Below are positions 1 through 64,000 of a stretch of DNA of 64,000 nt, piece by piece (within the stretch, counting starts at the first letter, position 1; each line of letters starts with the position of its first letter). Source of the stretch: Siphonodentalium dalli (lineage: Eukaryota > Mollusca > Scaphopoda > Gadilida > Siphonodentaliidae); the NCBI GenBank assembly GCA_032622095.1, contig CP136061.1, positions 173,665,107 through 173,729,106 on the forward strand, written 5' to 3'. The position numbers and the translations under genes were made by a program. The notes under the pieces were generated by a model that made no database searches, was not told the DNA's origin, and saw nothing but the letters and a program-made list of their open reading frames with translations.

Positions 1-94
1 ACGCTATCCGACTTACCGATTGATTTCCGATTCAAAAGGCTTGATTGCAATCGGTAAATGGCAATCGGTACCGATTAGAGTTTTGAGATGACCC
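1..94 (-). mobile_element. Terminal fragment of a GGGTCATCTC-type DNA transposon
   Basis: Read on the minus strand, this begins GGGTCATCTCAAAACTC and continues with repeated ATCGGT/ACCGAT motifs before running off the window. The same terminus is seen at 5171 and 56520. The base after the end is TTA (95-97), and the interrupted sequence resumes as a copy of 9025-9788. The GG-type terminus and TTA flank suggest a PIF/Harbinger-like element, but no transposase is visible. Confidence 0.5.
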
Positions 95-96
95 TT

Positions 97-826
97 AAGT
101 TAGCCCACTGCCATTTTGAACAATTCGCGCTCGTTTTCTGTGATCTAATTATCATCAATGGGATACCACCCCTAAACTTGAGCCAATGAAATTCGTTCAC
201 ACTAAATGAATGGTTCTAATCATCAATTTCATTGGTTGTCAATGAAAACATTTCATAGAATCAACAAAAAGAGACATTTGAACATGTGGGTTTTGCACGA
301 AAATTGACAAATTTCCACAAAGCAACGTGACGTAATTGCTAATAATTTACGCTTTTATCGGAAGTCTTCTTACGACTTTTGTCAAATCATGGTTTATATG
401 ATTCATTCACATCAAATATAAAGACTTTTGGTTTAATTATTTTATTTATAATATGCTTTTTGTATTAAAAATCATGAATTATTTTTTTTAAATCAGGACA
501 GGAGTCCGTTAAAGGATATAGGCAAACCGTAAATTGGCAAAAACTCATGTTTTAACTTGCATGTGTGATAAAATGAAGATAACCAGTTGTTTATGGGCAC
601 ATATTTAGTTTGTCGCCAGGTTTATGTTTCCATTATCATTTACAAACAACTATTCACAGATGATACTTAAGTGAGAGCATGTTTGTTGTTGCATATCTGA
701 TGATACACATGGTACATATCTCTGTGGCCAGTGTGGGGGAAACACCCAATGATATTATAATTCATAACTGGTGACATTGGCTATATGACGTTGTGTAACT
801 ACAGGTGCTATTGGGAAAAGGGTTAA
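97..826 (-). mobile_element. Inverted copy of the left part of the TTAA-flanked element at 9025-9788
   Basis: Read in reverse complement, this matches 9025-9788 throughout, including the segments around 'cacccctaaacttgagccaatg' and 'aacacccaatgatattataa'. Both copies end at TTAA followed by CCCTTTTCCCAACAG, and the flanks differ beyond that point. This is the behaviour expected of a piggyBac-like terminus (TTAA duplication, CCC start). The other end of this copy lies outside the window. Confidence 0.7.
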
Positions 827-1210
827 TATTGATAGCATGTGTCTATGGGGTGGGTGTGAAGGATTAATATTATTTTCCAAATCAATTAATCAATCAATAC
901 CAAAATCCATACATGTTAAAGTGTGCAAAGATACACCTAGATAATAAATATAAAATTCCCCCACCATACACCTCTTGTATTTATAATTTTGTGCATTCAC
1001 TCAAGTATTTATGTTAATTAAAACATTCCCAAACCTCACTCACATATTATAACTACCCGGTTCCACTCACACATGTATATTAATAGTATTCATTCATTAT
1101 GTCGACCAAGTATGTATCTACAGTACAACCTGTCTTTCAAGACAGGTGGTCTTCCATTTGTGTGACTTACCAAAAAGGTCAAATTACAAGGTCAAGGTAA
1201 ATACTGTTAG
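827..1210. other. AT-rich spacer with one arm of a dispersed inverted repeat (854-945)
   Basis: Positions 854-945 reappear in reverse complement at 3421-3512, sharing 'gggtgtgaaggattaata' and 'aaagtgtgcaaagatac'. The two arms are about 2.5 kb apart. I see no coding signal here. Confidence 0.6.
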
Positions 1211-1284
1211 GCCAATGTATTCTTTTATATAAACATGTACGTGGCTCCATATGGGAGACTCACATATATAAGAGACTGCATTGC
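1211..1284. repeat. Fold-back hairpin of the TATATAAGAGAATGCATTGGC family, copy 1
   Basis: The arms read GCCAATGTATTCTTTTATAT and ATATAAGAGACTGCATTGCC around a loop containing CTCCATATGGGAG. Related hairpins occur at 8897-8965, 12128-12192 and 12467-12502. This copy is imperfect. Confidence 0.6.
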
Positions 1285-2640
1285 CACAGGGTTTTTTTTT
1301 CGCAAAGGAAGTTTCAGGAAGCTCCAGTCTTGGAAGGGTTAAGGAGGACATGTGGATCCGCAAGCTGGATACATTCACGTCGAAAGGCCTCAACACACCA
1401 ACAAATCACCTTAAAGATGAGAACGTCATTGACATGTTACTATGGTTTAGACATAATCAGGCATTAATGTAAACCTAACATTTCATGTGTATGTACCAAC
1501 TTATGTACTCTCCAATGAATTATATTGCATCTACAAAACGTAACCTGTTGATTTTATCATTTGTCCGAAGAAGGCCACGAGGCTGTAAATTATGAACAAA
1601 AGAGTGTTTCATTAAATCTTGTAGCACAATGTCTCTCTGGACAATTTTCCACATAAGTCTGATAGTTTTAGTTTATCTTCTGCTGAAAACTGTACACATG
1701 TGAAAAATGGGCCAGACCAGTAAGTACTGGTTCGGAATGTGAGGACCAGTCAAAGGAGGTCCAGCAACTGCAGTCCAGTGCAATCAATTCCGCATCCCTA
1801 GTGCCTTGCCAGTTAATATTTGCGAGTACCTGAGCTGAGAAGGATCATTTTCTTTTTGAAAGACACATGTCTGGTTGCCAATGGTAATGATGTATGAACT
1901 GATTTCTTCCTTAATGTATGTTGTGTATGAGGCACCATCAATGGATAGCAGCAGGCCATCATTCATCCTACAAAACAAGATGATATCCATTAAAGAAGCC
2001 ATCGTGCATAGTTCAACAAATATCAGTCAATAAAATAATAAAGCATATACTCATCAATTGATAATTTCAAACAACAGAACATAAGAAATATCAATTTTAG
2101 ATTTTACTATGGAATATTGATCTCAGGGTTTGCACAAAAATTATTTTAGGCATAAAAGTGACAAGCCTGTATTCCCAGCCATGCAAAATGCAGGATGAAA
2201 TAGCTTAAAAGGGCCAACAAGCAACTAGCAGGTCGAGCGGCTATTATAGCACAGCTCCATACACAATATGCTTTGGTAAAACTGCTGAGTTGTCTTGAAA
2301 AGAAGAACTCTGACATTCAAGAGACAATTTCTCTATAAAAAGACACTTTCAAGCTCACATTAAAAAGTTTTGATCAAATCGGATGCACGGCAGCATTTCA
2401 TCATATTATTCTCCGCACCTTTGCTATGACGGATTCTGATTAATATACATGTGTTCCCACCAGCTCTATGGCGAATCTACCGTTGAATGGTAGATGGTGC
2501 ATTTGCTAAAATCGCATCGGGAAAGGCACAAAGAAATGCTTGAATTACTTCTCGATTCTGAGAGTCACAAGAAACGTAAAAGAACGAGTACCAAAAATGA
2601 CTCGTTCCCATCTACATGTCAATGTCAACAGCCATGACAA
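1285..2640. other. Non-coding AT-rich stretch
   Basis: I see no convincing gene, repeat array or RNA in this stretch. Open frames are under 75 codons and show no recognisable motif. Confidence 0.5.
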
Positions 2641-2985
2641 ATTTCATAATGATCCGACCAAAGGTACGACCTGTAGCCCATGCTAATGGAAATTGTTGAC
2701 GGATGCACATACATGCACACACACACGGACGACGGATACCAACCCATGGCAAAAGCTCAAACTTTACAAAGCAAAGTTGAGCTAAAAATGGTAAGCTCCA
2801 AATTTAGAGGTCACCCCCCCAAAAGATCCCTATGAAGTTTGGTGATGATCAAATGAGAGATGTTGCCTGTAGGGTGTGCCATAGGAAATTGTTGATGGCG
2901 CAGACACGCATGCACACACATGCTGGACGACCAACCATGGCAATAGCTCAAACTTTACCAAGTAAAGTTGAGCTAAAACTTTTAT
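2641..2985 (+). repeat. Two repeat units ending in AGCTCAA..TTGAGCT hairpins
   Basis: Two related units each contain a 'gatccgacc/gatcaaatgagagatgt' core, an ACACAC plus GGACGAC microsatellite, and a terminal hairpin followed by A-rich sequence. The hairpins are at 2754-2782 and 2945-2974, with arms AGCTCAAACTTT and AAAGTTGAGCT. The core 'gatgaagtttggtgatgat...gtagggtgtgcca' belongs to the family at 18.4-21 kb and 54.4 kb. The layout (core, microsatellite, hairpin, A-run) matches the hairpin-tailed elements elsewhere in the window. Confidence 0.65.
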
Positions 2986-3837
2986 TACAATCGGTAGACT
3001 CCGCCAACAAATTGCCTCTCTAGTGCAAAAAGTCTCAAAACACCAGCAGCCTTTGGTTCATCTTGACAATCCCATTCTCACAAATAATTTTATCACTCCA
3101 CTCGTAAGGTGGCCAAGATTATTATAAAATAATAAACTCTGCTACTATTGCATCAAAGTCTCAAATGAAATGGCAAGAAAAATATATTGTCTCATATATA
3201 CATATAGCCATAATGTGATGCCTGACACCAAGCTTCAATGGCTGCAATACAGGATAAATCACAGAATTCTTTCTTCTAAAAAATTCTCAAGATGGTCAAT
3301 ATAGAACAGAATGATAAATGTAATTGATGCATTATATTAAACCTGCAAAGATATTACCCACATTTTCTGGGAATGGCCTTATGTCCAAACCTTTTTGAAA
3401 GAATTTTTTTTATATATATTTCTTATCTAGGTATCTTTGCACACTTTAAAATGGATTTTAGTATTAATTGATTAATTGATTTGGAAAATAATATTAATCC
3501 TTCACACCCACCAGTCATCTCAACAACTGGTGCCACGCAAATCACATTAATTTGTTTGCAACTGAGAAGACATTAATCCTGGGACTGTCCTCAGTAGTAG
3601 AAAACCACATCTGAAATCTTTTCTGGCTCTTAATAAAACAATATATATATATATATATAGAACAGTTTACACCAGGCAGCCTATCTGTCACAACATTCCA
3701 ATAGATCTTAGATCAAGACACACACAAGAAGGCATAAAGTGAAAAGAAGTTTATTCAGTTTTAAAAGAATTGGTTCTTGTTAAAACAAGCATGGACAAAG
3801 ACACTCAGTAGCAATGACTCATAGTTCAAAAATTACT
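2986..3837. other. Non-coding stretch with inverted-repeat arm and AT microsatellite
   Basis: It contains the second arm (3421-3512) of the inverted pair with 854-945, and an (AT)n run at about 3641-3658. Nothing coding is visible. Confidence 0.6.
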
Positions 3838-4145
3838 CCACCCGTTTCCGAGATCTGGTCTGTGCATGCGCGAAGCTGGCGTCACACGGGCTCGGCGACC
3901 CGATAAAATTCGTATCCGGGGCAAGATACATTCACATAGCAAATTTCAAGTCGATAGCTCCACCCGTTTCAGAGATCTCATCTGCGCATGCGCGAAGCGG
4001 GCGCCGCACAGGCTCGCCAATACGACAACGACGACCACCTGGTCAAACTACACACACGTACCAAGTTTCGTCCCGATCGGTCGAGAATCGTAGATTTGTA
4101 TAAATGACATACATACAGAGACAGACAGAGGTCTTCAAAATATAT
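3838..4145 (+). repeat. GC-richer ~120-bp tandem repeat with GCGCATGCGCGA motif
   Basis: The segment 'ctccacccgtttc.gagatct..tctg.gcatgcgcgaag' occurs at about 3838 and again at about 3958. It is followed by a degenerate third unit and a short 'acagagacagacagag' microsatellite. The composition is clearly more GC-rich than its surroundings. A 75-codon open frame crosses the array, but it follows the repeat rather than any known protein. Confidence 0.6.
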
Positions 4146-4640
4146 AGGAGATGAGTGTGGGTCATTCAGTGGGTGATTTGAGACACCAGTTGAACGTTTT
4201 TAGACACTCCTGGTGGTTTGAGACAATCATTGTGTGGCTTGGGACATGCATTGGATGATTATGGACACTCATCTGTTGGTTTTGGAACACCAATTGGATA
4301 GTTTGTGGTACACTTAATGGTTTGAGACACCCATTTGTGTGGTTTGGGACACAACGTGCATGAATTAGGACATTCGATGGGTGACATATGGTAGTTGTTG
4401 GATGGTATGGAACCTACACTGGACTGGTTTGGGCTCTATTTGGATGGTTTGTGACACTATTTGGGTGCACTGTGTTACAATATTATGTGGCTTGTGACAC
4501 TTGTTGGCTGATTTGTGACGCCTGTTCTATGGACTGGAACACTCACCGAATAATTTGGTATATTATTAAGGTGACATTCATTGGATGTATTTCTATGGCA
4601 TGTTTGGTCTATTTCTATTTCTTGTTTGGTTGCTTTGGAC
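4146..4640. repeat. Degenerate ~35-bp minisatellite (GGTTTGAGACACTCATT-like)
   Basis: Successive blocks read roughly 'tggtttgagacactcattgga' with heavy drift, giving more than ten units. The 95-codon hydrophobic open frame inside is a by-product of the repeat phase. Confidence 0.7.
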
Positions 4641-5170
4641 ACTCATCAAATTATATTCGATATGAGAAGATTTAGTTAATACAAATCAATGACAAAATTA
4701 ATTTTTTTTACTTTTGATCGCAATTTTCGCCGCCATTTTTGGACACTGTACAGACAACTTCTCATATAACTCATTATTATCGTATTAGGATCCGACATCA
4801 TTTACTGTGGTGTTAGCCATTACATTAAAAATCTGATTGGAAACAATCTGGTGAACTTTAGCGAAAATTGCCCAATTTTACTACTTTCGCAAGCCAGTTT
4901 GTCCCTATTTTGGAAAGTGATGGCAAAAATGAGTACCAGTGGTTCATATCTGACATCTAATGAGTATTCAGTACATAGGTGTGTTTGATTTTGCGGTTAT
5001 TCTGGGCATTCAAATAATAATTGATTTTTCTTCGAAATTTTGAGGGACACTGAAGGGACCAAATTCCCAATCCTCGTGATATGGCTCAAAATTATCAGAC
5101 ATTGCTTTAAAATGGTATATGTTGGCACAAATGGCCATTTAAACCAAATTTCTTACAAATGTAAGGGCCC
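4641..5170. other. Non-coding stretch
   Basis: Nothing beyond AT-rich sequence is recognisable here. Confidence 0.4.
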
Positions 5171-5278
5171 GGGTCATCTCAAAACTAAAATCGGTAAAAT
5201 GGGCAAAACTACCGATTTATCCGATTGAAGACGCATTGTGGAAGTCATTTCTACTGATAAAATACCGATTACAACATA
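5171..5278 (+). mobile_element. GGGTCATCTCAAAAC-type transposon end
   Basis: The segment starts GGGTCATCTCAAAACTAAAA and carries repeated ATCGGT/ACCGAT motifs, like the minus-strand terminus at 1-94. It runs directly into the hairpin-ended element that begins at 5281. No second terminus was found. Confidence 0.45.
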
Positions 5279-5280
5279 AA

Positions 5281-7306
5281 AACGAGAGGCCGATCACGAT
5301 CGGCAGATGTTTAACCCGTACCTTGGCGATAGCGATCTTTTTATGAGTGCAAGAATTTCAACAATTCACAGCGTACTATTATTTATTAGTTTCATAGTGG
5401 AATCAGACATATTGAGCAACTTGCTCATTTAAACACAATAGGAACATGGATATGACATTCGATTTCAACCTATTCGGTCACTCCAACAGAGATACATGTA
5501 TGTGTGATAGATTGATAAAGATAATTATACCCAAACACAGTCAGACATATGCACCATAGCTGTTAAAGATATAATTGTTACAATATTAACATCATAATAA
5601 CTCTATTTATTTACTTCTTACAATGGAACCTGAGTCATAACAGATTATGTTGTTGTGTTAGCTGCATAGTAAAAGTTATGGGATGATTGAGATTAGAGAC
5701 CAACAAACACCTGAACATCTATATAAGTGAGGGGTGTATAGACTTTGATATTAAATATGATTGATAATGGTTGGATATAAAATATTTTAATACAGAATTA
5801 TCAGATAACTAAAGGAGAGATATGAGAAGGGTCAAATTGAAAATATTAGAGTCATAACATTGGATCGCGTACAGTATACATGTACCTATGGTTAATTTTA
5901 TTCTAAGCTGATCATTGAAAAGATACAATGTCTGTAACAGCAGAAATATTATTAAATATTGGGTTAATATTCTCAAAACAATTCAATCAATACCAAAATC
6001 TATACACATGAAGAATGTGTCACAATCAACCTGAATGAGATTATAAAAGTGATTGGGTGAAAAATATTTGACCAAAAAGTCAGCTTCAAGAATACCAGAA
6101 CCATTATTATTATCCTGCAGCCCAAATGCAATAGAGGTAATTTCAAAATAAGATATATCCTCAAATGATGAATATTCAATTGGTGGCTTATAATTAATAG
6201 AAATTCTTAGTGAACCTGGCCTAAGGCGAAAGAGATAATTTAAAATCTGCGTATCAGATATGATGTGTCTATGGAATAGGTTAATTTTAATCCTGAAATA
6301 CATGCAAGTGAAAAGTGGATCACGATCAACCTGGACATAGAATAGGAGAATGAACCAGCCATGCTCCAGAACATCCTTCACATGGACAATGGACTATTTG
6401 TATTAATGCCGATGAACATGTTTCAACAGGTTGGGTTAAATTACTATTGCACACAAACTGGAGTAAAGTATCATCAATCACTTAAATTTGACAGCTCTGG
6501 GAGCAGCAGTGGTTTAGCAAAGAGTATCCAGTGTCATTTTCTGATCCCAATAAAGCGGATTACTGTGTAAAGTTGTTTGTCTTAAATTCTCACAGGGCAT
6601 ATACAATAGGTAGTAAATTACTTGAATTATAAAGGGCCATAACTGTTAAAATATATCGGATCAAACCCAAATTTGAACTTGATCTGTATTTCGGGGTGAG
6701 GACCACATGTACCAAATTTGGTGTAGATCAGATGAAAAATGTTTTGAGTCATAGCAGCTTACGTGAGTTCTAAGTAAACATAAGTTTGAAAAGGGTTAAT
6801 TAAATGATACCAAAAACCATACAGATAAAGAACATGCTAAGAAAAACCTTGGTAAGAAATATGAGGCATATCAGAAGAAAACAGTTAGACTTAGATGGAT
6901 CAGATAGCATTTGTGTGCAGGGTTAATTATTTTCTAAACTGATCAACTAGTCGATACCAAAAACTATACAGGTGAGGGGTGTGTCATTATAAACCTACAT
7001 ATCAAATATGAAAACAATCGGACAAAAAATACTTTGGTTACAGCATCGAATAGCTCATGCCTATGTGCGGATGCAAAGTGTTAATAATTTCTAAACCGAT
7101 CAACCGATCGATACCAAAAACTATACAGGTGAGAAGTGTGTCATCATAAATATGCACATAAAATTTGAACACGATTCGATAAAAAATATTCGAGTAAATG
7201 AATCGGATAGCAAGTGTCTATGGACAGACGGACGGACAGACGACAGATGGTTGATCCGGACGTCGGCATTATGTGTACCATACATGGTATGGGTACACAT
7301 CAAAAT
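5281..7306 (+). mobile_element. Full-length ~2-kb hairpin-ended non-autonomous element, copy 1
   Basis: The 5' end is AACGAGAGGCCGATCACG, whose GCCGATC/GATCGGC arms form a hairpin. The interior holds drifting 'cgataccaaaaactatacag' units, then ~160-bp 'aaagggccataactg...' cores, then a GACGGACGGACAGACG microsatellite. The 3' end is a hairpin built on TGTGTACCATAC/GTATGGGTACACA (about 7272-7299), followed by CAAAA. The copy at 28944-30935 is collinear from end to end. No open frame of interest is present. The architecture resembles pearl/HINE (Helentron-associated) elements of bivalves. That family assignment is inference; the two ends are directly visible. Confidence 0.75.
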
Positions 7307-7412
7307 GCAAATATTAAAGCCGTCAAAAGACTATACGGACGCTACAACAAAAGACGTCAAAAGATGATATGAACGCTACAACAAAAGACGTCAAAAACGT
7401 TACGTTGGAATA
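7307..7412 (+). repeat. 34-bp GACGTCAAAAGACGATACGG minisatellite, copy of a transposon right end
   Basis: It contains two to three units of 'gacgtcaaaagac.atacg.acgctacaacaaaa' followed by 'gttacgttggaataaggattaa'. It matches 11120-11236, the right end of the nested TTAA-flanked element, where the ending is intact (GTTGGAAAGGGTTAA). Confidence 0.65.
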
Positions 7413-7420
7413 AGGATTAA

Positions 7421-7905
7421 ATCTCATAACTCTGTCCCTATTCACACAAGCACCTCTCACTGTGAGATCCAATGGTTTAGCCATTAATCAATTTGACAGA
7501 TATGATAAACAATTATCCAGCCAGTAGGTTGTTTATCTTTACCTTCATACAACCACCCCCTAGAGCTCTGTAACATATGTCATCACTCAATAAATAACAG
7601 ATTTCGCTTGGAATGACATCTATTAAAGGTACACTCATATAGTCTGGGTATTGGATGTTCACATGGCAATTTATTGATATCATTATATCACATGCAACTA
7701 TTGCAATAAAATCTTCATATTTTCAAAACAGGACATCGCACCTAATATACAACTAAAACAAATTAGTGTCAATGACAATTTTTTGTTTTAATTCAAATAA
7801 TTTTTTTATTATTATAAAAGTTTTTTAATATTTTTTGCGTGTTAAATTGAGCGAGGAAATTCAATCTAAAAAAAAAAAATTAAATTAAGATTTCAAATTT
7901 AAAAA
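7421..7905 (+). repeat. Dispersed module A, copy 1
   Basis: About 480 bp are collinear and highly similar to 51460-51920, sharing 'tgagatccaatggtttagcc', 'gttgtttatctttaccttca' and 'agagctctgtaacatatgtc'. At 51.5 kb this module lies inside a hairpin-ended element. Here it stands without the hairpin start. Confidence 0.7.
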
Positions 7906-8360
7906 AAACAAGACAGTCAATGACTGTGGGGTCGCTCACCAGACTGCAAAGACTGATAAGACTGGGACTCTGGAGACCACAACAGTCAGAACTTTTCATA
8001 ATCACTTTAAAAGAAGTAGATCTAAACAGGATATGTGGCCAAATTACCAAATGTACACTACTGATCACCCCCCCCCCCCCAACAAGTCCCCTCCCGACTG
8101 GGCTCCAGACTTCCAAGTTTTAGGTTGGAATTACACAATTGATATCTCAAACTTTCCCAATTGTTGGAAATTTACAATCTCACAAGCGCCTTTTTATAAA
8201 ATAGACCTGATGGTCCTTGTGAAGGAAGCATATTAAGAAGGAAACGGTCCTATTTTTCCAGGTTACCCCATTAAAAATATCTGTATCGCAGTCAAACAAG
8301 AACATTCCATGCTAAAAAAGCAAACTAGTTCTTGACTCTGTCATACATATTTTAAGAATT
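7906..8360 (+). repeat. AACAAGACAGTC-hairpin element start, then poly-C and spacer
   Basis: The sequence AACAAGACAGTCAATGACTG contains a CAGTC/GACTG hairpin and recurs at 54792 followed by a similar ~140 bp ('agactgggactct', 'cactttaaa'). A run of Cs lies at about 8068-8080. Short frames through here are not protein-like. Confidence 0.55.
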
Positions 8361-8650
8361 ACTATGTTGTGAAATAGTTATGTCTCTGGCAATGCCCTTA
8401 TTCGCCTTTGTGATGCCATTTTCACAAATCTGTCACCCAAGGTAATTTCCTACTAAATATAAGCAAAATAGGCCATTTCAATCTTGCATAGAAGACGTAT
8501 GATGAACTATGTTGTGAAATAGTTATGTCTCTGGCAATGCCCTTATTCGACTTTGTGATGCAATTTTCACAAATCTGTCACCCAAGGTAATTTCCTACTA
8601 AATATAAGGAAAATAGGCCATTTCATTCTTGCATAGAAGACGTTTGATGA
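8361..8650 (+). repeat. Two-unit 145-bp tandem repeat
   Basis: The unit 'actatgttgtgaaatagtta...gcatagaagacgt.tgatga' occurs at 8361-8505 and 8506-8650 with only a few differences. It belongs to the broad core-repeat family ('cacaaatctgtcacccaagg'). Confidence 0.85.
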
Positions 8651-8846
8651 ATTAGTATGGAGAGAAAGAGTAATGTAGCTGGCCTTGCACTACTTAACCG
8701 GGTGACCCTGATTAAACAAATCTGAATCACACATCACCAAAGGAGCCTCAATATTAAATGTGAACTAAATAGACCTGGTGATTCTTTCAAAGAACACTTT
8801 TCAAGTTTGCCAAATATGTTCGGGTGAAGTGGTGGGTGTGGGAGAG
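8651..8846 (+). repeat. Divergent core-repeat unit
   Basis: 'gaccctgattaaacaaatctgaatcacacatcacc' is the 'gacctcatttgaacaaatctgaatgtgagtcacc' core seen at 11.4 and 13 kb. Confidence 0.5.
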
Positions 8847-8896
8847 TTAACCCTTTGAGTGCCAGGTCGATTTTTGTATCAACCCATATACCCTGT

Positions 8897-8965
8897 GCCA
8901 ATGAATTCTCTTATATATGCGAGTCGACCATAGGTCGCCTCGCATATATAAGAGAATGCATTGGC
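8897..8965. repeat. Fold-back hairpin, copy 2 (best preserved)
   Basis: The left arm GCCAATGAATTCTCTTATAT and right arm ATATAAGAGAATGCATTGGC pair almost perfectly, extending through GCGAG/CTCGC and GACC/GGTC around a short ATA loop. Confidence 0.85.
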
Positions 8966-9028
8966 CTAACAATTTTTTTTTTTACAATTTTTTTACAATT
9001 TTAATAATTTATTCTTATATTTCTTTAA

Positions 9029-11232
9029 CCCTTTTCCCAACAGCACATGTAGTTAAACCACGTCATATAGCCAACGTCACCAGGTATGAAGGTAATTACG
9101 TTAGCCAACAGGAATTTGACGTTATAATATCATTGGGTGTTTCCCCATACTGGCCACAGGTATATGTGCCATGTGTATCATCCGATATGCAACAACAAAC
9201 ATGCTTTCACTTAAGTGTCATCTGTGAATAAGATAATGGAAACATAAACCAATAGACGAACTAAATATTGTGCATATAAACAACCGTCTATCTTCATTTT
9301 ATCACACATGTGAGTCAAAAATGACATTTTATGCAAATTTACGGTATGCCTATGCGAGTATGTCCTTCAAGTTTGTTTACCCGCGGATTCGTGTCCTGAT
9401 TGAAAAAAAAATAATTCCTGATTTTTGAAAACAAAAAAGCGTATTATAAATAAAATAATTAAACCAAATGTCTTTATATTTGATGTGCATTGATCATATA
9501 AACCATGATTTGACAAAAGTCGTAAAAAGACTTCCGATAAAAGCGCAAATTATTAGCAATTACGTCACGTTGCTTTGTGAAAGTTTGTAAATTTTCGTGC
9601 AAAAACCACATGTTCAAAGGTCACTTTTTGTTGATTCTAAGAATGTTTTCATTGACAACCAATGACATCAATGATTAGAAGTTTGAACTGATTTCATTGG
9701 CTCAAGTTTAGGGGTGGAGTTTCCCCATTGATGCTAATTAGATGACAGAAAACGAGCGCGAATTGATCGAAATGGCAGTGGGCTAACTTGAGACGTCGCC
9801 AGCAGGTGCTCGAATGTGTCGCTTGGGATATTCTTTGTTTTATCGACATTGCGTTGATATAAGTACCTTATTACTTTATACTCGGTAATTATATATGCAT
9901 ACACGCAAAGAAGTTTCCCCAAGATGAATTTGAGATATCTGCATGTCAACTGTAAACTCGCCTTTATTTAGAAGCACCCGCATTGGGCTGACTTGATGTC
10001 AAACCAGGAGATATTGACTTTTTTTTATTGATTTCTTTCTCGATCGATCAGGGTCGATGGTCTTTTGCGCGGTATATTTGAAATCTTGAACAGATGGACA
10101 TATAAAAGTAATATCTCATCAATTTATTATACTAAATTTGTAGATAATATATTTTTAAAAGTTTTAATTATGTGTTCAGAATCCCGCCGATAGCACAACA
10201 ACGGCCGCGTCCGTAGTTACATTACAACCGGAAATAATATTCCGATGCTCCGACATAACCTGATTTCGAAGAGTAAATTTGTGCAATAAAAGCAGAAAGA
10301 TCCACTTTTGAGTCATCAATTTGGAATTGCAATGTTCGAGTTCTCAAATTAAACAACAATTGTGACACTAAATGAATATGTTTCCCAACATTTGGTTTGT
10401 GGAGAAGTTCACCTACATTAAATATTGATCAAATTTCGTCTTCGTCGAAAATTCGCTACCAGTGAACCACGTGTTTCTGTTTCGTTTGTTTTCATTTTGT
10501 CAGCCAATACGAGACTGAGAACATACTCTACGTCAACATTTTTTAATATTCAGGAAGGCAAGGTGGAAATACGTGCCTGCATTATGATGTTAGTCCATTA
10601 AAAAAAATATTATTATAAAAATCTTTTTTCAAGGTGAAGTGACAATCATAATGGAACTCGACAGGAAAAACATCCCAATGGCCAGTTCCGCAACTGTCAC
10701 GCTGATATTTTGCTAAGCTGTGGCCGATTTAATTACGGCTGGGGAAAATGTTCATATTGCACTATTTGGAAATATAAAATCACCACTTAAGAAATAATAC
10801 ATAATCCAATATAAATATCAATTTCAAGTTGTCATATTTTACATAGATTACCCTCGCGGCCACGCATAACGCAATCAATAAGGAAGCGTCTCTGACAACA
10901 ACTTTCGTTTTCGTCGAAACCACGTGTTTCTATTTCGTTGGTTTTCATTTTGTCGGCCAAAACAGTATTCTAAGTAAACATTTTGCAAATCTAAAGCCTA
11001 GCAAAGGAAGAAAGGATTTAATATGTGCCCTTCATGATCTTAACCACCAGCAGAACAAAACACAATCAATGTAAATCGTCATTATTACTCTTTATTCGAG
11101 TCTCAAATCCGAGTGTTGAAAACGCAAAAATTAAAGACGTCAAAAGACGATACGGACGCTACAACAAAAGACGTCAAAAGACAATACGGACGCTACAACA
11201 AAAGACGTCAAAAGACGATACGTTGGAAAGGG
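9029..11232. mobile_element. Nested TTAA-flanked element with 34-bp minisatellite near its right end
   Basis: The left end TTAA (9025-9028) then CCCTTTTCCCAACAG is shared exactly with the inverted copy at 97-826. The right end is ACGTTGGAAAGGG then TTAA (11233-11236). The two ends match imperfectly as inverted repeats (CCCTTTTCCCAAC versus CCCTTTCCAACG). Inside are two ~100-bp direct copies of a 'cgtgtttct.tttcgttggttttcattttgtc' segment (about 10467 and 10920) and the 34-bp minisatellite at 11139-11222. No transposase is seen. Confidence 0.6.
11139..11222 (+). repeat. 34-bp minisatellite, about 2.5 units
   Basis: Units read 'gacgtcaaaagac(g/a)atacggacgctacaacaaaa'. Two short open frames of 60-75 codons follow the repeat and are not genes. 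Confidence 0.8.
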
Positions 11233-11389
11233 TTAACAGACTTATTTTGTAGGTTTAGGGCCGATGAGATCGGCCCCTGGCACTCAAAGGGTTAAATGTC
11301 CTGTTGAAAGATTTGAACAATACATATGATAGATTGATGTTGTAATTGGGAATTAATGACCTCTAGCAGATCTCCAGGAAATGTTTATA

Positions 11390-11627
11390 AAAATGTCAGA
11401 CTTCACTTGCAATTTTTAATATTTTGTGGAGTTATGTCCCTGCCCACATTTGACCCAGTGACCTCATTTGAACAAATCTGAATGTGAGTCACCTAGGCAA
11501 TATCCACACCAACTATGAACCCATTCGGTCTTATGGTTCCAGAGGAGAAGTTTAAAGAATTGTTGACAGACGGACGAGGAGTGATGACTATAGCTCCACC
11601 AGAGACTTTGTCTCAGGTGAGCCAAAA
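11390..11627 (+). mobile_element. Hairpin-tailed core repeat with AGCTCCACC..GGTGAGC tail
   Basis: A single core ('gttatgtccctgcccacatttgacc...caccaactatgaac') is followed by GACAGACGGACGAGG, then a hairpin at 11592-11622 with arms AGCTCCACCAGAGAC and GTCTCAGGTGAGC, then CAAAAA. The same tail ends the array at 13588. Confidence 0.7.
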
Positions 11628-11950
11628 ACTATTGAAATTATAGAATGACTTCCCCCCCCCCCCACTTTGGATCCCAAAATGCAACAGAATTCAAACTTTT
11701 TTAATGGAAGGGGAAGAACTCCATCTTTAATATATAGAGTTATTCCCCCTGCATTGAAAATAATTTAGCTTTTTACTGCAATCTAGATGACAAAACTCTT
11801 TGGCAACTCAATAAAAACAACATGTCCACAGTTTATTATACTGGATAAGTTGATAATACAATGTTTTGGAGCTTGCTCTTTCAAATGGTATATAATATGC
11901 CGTATATTTTATATAATGTAATCTGGGGGTTAAAACATTAAGTAGTTTAC

Positions 11951-12502
11951 TATTTTATATTCATTTTAGTCTATATAATTAATTTTGAGAAAACAAATTA
12001 CATCTCATTGAACAAATCTGCTAATTCCACCCCTCAACCCATGGGGACATCCCTGCAAGAATAGGACATCTGTGATTTATTGGATGCTTGTCTACATTTG
12101 CCTAAAAATATTTCCTTAACCTTGAAAGCCAGTGCATTCTCTTAGGCGAGGCTACCTATGGGACACTCACATATATAAGACAATGCACTGGCATGATACT
12201 AGTACTTTGTTATAAAATAATAAATATTGCACAAATATTAAAACTAGGATCTCATTTCTCTTGATCAATGGTCTATTATTTTATATTCATTTTATTTTAG
12301 TATATGTAATTGGTTTTGGAAAAACAATTACATCTCAATGAACAAATCTGAGAAATTTGCCCCCTCCCCAAACATATGTGGGGACATCCCTGCGAGAATA
12401 GGACATGTGTGATTTATTTGGATGTCTGACTATATTGGCATAACAATATTTCCTTGATCTTGAACCCCAGTGTATTCTCTTATATATAGGAGAATACACT
12501 GG
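11951..12502 (+). repeat. Direct duplication of ~200 bp, each copy ending in a fold-back hairpin
   Basis: 11951-12143 and 12271-12480 are direct repeats (~320 bp apart) sharing 'gaacaaatctg', 'ggggacatccctgc.agaataggacat' and 'tgatttatt'. Each ends in a hairpin of the ATATAAGAGA family, at 12128-12192 and 12467-12502. The second hairpin is short and almost perfect (CCAGTGTATTCTC/GAGAATACACTGG). Confidence 0.75.
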
Positions 12503-12889
12503 TGCAGTGTCTTTATTGCTGTACCAGCATAGCTCTGGTAATGAAATGGTTAATACTAATACTATGATAAAATGTGTACACTGTCAAACAGTTAGAGTTG
12601 TATTTGAGATTGCTGTAAACACATAGGATTAAATTTCATTCACACACATCTTTCTCTCTTGGCCTGATAAATGTGGATATTGAGATCAAAGTTAATTACT
12701 TTATAATGACTGGACACACAGCTGTGAGCACTGTGAGAATTAAGGCTGGTCAGTTCCTGGCTTGTCATATAACTAAAGTGTAAGGCTTTTAATGGGGTGA
12801 ACCTTGCAGGGATCTCTGGTGTGGGGTGGCAGGGACATGCATTGGTGGGGGAGGTGGGGGTGGAGGGGGGGCAAGGGTTTAAAACAAGG
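12503..12889. other. Non-coding spacer with G-rich tract
   Basis: There is a G-rich tract at about 12840-12870 (GGTGGGGGAGGTGGGGGTGGAGGGG). Nothing else is recognisable. Confidence 0.5.
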
Positions 12890-13593
12890 ATTTGAATAAC
12901 TTTTTTTTAAGAGTTATGTCCCTGGGCCCTGGCTCTGCCCCTATTTGACCCAGTGACCCCATTTGAACAAATCTGAACCCCAGTCACACAAGGACTCTCC
13001 ATACCAAATGTAAGCTAAATCGGTCAAATGGTTCAAAAGAAGAAGTAATTCTAAGAATTACTATGGAGGAATAGAGTTATGGCCCTGGTTTCTCAACTAA
13101 TCAACCTGGTGACCTCATTTTAACAAATCTGAATGTGAGTCACCTAGGGAACATCCACACCAAATATGAATCCATACGGCCTTATAGTTCAGTAAAAGAA
13201 GTCGTTCTAAGAATTACTATGAAGGAATAGAGTTATGGCCCTGGTTTCTCAACTAATCAACCTGGTGACCTCATTTTAACAAATCTGAATGTGAGTCAAC
13301 TAGGGAACATCCACACCAAATATGAATCCATACGGCCTTATAGTTCAGTAAAAGAAGTCGTTCTAAGAATTACTATGGAGGAATAGAGTTATGGCCCTGC
13401 TTTCACAACTATTCCACCCAGTGACCTCATTTGAACAAATCTGAATGTGATTCACCTAGGGAACATCCACACCAAATATGAACACGTTAATTCTTACGGT
13501 TCGGGACGAGAAGATGATTGTTGCCGGACGGACGACGGACGAGGAGTGATGACTATAGCTCCACCGGAGACTTCGTCTCAGGTGAGCTAAAAA
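12890..13593 (+). mobile_element. Core-repeat array (156-bp period) with AGCTCCACC hairpin tail
   Basis: Units beginning 'ctaagaattactatg' start at 13051, 13207 and 13363, an exact 156-bp period, with a divergent unit upstream. The array ends in GGACGGACGACGGACGAGG, then a hairpin at 13558-13588 (AGCTCCACCGGAGAC/GTCTCAGGTGAGCT), then AAAAA. The next core unit starts immediately after. Confidence 0.85.
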
Positions 13594-13982
13594 GGGGGTC
13601 ATAACTCCTTTAAAATAAATTGGATCAAACCCATATTCGAACTTAATCTGTATTTTGGGCTGACAATCTCACATACCAAATTTGTTGTCAATCAGATACA
13701 AAATTTGTGAGTTATGGCAGAATGTGTGAATTCTAAGTAAAAAATGGCCATAACTCTGTAAAAAAAAACTTAGATCAAACCCATATTCGAACTCGAATTG
13801 TATTTTGGGATGTGAAACCTATATACACAATTTGGTTTCGATCAAATAGAAAATGTTAGAGTTATCGCATTATGCCTAAAGTGTCTACGGACGGACGTAC
13901 AGATGGACGGACGAACGACGAGTGGTCAATCTGGACATTGACACTATGTGTACCATACTATGGTATAGGTACACATAAAAAG
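13594..13982 (+). mobile_element. Core repeats with TGTGTACCATAC hairpin tail
   Basis: Two 'cataactcc...ggatcaaacccatattcgaac' cores are followed by a GGACGGACGTACAGATGG microsatellite. The tail hairpin at 13947-13975 (TGTGTACCATAC/GTATAGGTACACA, one substitution) is followed by AAAAA. Confidence 0.8.
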
Positions 13983-13984
13983 TT

Positions 13985-14372
13985 TTATCTCATGCAGAGT
14001 ACAAGAAAAATATATCAAACCTGGTGTGCCCCTTTAATATTTCTATTCACATTTGTAATCAATTGAAATCAATGTCGAAAAAGCTTTCCATTAATATATA
14101 AATAAAACAAACTAGACCTACAGTTCTAAAAGTGTTATGAACAATTATTTTGTTCTCATAGACTGATACAGAGCTCTCAAGTTTTTAAAAATTGAAAACC
14201 AAAGTTGTCTTCCCATGCAACCAACAAAATTCCAACAAATCTACTAAACACAAATCACATTATTACCCTCCAATAGTAATGCTATTAAACAATAAAACCA
14301 GATTATGCCTTTAACTTAAAGATGAAATTTAAATAACCATGCATATAAAATATAATAGCATAATCATTCCAT
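13985..14372 (+). repeat. Dispersed module B, copy 1
   Basis: This is collinear with 52333-52690 and shares 'gttttatctcatgc', 'tttgtaatcaattgaaatca', 'tctcatagactgatacagag' and 'aataaccatgcatataaaat'. In both places it directly follows the TACCATAC hairpin tail, so it is either part of a larger element or a shared ancestral flank. Confidence 0.75.
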
Positions 14373-14947
14373 CTACAATATCTCATCATATGGCCAAAGC
14401 ATCTGGTAGCAGTTTATTAAACTCAATTCAACTGGATACTATCCCTGTTGCTCTATGTGAGAAGACAACTTCATGGCTTTGTAAACCTGATTTATGATAT
14501 TCTACCTGGACAATGCAAACTGTATCCTTGATATATTTTAGAGATGAATAAAATAATCAAAGGGCCATAACTCCATTAAAAATATCAGATCAAACCCATA
14601 TTCGAACTCGATATGCATTTTCGGCTGAGAAACTCGCATACCAGATTTGGTGCCGGTCAGATAAATGTTTTTTTAGTTATGGCAGCATGCATGAATTCTA
14701 AGTAGAAAAAGGGCCATAACTCCGTAAAAAAACTCGGATCAAACCCATATTCGAACTCGATCTGTATTTGGTGCTGAGAAATTCATATACAAAATTTGGT
14801 TCCGATCAGATAGAAAATATTTCAGTTATCGAACCATGCGTAAAGTGTCTACAGACAGACAGACAGACGGACTATATTATAACGACGAGTGGTCAATCCG
14901 GACAACGACACTATGTTTACCATACTATGGTATGGGTAAACATAAAA
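14373..14947 (+). mobile_element. Core repeats with TGTTTACCATAC hairpin tail
   Basis: After ~190 bp of spacer, two cores begin at about 14561 and 14712 ('aagggccataactcc'). A GACAGACAGACAGACGG microsatellite follows, then the tail hairpin at 14914-14942 (TGTTTACCATAC/GTATGGGTAAACA) and AAAAA. Confidence 0.8.
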
Positions 14948-15058
14948 AGCTAACAAACAGACAGAGAGATGAACAAATAGGCAGACAGACCAATAACATA
15001 ATACATCCTCTTTTTTTCAAAATGGTTATATAATTTCATTCCATTCAGTTCAGACTTA

Positions 15059-18000
15059 GGGACCTTGTCCAATTCCGACGGAATTTCCGTCGGTGATCGG
15101 AGCTTTTAATCGGAGTTTTAATCGGAAATGTCTCCCTCCATCATCGGAATTTCTCAGATCTGAGTTTTTTCTCCGATCAAGAACTCCGATCAATTCCGGT
15201 GAAAATTCCGATGAACACTGAACAAAACTCCGATGAAATCAGAGTTTTTTCTCCGATATGAAAACTACGATGTTAAAACTCCGATTTTATCAGATTTCAT
15301 CGGAGTTTTCTCCGATATCAAAACGACGCTGTGATTTGAGTTTTGTATAATAATTTCTCTGATGTACCAAATCTCTGATTTGGATAATATCGGACAATTC
15401 AAACTCCGTATAATGAAACTTTTATAAACAGAAGATTAAATTAAGTCCCAAATAAATGTTCCCCCCCCCAGACCAAATTTATAGTATAAGGCAACTCTAT
15501 GCTATTTTCCGTGTCATATTTCAAACCTGCGTTTTGATGTGGCCAATGTCTGAATTCTCGTAAAGCAAGTGCTATTAAGGGGCAGTTCAAGAGACCATGT
15601 TTGAATGGGAATTTCCATGCAAATCTCCCCAGCAAAAGTAAAATATGAAGCAGTTATATGGGCACTAAAGCAGCAATATGATTAAACGGTCAACACGGCT
15701 GGGCTTTTTGGCTATAAATTTATTTTTGAGAATTGTTTTCTGGAATCAAAGTTACAACATTGCACCCACTCATTGTGGGTTGGAATGTCACAAACCGGCA
15801 CGTCATTTTAGGATTACCAGGGACCTAGCTGCTGACAGTGAAGTTGGCGGGGGGGCGTAGCCATGGTACAGTTCTTTCAAAATGTTCAGAAGTTGGAAAT
15901 TTAATGCCGAGCATAAAATTTGTTGTTGGAATTAGTTCGAAATTTTCTTTATTTGATTTTCTAACTAATAATTATTTGGGATTTTTCTGTTTTAAAACAT
16001 TGATATAAATATATGTACGAATCTCTACTATGGCTAACGTCCGTAGATATTCCATACTCCAGAATACAAAATCTGGGAACTTGGAAAATTTGACAGGGAC
16101 CCTGATGAAGTCGAACAAATAACACGGGGAATAAATGATCATATATATCTCTTAGCCAATAGGCCTACGTATTCCCTAATAATGTACTTCACTGTAGGCC
16201 CTATACATGTGAAGGTCCCAACAAATTGCACGATTAATTTAAGTGACTTCGTGAGCGAGTTTGCTTTGCGTCGCTTGCAATTATGGAATTTCTCCTGGAT
16301 AATCAATTCAATGTTTATTGCGACAGAGAAAAGCATGCAATCTCGATTTGCGACCACCCCAATAATGGTTAAAGCTAAAATATGTTTAAACTAATGTGAT
16401 GTTGATTATTGAAGAACAAGTATATATATAGGTAACTTCCAGGTTTGGTACTGGTGGAATTTGGAACATCTACGGGCGTTAGCCAAATTCGAGATTCATG
16501 GCATGATCTACGGTATAACAGTAGCCCTATTCTTTTTCTATATCTAAAAATTTGCAAGAGTTGGACAAATTTTAATGTTTCAACCCGAGGGATGGGGCGG
16601 GGTGAAATATATTAGATATAGTTGAGTTATTTAATTTATCTTTTACAAACAATGCAAACATACTTATCCAGAATATTCACACTGATAGCAGAACTGGGGT
16701 TAACCAGCCATATCGCCACAGACAGACACAGTGTATCAAGTCCCATAATTGCTTGCGCGCGCATCCAGTCCAACGACTGCCGTAAACCCAGTAATGTTGA
16801 ACACAATGTAATGATTCTTTTTTATTTGCTGAGCCAAAATGTTTAACGGTATTTTGTTTTGTCCTAATTCCTATAGTCGTTTTGAGAGACACACTGTAGC
16901 ATACATACGGCACTCAAAAGCGACCTGTCGACAGGGAAGTGGTTGGAGGGTCTTCATTGGGGTGTCTAACTTGGAATTTCAAACCATTTCTGAATTTTCG
17001 GATTATTTCGTCGCATAAAATCAATAAAAATACGACTAGCAACTGGAAATGTTTTTGAACATTCTGGAAGGGGTATATATGTCCCTGATATATGTTTAAA
17101 ATTTCACGCGTAAACTATGACAGATAACAAAGTTATAATTAGTTTAGTTTTATAGAGCCACCCTAAGTCCCCCATAGTAAACGCATGCGGCCGTAAAGCA
17201 CATGGCTTTGTTTGGATACTTTCATTCCCAGCATGCATCATTCTCGCTATCTGTAAAATGGTCAAAAAGAGAGTTTCTCGTCGGTCATTGTTTTTGCGAC
17301 TCAAGTGTTTATTTGCGTGTACGAAATGTCTTATTGTTGATTATTATTCCTCATCGAAAGTTACAAAGATCTGAAAACCTAGTAACCTGACCTCCACCCA
17401 TGCAACCTTACATTTTTCATTTAATTTCAAACCAACGTTTTGATGTGGACACAAATCAATGGATTTACAGTAGGCTGTCCTAAATATGACACAGCTCTGA
17501 ATATCACACGAACTCGGAAGCATGCACGTGCTATATTTGCAACATCGTCGGATTCTAAGAATACCGTAAACCCAGTGTATTTCAAATCTTGTATGCACCT
17601 AATAATATGTTTACCAGTAGAGATCATATTCCACCGGTTCAAATCCTGCACGCATATAGGCCTATTTTAGCATTGCGCGAATATGGTTTCTATTTATGTG
17701 GAGGTTATTTCCTCAGCCAAGCGGAAATGGCTGAGTCGTTTAGAATGGACGTAACATGTTACATGTCTTTCTCTGTTGTGTCTGGTATATAAACAATATA
17801 CACGAAGAACCGAAGCGACGATTTATTAAAAGCTCCCATGAAAATTCACGGGATCGGAGTTTTCCAAAACATACCGCACTTAAAGAACGGGAACTCCGAT
17901 ATAAAACTCCGATTGAATCGGATGATTTTACCGACGACACCGAGAAAAATCTCCGACAGAGTTTTATACCGATACAAAAACTCCGATTGCCATCGGTATC

Positions 18001-18070
18001 GGAGATCGGAAATATCCATCGGAAACAACGATTTCCGACGGAAATTCCATCGGAATTGGACAAGCTGCCT
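15059..18070. mobile_element. 3-kb TTA-flanked DNA transposon (PIF/Harbinger-like) inserted in a core repeat
   Basis: The left end GGGACCTTGTCCAATTCCGA and the right end, read in reverse, GGCAGCTTGTCCAATTCCGA are inverted repeats that continue through CGGAATTTCCGTCGG. TTA lies on both sides (15056-15058 and 18071-18073). Joining the flanks gives the core-repeat text 'ttcagac..ttactaaagttatcatccgg', which occurs uninterrupted at about 18218-18250, so the host site can be recognised. The ends are packed with TCCGAT/ATCGGA motifs. No transposase frame longer than ~120 codons exists, and those frames lie in the motif-rich end. A related end lies inverted at 55856-56502 and a related internal piece at 38430-38690. 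Confidence 0.75.
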
Positions 18071-18300
18071 TTACTAAAGTTATCATCCGGAAACAAAAAT
18101 TAAGTGCAAATTCCAACAAAAAGTGCTGTAACTCCGGTGACGATTGGCGAACGGAACCTAAATTCGAACTTGACCTGTATTTTTGGATAATAAACTCACA
18201 TACCAAATTTCATTCTATTCAATTCAGACTTTACTGAAGTTATCATCCGGAAAGAAAATTAAGTGCAAATTCAAACAAATGAAAGTCTCAATGACACTCT
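18071..18300 (+). repeat. Core-repeat units of the 'actaaagttatcatccgg' subfamily
   Basis: The host repeat resumes after the 3-kb insertion with 'ttatcatccggaaac', then a unit with 'gtaactccggtgacgattgg' and a second 'ttatcatccggaaag'. Confidence 0.7.
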
Positions 18301-18359
18301 AGATCAACGTGGGAAGGAGTTTTTGCTGAGCAATGAATAGAATGAAAAAGAAGAAGGAA

Positions 18360-18642
18360 AGTAAACTAGAGGTCACCCCGAAAATTCATATGACGTTTGG
18401 TGATGATCGGATAAGGAATGTGGTCTGTAGGGTGCGCCAAAGGATTTAGTCATACGGCCATGTATTTCAACGAATTTCGGTCAATATAGAGGCTCCCATC
18501 TAATGGTCACCCAGAAGATCCAAATGAAGTTTGGTGATCATCAGATTAGGAATGTGGTCTGTAGGGTGTGCAAAAGGATTTAGTCATGTAAAGAGTAGAA
18601 TCCAAGATGGATGCCAGTGGCCATGTTTTTCAATGAAAATTG
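18360..18642 (+). repeat. 'Gaggtcaccc...gtagggtgtgcca' repeat family, block 1
   Basis: Tandem units of ~120 bp read 'aggtcacccgaagatccatatgaagtttggtgatgatcgg...tgtggtctgtagggtgtgcc' then 'atttagtcatg.aaagagtagaatccaagatgg'. The same family continues at 19722-20155 and 20851-21070 after two insertions, and at 2810, 54420 and 63370 (inverted). Confidence 0.8.
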
Positions 18643-19721
18643 TAGTGATGAGCCAATTATTAAAAAGAGCCTTGCGCCGATTTTAACCACAATCAGCCAA
18701 TTCTAATGCCGATTATTGTAATAATTATACCAGAATATGTTATATGTGTTATATACTACTTAGATTTGGAAGCAGCAACAGCAGTCATATACCAGTATAC
18801 ATAAGTATACACTTGGGTATAAGTATAAAGGTAGCTATGGGTGGACTTCCTGCGACCTGACAACTAATACACATGTTATATTATGCTCTATTTACCATAG
18901 ATTTCTGTCTATAAATCGCTACTTGTTGACCCAGTATTTCTCCTCAAAATGTGCATGCAATTGTAAGTCAAAAGGGGGGATCTGAATTCTGGGCTACAAC
19001 CGCAAACACAGGTGAGTTTTGGCAGTCGCTGAGATGACAACAAGAATCCAACATGAGATGACAATTAACAAGAATCCAACATGAGACCTTCTCCATCTGA
19101 GGAAGGGCTTTTGATTTTATACCACATTATTCTGATCTCAACTGTAGAGACACCTGCCTAACATTGGAGCAGCAGGTGGCATGACCCAACATTTGTTTAC
19201 TGCTAACAGCAGTAGTTTCTTTGATGTCGGCTTATAGATAAAAGGTCATTGAGGTCACTGGCTGACCTGAAATGAGTGTGAACACTGGTGATTAATAGCG
19301 GTCATTACCTTGAATAGTTGTTGTTAAATGGTGAACAATGAGCATTTTGTAAACACACTACACTATATATAATAGATATGCACAATCATGTTAATGTGGC
19401 ATCATCCTCACTTGAACCCAAAGTGTCAAGTACTTCCATGGTGATCCCTGCTGTAATATATTGTTCAAACATAGATCCAGTGTAATGGTATTGAGAAGAG
19501 GACATGGCTGTATATCATCAAGTTTTTGTTTGGTAACACTTTCCCCATGTTTACTGGTGATTTATTCAACATATCATCGTCATATTTAACACAGTTTTAA
19601 TAGTGAAGAAAAACAAGCACCTGATTATTATTTGGATAATTGGTAATGCCAATTGTCATCCGATGGGCCATATTAAATTGGCCGATTCTGATTGTCGTTT
19701 CCGATCATCGGCTCATTACTA
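18643..19721. mobile_element. hAT-like non-autonomous transposon with perfect 8-bp target duplication
   Basis: The left end TAGTGATGAGCCAATTAT and the right end, read in reverse, TAGTAATGAGCCGATGAT are inverted repeats. GAAAATTG lies immediately outside both ends (18635-18642 and 19722-19729). An 8-bp duplication with TA(G) ends is typical of the hAT superfamily. The insertion splits a repeat whose uninterrupted form, 'tttttcattgaaaatcattcaaatttgatagctcc', is seen at about 20892-20930. No transposase frame is visible in the 1,079 bp. Confidence 0.85.
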
Positions 19722-20155
19722 GAAAATTGTTCAAATGTGATAGCTCCTGTCAAGAGGTGATTCTAAACATGCCTGTAAATTTTCAAATAAATTCTCCAAT
19801 GAATGTGGGCTGTGGTGTGTGCCGATGGCTTCAAATTTGAAATCAAAGATGGCTGCTAGCGGCAATATTTTTGAACAAATTTTGGTCAAAATAGGAGGCT
19901 ACCATCTAGAGTTCACCCTGAAGATCCACATGGTGAAGTTTGGTGACAATAGGATGAGAGATGTCGTCTGTATGGTGTGCCGAAGGATTTAGTCATCCAA
20001 AGAGTAATTCCAAGATGGCCACTGGTGGCCATTTTTTCAAACAAATTTCAATCAAAATAGGGGGCTCCCATCTACAGGTCACCTCGAAGATCCATATGAA
20101 GTTTGGTGATGAACGAATGAGGGATGTGGTCTGTAGGGTGTGCCAAATGATTTAA
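19722..20155 (+). repeat. 'Gaggtcaccc...gtagggtgtgcca' repeat family, block 2
   Basis: This continues block 1 after the hAT-like insertion, with units containing 'gatggcttcaaatttgaaatc', 'aagatggctgctagc' and 'gtagggtgtgcca'. Confidence 0.8.
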
Positions 20156-20847
20156 GGTCAATCCACACTGGAAGCGAGCGTGCGATTATAATTGCCGTTT
20201 TTCTGTCGTCCGTAGCAGTTCAAAGTGGGCGATTATTATATTCACACAGCAAACGACGCGATCACAGCAGTGATTTTATGCTTCGTCGTTTCTCGCTTTG
20301 TGGCAAACCAGCGGGATAATTGGACCCTGTCAAATAGGATATTTTAAGTGAGAAATTCCTTCTATTTGAAGGAAATTTGTTACAGCATGTCTGTACCTTA
20401 CTTGACTCTCTGCACTTACACTGTGTATCTTCTACGATGATGTAAATATCATGTGACCTCTATATTTATATATAACAAATCATCCTGCTCATATGCTGTG
20501 ATTTCGTTACATAAACCTTATTAAACCTCGATAAAAAACTCACAAACCGGAATTATAGAATTAAATTCAATTAAACGAAATTGCTATGAGAATTTAGGAA
20601 GCCCGTGCACCATTCCACTTGACATATGTTTAGCAAATTCTGATAAAACTGTCCATATACATGTACACAGTATGTGTGAACTGCCTGTAATTGATGCACT
20701 CAAACAATTATCTACCCAAACCATCGCGCACGACGAAGCGATCTAGTCGCTTTCGGTGTGAATATAAAAATTGCACGCTTTGAACTGCTATGGACGACAG
20801 AAAACGGCCGTAAAACTCACGCGCTCATGCCCGGTGTGGACTGACCC
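20156..20847. mobile_element. Long-TIR MITE-like element with TAA duplication (PIF/Harbinger-like)
   Basis: The left end reads GGTCAATCCACACTGGAAGC and the right end, in reverse, GGGTCAGTCCACACCGGGCA. The inverted similarity continues for about 95 bp through 'ctgtcgtcc.tagcagttcaaag' and 'tatattcacac'. TAA flanks both ends (20153-20155, 20848-20850), and the surrounding repeat 'gatttaagtcatgcaaa' is restored if the element is skipped. A three-base TAA duplication with GG termini fits PIF/Harbinger. It has no transposase. Confidence 0.85.
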
Positions 20848-20850
20848 TAA

Positions 20851-21075
20851 GTCATGCAAATAGTAAAATCCAAGATGTTTGCCAGCGGCCCTGTTTTTCA
20901 TTGAAAATCATTCAAATTTGATAACTCCCATTTATAGGTAATCACAATCCTGGCTGCAAAATAAAAAAAATTATCTGGCCATAAATAGGACTCTAGAGTG
21001 TGCCGATGGATTCAAATTTGAAATCCAAGATGTCTGCTGGTGGCCATGTTTTCCATGGAGCTACATATGATGTTT
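20851..21075 (+). repeat. 'Gaggtcaccc' repeat family, block 3
   Basis: Resumes with 'gtcatgcaaatagtaaaatccaagatg' and ends near 'tggtggccatgttttcc'. Confidence 0.75.
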
Positions 21076-21380
21076 GGAGAGGTCAATTGTCCTATCTGAC
21101 TCAACCTTTTTCGGCTTGTCCAAGAAGAAATGTCTAGCTATATATATATTACTCATCCGAGATACTAACATTCTTGGAGAGGCAAATCGTCCTACCTGAC
21201 TCAACCTTTTCCAGCTCATCCAAAAAGAAATGGATACTTATATATATATATTACTTATCTGAGATAACAACATCCATGGAGAGGTGAATCATCCTATCTG
21301 ACTCAACCTTATTCGGCTAGTTCAAGGAGAAAAGTCTACCCCTACAAATTACTTACTGGAGATATAGTCAACTGGACATG
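21076..21380 (+). repeat. Three-unit ~101-bp tandem repeat
   Basis: Units begin 'ggagaggt.aat.gtccta.ctgactcaacctt' at 21076, 21176 and 21278. Two of them carry a TATATATATA tract. Confidence 0.85.
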
Positions 21381-21520
21381 TCCTTCATAGCGCGTAGGAG
21401 ATATGTGCTGTATGTATACTTTGCAAAAATAATTCAATGGACAATCTAATAACTTCGGATCAAAACTTGAAATATCTAGAGTTTTAACTTTTTTAAACAA
21501 TAAAAATGCATGCACATAGG

Positions 21521-22695
21521 TAGTCCAAGTCTTCTCATACTAAAACCGGCTAAGATATTGGGATGGAGGTGCCGGTCTTTAGTCCGAGTTCCAGGCCCAT
21601 GCATTCTTATGACACGACTTAAGCGTTAGTGACCCGCTCAAATAAAACCACAATTATATGAAATAAAATATCACAATTGCGACAATAAACGGATATTTTC
21701 CGCAGAAGACATGCTATTTTATCTGAAACCCACATCAGTTGTGAATTTAAAACGGTAATTTAATGCGAAAAGAGACATTTACCTCAATGTTTACAATTTT
21801 TTTAAAGTATGCGAACTCGGTTGACCTCGCGAACAGTGTTCGGCATTTTCCGTTGAAAATATTCCGTAGATTTTGGACAACAACGCAAATTACGATGAAT
21901 TCTCCATTGTAATCGTAATTATGTGTGTCAATAAATAAAATAATAAATAGATTAATTAAACATTGGAGATATAAATGTAATACACTAAATAAATGAACCT
22001 TAAGTTTGAAAAGTCCCACTAAAACGGAAGAACTATATTTCGAAACTGTGTGATTCGGTTCTCCGATTATTTTATCAACACAGTTGTCAAAATGCACATC
22101 ACACGCATGGCAACTTGGCAAGTCAGACACAAGAGTTCTAATTTGCTCCAATTTTGACAAGTTGCTTGCGAAAATTGTCAACAAAACTACCGTTCTGATC
22201 CTCCATTATGTCATTAAGTTTTTAGTGCGGGAATTGTTCTGAAAGCACATAGAAAACTGGACTTTCGGGCGATCGGTTTTCGCCATTTTTGTTCGGAAAA
22301 CCCGCGCTATATATAGAAACGGAAAGTAGAATTCCCAGAACAAACAGCGGATTATGCCGAACTTATTCGGACCACTTCGGCTTTCGGTTAAAACGTAAAC
22401 AAACAGAGAAACAAATCGATGTTTGTGTCAATCAACCGGAATATTCTATGTGTAATTTAACATTAAAGTTAGATTATTATACACCATTATGACCATAAGA
22501 TGTAAGCCTTTCCGATGTATATAGCATCATGTATTGATATGCTAGGTAAATCGAGTAAAATACACCACAAATTCCCGCCACAGATCGTGGGCATAAGTCG
22601 TGTCATAGGATTGGTATACAAGCGGTCTTGGACTAAAGACCGGCACCTCCATCCCAATATCTTAGCCGGTTTTAGTACGAGAAGACTTGGACTAG
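21521..22695. mobile_element. hAT-like element with ~70-bp TIRs and 8-bp target duplication
   Basis: CACATAGG occurs immediately outside both ends (21513-21520 and 22696-22703). The left end is TAGTCCAAGTCTTCTCATAC and the right end, read in reverse, CTAGTCCAAGTCTTCTCGTA. The inverted match runs on almost without change through 'aaaccggctaagatattggg', 'atggaggtgccggtctttag' to about 70 bp. The strong arm conservation implies fairly recent activity. The longest frame inside is 145 codons on the minus strand (21747-22184). It begins with a Cys/His-bearing stretch (LPSCHACDVHFDNCVDK) and then becomes hydrophobic. I do not recognise it as a transposase. Confidence 0.8.
21747..22184 (-). other. 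145-codon open frame of unknown nature inside the hAT-like element
   Basis: This is the longest minus-strand frame between the TIRs. The first ~40 residues include CHACDVHFDNC, which could suggest a metal-binding or 5'-exon remnant. The remainder is rich in L, I, F and V and looks like translated AT-rich DNA. No known family is recognised. It may be a fragment of captured coding sequence or chance. Confidence 0.2.
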
Positions 22696-22703
22696 CACAT
22701 AGG

Positions 22704-23419
22704 AAGCTATGGACGAATCCAAAAGTAATGACAACTATATTGAACCGGAAACAGAAACAAATATATAAACAAAACAACATGCTGATTCATCAATTATCAA
22801 AACAGACATACTTCTTCCTGAAATAAATGGGTAAATTATCGGAAATGGGCTATCAGGAATTTATCTGAAAGTTAACGGCAATATGCATTATCACTTTCGG
22901 ACTGTTTTCGGAAAATATTTGGGAACTCATTCAATATCCAAGATGGTGGATTACAAGTACCACTTATCGAATTTCTCACGTTAATCTGCATTTTCTCATA
23001 GTTATTGATGTTATAAATCCTAAATTTCATGCTGATTTCCTTTCGTTATGACTACGGACATTCTATATGGCATTGTATATTTCTGTATGCTTCGCTATGT
23101 CAAATAACTTTTGATGACAATCAATGCATATGGAGTTTCCTGGTTATATCGCGAAAATTGGATACTCAAACAGAGTTTCGGATATAATTATGTGTTATTC
23201 TACAGTATTACAATACGGATGTAACTGTTATTGGAAATTACGGATTATCTACATACAAGGTTTGGAGCATCGGACAATTCAAGATATTGACTTGGCATAA
23301 CTGTATATATTGTTGAATATGCAAAGTACTATTTACTAATTTGCATACCAAAATTTCCAGTACCTCTGTGACACGATCGCATATAGAAAGGTGTGATAAA
23401 CAATTCATCGTCGTTAATT
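22704..23419. other. Non-coding stretch
   Basis: No repeat unit or coding motif was recognised. Confidence 0.4.
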
Positions 23420-23815
23420 GAGTTATCGCTATACAGAGACAATGGAGAGTTATCTCACGTGTAGAATGCGACAAACTCGACGGAATAGCCAGGATCAGAT
23501 CTAATATTAAAACAGTCGAAGATGATATGTCTTCGGTCCTTGAGAAGGTTGACAGCTTTATAAAAGCCGAAAGGAAACAAGACGCTCAAATCGCCACATT
23601 GAAAGCTGTAATTTCAAAACAGCCTGGAAAATGTGCGAACAATACTTCAAATATTAACATTTGTTTGAAACAATGAAACAAAATACAGACAGAATGCAGC
23701 AAAAATTCCAAAGCCACACTACCGAGACATGCAGTAAACTGCAGACCATGATTGAAAGTGTATCGAAATCACTAACTGTTTCCATGAATGCCCAAACAAA
23801 GCTGATTAATAACGA
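23420..23815 (+). pseudogene. Coiled-coil coding remnant, possibly LINE ORF1
   Basis: One frame (to a stop at about 23676) encodes a charged, heptad-like helix rich in K, E, D and I/V (for example VEDDMSSVLEKVDSFIKAER). A second frame from 23661 continues with TETCSKLQTMIESVSKSL, also heptad-like, so one frameshift separates the two parts. Coiled coils of this kind are typical of ORF1 proteins of LINEs. An endonuclease remnant of a LINE lies downstream at 25836-26456, on the same strand, beyond a 1.4-kb DNA transposon. Linking the two is inference, and a non-LINE coiled-coil exon is possible. Confidence 0.4.
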
Positions 23816-23862
23816 CCCCACTCGGGGCGCTTGTGCGCCAGAGCTCGGGTCGTGTATAGGTA
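23816..23862. repeat. GC-rich bipartite hairpin
   Basis: The outer arms ACGACCC/GGGTCGT enclose CTC/GAG and an inner GGCGC/GCGCC stem with a TTGT loop. It abruptly ends the coiled-coil frame and probably marks the start of another hairpin-ended insertion. Confidence 0.6.
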
Positions 23863-24109
23863 ACAGATGGGTGCGCGTACTTGTGACGTCACACATAAAT
23901 TACAGTATACCATGAAGGAGAAATTTTTATTCACACAATATTTTCATGGAAATCAGCAATGAAACGAATTTACTACTTCACAACTTCCGATATGTGGCAA
24001 TGGACAACTGAAGTAAGTTGTTATGGATATGTCATGCAAAGGTTAATATTAGATCAGTTTCATTTATTAGGGAGCATCTCAAAACCTCTTTCGCATATGC
24101 ACAGTACAG

Positions 24110-24475
24110 GTTGAAGCCCCCCCAATATCTCGTGCAAGAATTGTTACATCGTGAACATCCATACCAAATTTCATTGAGATCCCAGTACAACTGTTGAAGT
24201 TACGACATGAACAGACACCAGACAGACCAAAAAGCCAACATTTCCAGATAAACAAAGATGAATAACTCTAGAATGGAAAATCCGAACAAAACGATGGAAC
24301 CCTCTATTTAATGTCCTCATAGTAGTGAACATCCATACCTAATTTGATTGAGATCCGAGCACTATTGTTCAAGTTATGACATGAACAGACATCGGACGGA
24401 CGGACGGACGGAACGACAGGTGCAAAACAGTATACCCCCCTTTTTTTTTTTAAAGGGGGTATAGCAATGAACTTA
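24110..24475 (+). mobile_element. Two core units with TATACCCCCC..GGGGGTATA hairpin tail
   Basis: Two ~190-bp units share 'gtgaacatccatacc.aattt.attgagatcc' and 'ttacgacatgaacagacac'. A (GGAC)n microsatellite follows at about 24394-24411, then a hairpin at 24431-24463 with a poly-T/A loop. Confidence 0.75.
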
Positions 24476-24620
24476 GGGGGTATGGCTCTATGTTTGGCGT
24501 TGATACAATGTGATGAGGGCTTGTTCTATATCGGGCCTATTGCTTCAAATGCTGGATGGACGGCTGTAGCTCCCGTTGTGGTTTCAAATTTCTGTGTGAT
24601 TTCATCTTTTTTCTGTTAGA
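24476..24620 (+). repeat. Dispersed repeat, direct arm (inverted copy at 37445-37625)
   Basis: 'caatgaacttagggggtatggctcta', 'acaatgtgatgagggcttgttctatatcgggcc' and 'aaatttctgtgtgatttcatc' reappear in reverse complement at 37445-37625. Confidence 0.75.
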
Positions 24621-25835
24621 TGTGTGATACCTGGGGTTGTGAAAACCCTAACTTCTTCGTAATGTCGACCTGTGTAAACTGCTGGGCTAATAATTTCCCA
24701 ACTGTGTATAATGTATATGTCCGCTAACAATAGATCTATTCAATTTCATCACTGTTTCGTGGCCATGATCGAACTGATAGTATGACATCAAGTCGCTTCA
24801 TTTGGGATGTTATATATAAAATGTGTTATATTTGTCCAACAAGTTAAACCATTGTTCACTAATTGAGAAGACATCACGACAACAACAACAACAACAAAAC
24901 TGTCGCACAGTTCACGCATAGTTGTGAGGGACCGGTATACGTCATTATATGTCAGTATATGTTTGTATAGCCTTTTGCTAAATGTCACCCCTTCACACAT
25001 TTGGAATGGGTTGACTATTGTTTAATTAGGCCTTGTGCGAACTCATAGCTATAAAAACAGTCGAACTGTCAAGTCGTTGTACTTGTGTGTTAACCGCATA
25101 GAGTTGTTTGTATGGCCTTTGGCTGAACTTTATTTTCCTTCACACAATTCAGCCAATCAAAATTCAGCTGGCATCTGATTACGCAGAAGGCAAAAATAAA
25201 TGCGCGAATGTATGAAGTGCGACACCATCGTATCGATGTTTTAACTTTTCGTCAACTTTTCGTCGTTTACGTATATCGATCAATGTTTCGACGTCGCGAC
25301 TTTTGCGTTGTCGAAACTTTCGACATTTTACGGTAATGTTTGGTCTGTTGTCATGGTGGTTTCGACGTTATCTCACTTCTATGGCCAGTCGATTTCGACG
25401 TTATCGCATTATTTTTCGTCATTTCCGACATTTCATTTTTGCTCATTTACGACATTATCGACAATATATTCGCATATGCGAAAGAGGTTTTGAGATCCTC
25501 CCTTAGCTAAATGAAGGCAGTTACGGCGTCGTGACGTCAAAACATCATTTGTCTCTGTGGGCCAGAATCCAAACATGACTGGACGCATTGTGTCGTCTTC
25601 CAGTGATACCAGTGATATTTTCCTTAAAAATATGTCAATATTTCAACCTGACATTATGTCAGACAGTTTTAAAGCAGAGCCTGACAACCAATAAAAATTT
25701 GAATTTGGTGTCTGACAAATGTCCTTGTCAGACCACTTATTTTAAGCCTTGTCGGGGTCGTTCTTTATATGCCTTGCATATTATCATATTAGTGTTAAGG
25801 TGCTCTGTACTTCTATTCAACAAAGACCCCAACCA

Positions 25836-26456
25836 AATTTGTATACACATGGAATGCCACAGGCCTAATGAGCTCTTCGACTTTCCTGACAAGATTTCTT
25901 GAATTTAATCATATCGATGTGGTAGGTGTCAGTGAACACTAGCTACATGAACACAATGCAGATTATGCGCAATGTTTAAGTAAGCAATATGATTATCACG
26001 TTGTCTGTGACGCTTCGCAATGTCTACCCATGCAGAAGGGTAGATATTCCGGTGGTGTTTTACTTATGTGCATAAAAAATTTGCAAAATACGTCACCACT
26101 CTTCCAATTCCAGATGATAGGATTGCTGGCATTCAAATGCAAATTAGCCGACATCAGTATCTATATATCTTCCAGATATATCTTCCTTCTACGAATCACA
26201 CTCTTGACTTTTACAAAGAGTATTTACTAAAGGTCAGCAATGTTTTCGATACATATAGTTCACTGGCCAAAATAATCATAATGGGCGACTTTAAAGCCAA
26301 TCCGGACAAAAAGGGTCCAAGGAATTCTGCATTCAAGAAATTTGTCAAAGCTCTAAAATGTTTCTCTGTGAATCACTCGAGATGCATATACCGAAATAGT
26401 TCTACGTGTATTCCTTATAATAGTAATAAAAGGTCAGCCGACCACAGTGTCCACTG
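25836..26456 (+). pseudogene. APE-type endonuclease fragment of a non-LTR retrotransposon (LINE)
   Basis: The early part translates to WNATGLMSSSTFLTRFLEF, then IDVVGVSEH followed by an in-frame stop, then GRYSGGVLLMCI. After one frameshift near 26060 the frame continues with IYLPSTNHTLDFYKEYL and IIIMGDFKANPDKKG. These correspond to successive apurinic-endonuclease motifs: the W-N start, the catalytic Glu of 'SEH', the 'GGV' strand and the 'GDFNA'-type Asp/Asn. This enzyme nicks target DNA for target-primed reverse transcription. Only the N-terminal domain is left; no reverse transcriptase follows, because core repeats begin at about 26430. It is broken by at least one stop and one frameshift, so it is an inactive fragment. 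Confidence 0.8.
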
Positions 26457-27133
26457 AAAACGTGGCAAGTCGACGCCGCTTTGTTAAAGAAATTAAAAAA
26501 AATGTTGAAATGTTCTAAGTCGAAAGGGTTAATAGTTCCGTAAAGAAATAATTTTTCCGTCATCTATATACATGTTGCACATCTCCAATATGTGGGTAAT
26601 AATACTCTGAAGTTTCAAATATCTACGATCAAAACTGTAGGAGGCCCATATTAAACTCTGGGAAAAATCATTGGATCAAACTCAATTTCGAACTTGACCT
26701 GTATTTTGATATAAGTAATCCACTAAAAAAACGGGTTTTACATATAAACAATCCAAAATCAAGTTATCATCCGGAAACCAAAAAACAGAAGCAAAACTGA
26801 ATTTTCTATGTCGAAAAAGGGGCATAGCTCTGCCAAAAATGGTCGGGCAGAACCCAAGTTTGAACTTGACCTGTGTTTTGCTGGGAGAAAGTAATATACC
26901 AAACTCTACTAAAGTTATCATCCGGAAACCAACTTTCAGGGGTTTTCTAAGTAAAATAAAAGGCCGCTCGGCCACAGTGTCCCCCGAACCGGTGGCTTCA
27001 TTTGGAGCGGAGGCTTTTTAGAAGTATACTATATGGATAAGACACTTAAAGTCAAAATATAACTTCAAATTGGCACAAAATGAAGAAAATTACAAGAAAA
27101 ATTGAATTTTCTAAGTCGAAAAGCCCATAACTG

Positions 27134-27507
27134 AGGCCCCCACCCCCCATCCCCCTGGAATACGGAATACCACTTAACACAGAGGGTGGAATACGGAATA
27201 CCACTTAACAGCCATATGGAATTTTCCGGATAAATTTCTATTGCCGTACGAACGCCGGTCATCCCGCAGTGTCCACCTCTAAAATGAAGATGATCGACGA
27301 TCTGTATCGGTATGTTAAACCGTGAATTTATTGTGAAAAAAATCGCATTTATATTATTATTATGATCATTTTTTGGAAGGTGTCGAAGGTCGACGTACGA
27401 ATACGGTATTTTTGGAATACCGAATACCTCCTAACAGATGGGCCGGAATACGGCGTACCTCATAACAGGGCATGGAATACGGCGTACGAAAAAGGGGGTG
27501 GGGGCCT
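27134..27507. mobile_element. 374-bp MITE with 14-bp perfect TIR and 8-bp duplication (hAT-like)
   Basis: The ends are AGGCCCCCACCCCC and GGGGGTGGGGGCCT, a perfect 14-bp inverted repeat. CATAACTG precedes and CATAACTC follows (27126-27133, 27508-27515), a 7/8 duplication. Skipping the element restores the core-repeat phrase 'cccataactctgagaaaaatc'. The interior is built of 'ggaatacgg.ataccacttaaca' repeats, at least five. Confidence 0.85.
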
Positions 27508-28543
27508 CATAACTCTGAGAAAAATCATGGGTTCAAACTCAAATTTGAACTTGACCTGTATCGTGATATGACTGATCCATATAAAAACGGTATTTGCAAT
27601 TAAAGGATCCAAACTTGAGATATCATCCGGAAACCGAAAAAGTGAGAAATTTTCTAAGTAAAACAAGTCGAACAATAGGTCGGTAGACCTCATGTCCGCC
27701 TCTAAGCATCGGCTTGATACGACCGTTGTTTGCGCATAAAAATTGGCATGGTGAAACACGAAATCGAATTTGATCTGTCTTATGTGCTAGTAAACCTACA
27801 TGTACCAAATTTAATTTCATTCAGTACACATTTACTAAAGTTATCATCCGGAAACCTCAAATTGGCAAAAATTCTAAGTCAAAAAGGGACATAACTCTGG
27901 TGAAAATTGGCGGGCGGAACCCGAATTCGAACTTGACCTGTGTTTTACTGGGAGAAAGACACATACCAAATTTGGTTTAAATCTGATTAACTCTACTAAA
28001 GTTATCATCCGGACACCAACTTTTGGGGTTTTATATGTCGGATCGGCAGAAAAAAAAGGGCCATAACTCTCGCAAAAATTATCGGATTAAACCGAAATTC
28101 GAACTTGAGTTGTATTTTGATATAAGTAATCCACAAAAAAAACGGGTTTTTCAAATAAACAATCCAAAATAAAGTTATCATCCAGAAACCAAAAAACAGA
28201 AGAACAACTGAATTTTCTATGTCAAAAAAGGGGCATAACTCTGCCAAAAATAGTCGGGCAGACCTGTGTTTTGCTGGGAGAAAGTAATATACCAAATTTG
28301 GTTTGAATCCGATTAACGCTACTAAAGTTATAATCCGGAAACCAACTTTCAGGGGTTTTCTAAGTCATAACTCTTGCAAAAATGGGCGGAGCAAACCCAT
28401 ATTCGAACTTAACCTTTATTTTGGTCTGATAGACTCACCTATGAAATTTGCTTTTGATCTAATAACCGAAACTAAAGTTATCATCCGGAAACCATTTCCG
28501 GACGCACGGACACACGGACGGACGGACACCGGCTATTTTAATA

Positions 28544-28576
28544 GTCCCCCGATTTTTTTTTTTCGGGGGACAAAAA
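28544..28576 (+). other. Hairpin tail, GTCCCCCGA type
   Basis: Arms GTCCCCCGA and TCGGGGGAC flank a poly-T loop and are followed by AAAAA. A CGGACGGACGGAC microsatellite precedes. On the plus strand it resembles a Rho-independent terminator, but in this context it is the 3' end of a repeat element. Confidence 0.8.
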
Positions 28577-28943
28577 GTGGCATAACTCTGGTGAAAACTG
28601 GCGGACAGAACCAGAATTCGAAATTGACCCGTCTTTTCTGCTAGTAAACCCACATACCAAATTTAATTTAATTTGGTTCACTCTAACTAAAGTTATCATC
28701 CGGAAACCTCGGACGCACGCACACCGTGCGTGCTGATTATAATAGTCCTCCGAACCCGTTGGGTCGGCGGACAAAAATGGCCATAACTCATGTAAAAATA
28801 ATTAGACAGAACCTATATTCAAACTTGGCCTGTAGTTTTAGCTGGGAAATACACATACCAGCTTTGGTTTAGCTCAAATAATCAAAACTGGAGTTATCGG
28901 TCGGAAACCAAATTGTTATGAAATTGGTCAAATTCTAAATTAA

Positions 28944-30812
28944 AACGAGAGGCCGATCACGATCGGCAGATGTTTAACCCATACCTTGGCGATAGCGATT
29001 AGCTATTTCTATAAATTTTATAAATCCTTACATCAACCTTTTCATGAGTGCTAAAGTTTCAACAATTCACACTTAATATAGTGATCATGTGAAAAATATT
29101 TAGTTATCACATTGTGTCAACAGGATTGGCGGAGGATGTTAATATTTTTAAGCAAATAAACCAAATGACCCTCACTATGCAGGTTAGGGGTGTGTTCTTG
29201 TCAACTATGCCAAGAACTACATGTATAAACATAATCAATGGAAATATTTGAGTTATCAAATCGGATAGAATAGGGTTAATCTTACCCAAACTAATGAACT
29301 GATAAACACAAAATAGTCTATACAAAGCATGTCATTGGATTTAGAAACCCATACAATAAGTCAGTCTCAAGAATACCAGCACCATTAATATTACCCTGGA
29401 GCCCAAATGCAATTGAGGGAATTTAAAAATAAGACATTTCCTCTAATGATGAATATATAATTGGTGATTTATTGAAACCCTTACTGAACCTGGATCAAAG
29501 TGAAATGGATAATATTATATCTGTCTATCGCATAATATGTGTCTATGGAATGGTTTAATTTTAATCCCAAATCCATGCAAATCAAAAGTGGATCACCATC
29601 AACCTGGACATAATATAGGAGAATGATCAAATGAAAAGCATCAAAACCATATGATGTGTGGAGAGGGTTAATCATTTGCAATGACATCATAGCATTGAAC
29701 TGGGAATGTGTGGATTAATTTTTGTCTAAGATAAGACAACAGTGTATGTAGACAACAATGTCTGTAAAACATCCCTACAAAGTAACAATGGACTATTCCA
29801 ATTTAATATTTTAGAATAGGTGTCCTATATGTTTACATAAACTTTATTAATGAACCTGTTTCAGTAAAGGGGTTAACTTAATATTGCACAGAAAACAGAA
29901 CTCCACCAGATAGCCATCAATCAATTTGACATTAATATGATAACAAATCCTGCCAGCCAACAGTACCACTATCAGGCTTTATAGCATGTCCCTAGTGATA
30001 ATTAACTCATTTCAATTACACACATGGTCTGCGAGATATGTTCTCTTAAAATTCCCAGCAGTAATTACTTGAATTATAAAGGGTCATATAACTCTGTTAA
30101 AATATATCGGATCAAACCCATATTCGAACTCGATATGTATTTAGGGGTGATAAATTCATATACCAAATTTGGTGATGATCAGATGAAAAATGTTTTGAGT
30201 CATAGAAGCTTGGTGAATTCTAAGTAAACATAAGAGTGAAAACGGTTAATTAAACAATACCAAAAACCATACAGACGCAGAACATGCTAAGAAAAACCTA
30301 GGTAAGAAATATGAGGCAGATCAGAAGAAACTTATTGCATTGGATAGCATGTGTGTAAAGGGTTAATTATTTACTAAACCGATCAACCAATCAATACCAA
30401 AAACTATACAGATGAGGGGCATGTCATCATAAACCTACATATCAAATATGAACACAATCGGACAAAATATACTTCGGTTTTAGCATCGGATTTTTGTTTT
30501 TTTAATTTTATTTTTGAAAAAAGGGTCATAACTCCTTTAAAATAAATCGAATCAAACCCATATTCGAACTCGATCTGTATTTTGGGCTCTGAAACTCGCA
30601 TACCAAATTTGGTTCCGATCAGATAAAAATTGTTCAAGTTATGACAGAATGTGTGAATTCGAGGTCGAAAAAGGGCCATAACTCCGTAAAACAAATTCAG
30701 ATCAAACCCATATTTGAACTCGATCTGTATTTTGGTCTGAGAAACTCATATACAAAATTTGGTTCCGATCGGATAGAAAATTTTGAGTTATCGCACCATG
30801 CGTAAAGTGTCC

Positions 30813-30843
<31 letters not shown>

Positions 30844-30935
30844 GACGGACGGACGGACGGACGGACACACGACGAGTGGTCAATCCGGACGTCGACATTA
30901 TGTTTACCATACTATGGTATGGGTAAACATAAAAA
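28944..30935 (+). mobile_element. Full-length ~2-kb hairpin-ended element, copy 2
   Basis: It starts AACGAGAGGCCGATCACG and ends with the TGTTTACCATAC/GTATGGGTAAACA hairpin (30901-30929) and AAAAA. It is collinear with 5281-7306 through 'tttcaacaattcaca', 'aagaataccag.accatt.atatta', 'gcccaaatgcaatt' and 'acttgaattataaagggtcat'. The microsatellite at about 30815-30866 is a clean (CAGA)n-(CGGA)n run. The left flank 'caaattctaaattaa' is core-repeat text, so it sits inside the array. Confidence 0.85.
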
Positions 30936-31845
30936 GGTCGGTAGACCTCATGTCCGCCTCTAAGCGTTGGCTTGATTCGACCGTTGTTTGCGCATAAAAA
31001 CCTGACTTTAGTGCTAGTAAACCTACATACCAAATTTAATTTCATTCAGTACACATTTACTAAAGTTATCATCAGGAAACCTCAAATTGGCAAAAATTCT
31101 AAGTAAAAAAGGGACATAACTCTGGTGAAAATTGGCGGGCGGAACCCGAATTCGAACTTGACCTGTGTTTTGCTGCGAGAAAGACACATACCAACTTTGG
31201 TTCAAGACAAATAATCCAAACTGGAGTTATCGGTCGGAAACCAAAAATGTTAACAGACGGTCAAATTATAAGTCGAAAAAGGGCCGTAACTCGTGTAAAA
31301 ATAATTGGACGGAACTCATATTCTTGGCCTGTATCTTTAGCTGGGAAATACACATGACTTTGGTTCAGATCAAATAATCCAAACTGGAGTTATCAGTCGG
31401 AAACCAAAAATGTTAACAGACGGTAAAATTCTAAGTCGAATAAGGGGCATAACTCTGGTGAAAATTGGCGGACAGAACCAGAATTCGAACTTGACCTGTC
31501 TCTTCTGCTAGTAAACCCACATACCAAAGTTTATTTAATTTGGTTCGCTCTAACTAAAGTTATCATCCGGAAACCTCGGACACACGACGCACACACGGAC
31601 GCACAGGCTGATTATAATAGTCCTCCGAACCCTTTGGGTCGGCGGACAAAAAGGTCGGTAGACCTCATGTCCGCCTCTAAGCGATGGCTTGATACGACCG
31701 TTGTTTGCACATAAAAATTGGCATGGCGGAACACAAAATCGAATTTGATCTGTCTTTTGTGCTAGTAAACCTACATATACCAAATTTAATTTCATTCAGT
31801 AACTGAAGTTATCCGGAAACCTCAAATTGGCAAAAATTCTAAGTC
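30936..31845 (+). repeat. Core-repeat array with GGTCGGTAGACC and GTCCTCCGA tails
   Basis: Copies of the 65-bp GGTCGGTAGACC segment lie at about 30936-31000 and 31653-31713. The outer GGTCG/CGACC can pair. A GTCCTCCGAACCC hairpin at 31620-31647 is followed by AAAAA. The rest is ~160-bp cores ('aactctggtgaaaattggcgg'). Confidence 0.8.
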
Positions 31846-32817
31846 AACAAGAGCTACGCTGGGCGTGCAATATACGCCCTCTCTTGGGTCGGCGGAAACT
31901 GGTAAAAAAGGGGCATAACTCTGGTAAAAATTTGCGGACGGAACTCAAATTTGAACTTGACCTGGGTTTTGGTGGGAGAAAGTAATATACCAAATTATCA
32001 TTGAATCCGATAAGCTATAGTAAAGTTATCATCCGGACAACAAATTTCAGGGATTTTCTAAGTCAAATTACGTCAAATAAGGGGCATAACTCTGGTGAAA
32101 ATTGGCGGACGGAACCCAAATTCGAACTTGAGCTGTCTTTTCTCCTAATAAACCCACATACCAAATTTGATTGAAATCGGTTCACTCTAACTAAAGTTAT
32201 CATCCGGACAACAAATTTCAGGGATTTTCTAAGTCAAATTACGTCAAAAAAGGGGCCATAACTCTCGCAAAAATTATCGGATTAAAACGAAATTCGGACT
32301 TGAGCTGTATTTTGATATATGTAATCCACAAAAAAACGGGTTTTGCGTATAATCATTCCAAAATCGAGTTATCATCCGGAAACCAAAAAACATAAGAAAA
32401 ACTGAATTTTCTGAGTCGAAAAAGGGGCATAACTCTACCAAAAATGGTCGGACAGAACCCAAGTTCGAACTTGACCTGTGTTTTGGTGGGAAAAAGTAAT
32501 ATACCAAATTTGGATTCATTCCGATAAACTATACTAAAGTTATCATCCGGACTACAAATTTCAAGGATTTTCTAAGTCAAAAAACGTTAAATAAGGGGCA
32601 TAACTCCTGTGAAAATTGGCGGGCGGAACCCAAAATCGAACTTGAACTTACTTTTCGGCTAATAAACCCACATACCAAATTTTACTAATTTTGGTTCACT
32701 CTAACTAAAGTTATCATCCGGACAACAGGTTAACGGATGGACGCCCGCCCGCCCGGACGCCCGGACGGACGGACCAATACTATAATACGGCCTTTTTTTC
32801 AAAAGGGCGTATAAAAA
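31846..32817 (+). mobile_element. Nested hairpin-ended element with TACGGCC..GGGCGTA tail
   Basis: The start AACAAGAGCTACGCTGGGCG includes a GGGCGTGCAATATACGCCC hairpin. About five cores follow, then a CGCCCGCCCGGACGCCCGGA-type microsatellite, a TACGGCC/GGGCGTA hairpin (32786-32811) and TAAAAA. The left flank ends 'aaaattctaagtc' and the right flank begins 'gggacataactc'. Together these rebuild the usual junction 'ttctaagtcaaaaagggacataactc' seen at 27878, so this copy sits in the oligo-A of a relative. Confidence 0.8.
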
Positions 32818-33575
32818 GGGACATAACTCATGTAAAAATAACTGGACGAAACCCATATTCGAACTTGGCCTGTATCTTTAACTGGGAAATACACATACCA
32901 ACTTTGGTTCAGATCAAATAATCCAAACTGGAGTTATCGGTCGGAAACCAAAAATGTTAACAGATGGTCAAATTCTAAGTAAAAAAAAGGGGCATAACTC
33001 TGGTGAAAATTGGCGGACGGAACCAGAATTCGAACTTGACCTGTCTTTTCTGCTAGTAAACCCACATACCAAATTTAATTTAATTTGGTTCACTCTAACT
33101 AAAGTTATCATCCGGAAACCTCGGACGCACGCACGGACGTGCTGATTATAATAGTCCTCCGAACCCGTTGGGACGGCGGACAATAACAGTCATTGATTCG
33201 AAACATTACATCGCGTTATTAACGTAGATTCGGCTTTGACCTATTATACCGGCATTTGAGAAAACGTGATATCGGACAAAAATATCCCGCAATGAATGTA
33301 TATACTAAAGTTATCATCCGGACAACAAATTTCAAGGATTTTCTAAGTCAAAAAAAGCCAAATAAGGGGCATAACTCCGGTGAAAATTGGCGGGCGGAAC
33401 CCAAATTCGAACTTGAACTTACTTTTCGGCTAATAAACCCACATACCAAATTTTATTAAATTTGGTTCACTCTAACTAAAGTTATCATCCGGAAACCAGG
33501 TTAACGGACGCCCGGACGGACGGACAGACCAATTCTATACTACGGCCGTTTTTTCAAATGGGCGTATAAAAAATT
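32818..33575 (+). repeat. Core-repeat array end with GTCCTCCGA and TACGGCC tails
   Basis: Cores continue from 'gggacataactcatgtaaaaataactgg'. Hairpin tails occur at 33154-33181 (GTCCTCCGAACCC type) and 33541-33565 (TACGGCC/GGGCGTA, followed by TAAAAA). Unique sequence begins after 33575. Confidence 0.8.
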
Positions 33576-34330
33576 AGAGGAGACATTAAGAAAGAAAATT
33601 AGTGGGGTGAAGTTGAGTCCTGGGGGGGTGCAGAGGTCGACCAATATCTCCTGGACTAACATACCAGAATAGAGTGAATGTTTACAAAGACTAATTAAAG
33701 GCAGCTAGAAGGACTGGCCGGAAATGATCTATATAATTATTCTGAGCTTCCAGTTCGTGAATGTTATAAATCCCAAACTACATACTCCAATTCGTTTTTT
33801 GCTGACAACTTCTCAATGGGAATAATTTAATTTACTCATTCTCGGTTATGGTGTCAAAGTATACCACATCAGAACAAAATAACGTTAAGCTCCTCCAACA
33901 GCCAACCAAGTTATAGAGCAGAGAATAAAATCTCACAAATTAATCCTCGATGATTGATAGGTGCATGTCGATATGATAACACGAGATCGATGCATGACTT
34001 TATTTTTTATATTTGCTAACAGAGTTCCATTAAAGTGGGGTCAAAAATAAATGTGGTTAGTCATAATGACCGCGAGGTCGAGATTATGTACGGACTTAAA
34101 TTTCCTTTAATTAAAAAAACTAACCTACATAAAATACTTGTTTTAAACTGGAAAAAAACACGATACAAAACAGAAATCTAACCCGGTGTACATGCCAATC
34201 GGCCGCAGTTTAGTTGCCATTCGGCTGTGGTGTACTTACCATTCGGTCACACAGTGGTGGCAGTGGACATTTGTTTTGTCCAGTGGGGTATGTGTGTGTT
34301 TTGTGTTGTAGACTCGAAAACTGCTCGATC
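33576..34330. other. Non-coding stretch
   Basis: No gene or clear repeat. A segment around 34190-34250 has two partial copies of 'gccattcggc'. Confidence 0.4.
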
Positions 34331-34745
34331 GATCCGACTCAAATTTGGTATGTAGGCCTACTTTGATATAGGGAACAACATGGGCAGGTTATAGAGCAGA
34401 GAATAAAATCTCACAAATTAATGTGCAGTCGTGTCTTTGACCTTGACCTTGCTCATATAGGCATGTTTCTAAACCTCAACTGATCCGACTCAAATCTGGT
34501 ATGTACCCCTACTTTGATCCTGGGAACAATTTGGGCAAGTCCAATTTCATGTGTGACCGTGTCCTTGACCTCGCTCATTTATACTCATATACTGGTAGGC
34601 ATGTTTCTGGACCTTGACCGATCCGACTCAAATTTAGTATGTTGGCCTACTTTGATCCCGGGAACAATATGGGCAGGTCCAATTTCACGTCCGACCATGT
34701 CCTTGACCTTGACCTCTATCATATACACTCATATAGGCATGTCTC
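34331..34745 (+). repeat. Three-unit 138-151-bp tandem repeat
   Basis: Units start 'gatccgactcaaat.t.gtatgt.ggcctactttgat' at 34331, 34482 and 34620. They include 'gggaacaatatgggcaggtccaattt' and 'gtccttgacctt'. The 103-codon frame through it follows the repeats. Confidence 0.85.
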
Positions 34746-35149
34746 GGGACCAATCAAGCAATAGTTTGTCCAGATGCTGTATATTCTGCCCCGACAGAGG
34801 CAATCACAAAGAAAGCCCAAAATAGCCCGCACAAAGTCGGACACATCAACTAGTTACAACTAAGCTGAAAGACTAACCTGTGAACCTCAACATCCAGGAA
34901 AGAGTCATTCATTATAAGAAAGTACTGGTTAGTCCCAGCTTTCACAGCCTGCAAAAACAATAAGCATATAAGGTATCAGCTTTCCATATTCATATATGTC
35001 TATAATCTATAGAAGGCACCTTAACACTTTGAACCCGTAACACAGATATTTAGTTGCAAACGAACCGTGACTATATCCCGTAACACTGATATTTCGGTGC
35101 AGCGACAACATGAGTCGATAGCAAATTTATATATAGTACAACGATCGTC

Positions 35150-36590
35150 AAGACACACTGATTTATATTTAAATGGCCCCAACATACGTCAGTGGCACCC
35201 ATGGTGCGTATGGAATGGTTGGCCGCTAGTATCGGGTTGAAATATATGTGCATAGCATATAATCTACAAAAACATACGATGGTCCAGTGCTGGAAGCCCA
35301 TATTTGGACCCTACGTGAGAGTGCTGGAAGCCCAGATCTGGGCTTTGGCGGTATCACTCTATTGTTTGTTTAGTTTAATCATATAAATCATGTTTGTCAC
35401 ATATTATTTTTGAAATATTGTTACATATATAATTAAATTGAGACATTGTGAAGTTTGAATGGATGCCGACCAATAACATTGTCAACCAGGCTCATAACCT
35501 TAACCTAATGCGACATCCAGGCTCATAAGTGTATCCCAATAAGACATCCAGTCTCATATCCATAACCTCTTCTGATAACCAGACTCATAGTCATACCATG
35601 ATGTGACAGCCAGTCTCATCACCATAATCTAACCTGACATCCAGGCTCATAACCATATCCTAATCCAACAACCAGGCACATAGCCATAACCTAAGCCGGC
35701 AACCAGGCTCATAACCTAATGAGATATCCAGTCTCCTAACAATACCCTAATCAGACAATCAGACTCCTAACCATAGGCTAATCAGACAACCAGTCTCATA
35801 ACCATATCCTAATCCGAAATGTATATGTGTGGGGATCAAGTTCGAGAAAAAGAGTGCAAACATAGTAAATTACATACTCCAAGCATAAATTTCAATGATA
35901 TCTGTTTATTGAAATATATATATACGCATTTCATTATGGTATGTAGGATATTTAGCAGCGAACCAGTTAAGCGAACTATGCCGCTATAATACGGCATATA
36001 ATTTTGTGTTCCCCGTGTGTGTACAGAACAGATATAATTTAGACACACAATTTCAGTTTAAATTACCCTCGCGTATATTAATCAGTATTCTGCTATGTAC
36101 GGGGAAGGGTTTATCGCATATCAAGTTGATTTATTCGCACATGCGCAGACCAGCGCAATAACAAATAAATGGTTTATAACGTACATATACATGACATACC
36201 CACTAATATGTATTTAAATGGGCCTAGCGAAGTCAGTGCTGGCAAAGGTGTGTATAAGGATTGGCTGTCCGCTAGAAACGGTTAGGAAAATATGCGCATG
36301 CCCACAGGCTATAGTTTATTTTTTAAAAAGGTGTTTAAGTGAAATGTGGCGCTATACATGTATATGACGTATAGTTGCATGTTTCACATGTTAGTACAGT
36401 AGACACAATCTAGACAGCTTACTTGAACAATGTGGCCACGATATGTTACGGGAAATTACTTTGTTTCTGGTCTTTGTAATATAAGTCTCTGTTCTGCCAC
36501 ATGCAGGAAAAAGTCTATCGCATATCAAGTTGACTTTATACTCGCGCATGCGCAGAGCATCGTATTTGCAAATAAACAATTTGGAATATT
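35150..36590 (+). repeat. Divergent direct duplications around a 35-bp minisatellite
   Basis: 35165-35265 resembles 36208-36310 ('tatttaaatgg.cc', 'gtcagtg', 'ttggc.gtccgctag'). 36110-36170 resembles 36513-36560 ('tatcgcatatcaagttga.tttat', 'cgcatgcgcaga'). I read these as old tandem duplications. Confidence 0.55.
35484..35816 (+). repeat. ~35-bp minisatellite (CCAGGCTCATAACCATAACCTAATC)
   Basis: About ten units read '(g)acatccaggctcataaccatatcctaatc' with drift. Confidence 0.85.
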
Positions 36591-37444
36591 TGGGGGAGGG
36601 GGTCCCTGTTACCACAAGCAAGCATTACATCAGTCGCAATCAATCACAACTTAGTATCAACAAAGCGATGTAGCCATTCCACTGTGTAGGAACTGAAGTG
36701 TACGATGTGTCGCGGTAATCGAACTTAAATAAAAGTCGCTCGCCTCAGCTTGACTACGGTACGTTTAATTTTCGTCTTTCCCTCCAATTGTGTCAAAATC
36801 CCAGCCCGGGTGCCAACCTGCATCGATGAGGGGTATGTTTCGCTACATTTTCGTACTAATTTCGTTTCAGTACCGTGTCTAGTTCTCTCGTAAATCAAGT
36901 TTAAACCTCCTATTTTCATGCTAAAACACGTCACGTTTGCGATTCAAAAGCACATTATACCACGTCTTATTTTATAACAAAGACATGTTTTGGATGCCTT
37001 AATATCCCATTGAAAGCCACGCTTAGCGTTTGTCCCCCGTTTCATGTGTTTTCCCGAAATACAAGCCCGATTTCAAAGCGTGGTGCTCCAACAGAATTGA
37101 ACGCACGGTAATATTTGACAAAAAAACATTGAACGCACGGTATTTTTTTTATTATTTGTATTGAACGCACGGTAAACATTCGATTACACCATGTAAAATG
37201 CCTTACACTTAAACATTTTTGTATATTGGAGTGAAAACTGAATCGCTAGTATTAAAATAGATTATAGACCACCAATAACAAACACATATGGACATAATTG
37301 AACTCATATTACGGTCGTAATCTACAATCTTTGTTTCAACATATAAAACTTTTAATTTATCCCTCAAGCTGGTGCCAAAAATATGCTATAATAGGGTTTT
37401 ATATGGAGTGGCAAGGTGTTTTGAACCGAAATACATATAATGTC
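36591..37444. other. Non-coding stretch with a short direct repeat
   Basis: 'ttgaacgcacggta' occurs three times within 37097-37173, separated by short AT-rich spacers. Nothing else is recognisable. Confidence 0.5.
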
Positions 37445-37625
37445 AGAATAAAGATGAAATCACACAGAAATTTGAAACCAGCTGCACCCACCCACAACGG
37501 CAGCGACAACCGTCCATCCACATGATCCAGCATTTGAAGCAATAGGCCCGATATAGAACAAGCCCTCATCACATTGTATCCACGCCAGACATATATAGAG
37601 CCATACCCCCTAAGTTCATTGTTTT
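37445..37625 (-). repeat. Inverted copy of 24476-24620
   Basis: It shares 'gatgaaatcacacagaaattt', 'ggcccgatatagaacaagccctcatcacattgt' and 'agagccataccccctaagttcattg' in reverse complement. Confidence 0.75.
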
Positions 37626-38429
37626 ATAATGGTATGTTATCCATATTTTTATTATTCATTCAATAAAGAATCGAGAAAAACATAACACTCAACTCCTCTG
37701 TCAGTCAATGCTACCCACAAACGAAACTAGGATTGGCCTGGGAAATTAGTGCTAAAAATAGCACAACATAACATGATTGTGCAATTCGTGGAAATTCCAA
37801 ACTATTATATAATATGTTTTGTATTAACCTAACTTTGTCGCATCTGATAGCTGATATATATTGAATAAAATGTGTAGATTTGAAATAAAAGTATAAAAGT
37901 CGCCGACGAATTAATCATGATGACGCTGCGCTTCCGATATCTAACAATGATTTCATACTTATATTGCGAAAATTAAAGCATTGTTTACGACTGTCCGACG
38001 ATGCCGTAAACACCCTGATTTGCGTCCACATTAAAATATGTGTCTGGTCTAGAAAGACAGATTGAAACTGTAGAAATTAACTCTACGTGGCATACAGAAA
38101 GTATACTATAAATCGGGGTTGTGGAATCATTTATTGTCGTCCTCGGCTGTATTCTTTTATTCATAATAGTTCGCACAATTAAATGGTGACGGTTTACCCA
38201 AAGTGAAGACAAGTTACATAATCACACACAAAAACGATTTTCGAAATCAAAATTTGCATTGTTTACGGTACGACGGTGTAGCAATTATTGCTCGAGATTT
38301 AGGGCAACTTCAACCTGTACTGTAATATTTACTGTAAACCAGTGATGCAATATCACTGCTATAAACCCACGGATTTGCGGGCACCGTGTGACATCAAAAC
38401 GTAGGAAATGATTGTGTTGGCCTATCCTA
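37626..38429. other. Non-coding stretch
   Basis: Nothing supported was found. Confidence 0.4.
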
Positions 38430-38690
38430 TTATATAAATTGGGTCTGGGAATAATTTATTTGGGACTTTAAATAATCTTCTATTAATAATAGTTTATTAT
38501 TAAACGAAGTTTGAATTGTCCGATATTAACCAAATCGGAGATTTCAGTAGATCGGAGAAATTTACTAATAGGCCTACATTTATAAACTCTGATCAAATCG
38601 GAAATGTTTTCATATCGGAGAATACTCCGATTAAATCAATGGAATTCTTATGATAAAAACTCCGATCTGAGAAATTTCAGCATGGACACC
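38430..38690 (-). mobile_element. Inverted fragment of the 15.06-18.07 kb element
   Basis: 'tttgggacttta', 'aataatcttct' and 'tttgaattgtccgatat' followed by TCCGAT/ATCGGA-rich text match the reverse complement of about 15230-15490. Confidence 0.65.
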
Positions 38691-38799
38691 GACATCTTCC
38701 CGTTCGCGACACATCAGTATAAAACTGCGACTATGGAGTATTTAATGAACACAAACTGTCCTGCCAATCATATCGACACAACAGCAATATTGACGGATA

Positions 38800-39068
38800 T
38801 AATGCTGCGATCTTGACGAAAACAAACACTGCGAAAATATGTCGAAACAGAACAGCGAACATTTGAGCAAAACTGCGAAACAAAACTGCGATAATTGCGA
38901 AAACATCGAACCAAAACAGCGAAAATGACGAAAAATTGACGAAAACGTACAACGTTACGGCGTGCGATAATGACGAAAAAACTCCGATAATGTAGAACAA
39001 ACGACGTCAATGACGCCACATTTTTCGCATTTTTATCGCATATATGAAAGAGGTTTTGACATGCTCCC
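38800..39068. mobile_element. Right-end fragment of a GGGAGCAT-type TTA/TAA transposon
   Basis: A stretch dense in GCGAAAA/GACGAAAA ends in 'atatgaaagaggttttgacatgctccc' followed by TAA. This is the same terminus as the right end at 25466-25502. No left end was found. Confidence 0.6.
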
Positions 39069-39071
39069 TAA

Positions 39072-39800
39072 TGCACACAGAACGCACGATTATGTGCCAA
39101 ATTGCGAAATTAACACAACGGCCGTTGATGGACTGCTAAGGTATTGTCTAATAGATATGTGTAGATCGACACAGTCGAGCATTACAGTAACAATATTGCA
39201 TAATGTACCTCCTGACTCAATGTTTTAACAAATTTTAGATTTTTTCCCCAAAAAGATAATCTAAAATATATTTTGTCTTCCGGGATGCAAAAATTTAAAT
39301 AATGTATTAAGGGTGGAGATAATTAGTGTATACGGTAATTTCGTTCTGTCTTGGTTTAAAAACTGGCCTAATAACCCAAGATGGCTGCCAATATGGTAGC
39401 CGGTATATTGGTGGGAATTGTGAAATTTGTAAGAACGCACGATTACTTGCCAAAATGACTTAACTAACACAACAGCCGTTGATAAACTGCTACAGTTTTA
39501 TGTAATATATATATCCCGATCCATCGACTAGAAAATTTAAGTGAAACCGGTACACAAAGCACATCCTGGCCCCAATTTTTGATTAAATATTTAATTAGTT
39601 TAGTCCAAAACTAATCGAAAACCTATTTTTGTCATCTTCTCGAAATGCATAAAGACAATAATGTTGCGTGGGTGGATATAATTTGTATGTACAATAATTT
39701 CATGCCGTCGGCGGTTACTACGTGACATATTAACCCCAAGATGGCTGCCAATACGGTGGCCGGTATATGGATGGAAATTGTAAAATCTGTCATGCTGCAA
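39072..39800 (+). repeat. Two direct units of a 353-bp repeat
   Basis: Units begin 'gaacgcacgatta..tgccaaa' at 39080 and 39433 and each ends near 'aagatggctgccaata.ggt.gccggtata'. Inverted units of the same family lie at 47156-47830. Confidence 0.8.
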
Positions 39801-40043
39801 TTAATACCACCATCTCAATGAAATGTCTTATAAAACCAATACTGGCAATAGTCCTATTATATTCATATCATTTTGCAATACTAGGATGTAACATTGGTCA
39901 GTTCTATTAAAATGACCACCAGATTGGTACCCACGAGTGAGAGGATTGACAAATTTTGCATCCATTCGCACTCAAGTAAGATTTGTTATTCAAAATCGGT
40001 GGCATGTCGTGCAAATTATTTCACAATAAACATGATTGATTTA

Positions 40044-40514
40044 AAGGTACTCAATCCGATAAAACTCCTCTCAATTACTATTTCAATGGCTTCGGGGGTC
40101 AAAAATATTTGATTCGAGTCGAGGAAGTCACCCATCAAAGCTCAGATTTGTTAGATATCGATTTTAGAAATCTATTATTTTTCATTATCGGGAATACTAT
40201 CTGGCCCAGAACTCAGTCAAAATTGCGTTAAAATTACCACTTGATTTTAGAGTTATCCATCCTTGTCTGTTTGAATAGATTTGGAGTACACATCCAGAGC
40301 AGATTACGGCAGTTATTAGTACTCATCTCGAGTTAATAACAAATTTCAAAAATCAATATCTAATAACTCTGAGCTTTGTTTGATGGGTTCCTCGACTCGA
40401 ATCAAATATTTTTTACCCCCAAAGCCAAAGAAATAGTAATATAGGACCCTCTGATCGGATTGTTGTTGTTGGAATCTGTTGAGATGGGGACCCTCTGTAT
40501 GGATTGAGTACCTT
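40044..40514. mobile_element. TA-flanked element with ~130-bp TIRs
   Basis: The ends AAGGTACTCAATCC and GGATTGAGTACCTT are perfect inverted repeats bordered by TA. The inverted similarity continues inward through 'actatttc..tggcttcggggg.aaaaatatttgattcgagtcgagga' and 'cccatcaaa.gctcag' on the left arm. Most of the 471-bp element is therefore stem. No coding capacity. Confidence 0.75.
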
Positions 40515-41649
40515 TAAGGCAGATGGCTGTCTGACTATCTTTACGAAAAGAATAAGGGAATTGTGTATGTTACATTAAATCTAACACGACATTTAAGCAT
40601 ACTGGGCACTCTCTACGGCTATTGTAACAAAATGTGACCGCGAATAACAGAATTAACCAATCAACCAATTCGGATACATATCTCATCAAATAACTCATGT
40701 TCATACGAATCGTTAGTTACCCTCTATCGACGAGGCGTGGTTACAAGAACGGAGCTACTGATACATTGGGTCTCATGTATACTGTTCTAAAAGTAAGTAT
40801 AAATGGATCTCAATAGCAATTGCTACCCAGTCCGCAAGAGGACATATCCAGCAAATTATCAAACCGTCACATCATACAGGTTCGTTCAGTTTCATCATCA
40901 CGCAATAGACTCGTTGAATTTTTTATTCAAACATTTACCGGATTATTTTCCATGACACATATTTCGCACACAAGGAGATGGAAACCTGGTTGATTTTCCT
41001 CTTGTAGTTTGTCAGCTGCTTAACGGGTGGGAGGTATTTGCTTATACTAGCAGTAGATAAGTTGCAAAGCAAAGTTAAGGCTCTAAGCGACATTTCCAAC
41101 AACGAAAATACCAGCGATGTGGTAAATCACATAAAACTATCAAACTATGTCCCTATATATTTCGATTGTATGTTACTCTGTATAGTATGGTACTGGAGTC
41201 TCGTGTCACCCCATGTGCACTCGTGATTGCCAGAAGTGACTGAACAATTGCTTGTAAGACGAGGTACCCCAAATATGAACAGTTATCCCATGCTAGATGA
41301 ACAGTCATATTACCCATATCTTTCTATGCTGATGAGTAGGTAGGATTACTTCTGGAAGGCTGTACATTCAGAAAACAGCATATAGATCGGAGTATTGGCA
41401 TGGAGTTTTATCATGAAGACTGATACATTTTGGACATTTTGGTATCCCAGTGTAAGTCTTAGCTCATTATGACACCAAAATGAAAAGGACGACAATTTCA
41501 ATTATTTGTATACATGCCATACACAGGTTGATACCAGGAAGCGTATAATAACTTTCTAGATAAGTCCAAAAATAATGTGGTTAGGGACCTGCTGATGCCA
41601 GCAGGTCGGATGTCTGAAAACATACCGTATTTTGATTATGGCCGTTCAT
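40515..41649. other. Non-coding stretch
   Basis: No gene, repeat or RNA recognised. Confidence 0.4.
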
Positions 41650-41705
41650 GATTAAAGCATTATAATATCTAACGCCAGATTAAAGCATTATAATATCTAA
41701 CGCCA
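41650..41705 (+). repeat. Perfect 28-bp tandem duplication
   Basis: 'gattaaagcattataatatc' plus 'taacgcca' occurs twice in direct succession. Confidence 0.9.
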
Positions 41706-42126
41706 GATGTGTTACAGTTAAATTCAAATGTATCTATAGTATAGTTAACACATTATGCGCGATATGAGTAGACCGTGTGTATAGTGCGTATCCTGATATT
41801 ATATTGTGGTAGTGTTTGATGTACAAATGGGTAAAACAAAATGAGATCACGAGTCTTGGTGTAATTTGTCGCTGCATCTCAGAAATGACATATAGCAACA
41901 ACTTCTGTGCAGACCAGAATCTGATCTACGATAACTCATCCATAACAACTCCGATTGTGCTGAGCTAAATCAGTAATGGGACACGATAGCCGTAATTTTG
42001 TATTTACTGAACAGCGTGTGGGGAATACATGAAGTTTCTTTGTAAAATCGGGACGATATGGGGACGAAGAATTATTCGCCAAATTGTTTTCCGCCGGAGT
42101 TGCCTGTAAATACGAATATTTAAATC

Positions 42127-42190
42127 AGCCCGATTGATACATTAATGACACGAATATTGAATACAGCCCGATTGATACATTAGTGACATG
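42127..42190 (+). repeat. 38-bp tandem duplication upstream of the copia element
   Basis: 'agcccgattgatacatta.tgaca' begins at 42127 and again at 42165. Confidence 0.85.
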
Positions 42191-42314
42191 GGTTTTACGT
42201 TTCAAACACCAATGGTACTTGCAACAGCAGCAGGTCTCCTGGTCTGAATATGACCAGTTCAGATGTAACATAACGTAGACCAGTTTACTTTTTACTTCCA
42301 CTAAGTAATTAAAG

Positions 42315-42325
42315 TGGTAGCAGAG
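42315..42325 (+). promoter_or_regulatory. Primer binding site for initiator Met tRNA
   Basis: TGGTAGCAGAG is complementary to the 3' end of animal initiator methionine tRNA (…CUCUGCUACCA). It lies 28 bases before the gag ATG at 42353. The 5' LTR should end just upstream of it. Confidence 0.8.
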
Positions 42326-42352
42326 CGAGGTTGTTCGATAAAGGCATCGAAC

Positions 42353-44380
42353 ATGAACAACTACAAACAACCGCCGAGGTTCACGACAGATTTGCCGTAT
42401 GAGAAATGGAAAAACGAACTTGCAATCTGGAAATTAGTTACGGATTTGGAAGCAAAAAAAATTGGCCCGGTAGTAGCCCTGTCTCTCACAGGTAAAGCAC
42501 GCGAAGTTGCTCTTGGTGTACCTGCCGCGGATTTAGCTAAGGACACTGGTTTAGCTACATTATTGACAGCGTTAGATGAAGTTTACAAAGGTGATGCAAA
42601 GGATGAAGCTTACAAAGCATATCGTGATTTTGAAACTTTCAAAAGGACAGAAAATAGTAAGATGCATGATTACATCACTGAGTACGAACTCCTCTACAAA
42701 AGATACAAAGAACATGATTTAGTTCTATCGGATGCAGTTTTAGCTTTTAGTCTGTTGGACAATGCTAACCTTGAAACAAAAGAGAGACAGTTGGTGTTAA
42801 CAGCTTGCAGTGATGTCACATTCAAATCGATGAAATCTGCACTGAAACGTATTTTTGGTGACTCAGCAGGTGATGGGACTTTGGATTCAAAATGTGATGT
42901 TTCTGGAATCAAGTTAGAGTCTCAAAGTGTTTGTTATGCTGAGAGAAGAGGTGCCTTTTCAAACAAGTATCGTGGTTGTGGCTATCAGTCCCATGCTAGT
43001 AGTGATGCAAATTCTTACAGTCATGCTTCAAATAATTCCAACCTAAAGGGTACTAATCCACTAAATAGATTTGGTAAGAGATCTCGCTGCACATGCTGTG
43101 ATTCTTTGTTTCATTGGTACAAGGCCTGTCCTCATCGCAAGGATCATTCGTCTGAGTCTGTTAATGCTACGATGGACGTCGGTTCAGAACAGTTTGAGTC
43201 TGTTAATCTAACTCTCTTCAGTAATGATTGTCAGAAGTTTGAACCAAATGAGATTTTTGTGGCTGAATCTTTCTGTGCTGCAGTTATTGATACGCCATGC
43301 ACTAAAACAGTGTGTGGAACTAATTGGCTTTGCAATTATTTGAAACACTTGTCTTCAAGTGATCAGAGCAGTGTATCACGGTCCGATAGTCATCAAGAGT
43401 TCAGATTTGGTGATGGTGTACGTGTCGTTTCTAAGGAGAATGTTGTCTTTCCAGCTGTAGTAGGTTCGACAAATTGCTACATATCAAGTGAAGTTGTCGA
43501 TTGTAATATTCCGCTGCTTTTAAGTAAAGAATCTCTAAAGCGGGCCCAGACAAAACTTGATCTCAGTTGTGATAAAGCTTGGATGTTCGGAAAAGATGTT
43601 AAACTAGAATTTACATCAAGTGGTCATTACTGTGTTGATCTACTGCCCAAGTCAGCTACCGGTAGTAAACAAGAATGTGAAATTAATGAAGTCTTAGCAG
43701 TGTCTATAGATAGTGAAGAAGAAATGATAAAACTTCATAAACAGTTTGGACATGCATCCATTGATCGACTTGTATCGCTTCTCAAGAAGGCTGGGATTAC
43801 AGATAAGGATGTTCATCAGAGAATGAAGGATGTTGTCAACAAATGTGACACATGTGCCAATTACAAGCGACCTCAACCAAAACTAGCTGTTTGCTTACCG
43901 CTGGCACAAACATTCAATCAGATGGTTGCCATGGACCTACATGAACTAAAAAAGGGCATTTGGTATCTTCACATGATCGATTTATTTTCCAGATATAGTG
44001 CTGCATGTATTATCAAAACTAAAAAGACAGGTGTTATTGTGCAGAAGTTTCTACAACATTGGGTCAGTCTCCATGGACCACCGACTTTCTGCCTCACTGA
44101 CAATGGCGGTGAATTTGTTTCGACGGAGTTCCACGATATGGCAGAAAATTTGAACATAACAGTCAGAACCACTGCAGCAGAAAGTGCTTGGAGCAATGGG
44201 ATTGTTGAGAGACATAATGGTGTGCTAACAGGAATTCTCAACAAGGTATTATGTGATGTTACCACTGATTTGGAGACAGCTTTGGCTTGGGCGTTAAATG
44301 CTAAGAACTCTTTAGCAAATACCCATGGGTTTAGTCCATACCAGCTTGTTTATGGTGAGAACTGTATACTACCTTCCTAA
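42353..44380 (+). pseudogene. Copia Gag-protease-integrase reading frame
   Basis: The frame is open from before the primer binding site; the first ATG is at 42353 (MNNYKQPPRF). Counting from it, residues ~1-200 are a Gag-like helical domain. A CX2CX4HX4C zinc knuckle lies at 246-259. The protease aspartate is near 313 in DTPCTKTVCG, an unusual form in which Pro follows the Asp-Thr. The integrase zinc site is His 462, His 467, Cys 498, Cys 501. The catalytic triad is Asp 528, Asp 583, Glu 619, with exactly 35 residues between the last two. The frame ends at a TAA just after the integrase core. The matching continuation is in another frame, so this is an inactivating frameshift near 44370 rather than the natural end. 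Confidence 0.9.
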
Positions 44381-45332
44381 CAGATGAATTACCCGCTTTG
44401 GAAGCAACAACTATGAGTGAGCATGTTGCTAGGCATTTGTTGTCACTACATGCATCAAGAAGAGCATTTATGGAGAATGAAACCTCTGAGAGAATCAGAA
44501 GAGCTCTTCGTAAACAAACAAGGAACTACGATCATTTTTCTACAGGTGACCTTGTATATTATAAACGTTTGCATGATGATAAATGGAGAGGACCTGGTGT
44601 GGTGATTGGCGAAGATGGGATGGTCGTATTCGTCAGACATGGAGGTACCTATGTGAGGGTTCATAAATGTAGGCTGTCAAAAGCGCCCAGTAGGTCTAGC
44701 ATTCAAAATATCTATCCTCCTGTGCCAGAGCTGGGTGATGACAATGGAAATTCGATGAGTGACTACTCTTTACCGGTGACTGAAAATGTTTATCAACAGG
44801 ATTCAGATGATGAATTGGCACAAATTGATGAGTTGGAGGTTCCTCCTATAGACGTGACAGTTCAGAGTCAGGCTCAACCTAGAAATGTATGTACGCCTGA
44901 AGTAGGTCAGCATATCAAGTTCAATGTTGGCGATATTTCAACGACTGTGAAGGTTTTATCGAGAGCTGGTAAAGCTACTGGAAAGAACAAGAATTGGTTC
45001 AATGTTGAGTTTACCGATCCTGTTAACAAAGTTGGTACGAAGTGTTCCATGGATTTTGCAACTTTAGAAGATTCACAGATTGTACAGTCAGATGATGGAA
45101 AGCACAGCATGATGAAGAGATTGTTATGGTGCTTGAAGATATTGACTTTCAGCAAGCAAAAGATGATGAAATGTCTGAATGGAAAAAGTATGCTGTCTAC
45201 GAAGAGGTTCCAAACAATGGTCAGAAATGTAGTTCAACCAGATGGGTATGTAGTCTGAAAGATACACCTGAAGGACAAATAAAGAAAGCCCGCCTCGTAG
45301 CAAGAGGGTTTGAAGATTTTAAAGAAAGTTAA
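44381..45332 (+). pseudogene. Copia integrase C-terminus and start of reverse transcriptase
   Basis: The continuation reads LTDELPALEATTMSEHVARH and carries the copia integrase C-terminal motif KWRGPGVVIGEDG...RHGGTYVRVHKCRL. After a further frameshift near 45100 it encodes MSEWKKYAVYEEVP and IKKARLVARGFED, the fingers region at the start of copia reverse transcriptase. The frame stops at 45332. The palm with its catalytic aspartates is absent. Confidence 0.85.
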
Positions 45333-45339
45333 AGCAGAG

Positions 45340-45876
45340 TTGGTCAGGGTTAAGTTTTGGCATCTTGGTGCAGAGAAGTCTGTAAAAATGGTTGTGTTTA
45401 GTGATGCATCGCTTGGCAATTTATCGGATGGTAAAAGTCAAGGTGGTTATCTAATTTTGCTGAAAGGTGAAAATGGCAAAGCTTCAATCATATCATGACA
45501 GTCCAAAAGACTTAGAAGAGTTGCTCGAAGTACTTTAACTTCTGAGACTTTAGCCATGTCGGAGGCTGTGGATTGTGATATTTATCTGGCGCAACTATAC
45601 ACCGAGTTGATATATGGCAAATCATGTCCTAATGTACTGAACATTGAATGTATAACAGATAATCATTCCTTGTATGATAATGTTCATACAAACAACATAA
45701 CATGTGAGAAACGGCTCAGAATAGACATAGCAGGCTTACGAGAGCTTCTACAAACAAAACAGATTTCTGACATCAAATGGAGTTCATCTAAAGATCAGTT
45801 AGCGGACTGCCTAACGAAGAAGGGTGCGTCCCCTTTGAGTTTGTTAAAGCTCATGGAGGATGGAAAGTTTGAGTAA
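45340..45876 (+). pseudogene. Copia RNase H remnant
   Basis: It contains MVVFSDASLGNLSDGKSQGG (first catalytic Asp), a TGA stop at 45496-45498, then TSETLAMSEA (Glu), ITDNHSLYD (Asp) and SSKDQLADCLTKKG (final Asp). It begins within about 20 bases of the reverse transcriptase fingers, so roughly 900-1000 bases that would encode the polymerase core have been lost by deletion. RNase H would degrade the RNA strand of the hybrid. Confidence 0.85.
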
Positions 45877-45955
45877 ATGCCAATGGACTTAATGTGTAAA
45901 TAATGTAAAATATTCTCAATTGTGCGTGTTGTTGGACTATGTATAGTTTTCGTAT

Positions 45956-45976
45956 AAAAAGACAGAGAGAGAGGAG
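45956..45976 (+). promoter_or_regulatory. Polypurine tract and start of candidate 3' LTR
   Basis: The purine run AAAAAGACAGAGAGAGAGGAG is followed directly by TGTTAATATGACC, a TG start expected of an LTR. A perfect palindrome GCCGTGCACGGC lies 14 bases further. No copy of this sequence was found before 42313. Confidence 0.65.
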
Positions 45977-46250
45977 TGTTAATATGACCGGCCGTGCACG
46001 GCAACAGGATATCTGACCGGAAGTTGGTTTGCTAAAGTACTCGGTAAAACCGAAAGCGAGGCGGCTCCTTTGTGTGGAAGTACTCGTGGGAATACAGACA
46101 ATTTGCTGTGACTCAAAGACCCAGACCACTTGTAAGTACAGATATTTCTGAAGGTTATCGCGTTCAAAGAAAGCGGTTCTTCGTGGCGATCTTGTTCAAC
46201 AGAAACTGCATAATTAAGTTAGAAACACAGGAGGGATTCTCATTCTCGAC

Positions 46251-47155
46251 ATGACTAATCTTATGTTTATCACTGATCAGATAATTTTTCGGAAGATACA
46301 AAATCTGAACTAATTTTTTTGCATCTTCAAATGATATTTGGTACGACGAGCGCTATCTTTTTCTGAATCTCATCTTCTTTGCGTTATTGGACACTAGTCA
46401 ATGAACGCGGCTATGGTGATATAGGGTCTGGAAAAATTCACTCTGTGTTAGCACGGCCATCTTCTGTGGGTCGAAGCTATTGTACAGCAATTGTGCATTG
46501 TATATATAACAGACTGACTCAGAATCAAAATCATTGCTTCAAATGTGGTTGCTTCAGTGAGTGTGAACAAATTATCATTTCTTATCGAAGTGGTCATGTA
46601 TTTATCGGATGGCACAATGAGATGTTCCTTATCTCACATCTAGCTTTAAAATCGGTCCCAATTTTCGCCCAATCAAGTCGGGTGTGAACCCGCATCAACC
46701 TCGTCTAGCCCAGACTTCGATAATGGTATCCACGACATATCCACCTCAAATGTACCATCATATTTGGAAGCACTTGGAATAATATTCATTAAGAAAGATT
46801 GACCTTCTATTGTCGGGTTTAAATAATTTCATATTGATTATGTCAAAGGTGACTGGCATAAATAACAATCAGGCATTCAATGTATTACTGTTACTCGGTT
46901 CTTCGTTTTAAACAATCCTGTTCATCTGTAAATACCTCGCTCAAATTGCCACCTATTTCAAGGGACACGGTTTACTTGAGCACAATTGCTCATGAATGCA
47001 AGATTCGTCAATAATGGGCACCATTCAGATAGCAATTTTAAATAGAATTGCGCATCATGATGTCCCGGAGTAACATGAATATAATACATTGGGTTGTGTG
47101 AGACATTAGATGGCGGCGATAAAAGTGAAACATGACATATTTCACCATGTATTCT
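46251..47155. other. Non-coding stretch
   Basis: A 102-codon frame at 46379-46687 has no recognisable domain. Otherwise nothing. Confidence 0.4.
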
Positions 47156-47830
47156 GACCACCGTATTGGCAGCCATCTTGGGGTTAGTGAGCCATTTTGT
47201 AATCCAAAAACGACATTAAATTATCGTACACACCAAACATCTCCGCCACGCTCGATTCTGCACTTTATGGCTTCCAAGAAGATGACAAAATGGCTTTAGG
47301 TTATTTTTGGAGAACATCGCCTAAATTTTATCAAAATTTTGTGCCAGGAGGTGCATTGTGTAATAATTTCACTTCATTGTTCAAGTTTGTAGATCAGGAT
47401 ATATACCTGAAACTATAGTTTAGCAGTTCATCAACGACCGCTTTGTTAGGTAAACCATTTAAGCAAGTAATTGTGCGTTCTTACATAATTCACAATTTCC
47501 ACCTATATTGGCAGCCATTTTGGATTAATATGTCATTTTTTAATCCAAAGCGAATGAAATTGCCGTATACACCAATTATCTCCACCCTTACTAATTCTTT
47601 TCTGTTTTTGCCTTCCAGAAAATAACAAAAAACACGTTTTATAACATTTTTTAGGAAAAATTCTAAAATTTATTAAAATTACGGGTCTGGGGGGTACATT
47701 ATATATTGTTTCTACGTTAATGTTCAAGTTTGTAGACAGAAACTTATATATTATTACATTCTTTAGCAGACTTTCAACGGCTGTTGTGTTAATTAAGCCT
47801 ATTTGCATGTAACCGTGAGTTCTGTGTGCC
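47156..47830 (-). repeat. Two inverted units of the 353-bp repeat
   Basis: 'attggcagccatcttgg.gtta', 'tttagcagttcatcaacgaccg', 'taattgtgcgttc' and again 'ttggcagccatttt', 'agcagactttcaacggctgttgtgttaatt' match 39072-39800 in reverse complement. The two blocks face each other across ~7.4 kb including the copia element. Confidence 0.75.
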
Positions 47831-48375
47831 TTGTACACGATGGCGCATCTTAACTTTAGGGGGGAGGGTTGATTTTTTTGCGTCTGATAAAAAATAATGC
47901 GGCCTGCAGCGATAAGTTATATATCAAAATATAGCCAATTGGCAGTAGTTTCTCATGGTATAAAACAATGTGGCATACCCGATTTACTTTATGATTTAAA
48001 AGAAACAAAAGACAACGCTGTGCATGAATTGTCATATTTGTCTCACCCAAAATATTATTTGACGTCACATGACGTCATGACTGCAATTCCGAGATTCAAT
48101 GGTTACATATTTTACCCTACTCTGGTTATTGCCCCACCCTCATGTATCAAAATTGGACGAATATTTCTTCTCAAAATGTGTGAAAATGCTCTGTCAAAAA
48201 TGTCGGCTTTATTTAAAAAATGACAGATTTTTTTATCGGGTGCCTCAAGAAAACCACGTGGTGAGAAAAAAAGTCTGCCTATCTGACAAATGAAAGTTTA
48301 GTATTTACGCTAACCAAAAATGTAGGTCTCATAAATTCCCTCTATGTCCATATTTGCCTGGCCTACTGCTGCTGA

Positions 48376-48745
48376 GGCCGATCATGATCAGCATATGTTT
48401 AACTAATCCCTCTGTGATATTAATAGCTATGATCGAAATCATTATCTAGAGTGTTTACATTGATTTATAGAGTATACTGTTATGTACTAAAGTAGTACAG
48501 ACAATGTACATATAAACCACAAATTCTCAGAAATTATTGGAATTTATGGGTCCTAGTGCCATTTATGCACAAGTAGTGTCACTTTGACATTGGTATACCC
48601 TCGTAGCTCACAAGAAAATAGTTTAGACCATACAAAAGTGTTATCATATAATGTTTATACACACGTAATATAATGAGGATTATACAGCCATAATATGATG
48701 AAGATGCTGGCCCCTATGACCCATATCGTATGGGTAAAAATAAAA
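48376..48745 (+). mobile_element. Short (~370 bp) hairpin-ended element
   Basis: The start is GGCCGATCATGATCAGC, a variant of the GGCCGATCACGATCGGC hairpin at 5287, 28950 and 51294, followed by 'atgtttaac'. The end is ACCCATATCGTATGGGT followed by AAAAATAAAAA. There is no core repeat inside, so it may be a deletion derivative. Confidence 0.6.
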
Positions 48746-48760
48746 ATCACAATATATAGA

Positions 48761-48889
48761 CAATAGTTAACTGTCATCAGCGACGAACAAAGTTTCTCCT
48801 CGAGTGAGATGCGCAGGATTATTTTTCACAAGGCGTTAGCCGAGTGAAAAATAATCCTCGCATCTCACGCTGATGACAGTTAACTATTG
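48761..48889. repeat. 129-bp palindrome with two stems
   Basis: The outer arms are a perfect 22-bp inverted repeat (CAATAGTTAACTGTCATCAG... at 48761-48782 and its complement at 48868-48889). The inner arms GTGAGATGCG.AGGATTATTTTTCAC and complement pair over ~25 bp with one bulge around AAGGCGTTAGCCGA. It lies 376 bases beyond the stop codon of the tyrosine recombinase and may be part of that element. Confidence 0.85.
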
Positions 48890-49264
48890 TGTTTATTATA
48901 TTTTCCACAACAGTTTGTCACGACACAACTCTAATAACATGCATTGAGAAGATGTTCCGATTCTGAATATTGACCTAAATGTTTCCGTTAAATTACGCGC
49001 AATGATAAAATAACAACCCAAATAAGGTAAATCTATTATGTCACTCATTCATGAATTTTTTACTATAGCGGCGCGCGCCATAGTATTTTGCCCCGTATAA
49101 GGAACGTGACGTCATTTCATTAACGATTTCTCCTATTGCCACCAACTTCAAAGGAGATTGTTTTGGAGGAATTTTTCAAACAAACAACAAACTTTATTGA
49201 GTAAATTAGTAAGTGTTTTTGGAGTGTCATTGTGTGGATAAGCCTTCCTAGTAACTGTTCTATA
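48890..49264 (-). other. 3' flank of the tyrosine recombinase gene
   Basis: It contains a GC-rich near-palindrome ACTATAGCGGCGCGCGCCATAGT (49064-49086) and the polyadenylation signal at 49193-49198. Confidence 0.5.
49193..49198 (-). terminator. Polyadenylation signal AATAAA
   Basis: AATAAA on the minus strand lies 66 bases downstream of the stop codon of the recombinase frame, a normal distance for a eukaryotic transcript end. Confidence 0.6.
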
Positions 49265-50902
49265 TCACTGTTCACTTTCATTTGGAATATCCACTCGAAT
49301 ATCAGTGGAACTTGAAGTGGAACTGCTTGAAGTGGATTTCAGCACTGTTTTCATTTTCTTGGTGCAAATGCACTTGTGGGAATAATTGTTTATCACGATT
49401 TCGATCTTTGGATTCCGAAGTGTAGCGTAACCAAAAATGTTTCCCAGTTGGTGTTGATCCTGCAAATTCACTGAGCTGGAATTTGTTGTCGATAATACAT
49501 TGGTGGTCTGTGTTTTTGGTGCTGTATTTTGTGTTTTCTGACTGTGCACTGGAACTGGTGGATTTTCCGGAATTTCAGCAGGTGAATCGTTGGACAAAAT
49601 AGCAGATATAGATTTTTCCTGGTGAGTGTTCATCCTTGAATAATTATTAATGCTATTAACATTGCGATGCCCAGACACTTGAACTATATGGTGTGATGGG
49701 ATGTCAGCATCATTTAGTTCCTGAATCAAGCGTTTCCTTGTGCTATGATTTGTGAGTCTTCTCTCTGCAGATAATTCACCATCAATTTTCATCTGCGGCA
49801 TGAATTTTCGAATTTGGTTTATACCCAGGCGCTGATTTTTGAACCATTTTTGCCCACTCGCGACGTAGGTGTTTGTATCAATCTGTTTCTGTGTATCCGA
49901 TACCATAGAAATATAGAATGGCGAATCTGGCGATAACATGTTGATCGGACGTTTCTCTTTAAATATATTGTAAATATAAATAGGGTTCCTTTCTTGTGTT
50001 GTTGTTTCATATGCCTTTGCTTTCAAAACTCTGTTATTAGCAACATCCCCGCCTGTTCTGGTTTTTGTCTGGCGTTCTTTCTCGATAAATATGTACTGTT
50101 TTCCGCTTTCGTCGCTTCCAATTTGAACGTCGCCCCATAGCAAATCGTACTGCTCTTGGCCGCCTCTCATCCCACAGTGAGTGGTAAATGTGAGCCACAT
50201 TGTATTTAGCAATGACTTTGGGGAGCATGAGCCCAATACATTCTTCTCATAAAGCTGTACAATTTCGGTATTTGTTAATCGGTCGGCCTCGAGTGGTTTA
50301 TTTCCCTTCCCAATGGATTTCAAATGCTTTTGTTTGGTTTTCATAACGTCCCTAGCTCTTGCAAAAATAGGGTCTTGCACAATACACTTAGTGTAGCCAG
50401 CTTTTCTCAGATATCTACTAATGCTGGAGTAGAACGCCCTGAGTGTGGTGGGTTCATATTCATCACCATCTCGCCGTCTCACAGACACAAGGAAGTGACA
50501 TAGGTACTCACAAAGAGTTCCAGGCTCGAGTTCCGCAAATTCTGATGTAAAGTCATATTTTGCCTTCAAGAAATTCTGGAATAACCTAACATCCAACATG
50601 GTTTTCTTTAATGTATTTTCATTTTCATTTTCGGCCATAAAGTTAGTCAATTGCTCATCATCCATCATTTGAAATCTCCCGTAGGATCGAGAATTCGATT
50701 CCGCAGCTCCCGAAACATTCTCGCTGGCATCGGCAGTCACCGAATCATCAACGTTACCATAATCTATGTCCGATTCCAAAAGTTGGCGTAAAAAGTCATC
50801 ATCAATCGTTCCTAAATCCATTTCTGACAACTGCAGTGACATTTTGACAGCTCGACAGAAGACAATTATTTTGGTGTAAGGGGAGTAACCCAAAACGTGC
50901 AC
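49265..50902 (-). CDS. Crypton-type tyrosine recombinase (DUF3504/KIAA1958-like)
   Basis: This is an intact, intronless frame of 545 codons. The second Met (50842, 21 codons in) has A at -3 (CAAAATG) and starts a plausible acidic N-terminus (MSLQLSEMDLGTIDDDFLRQ), so the protein may be 525 residues. Counting from the first Met, an all-helical core-binding region spans ~95-200. The catalytic domain spans ~205-435, with Arg 246 in CGMRGGQEQYDLLWGDV, a Lys near 280 in EKERQTKTR, His 386 and Arg 389 in NHSTRK, His 412 in SGHRNV, and the nucleophile Tyr 421 in INNYSRM. All residues needed for strand cleavage through a phosphotyrosine are present. A low-complexity S/T/N/P tail follows. The R-GGQE-LLWGDV style matches Crypton recombinases and the vertebrate KIAA1958/QRICH1/ZMYM proteins derived from them. 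It could be a live Crypton or a domesticated copy. Confidence 0.9.
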   Translation of the reverse strand: MHVLGYSPYTKIIVFCRAVKMSLQLSEMDLGTIDDDFLRQLLESDIDYGNVDDSVTADASENVSGAAESNSRSYGRFQMMDDEQLTNFMAENENENTLKKTMLDVRLFQNFLKAKYDFTSEFAELEPGTLCEYLCHFLVSVRRRDGDEYEPTTLRAFYSSISRYLRKAGYTKCIVQDPIFARARDVMKTKQKHLKSIGKGNKPLEADRLTNTEIVQLYEKNVLGSCSPKSLLNTMWLTFTTHCGMRGGQEQYDLLWGDVQIGSDESGKQYIFIEKERQTKTRTGGDVANNRVLKAKAYETTTQERNPIYIYNIFKEKRPINMLSPDSPFYISMVSDTQKQIDTNTYVASGQKWFKNQRLGINQIRKFMPQMKIDGELSAERRLTNHSTRKRLIQELNDADIPSHHIVQVSGHRNVNSINNYSRMNTHQEKSISAILSNDSPAEIPENPPVPVHSQKTQNTAPKTQTTNVLSTTNSSSVNLQDQHQLGNIFGYATLRNPKIEIVINNYSHKCICTKKMKTVLKSTSSSSTSSSTDIRVDIPNESEQ

Positions 50903-51287
50903 TTCGAGCTCGCTACTCGCGAGGTTGGGATAAATAGTCCGTCATCGCTGGGAGTAGGATAAACCTCTGGGAGTAGGATAACATCGTGGCACTTCCGGGA
51001 GTGGGGATACGATTATTATTTTGGCAGAAAAAGTTACTGAAAATATAATAATAATTATTATTTAAATCAATATTTATTTTATCCTACTCAAAGCTCAATA
51101 TGCTATTTTAAAATAAGTATCAATTTATGCAAACCTGTAGACAGTATTTCACTCCTTCATATATGAATTCAACATCAACCATATTAGATAGGCAGCAAGC
51201 TGGTAAAATTTGACCTCTGAAAAAAAATATATGGATATATATATTTATTATATGCTAATCTATCATTGTGCTATTTTTGAATCAGAT
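50903..51287 (-). promoter_or_regulatory. Upstream region of the recombinase with repeated CTACTCCC motifs
   Basis: On the minus strand, ATCC(C/T)(A/C)CTCCC-like motifs occur at about 50951, 50973 and 50998, about 22-25 bases apart. No TATA box at the right distance was identified. The repeats could be promoter elements or recombinase sites. Confidence 0.35.
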
Positions 51288-52331
51288 AACGAGAGGCCGA
51301 TCACGATCGGCAAATGTTTAACCCATACCTTGGCGATAGCGATTAGCTATAACTGATAATTGGTCAAAGATATTATCACAGTAATCCATATATCAGTACC
51401 TAACTTAAAATCAAAAGCTCAAATAATTTGTCTTAAGAAGGGGTTAAAGTATTTGGGGTGGGGGAGGAGTTGTTTTAAATTTCATAACTTAGTCCCTATG
51501 CACACAAGGACCTCTCATTGTGAGATCCAATGGTTTAGCCATTAATCAATTTGACAGATAGGATAAACAATTATCCAGCCAGCAGGTTGTTTATCTTTAC
51601 CTTCATACAACCACCCCCTAGAGCTCTGTAACATATGTCATCAATCAAATAACAGATTTCGCTTGGAATAACATCTATTAAAGGTACTCTCATATGCTCT
51701 GGATATTGAATGTTCACATGGTAATTTATAGATATCATTATATTACATGCAACTATTGCAATAAAATCTGCATATTTTCAAAACAGGACATCACACCTAA
51801 TTAATGGTATACAACTAAAACAAATTAGTGTCAATGACAAATTTTTTTTTTAATTAAATAATTTTTTTATTATTATCAAAGTTTTAAAATATTTTTTGTG
51901 TGTTAAATTGAGCGAGGAGTTAAAAAAAAAAAAAAAAAAAAACACATTTTAATTAAAAAAATAAATCGGATCAAACCCATATTCGAACTTGATCTGTATT
52001 TTGGGCTGACAATCTCACATACCAAATTTGGTGTCAATCAGATGAAAAAATGTTTGAGTTATGGCAGCATGCGTGAATTCTAAGTCGAAAAAGGGCCATA
52101 ACTCTAAAAAAATAACTCGGATAAAACCCATATTCGAACTCGATCCGTATTTTGGACTGAGAAACCTATATACAAAATTTGGTTCCAATCAAATAGAAAA
52201 TGTTTGAGTTATCGGATTATGCGTAAAGTGTCTACGGACGGAAAACAGACAGAGAGACGGACGAACAACGAGTGGTCAATCCGGATGTTGACACTATGTG
52301 TACCATACTATGGTATGGGTACACATAAAAA
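51288..52331 (+). mobile_element. Hairpin-ended element, copy 3, carrying module A
   Basis: It starts AACGAGAGGCCGATCACG and continues like the copies at 5281 and 28944 for ~60 bp. It then contains module A (51460-51920, matching 7421-7905), an A-run, two cores, a GACGGAAAACAGACAG microsatellite and the TGTGTACCATAC/GTATGGGTACACA hairpin (52297-52325) with AAAAA. It is half the length of the 2-kb copies, so the interior is replaceable. Confidence 0.8.
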
Positions 52332-52332
52332 G

Positions 52333-52690
52333 TTTTATCTCATGCGGAGAAAAACCTGGTGTGCCCTTTTAATATTTCAATTCACATTTGTAATCAATTG
52401 AAATCAATGTCGAAAAAGCTTTCCATTAATATATAAATAAAACAAACTACACCTGCAGTTCTAAAAGTGTTATGAACAATTATTTTGTTCTCATAGACTG
52501 ATACAGAGCTCTCAAGTTTTTAAAAATTTGAAAACCAAAGTTGTCATCCCATGCAACCAACAAAATATAAATGAATCTACTAAACACAATCACATTATTA
52601 ACCCCCAATAGTAATGCTATTAAACAATAAAACCAGATTATGCCTTTAAGATAAAATTTAAATAACCATGCATATAAAATATAATAGTAT
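52333..52690 (+). repeat. Dispersed module B, copy 2
   Basis: Collinear with 13985-14372. It again begins directly after the TACCATAC hairpin tail. Confidence 0.75.
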
Positions 52691-52912
52691 AGACATTTGA
52701 CCCGCTATAAATCAACCGAGTGTGACACCTTGAACAAGTTTTAAACTAGTTGTCATAGCAATGCTCCACAGTCCACACCTGATATCACTCCCAACACCAA
52801 ATTGTAATTTTTCAAGAATTAATTGAGTTAATTAAAATAATCAAAGGGCCATAATCCATTATGACAGCATGCATGAATTCGAAGTCGAAAAAGGGCCATA
52901 ACTCCATAACAA
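52691..52912 (+). repeat. Spacer and left half of a split core repeat
   Basis: 52843-52912 reads 'aaagggccataatcc...gaagtcgaaaaagggccataactcc' and is cut by the element that starts at 52913. The right half resumes at 53736. Confidence 0.7.
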
Positions 52913-53735
52913 AACAAGAGGTGGCATCAGAGATGCTGTGTCTCGTTTTCGGTGGCTTACCGCCAATTGGTGTGCATCAGTATCGGTAGACTAATTAATA
53001 GGTAAAATCGAAAAATGACTAATTAATGGCCATAACTCCATCAAATTTTATCGGACCAGGCCGGTTTTCGAACTCGTCCGAGATATTCTTGGGAGACACC
53101 TATATACCAAATTTCAATCAAATCGGATAACGTTTGTTGAAGTTATCGCGCTAACAAGCTGAAAATTCATAAAAAATGACTAATTAAGGGCCATAACTCT
53201 ATCAAATTTTATCGGACGAGGCCGGTTTTTTGAACTCATCCGAGATATTCTTGGGAGACACCTATATACCAAATTTCAATCAAATCGGATAACGTTTGTT
53301 GAAGTTATCGCACTAACGAGCTGAAAATTCGTGAAAAATGACTAATTAAGGGCCATAACTATATCAAATTTTATCGGACGAGGCCGGTTTTCGAACTCAT
53401 CCGAGATATTCTTGGGAGACACCTATATACCAAATTTCAATCAAATCGGATAACGTTTGTTGAAGTTATCGCGCTAACGAGCTGAAAATTCAAAGGGCCA
53501 TAACTCTGTAATAAATGTGCGGACGAACCCGATTTTTTTGTCTGCAGCTTACGTGCATGGATATGTACTCAAACACCAAAATTTTTTAAATTTTAAATTT
53601 TAAAATTTTAATCCGTCAATAAACGGTTGAGTTATAAGCAAAACACGCCGCCCGCCCCGCCCGTACGCCGCCCGCCCCGCCCACCGTCCCTCATCAAACT
53701 ATAAGTCGAGTTTTGGAAAAAAACTCGACTAAAAA
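52913..53735 (+). mobile_element. Complete hairpin-ended element nested in another's A-run
   Basis: It starts AACAAGAGGTGGCATCAGAG with a GCATC/GATGC hairpin. Three near-identical cores start at 53016, 53177 and 53339 (161-162 bp). A CCGCCCGCCCCGCCCG microsatellite appears twice. The tail hairpin GTCGAGTTTT/AAAACTCGAC (53705-53729) is followed by TAAAAA. Flanks 'ccataactccataacaa' and 'aactcggatcaaaccc' together match the intact host at 14718-14745 ('ataactccgtaaaaaaactcggatcaaaccc'). The insertion point is thus inside the host's oligo-A with no other sequence lost. Confidence 0.85.
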
Positions 53736-53944
53736 CTCGGATCAAACCCATATTCGAACTCGATCTGTATTTTGGGCTGAGAAACCCATATACAAAATTT
53801 GGTTCTGATCGGATTGAAAATGTTCGAGTTATCGCACCATGCGTAAAGTGTCTACAGACAGACAGACGGACGGACTAACGACGAGTGGTTAATCCGGACA
53901 ACGACACTATGTTTACCATACTATGGTATGGGTAAACATAAAAA
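53736..53944 (+). mobile_element. Right half of the host element with TGTTTACCATAC tail
   Basis: One core continues from 'ctcggatcaaacccatattcg' to a GACAGACAGACGGACGG microsatellite, the hairpin at 53910-53938 and AAAAA. Confidence 0.85.
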
Positions 53945-54061
53945 CCGTTATCCGTCTAGGGTCATTACCATGGCTGCGCTTGGTTATACAAATTTGGACT
54001 TTTTACTCATCTTTCGAGTTAAGTCATGGACCAATTGAGCAGAGCATATAATACACAGAAC

Positions 54062-54114
54062 ATCTACACTTTTTGGTTGGATATGGTAATCATATCCAAC
54101 CAAAAAGTGTAGAT
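54062..54114. repeat. Perfect 24-bp inverted repeat with 5-base loop
   Basis: The arms (ATCTACACTTTTTGGTTGGA... and its exact complement) pair without a mismatch across 24 bp around GTAAT. No other copy was seen in the window, and it does not sit at the end of a recognised element. Confidence 0.95.
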
Positions 54115-54400
54115 ATCCTCTATATATAGTATGCTGATATATCTATCTATACATTTGATAGAATAAATAAAACCTTCAAAAGTTAAAGATACAATTGAAA
54201 AATGTTCAGAATGAAGATATCATCGGAAAAGTAGATAAAAACAATAAGATAATATAGTGTAAGATAAGAAAAGATATATTTTAATCAAAGTCAGATGAAA
54301 AACATAATATTTGTCACTGTAGCTCAACTAAGAGAGAGGATAATGTCATATATACTATCCAATGGTGCGATAAGGAACAGGGAAAGTTGAAATGTTTTAG
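54115..54400. other. AT-rich non-coding spacer
   Basis: Nothing supported. Confidence 0.4.
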
Positions 54401-54795
54401 TATTACAAGAGTTCAACTGAGCCATATTAAGTTTGGGATCAATTGGATGAAAAATCTTGGCTGTAAGGCATACCAAAGGATTCAGTCATGCAAAGATTAT
54501 AATCCAGGATGGTTGCCAGCGACCATTTTTTTTATTGAAAATCATTCAATTCAATAGCTCCCATCTAGAAGTGATCCTAAACATGCCTGTAAATTTGGAA
54601 AACATTTCTCCAATAAATGTGAGATGCAGTGTGTGCCGATGGATTCAAATTTGAAATCCAAGATGGCTGCTGGTGGCCATGTTTTTTTTAAACAAATTTC
54701 GTAAACATTGATGGTTCGCATCTAGAGTCACCCCGAACATCCATTCAAATTTTGTTGATGATCTGATGAGAGAAGTGATCTGTAGGGTGTGCTAA
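54401..54795 (+). repeat. 'Gaggtcaccc...gtagggtgtgc' repeat family, block 4
   Basis: Units share 'caaaggattcagtcatgcaaag', 'tccaataaatgtgagatgcagtgtgtgccgatgg', 'atccaagatggctgctggtggcc' and 'gtagggtgtgct' with 18.4-21.1 kb. An AACAAGACAGTC hairpin start follows at 54792. Confidence 0.75.
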
Positions 54796-55855
54796 AACAA
54801 GACAGTCAATGACTGTGGTGTTGGTTACCATAATGTAAAAAAAAGACAGAGAAGACTGGGACTCTAAAGACTACAATAGTCGGTGCTTGCCAATTCACTT
54901 TAAAATAAAGTAGTTATAAACATGGACACAGGTAGAGGGTCTTCATTGAAAGGGGAGGGGATATAGGGGTGTCCACCTTGAAATTTCTAACTGCACACCC
55001 ACACATTTATCAAAACCTTACTGATAATACCAGTAAAATCAAAATTATTACATGCATTGTCAACTCAACCAAGATCGCGAGACACACACCTTTTGGTGGC
55101 CTGCTTTTCCATTCCATTTAACTCTTTAACCTTCAATAACGTGATTTGACGTGTCTAACGCGTACGTGTAACATTGCCCATGACAGCCCTCATCGGTAAT
55201 GTCAAGGTTAGGGCCCGACGAAGCTTCGAGATTCGATTTGAAATATTCGATTCGAAAGTGGTCGTGTGATTCGGGATATTTCGAATCGTTGTATACAATT
55301 CCTTTATCGCCTGCACTATCTCGGCATACAAGCTACCAACTGCTCAAGTGAGCGAGATAATTCGGTTGGTGGAAATGTCGTTACTAACAGACGGCACACC
55401 TTTTCTCACCATAACGCCAAAATCCTTATTTGGACCTTCGGAAATCGTTCTCTCATAATCCAAATGAGTGGAAATGAGCAGACAGCCAGAAACTCCATGT
55501 TTCCGTTTAGTTCATCAGAAATTTTCATCTGATTTTGAATTCGGAAAACAAATAAGTTGTTACATTGAATCATTGTTGTTTTTATTATCCTTAAAGAAAA
55601 TGCAGACATAATCTGGAGGTCTAATAGGACCTATATATTGGATCATCGGAAACATCTTCCAGCAACAAGTCATGCTACCTTTATACACAGTTATTGGGCA
55701 TAAGGCCATATACACGCGTTAACAAAAAACGTATTAAAGGTATATCCCATTAAATTCCGATTCAATTTACACTTTTACAGTGCTGGACTTGGATATGTGT
55801 GATTACCAGAAACCGAGTTTTTAATTTGTAAGAAATTTGTAGCAAACATATATTA
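54796..55855. other. Non-coding stretch after an AACAAGACAGTC start
   Basis: The first ~140 bp match 7909-8040. A TTCGA-rich segment at 55220-55290 ('attcgatttgaaatattcgattcga') may be a decayed transposon end. Confidence 0.4.
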
Positions 55856-56502
55856 GGGAGCTTGTCCAATTCCGACGGAGTTTCCGTCGGAATCGGAGTT
55901 TCCGATGGATATTTCCGATCTCCGATACCGATGGCAATCGGAGTTTTTGTATCGGTATAAAACTCCGATTCCGTCGGAGATTTTTCGCTGTGTCGTCGGT
56001 AAAATCATCCGATTCAATCGGAGTTTTATATCGGAGTTCCCGTTCTTCAAGTGCGGTATGTTTTGGAAAACTCCGATCCCGTGAATTTTCGTAGGAGCTT
56101 TTAATAAATCGTCGTTTCGGTTCTTCGTGTATATTGTTTATATATATACCAGACACAACGGAGAAAGACATGTAACATGTTACGTCCATTCTCAGCGACT
56201 CGGCCATTTCCGCTTCGCTGAGGAAATAACCTCCCCATAAATAGAAACCATATTCGCGCAATGCTAAAATAGGCCTATAATTATCAGTCGACGTAAACAT
56301 CTCCGTAATAATTATAATATCAGATGAATTTATATGATAATAATATACTGAGTTGAAATTTATGTCGACTGTATAATTATATGCGTGCAGGATTTGAACC
56401 GGTGGAATATGATATCTACTGGTAAGTATATTATTGGGTGCATACAAGATTTGAAATACACTGGGTTTACGGTATTCTCAGAATCCGACGATGTTGCAAA
56501 TA
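55856..56502 (-). mobile_element. Inverted copy of the right end of the 15.06-18.07 kb element
   Basis: It begins GGGAGCTTGTCCAATTCCGA after TTA (55853-55855). In reverse complement it matches 17530-18070, including the 'gaagaaccgaa.cgacgattta' and 'ccaccggttcaaatcctgc' segments. The match stops near 56502. It contains an extra 97-bp insertion at 56280-56376 that the other copy lacks. A 208-codon frame here and the 115-118-codon frames at 17.75-18.10 kb are translations of TCCGAT-rich DNA. Confidence 0.8.
56280..56376. mobile_element. 97-bp MITE with TATA duplication
   Basis: The homologous site at about 17653-17660 reads 'cgcatataggcc'. Here the reverse-complement site is opened at TATA, with TATA on both sides (56276-56279, 56377-56380). 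The ends ATTATCAGTCGAC and GTCGACTGTATAAT are inverted repeats with one gap. The filled and empty sites within one window define its ends. Confidence 0.85.
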
Positions 56503-56518
56503 TAGTTTATATCGCTAA

Positions 56519-56770
56519 GGGGTCATCTCAAAACTACTATCGGGATCCCGATAGGATACCGATAGTTATATATACAGTTATCGGGAAATTATCGGGAAAT
56601 GACGCAACGTTTTTCGGGAAATTATCGGAATATTTACATAGTCTATCGGGATTCGATCTATCGGAGTTTACTTTCATTTCGGAGTATCATATTCCGAAAA
56701 CAACGCATGTTGTTTGGAAAGTTTCTGTATCGGGATTACTCCGGACTTTTATCGCGATTTTATGTTTTAT
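56519..56770 (+). mobile_element. GGGGTCATCTCAAAAC-type transposon end rich in ATCGGGA
   Basis: It starts GGGGTCATCTCAAAACTA after TAA (56516-56518) and is dense in TATCGGGA/TCCCGATA motifs. The other end was not found and may lie in or beyond the assembly gap. Confidence 0.5.
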
Positions 56771-56985
56771 AGGCCTATCTTTATTATTGATTTAATAGTT
56801 TCCTAACATGAGAAATCGTTAGTATAAAGTTTTAAAGTATCAGGGGGCACGTGTCGTAGAACTATTATATGTTATACTGTGGTGATCAGTGGGTGCTACG
56901 TACAATATCGGTATTTTACCTGGACAATACACCCCACCCATCGGGAAATCTTCAAAATCAATAAATAAATTCACGGGGAGCATAC

Positions 56986-57085
56986 NNNNNNNNNNNNNNN
57001 NNNNNNNNNNNNNNNNNNNNNNNNNNNNNNNNNNNNNNNNNNNNNNNNNNNNNNNNNNNNNNNNNNNNNNNNNNNNNNNNNNNNN
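56986..57085. other. Assembly gap of 100 Ns
   Basis: Exactly 100 unknown bases, probably a scaffold gap of arbitrary size. Frames crossing it are meaningless. Confidence 0.99.
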
Positions 57086-57720
57086 GATAGCCGCCCAAGG
57101 TACACATGTACAACCCACCCATTACCCCAGTCACTACATATGTACATAAACACCACACAAATGACAACACAGTCACCCACTTTATACACGTACATGTACT
57201 AGTACACCTGAGCATACAGCCATACTTGGTTATACCCGTACATACCACAAATGACGATACAGCCACGAGTCACCATGCATGAACACCAGGTTTTCACCTA
57301 CACCCGACACATGACCATATAATCACTCTATGTATACATATTCACGATCATACAGTCACTCATTGTATACATATTCACCTCACCATGGACCATACAGCCA
57401 CTACATGCATACATATTCGCCATACACATGCCCATAGAGTCAATCCAGGTATACATATGCACATCACCAATGGTGATATCCCTTCCAGATATATCAATAT
57501 CCGCACATACGACCACTCATAAGTTCCATACTTGACATACTCATACACGCCATCCATGATAATAAATCTACTCCCCGTATACCACCAATGATAACACATC
57601 CACAACATATATAAATATACGTCCCACCGTTACCAACAGGGCACTCCCTTTATATCCACACATCATTCATGACCATACAATAACTCCGTGTATACCTATT
57701 ATCCTCATCTATGATCATAG
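57086..57720 (+). repeat. Degenerate ~40-bp minisatellite (ACATATTCACC..CATACAGCCACT)
   Basis: Blocks read 'tacatatt.acc..accatacagccact' with strong drift across the whole span. The gap at 56986-57085 borders it, as expected if the array collapsed in assembly. Confidence 0.7.
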
Positions 57721-59065
57721 AGTATTAAACTCCCTGGCTGCCATCTTGGCTTCCACCCTGTATCCAGTTGATAATTTTTTATCATAATGGGCCAGAATAC
57801 TCACATATCATGGTTCATCTCAGTTCCGTCTCAAAGTTCTGCCCATTCCCTTTCAATAATATGGCCAGAATCACAAAAGAGGTTCTCCGCAAAATTCGAT
57901 ACTGCAACTTTAAAATGAATTTGTCATGCCCCATACGGAACTGGGACAAACATAATAGATCGTAGTTGTCAGTTAATTACATTGTAACTAACACGTACAG
58001 TAACCAAGTGAGTCACAATTTGCCACCCTTTTCGGATAATGCAGAGAATAATGTTCGGGATATGTTAACTTTTAAGTTTTTACAAATTTGGTTGCCATTT
58101 TGGAAGCCATCTTGAGCAATTTAGTCTATAAACACCGTAGTGTGACACATTTAAGATAGACCAAAACAATAAACACCTTTCAATACATAGATAGTTACAT
58201 TTTACTTGAACAAATGGTCGAACCCTGAAAAGTGAATTTTTGCCGATATTTATGTAAAATTTGTGAGAGAAAAATCCAATATTTCTGGTGATGTCAGTGG
58301 TGACAATAGTAAAACTGATCCATGGTGCATCAGACATGTTAGTATGCAATGTATAGAAAACAGATTCGCAGCCATTTTGAGCCAAAGTAAGATTTATGGT
58401 TCCTGAGATTTGGAATATTCATAGGTAATGATATGCCTCACTTTAATACATTACAATGTTCTTTTCATTTCTTGTTGAAATATGAATAGAATCCCAATTG
58501 TGATTTTTTTTAAATTTTGTACTGCGTTCTGTACAATCGAATTTTTGAGGGATCGGAAGGGGTTAGGACCCCAATAATTGCATATTTAATTGCTCCAATG
58601 ATCAGTTAATATACAAAACACAAAATAAAGTTGCATTACTCAACCAGTTCCAAACAGCATGAATTGATCTAGAAGATATTTGTGAACAAATGTCATTTTC
58701 AACTTCCGGCGGCCATTTTGGCGGCCATTTTGGATGGTGAGTTTCAATTTTGGCCCAAAAAAGTGTCATTATGTCTTAGCCTCATGAAAATATATACATT
58801 TGTATACATTTTACTAGATTTTCCCGCTATAATTTTCATAAAACTGGCTCACTTATAGTTCTAGAAAATGGATCGGGTTGTGGGCGGGGGGGGGGGGGGG
58901 GGGTGGGGGGGGGTGGGGTAACAAGTCTCGTTCTTATCAGAAAATGACATGAATATATATTTCTTAAGTTGATCGTATCGATTTAGGGATGTATTGGTTG
59001 TAACAGTGCAACGTTCAAGGGGTGTACGCACATACACACACGTTGGACGAATGCAATCATGTAAA
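57721..59065. other. Non-coding stretch with G-homopolymer
   Basis: 'ggttgccattttggaagccatcttg' (58089) and 'ggcggccattttggcggccatttt' (58709) are motif echoes of the 353-bp repeat. A nearly pure G run lies at 58886-58918. No gene seen. Confidence 0.5.
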
Positions 59066-59500
59066 TAAAAGTGATTTTTTACGTTTTGAGGGGTGACCCG
59101 ATGACCCCCTTCTTATCTTAAAACCCCAGGAAAAGTTGCTTCTTAAGTTGTGTTTTTATAATTAGTATATATGAAAGTACTTTGAGACCAAAAATTATGG
59201 ATGTACGCGAAAGTATAAAAAAAAGTGAAAAATCACGTTTTGGGGTTCAGCATGGGACCCCCTTTCTTATCTGAAAACCCCAGGAAAATCCCTTTCTTAA
59301 GTTGTGTTTTCTTAATCAGTACACTTAGGAGTATCATCAAACCAAAATTCATCGATGTACGCGGAAGTGTAAATAGAAGTGATTTTTGGCACTTTTTGGG
59401 GTTCAGCAATGCGCAACTTAAGAAATCGGTTTTTCAGAATGTTCCATTATTGGTACCAACTTTAGGGGGTCAAACCTTTTGTACGCAAAAGTGTAAATAG
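59066..59500 (+). repeat. Three-unit ~155-bp tandem repeat
   Basis: Units start near 59069, 59224 and 59378. They share 'tttggggttcagcatg.gac', 'ttcttatctgaaaaccccaggaaaa' and 'atgtacgcg.aagtgtaaa'. The 91-codon frame is repeat-derived. Confidence 0.8.
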
Positions 59501-59993
59501 AACATATGCGGTCTCCCTAACTACTTCTCCAGGTGCTATATTAACCCTTACCTATGAATGGTGTAACTAACATCTAGCTCTGCTAATGGCATTATTGTTT
59601 ATAGCAGTTATCAATGGGCACATAGGTCATTAATCATCTCCTGGCAAGGCATATATCTGGTGTGTTTACTTTTAATGACTGTTCCTTTTGTAACATAGGG
59701 TAAATGTCATTAGCAATATTAAATATATAAAAAGAGCATTCAGTTCTACACCAATGAATTTTGTTATTAACTCTCTTGATTTTAGAACCAGAATTATTAT
59801 AGGACCCTATAAGAAACCTATTGAACAGTGATTCACTATAGTTGTAGATATGTGCCATTTGAGTTTATTCCCTGTTCAGAGAATGACAATAATTTCATGT
59901 GATATGATTTCAGAGCAACCATTATGCAGAGTGTCTTGAAATACACCAGTTTTAACCCACAAGGCTCCAACAACTTTTTTTCAGCATGATACA
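59501..59993. other. Non-coding stretch before the 949-bp duplication
   Basis: Nothing supported. Confidence 0.4.
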
Positions 59994-61891
59994 TGCCAAG
60001 TCTGATAGTGGCAATATAGGTAGAAATCAGACTTAAGTAGTTTTTGCTTCGATGCTCTTTTGAGCTGAACCTATAACTGTTCATGAAACATTTATTTTTT
60101 ATTAAATTCATTTGAAACCTTGACCATATACATATATTCAGCGTACTGTAGAGCTAATACCATGGAGGCATTTACCTGCATTATTGGTGAATTTGGTTTT
60201 AGGATCAAATATATTAATTGGGGGCCAGAGTATGGGGGTTCATATAGTTTTGGTTACTTGGTTTAGAAAAATAGCTTATTCCTAGAGCCACCAGGAGCCA
60301 CCTGGTGAATTCTTTCAAATTTGATTTGAAGCATTAATGGAACTTTCTGTTCCAGATTAGTTCAAGGTGTCTAGCTTGACTGATTTTTAGGGAGGCTATT
60401 GGTCAAATACAGTATAATAGGACAAATTTGGAAACTTTATGCAGGATTGGGAAGTTCAAGACAATTCTGTTCAACAACCATTTGTGGATTCTTTCCAAAT
60501 TTGGTTTTGAGCATCATAGGGATAACTACTTTCATATTTGTTTAAGGCCAACACTTTAACCCTTTGAACCCTGGCTCCCCACAACGATCGACACCCTGAC
60601 CCTGGGCTCCCAGTTGTATTTTTTATATTGTGGCCAGTGTTTAGATGTATGGTGTTGTTTATGTTCAAGTGGTGTCACATTTCTGAAACTTTAGATGTAT
60701 GTTCCCCATGGACCACTGAGGTAACGGTTGCTAGGCATCTACCCGATATTGAAAGTAAAGTACAATTATAGCTTTTACGGTCGTAATTCAGCCCAAGGAA
60801 ATGGCGTTTTTGATGCAGTCAACACCCTATTGTAAAATTTGAGATATATCTGGCCAGAAGTCTGATCCTAACTTGTATTTAAGGGTAGCAACGGTTGCTA
60901 AGCAATACCCAAAATGATCGAATGACACCATTGCCCTGTGAATGCCAAGTCTGATAGTGGCAATATAGGTAGAAATCAGACTTAAGTAGTTTTTGCTTCG
61001 ATGCTCTTTTGAGCTGAACCTATAACTGTTCATGAAACATTTATTTTTTATTAAATTCATTTGAAACCTTGACCATATACATATATTCAGCGTACTGTAG
61101 AGCTAATACCATGGAGGCATTTACCTGCATTATTGGTGAATTTGGTTTTAGGATCAAATATATTAATTGGGGGCCAGAGTATGGGGGTTCATATAGTTTT
61201 GGTTACTTGGTTTAGAAAAATAGCTTATTCCTAGAGCCAACAGGAGCCACCTGGTGAATTCTTTCAAATTTGATTTGAAGCATTAATGGAACTTTCTGTT
61301 CCAGATTAGTTCAAGGTGTCTAGCTTGACTGATTTTTAGGGAGGCTATTGGTCAAATACAGTATAATAGGACAAATTTGGAAACTTTATGCAGGATTGGG
61401 AAGTTCAAGACAATTCTGTTCAACAACCATTTGTGGATTCTTTCCAAATTTGGTTTTGAGCATCATAGGGATAACTACTTTCATATTTGTTTAAGGCCAA
61501 CACTTTAACCCTTTGAACCCTGGCTCCCCACAACGATCGACACTCTGACCCTGGGCTCCCAGTTGTATTTTTTATATTGTGGCCAGTGTTTAGATGTATG
61601 GTGTTGTTTATGTTCAAGTGGTGTCACATTTCTGAAACTTTAGATGTATGTTCCCCATGGACCACTGAGGTAACGGTTGCTAGGCATCTACCCGATATTG
61701 AAAGTTAAGTACAATTATAGCTTTTACGGTCGTAATTCAGCCCAAGGAAATGGCGTTTTTGATGCAGTCAACACCCTATTGTAAAATTTGAGATATATCT
61801 GGCCAGAAGTCTGATCCTAACTTGTATTTAAGGGTAGCAACGGTTGCTAAGCAATACCCAAAATGATCGAATGACACCATTGCCCTGTGAA
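59994..61891 (+). repeat. Tandem duplication of 949 bp, almost identical
   Basis: 59994-60942 and 60943-61891 match end to end. I noted three single-base differences (near 60295, 60597 and 60748 of the first copy). Identical short frames appear in both for that reason. Confidence 0.95.
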
Positions 61892-62290
61892 TCCAATTGT
61901 ATTATGCCACAATTTAGACATTCTTGGCATGCACATGCTGATGGTTATGTTCAAATGGTTCTACAGGTCTGAAAGTTTACAGGATTGTTCCCATGGGCCA
62001 CTGTGTATTTTTTTTAGAACGGTATACTTTGCCACACGATCACTCCCTGGTAACGGTTTCTAAGCAACTACCCGGAAATGAAAGTATAATGAAATTATAG
62101 CTTATAGCGTCGTATAATTCCGCGCTAAAAAACGGCATTTTCTATGCAGTCAATACCCTATTGTGAAACTGGAGATACATCAGGTCAGAAGATTGAACCT
62201 ACATGTAGTTTGTATTTAACGGTATCAATGGTTGCTAAGCATATAGCCCAAGTGATCGAATGACACCACTTCCCTGTGCATTCAATGGCA
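60651..62290 (+). repeat. ~290-bp tandem unit, two near-identical copies plus a divergent third
   Basis: 60651-60942 and 61600-61891 carry 'atgttcaagtggtgtcac', 'ggtaacggttgctaggcatctacccg' and 'gatcgaatgacaccattgccctgtg'. 61892-62290 repeats the same order with about 20-25% differences, showing an older unit beneath the recent duplication. Confidence 0.75.
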
Positions 62291-62955
62291 TTATGTCCCG
62301 TTTTAGACATCGCCTATAGGGCACGGTGATGGTCATGTTCAAATGGTGCCACGAGTCTTAAACTTTACATAATTGCTCAATAATGCATGATTTGACCATG
62401 TGTTTGTAATGTGCACGCGCAAGTAGATCGGACTAGATGGTATTGTGACCATGCAACCCATTTCCACAGTACTACTCTGGTGCAATGTCAAAACGTGCAG
62501 CTGTATAACGCAAATTTATGTACTATGGAGATCCTTGATGTGATTGTATCATTTCACAAAAATCCATACATTTATCATTTTATCCTATGCGCAAAACAAA
62601 TCGACTCAAATAAGAAACTGCGTGCGCTTTCCTCACATATGACAGAACACTGATTATGTATGCGATACTAATTTAAACTAAAAAGAGTTTATCGAAATAG
62701 TGTCTTTCTACAATCCTGCGAACCGCGCAACAATGTAGAGCTTTACCCGAATGGCTTCAAATAATGTACGTTTGTTGAATTCTGCGCTGTGCGCATGCGC
62801 ATGTTTTTCTACCCCAACTAGTCGGCAACAAACTCATACACATGCACCCATGGCACTGCTGAAGTTCCTTGGGATCATTTACATAGATATAAGTGGATAT
62901 ACCAATGGTTATAACATGTATGCACATGCTACATAGGTTTATGATGTCACTGAAT
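62291..62955. other. Non-coding stretch
   Basis: Frames of 61-80 codons show no domain. Nothing supported. Confidence 0.4.
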
Positions 62956-62957
62956 GC

Positions 62958-63044
62958 TGCTGGCCGCTTTTGCGGACAGTCAGGTGTATGAACGTTTTCT
63001 GGCTGGCCGCTTTTGCGGCTGGCTGGCCGCTTTTGCGGCCAGTC
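62958..63044 (+). repeat. Three GGCCGCTTTTGCGGCC-type hairpins
   Basis: CTGGCCGCTTTTGCGGACAG, CTGGCCGCTTTTGCGGCTGG and CTGGCCGCTTTTGCGGCCAG occur within 90 bp. Each can fold, and they lie directly inside the GGGTTCAAAGGG end. Confidence 0.8.
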
Positions 63045-63056
63045 GGGTTCAAAGGG

Positions 63057-63909
63057 TTAATGAGTTATAGGGCCTACAAATCAGTATCGGACCCTTCCAG
63101 AAATAATTATTGGTGGCCCACTCAAAGGGCCAGTGCTATTTGTTGCAGAGGTTCTGTTTACTGAATATTCTGTGTACAATGCGATTTATTATCAATGACA
63201 ATGCAGTGGTCATTTATTTCTCGTATGCTATGTTTGCTTATGAATTGATATGTGTATCATTTGAAATATAGAATGACTCATCTCAGTGGGTTCACATCTG
63301 CCCATGTAGTGGGCATATTTTTACTTAGTACCATGAGTAGATGAGAATGTCCTATTTTTAGTTTGTTCTGAAATCCAAGATGGCCACCATCTTGAATTTC
63401 TTTGGCACACCCTACAGGTCGCATTTATGAACCGATTTTCTCGAAACTTGCTAGTGCAATGAGCCAATGAGAACATCAAGTTGATTCAATGTCATGGACA
63501 CTCATTCATATCATCATGAATTTTGTCATGGAGGTTGACAAGGTTGAATTCAATTCATAGTCATTGTCGCAAGTTAAGCTACTGTGTCATTGACACTTTC
63601 ATTATATGATATCTACAGTCTAAATCATCTAACTACAATGCAAGGTAATGTTTGTTTTTATTCCCAATACAGTTTACATACATGATAGATCAGTTAGTAT
63701 AACAATTAAATAAGATATTTAGAACAAAAGGGATTTGGCCAATCTTGAGACGACGTCGTGTCTTGATATTGCCCGTATATTCGTATACGGATCCCCGTTA
63801 TTCAGATATTAAATTTTGGTGCATCATGCCCGCAAAGGAAAATATATTGTCAGCAAATCGCGTGTATTTTGACTCTAATTTTGACTCTCCCTCTTTGTAA
63901 TTCAAAATG
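63057..63909. other. Non-coding stretch with one inverted 'gtagggtgtgcc' repeat unit
   Basis: 63372-63460 reads 'aatccaagatggccaccatcttgaatttctttggcacaccctacaggtc', an inverted unit of the 18.4-kb family. The rest is unrecognised. Confidence 0.5.
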
Positions 63910-64000
63910 TCTCATTTGAAAAACGGCCGTATTATAGTATTGGTCCGGATGTCCGGGCGGACTGACGAACAAATGGGTAGATATGTGGCTCCGACCTATG
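63910..64000 (-). mobile_element. Minus-strand TACGGCC hairpin tail running off the window
   Basis: 'aaaaacggccgtattatagtattggtccgga...gtccgggcggac' is the reverse complement of the microsatellite and tail at 32740-32800. Only one hairpin arm is clear. Confidence 0.55.

Follow-up and report, generated by a model that had tools for sequence, protein, structure and literature searches.

To our knowledge, how one satellite-like repeat reaches several transposon families is an open question in bivalves. HINEs, their paired subTIRs, their central repeats, and the formation of composite Helitrons by self-insertion are already known (PMC4067079, PMC3627910, PMC5148889, PMC7492417). The published HINE left flank is composed of a 5' subTIR with an IR, followed by a GTCC/GTCY microsatellite (PMC7492417). 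Cg_HINE of Crassostrea gigas carries the 5' subTIR, IR, and GTCC/GTCY microsatellite on one flank and a 3' subTIR with a palindrome on the other, encloses short arrays of 140–180-bp repeats, and inserts at oligo-T (PMC7492417). In Helitron2, the 5'-ATIR lies within the 5' hairpin, 0–2 bp from the 5' end, the 3'-ATIR is found just before the 3' hairpin, and insertion takes place after TTTT (PMC3627910). The pearl elements CvE, CvA, MgE, and DTC84 are built on the plan of a ~160-bp core array plus a microsatellite (PMC7492417, PMC5139131). Recombination, junction fragments, and cut-and-replace have been discussed for bivalve repeats (PMC7492417). The locus described here resembles Cg_HINE and Helitron2 in the 5' flank and in the paired subTIRs, and Cg_HINE and the pearl elements in the repeat array with its microsatellite; it may also resemble Cg_HINE and Helitron2 in the 3' palindrome or hairpin and in the insertion site.

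The window, i.e., the whole stretch of 64,000 nucleotides of Siphonodentalium dalli DNA that was analyzed, contains 20 core copies that are at least 60% identical to a 90-nt reference, and a 150-position core model has 26 matches in the interval between positions 26430 and 33575. The core units are approximately 150–170 bp long and are accompanied by GGAC-like microsatellites and terminal hairpins; the ~160-bp core family with these attachments, as reported in a first-pass annotation, is therefore real. Seven hairpin tails of four end classes, named B, C, D, and E, occur in the interval. The annotation had placed seven different hairpins there, of which only four are present, while the other three lie elsewhere in the window: GTCGAGTTTT at 53705, AGCTCCACC at 11592 and 13557 (a third match, at 3956, is no such hairpin), and TATACCCCCC at 24431, where no AAAAA follows. 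Nor are the hairpins all unrelated, as the B tail and the three C tails of the window are 67–77% alike over 43 nt. The expected succession of AAAAA and then the next core follows three of the seven interval tails; two tails run into the left end of the following element, and non-core DNA comes after the remaining two. The two strands of the window together have 379 A5-runs, and at least four A precede 18 of the core starts.

In the genome, searched as 2.23 Gb in nine contigs, the exact tail patterns of B, C, D, and E were found at 341, 474, 1229, and 4249 places, respectively, against 0 for each in the backward-read control; because the patterns require an intact stem and AAAA, the counts refer to intact tails only. 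The presence of the hairpins in other genomic copies, which the first-pass annotation had expected, is borne out by these numbers. Core matches were found in the C, D, and E copies sampled, and at least one was found in 13 of the 20 B loci, with none in the other 7. At one of these 13 loci, L052, the core match sits outside the element.

On the minus strand, each tail reads as TTTTT, a subTIR folded with an adjacent inverted copy, and then a GTCC-type microsatellite, and the opposite end has a second subTIR just ahead of what reads as a short palindrome. Judged by this layout, the hairpins are 5' termini and not the 3' ends for which they had been taken. Stacked at this locus are HINEs, i.e., non-autonomous rolling-circle elements of the Helentron type, which belong to four or more end classes and all lie on the minus strand. 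A subTIR match at both ends, as in HINEs, is present in B, C, D, and E; the longest exact word common to both ends is 14 (B), 8 (C), 10 (D), and 8 (E), compared with 5 or less across classes. The shared words of C, D, and E are shorter than the 11-bp family criterion of PMC4067079 but are inside the 8–15 bp of Helitron2 (PMC3627910). The HINE arrangement of a 5' subTIR, adjacent IR, and microsatellite was found with one tail folded per class, and the central tandem repeats of HINEs are also present. As single strands, these tails fold with z of -3.3 to -5.7 relative to shuffles. Folding of the far ends is weak (z 0.4 to -2.5), and in D the subTIR itself is part of the paired stem; far-end palindromes are readable in B, C, and E and weaker in D. 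The right border consensus of C, D, and B is AAAAA, of which the search patterns themselves demanded AAAA, and the C flanks read as both sides of one core boundary.

Table 1. Tails, elements, and element parts identified in the window.
Feature	Position	Strand	Basis or remark
Tail B	28544-28571	-	motif match in interval
Tails C	start 28745, 31620, 33154	-	motif match in interval
Tails D	start 32786, 33541	-	motif match in interval
Tail E	start 30901	-	motif match in interval
HINE far end, B type (variant A)	26432..26644	-	motif match
B-ended composite HINE	26956..28576	-	motif and core matches, core distances
Composite: B far end	palindrome 26962-26973, subTIR 26978-26987	-	
Composite: ~375-bp stretch absent from listed relatives	27133..27507	.	
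Composite: L055-type core	27506-27638	-	
Composite: embedded C far end	27678-27700	-	
Composite: C-long cores	27737-27860, 27881-28028, 28054-28193, 28225-28354	-	
Composite: B core -1 and B tail	28364-28504; 28544-28571	-	
C core -1 and C tail (true 5' end)	28572..28772	-	core 28572-28718, 97% to C core -1; tail 28745-28772
E HINE	28952..30931	-	far-end palindrome 28952-28967, subTIR 28970-28985, tail 30900-30930
E HINE: core matches	30078 to 30802	-	
C HINE, both ends	30936..31652	-	far end 30936-30958, tail 31620-31647
C HINE, both ends, interrupted by D HINE	31653..33181	-	far end 31653-31675, tail 33154-33181
D HINE within the preceding C element	31847..32816	-	subTIR 31871-31879, five cores, tail 32786-32811
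Second D HINE, last core and tail	33361..33571	-	core 100% to a D core -1

Several of these elements are nested (Table 1). The C core -1 and tail to the right of the composite are probably a piece of an outer C element that was interrupted in phase by the B composite. The D HINE inside the second complete C element is 97% identical to a sampled D copy (L038), and a C core comes next, in phase. No D far end was found in the window beside the second D HINE, and no tail belonging to the leftmost B-type far end was found beside it. Positions 30000–30400 of the E HINE have 39 other matches at 95–97% among the best 40 scored, i.e., at least 39 genome-wide. Positions 178–549 of the composite query aligned in no other row listed, and the parts ending at 174 and starting at ~550 abut in many rows.

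In the sampled copies, the ends occur as matched pairs. The sample comprises 72 copies, taken as tails together with the DNA upstream of them (20 each for B, C, and D, and 12 for E), all on contigs C1 and C2 and hand-picked from the first-listed places, with tandem arrays skipped. A far end was detectable in 52 of the 72, and for 51 of these 52 the nearest one matched the tail in class; shuffles gave a mean of 15.8 and a maximum of 28 in 10,000. The remaining 20, for which no far end was found, comprise 6 copies of C, 2 of D, 3 of B, and 9 of E; in class E, the far end may often sit beyond the 2.2 kb fetched. In the sole mismatch, L005, the C tail is flanked by a B far end on the upstream side and by a B tail on the downstream side, which makes it a C element in a B host. 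According to the first-pass annotation, one core family gains unrelated hairpins freely at the core/hairpin joint, with structure alone under selection. This would agree with the four hairpin classes that adjoin related cores in a single locus and with tails that fold better than shuffles, but the far end is class-specific, C retains its subTIR at both ends despite the hairpin mismatch that results, and the B and C tails are related. Selection on structure alone was dropped, since the ends are paired by class.

The cores, numbered from the tail, bear on the same question. The clustering set consists of 171 cores, each covering 115 or more model positions, from elements with a recognized far end and from four window elements. 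At 12% clustering, core -1 forms one cluster per class in 46 out of 46 cases (C 15, D 19, B 8, E 4), whereas the clusters of -2, -3, and -4 contain mixed classes; a threshold of 17% puts C -1, D -1, and D -4 into one cluster. The core -1 tree (53 rows) has three label changes, the minimum for four classes, compared with eight in the core -2 tree (50 rows), the window D copy being excluded from both; the class branches of the core -1 tree have values of 85/93, 69/91, and 92/94 and are not starred. A single clade at core -2 was rejected for B (p-AU 0.001) and for C (p-AU 0.002); in each tree, 8 of the B rows (15 in total for core -2 and 16 for core -1) had been preselected as chimera matches. 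D is one side of a branch in the core -2 tree and, as it is undivided there, mixing with D amounts only to the closeness of C-long to D. With core -1 so specific to its class, a free swapping of hairpins at the joint appears highly improbable. Core and tail are concordant at -1 and discordant at the inner cores, so the exchange took place within the array and not at the core/hairpin joint. In the sampled copies, the core adjoining the tail travels with the tail, and the inner cores cross between classes. The disagreement between core and tail trees that the first-pass annotation had looked for is accordingly absent at core -1 and present at core -2. Its rolling-circle, pearl-like Helentron termini are upheld as a class of element through the HINE layout; the swapped module is not the terminus, as the inner cores are what is exchanged.

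Distances of individual elements follow this pattern. The B-ended element L047 is 29.0% from C-long at core -1 and 3.3, 2.8, and 4.4% at -2, -3, and -4, and it is 4.5% from other B elements at -1 and 31.5 and 33.3% at -2 and -3 (1 to 6 comparisons each; with positions counted from the tail, unequal array lengths can set different paralogous cores side by side). If an ancestral HINE had a fixed core array, and B, C, and D diverged from it by point change with orthologous inner cores, then the values for L047 would be unexplained, and no account would be given of the C far end that B-ended elements carry between their L055-type core and their C cores. C-long and D do agree in the order of their core types at -3 and -2, which could reflect common descent with faster change near the ends, yet as a general explanation vertical descent seems improbable. 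C-long and D are 8.2 and 9.9% apart at -3 and -2 and 16.9% at -1, and this inner-core likeness, an older event, reflects either exchange or common descent. Core -2 of C-mid is ~33% from C-mid's own last core and 6.3% from the right-hand core type common to 11 C copies (the type's own spread being 8.1%).

The sampled C elements sit in phase between the core units of other HINEs. A core comes directly after the C tail in 19 of 20 copies, 18 of them beginning at core model position 1 or 2, compared with 1 of 52 for the other tails together (D 0/20, B 1/20, E 0/12; ~80 bp inspected), a difference with a Fisher value of 3e-15 in which copies in shared contexts are non-independent. The 20 C right flanks fall into 8 groups at 90% over 150 bp, and 7 of these groups are cores. 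The tails of the C hosts are D2-like (11), D3-like (2), B (2), C (2), and non-core (1, L006), assigned partly by eye. The host tails of L003 and L017 are without a class call. One right-hand core type is common to 11 of the 20 C copies at 90%, which indicates that some copies may have been copied inside a host; 10 of these 11 have one D-like host tail (some degenerate, judged by eye). A further step would be to suppose that C rarely inserts in arrays and that a few C-in-host composites, copied by their hosts, give the whole in-phase pattern. The common core type and host tail would agree with this, but with at least seven distinct core contexts and host tails of several classes we think it rather unlikely. 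As a tentative proposal, C could be a transposon specialized on transposons, the machinery of which recognizes the core boundary (on the element strand, TTTTT and then a TCGACTTAG-like stretch). If so, a boundary-targeting C would nest in phase in homologous arrays, and interior exchange would be a regular source of new element families.

Three stages can be read among the B-ended elements. The first, L055 (one copy seen), has B ends, one inner core, and B core -1. The second, the window type, begins with the B far end and the L055-type core and closes with B core -1 and the B tail, with a C far end and then C-long cores -5 to -2 in between. Of 8,604 first-look candidates, 40 were scored; 35 of the 39 others among these extend from the L055-type core to B core -1 inclusive, and 5 out of 5 fetched copies have the whole order. 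The third, the L047 type, is the same without the C far end; its left junction is in register inside a core, and both of its junctions are in register inside or between cores. For the L047 type, 28 of the 39 other scored matches cover at least 97% of the query at 91–96% identity, and all three fetched copies have the expected order, with the tail motif unrecognized in L117. C-long is similarly represented, with 37 of the 39 other scored matches covering at least 97% of the query. The printed flanks vary among the fetched composite copies, and those of L113 and L118 have a short repeat in common. Both the composite, with B ends and a C far end and C inner cores, and the reduced version without the C end are thus multi-copy. 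A reading of the window as improperly overlapping B and C elements was dropped because the composite proved multi-copy. That a C far end lies within B elements speaks for a transfer of the interior from C to B.

Taken as a whole, it is likely that matched ends were kept and array interiors exchanged through in-phase nested insertion of C followed by in-register deletion. A C element would have inserted after the TTTTT separating two cores of a B element. An in-register deletion may then have removed C core -1 and the C 5' hairpin, leaving a single competent end pair (B), and the B-ended composite could have moved as one unit, until a second in-register deletion took out the C far end. C-mid may have acquired a core from a common host in a similar way, the direction of which is not established. 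We propose that exchange of the interiors results from the homology and common phase of the arrays, and that the ends are retained because both ends must match. In the sampled copies, no complete C was seen that separates core -2 from core -1 in a B host of the L055 type; the B hosts of L005 and L013 may or may not be of this type. Crossover, template switching, and gene conversion are alternative molecular routes to the exchange and are not told apart here.

The combinations could also have arisen during replication, instead of by insertion and deletion, if rolling-circle copying ran past a C end. Head-to-tail C elements exist (window 30936-33181; L004), and a Fusarium Helitron2 chimera has been proposed to result from nicking at one 5' end and a stop at another 3' end (PMC5148889). 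However, the composites among the fetched copies have matched B ends and none has mixed ends, core flanks are present on both sides in most C copies with a recognized far end, and the two L047 junctions are in register. Such read-through or concatemer formation is therefore considered unlikely, and in-phase insertion with in-register deletion is the preferred explanation. It appears that one family landing exactly between the repeat units of others drives the array exchange, with the intermediate stages still readable. Since a single assembly contains multiple copies of the source, C-long, and of each of the two stages derived from it, the route is testable by junction counts.

The first-pass annotation had also proposed a search for an autonomous Rep element with these hairpins, and none could be shown. 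Helitron_like_N genes are abundant, with at least 151 matches (150 scored of 457 candidates), and one such frame is 2,864 aa long, the portion read also holding OTU and DUF6570 domains. Among related Rep copies, an E-type far end is found upstream of Rep in 4 of 4 and a B-type far end downstream in 3 of 4; homology between the Rep copies extends beyond those far ends, and termini are therefore not established there. The B-type far end beside the 2,864-aa frame was rejected as a terminus, as it belongs to a decayed HINE and the Rep-copy homology runs past it. Tandem D and B tails with ~11-kb spacing were rejected as autonomous elements, the unit read of each being a duplicated segment; the longest frames in these units are 226 and 181 aa, below Rep size (one unit each read). 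Across the Rep loci read, where ends were not reached or not recognized, none of the B, C, D, or E hairpins was found as the end of a Rep element. Cg_HINE has no autonomous partner tied to it either (PMC7492417).

The unit of a HINE in this genome can be understood as both ends plus the last core, with the inner array as the interchangeable part. In the open-licence papers searched, no description was found of inner arrays that pass from one matched end pair to another by in-phase nesting. Array exchange inside kept end pairs is what appears to be new here, on top of the known HINE features, although subscription journals may already describe it. Unlike for Helitron2 (PMC3627910), a coding copy with these ends was not found here. 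In Cg_HINE, related flanks may hold unrelated repeats, and a repeat cluster keeps consistently to one flank pair, whereas here one inner repeat type occurs between different end pairs (PMC7492417). For the FoHelis elements, composites are proposed to form through nested self-insertion and loss of inner termini, much as proposed for the present case (PMC5148889). In contrast to that account, the stages here are multi-copy, the insertion is in phase with the array, and the array is swapped while the end modules are kept.

Interiors between B ends, the class defined by the B tail hairpin and its matching far end, differ widely among the 20 B-tailed loci fetched from contigs C1 and C2 (L041-L060): core arrays in some, zero core matches in others. 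The window copy of the composite, a B-ended HINE with a C far end and C inner cores inside, carries an extra stretch that is missing from its relatives among the matches listed. Elsewhere in the window, two hairpins stand immediately ahead of E-type cores, and thus additional HINE families may nest in arrays.

Coordinates of the features discussed
Feature	Position	Detail
Extra stretch in composite	window 27133-27507	~375 bp, GGAATACGGAATACC-like repeats
AGCTCCACC hairpin	window 13557-13592	E-type core follows directly
GTCGAGTTTT hairpin	window 53705-53722	E-type core follows directly
Tandem D-tailed units	G000:C1:739508-924182	spacing ~14.5 kb and ~11.2 kb; close to contig end
Rep-adjoining match	window 3832-4151	77-92% DNA match

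No Rep-sized frame was found in the single D-tailed tandem unit examined. In copies of a long Rep frame (L095, L096, L102-L111), the shared DNA includes HINE ends of the E type on the upstream side and, on the downstream side, B-type HINEs that have decayed. The Rep-adjoining match is to the sequence next to two Helitron Rep genes (L093, L094), so this part of the window is probably a fragment of a coding Helitron family.
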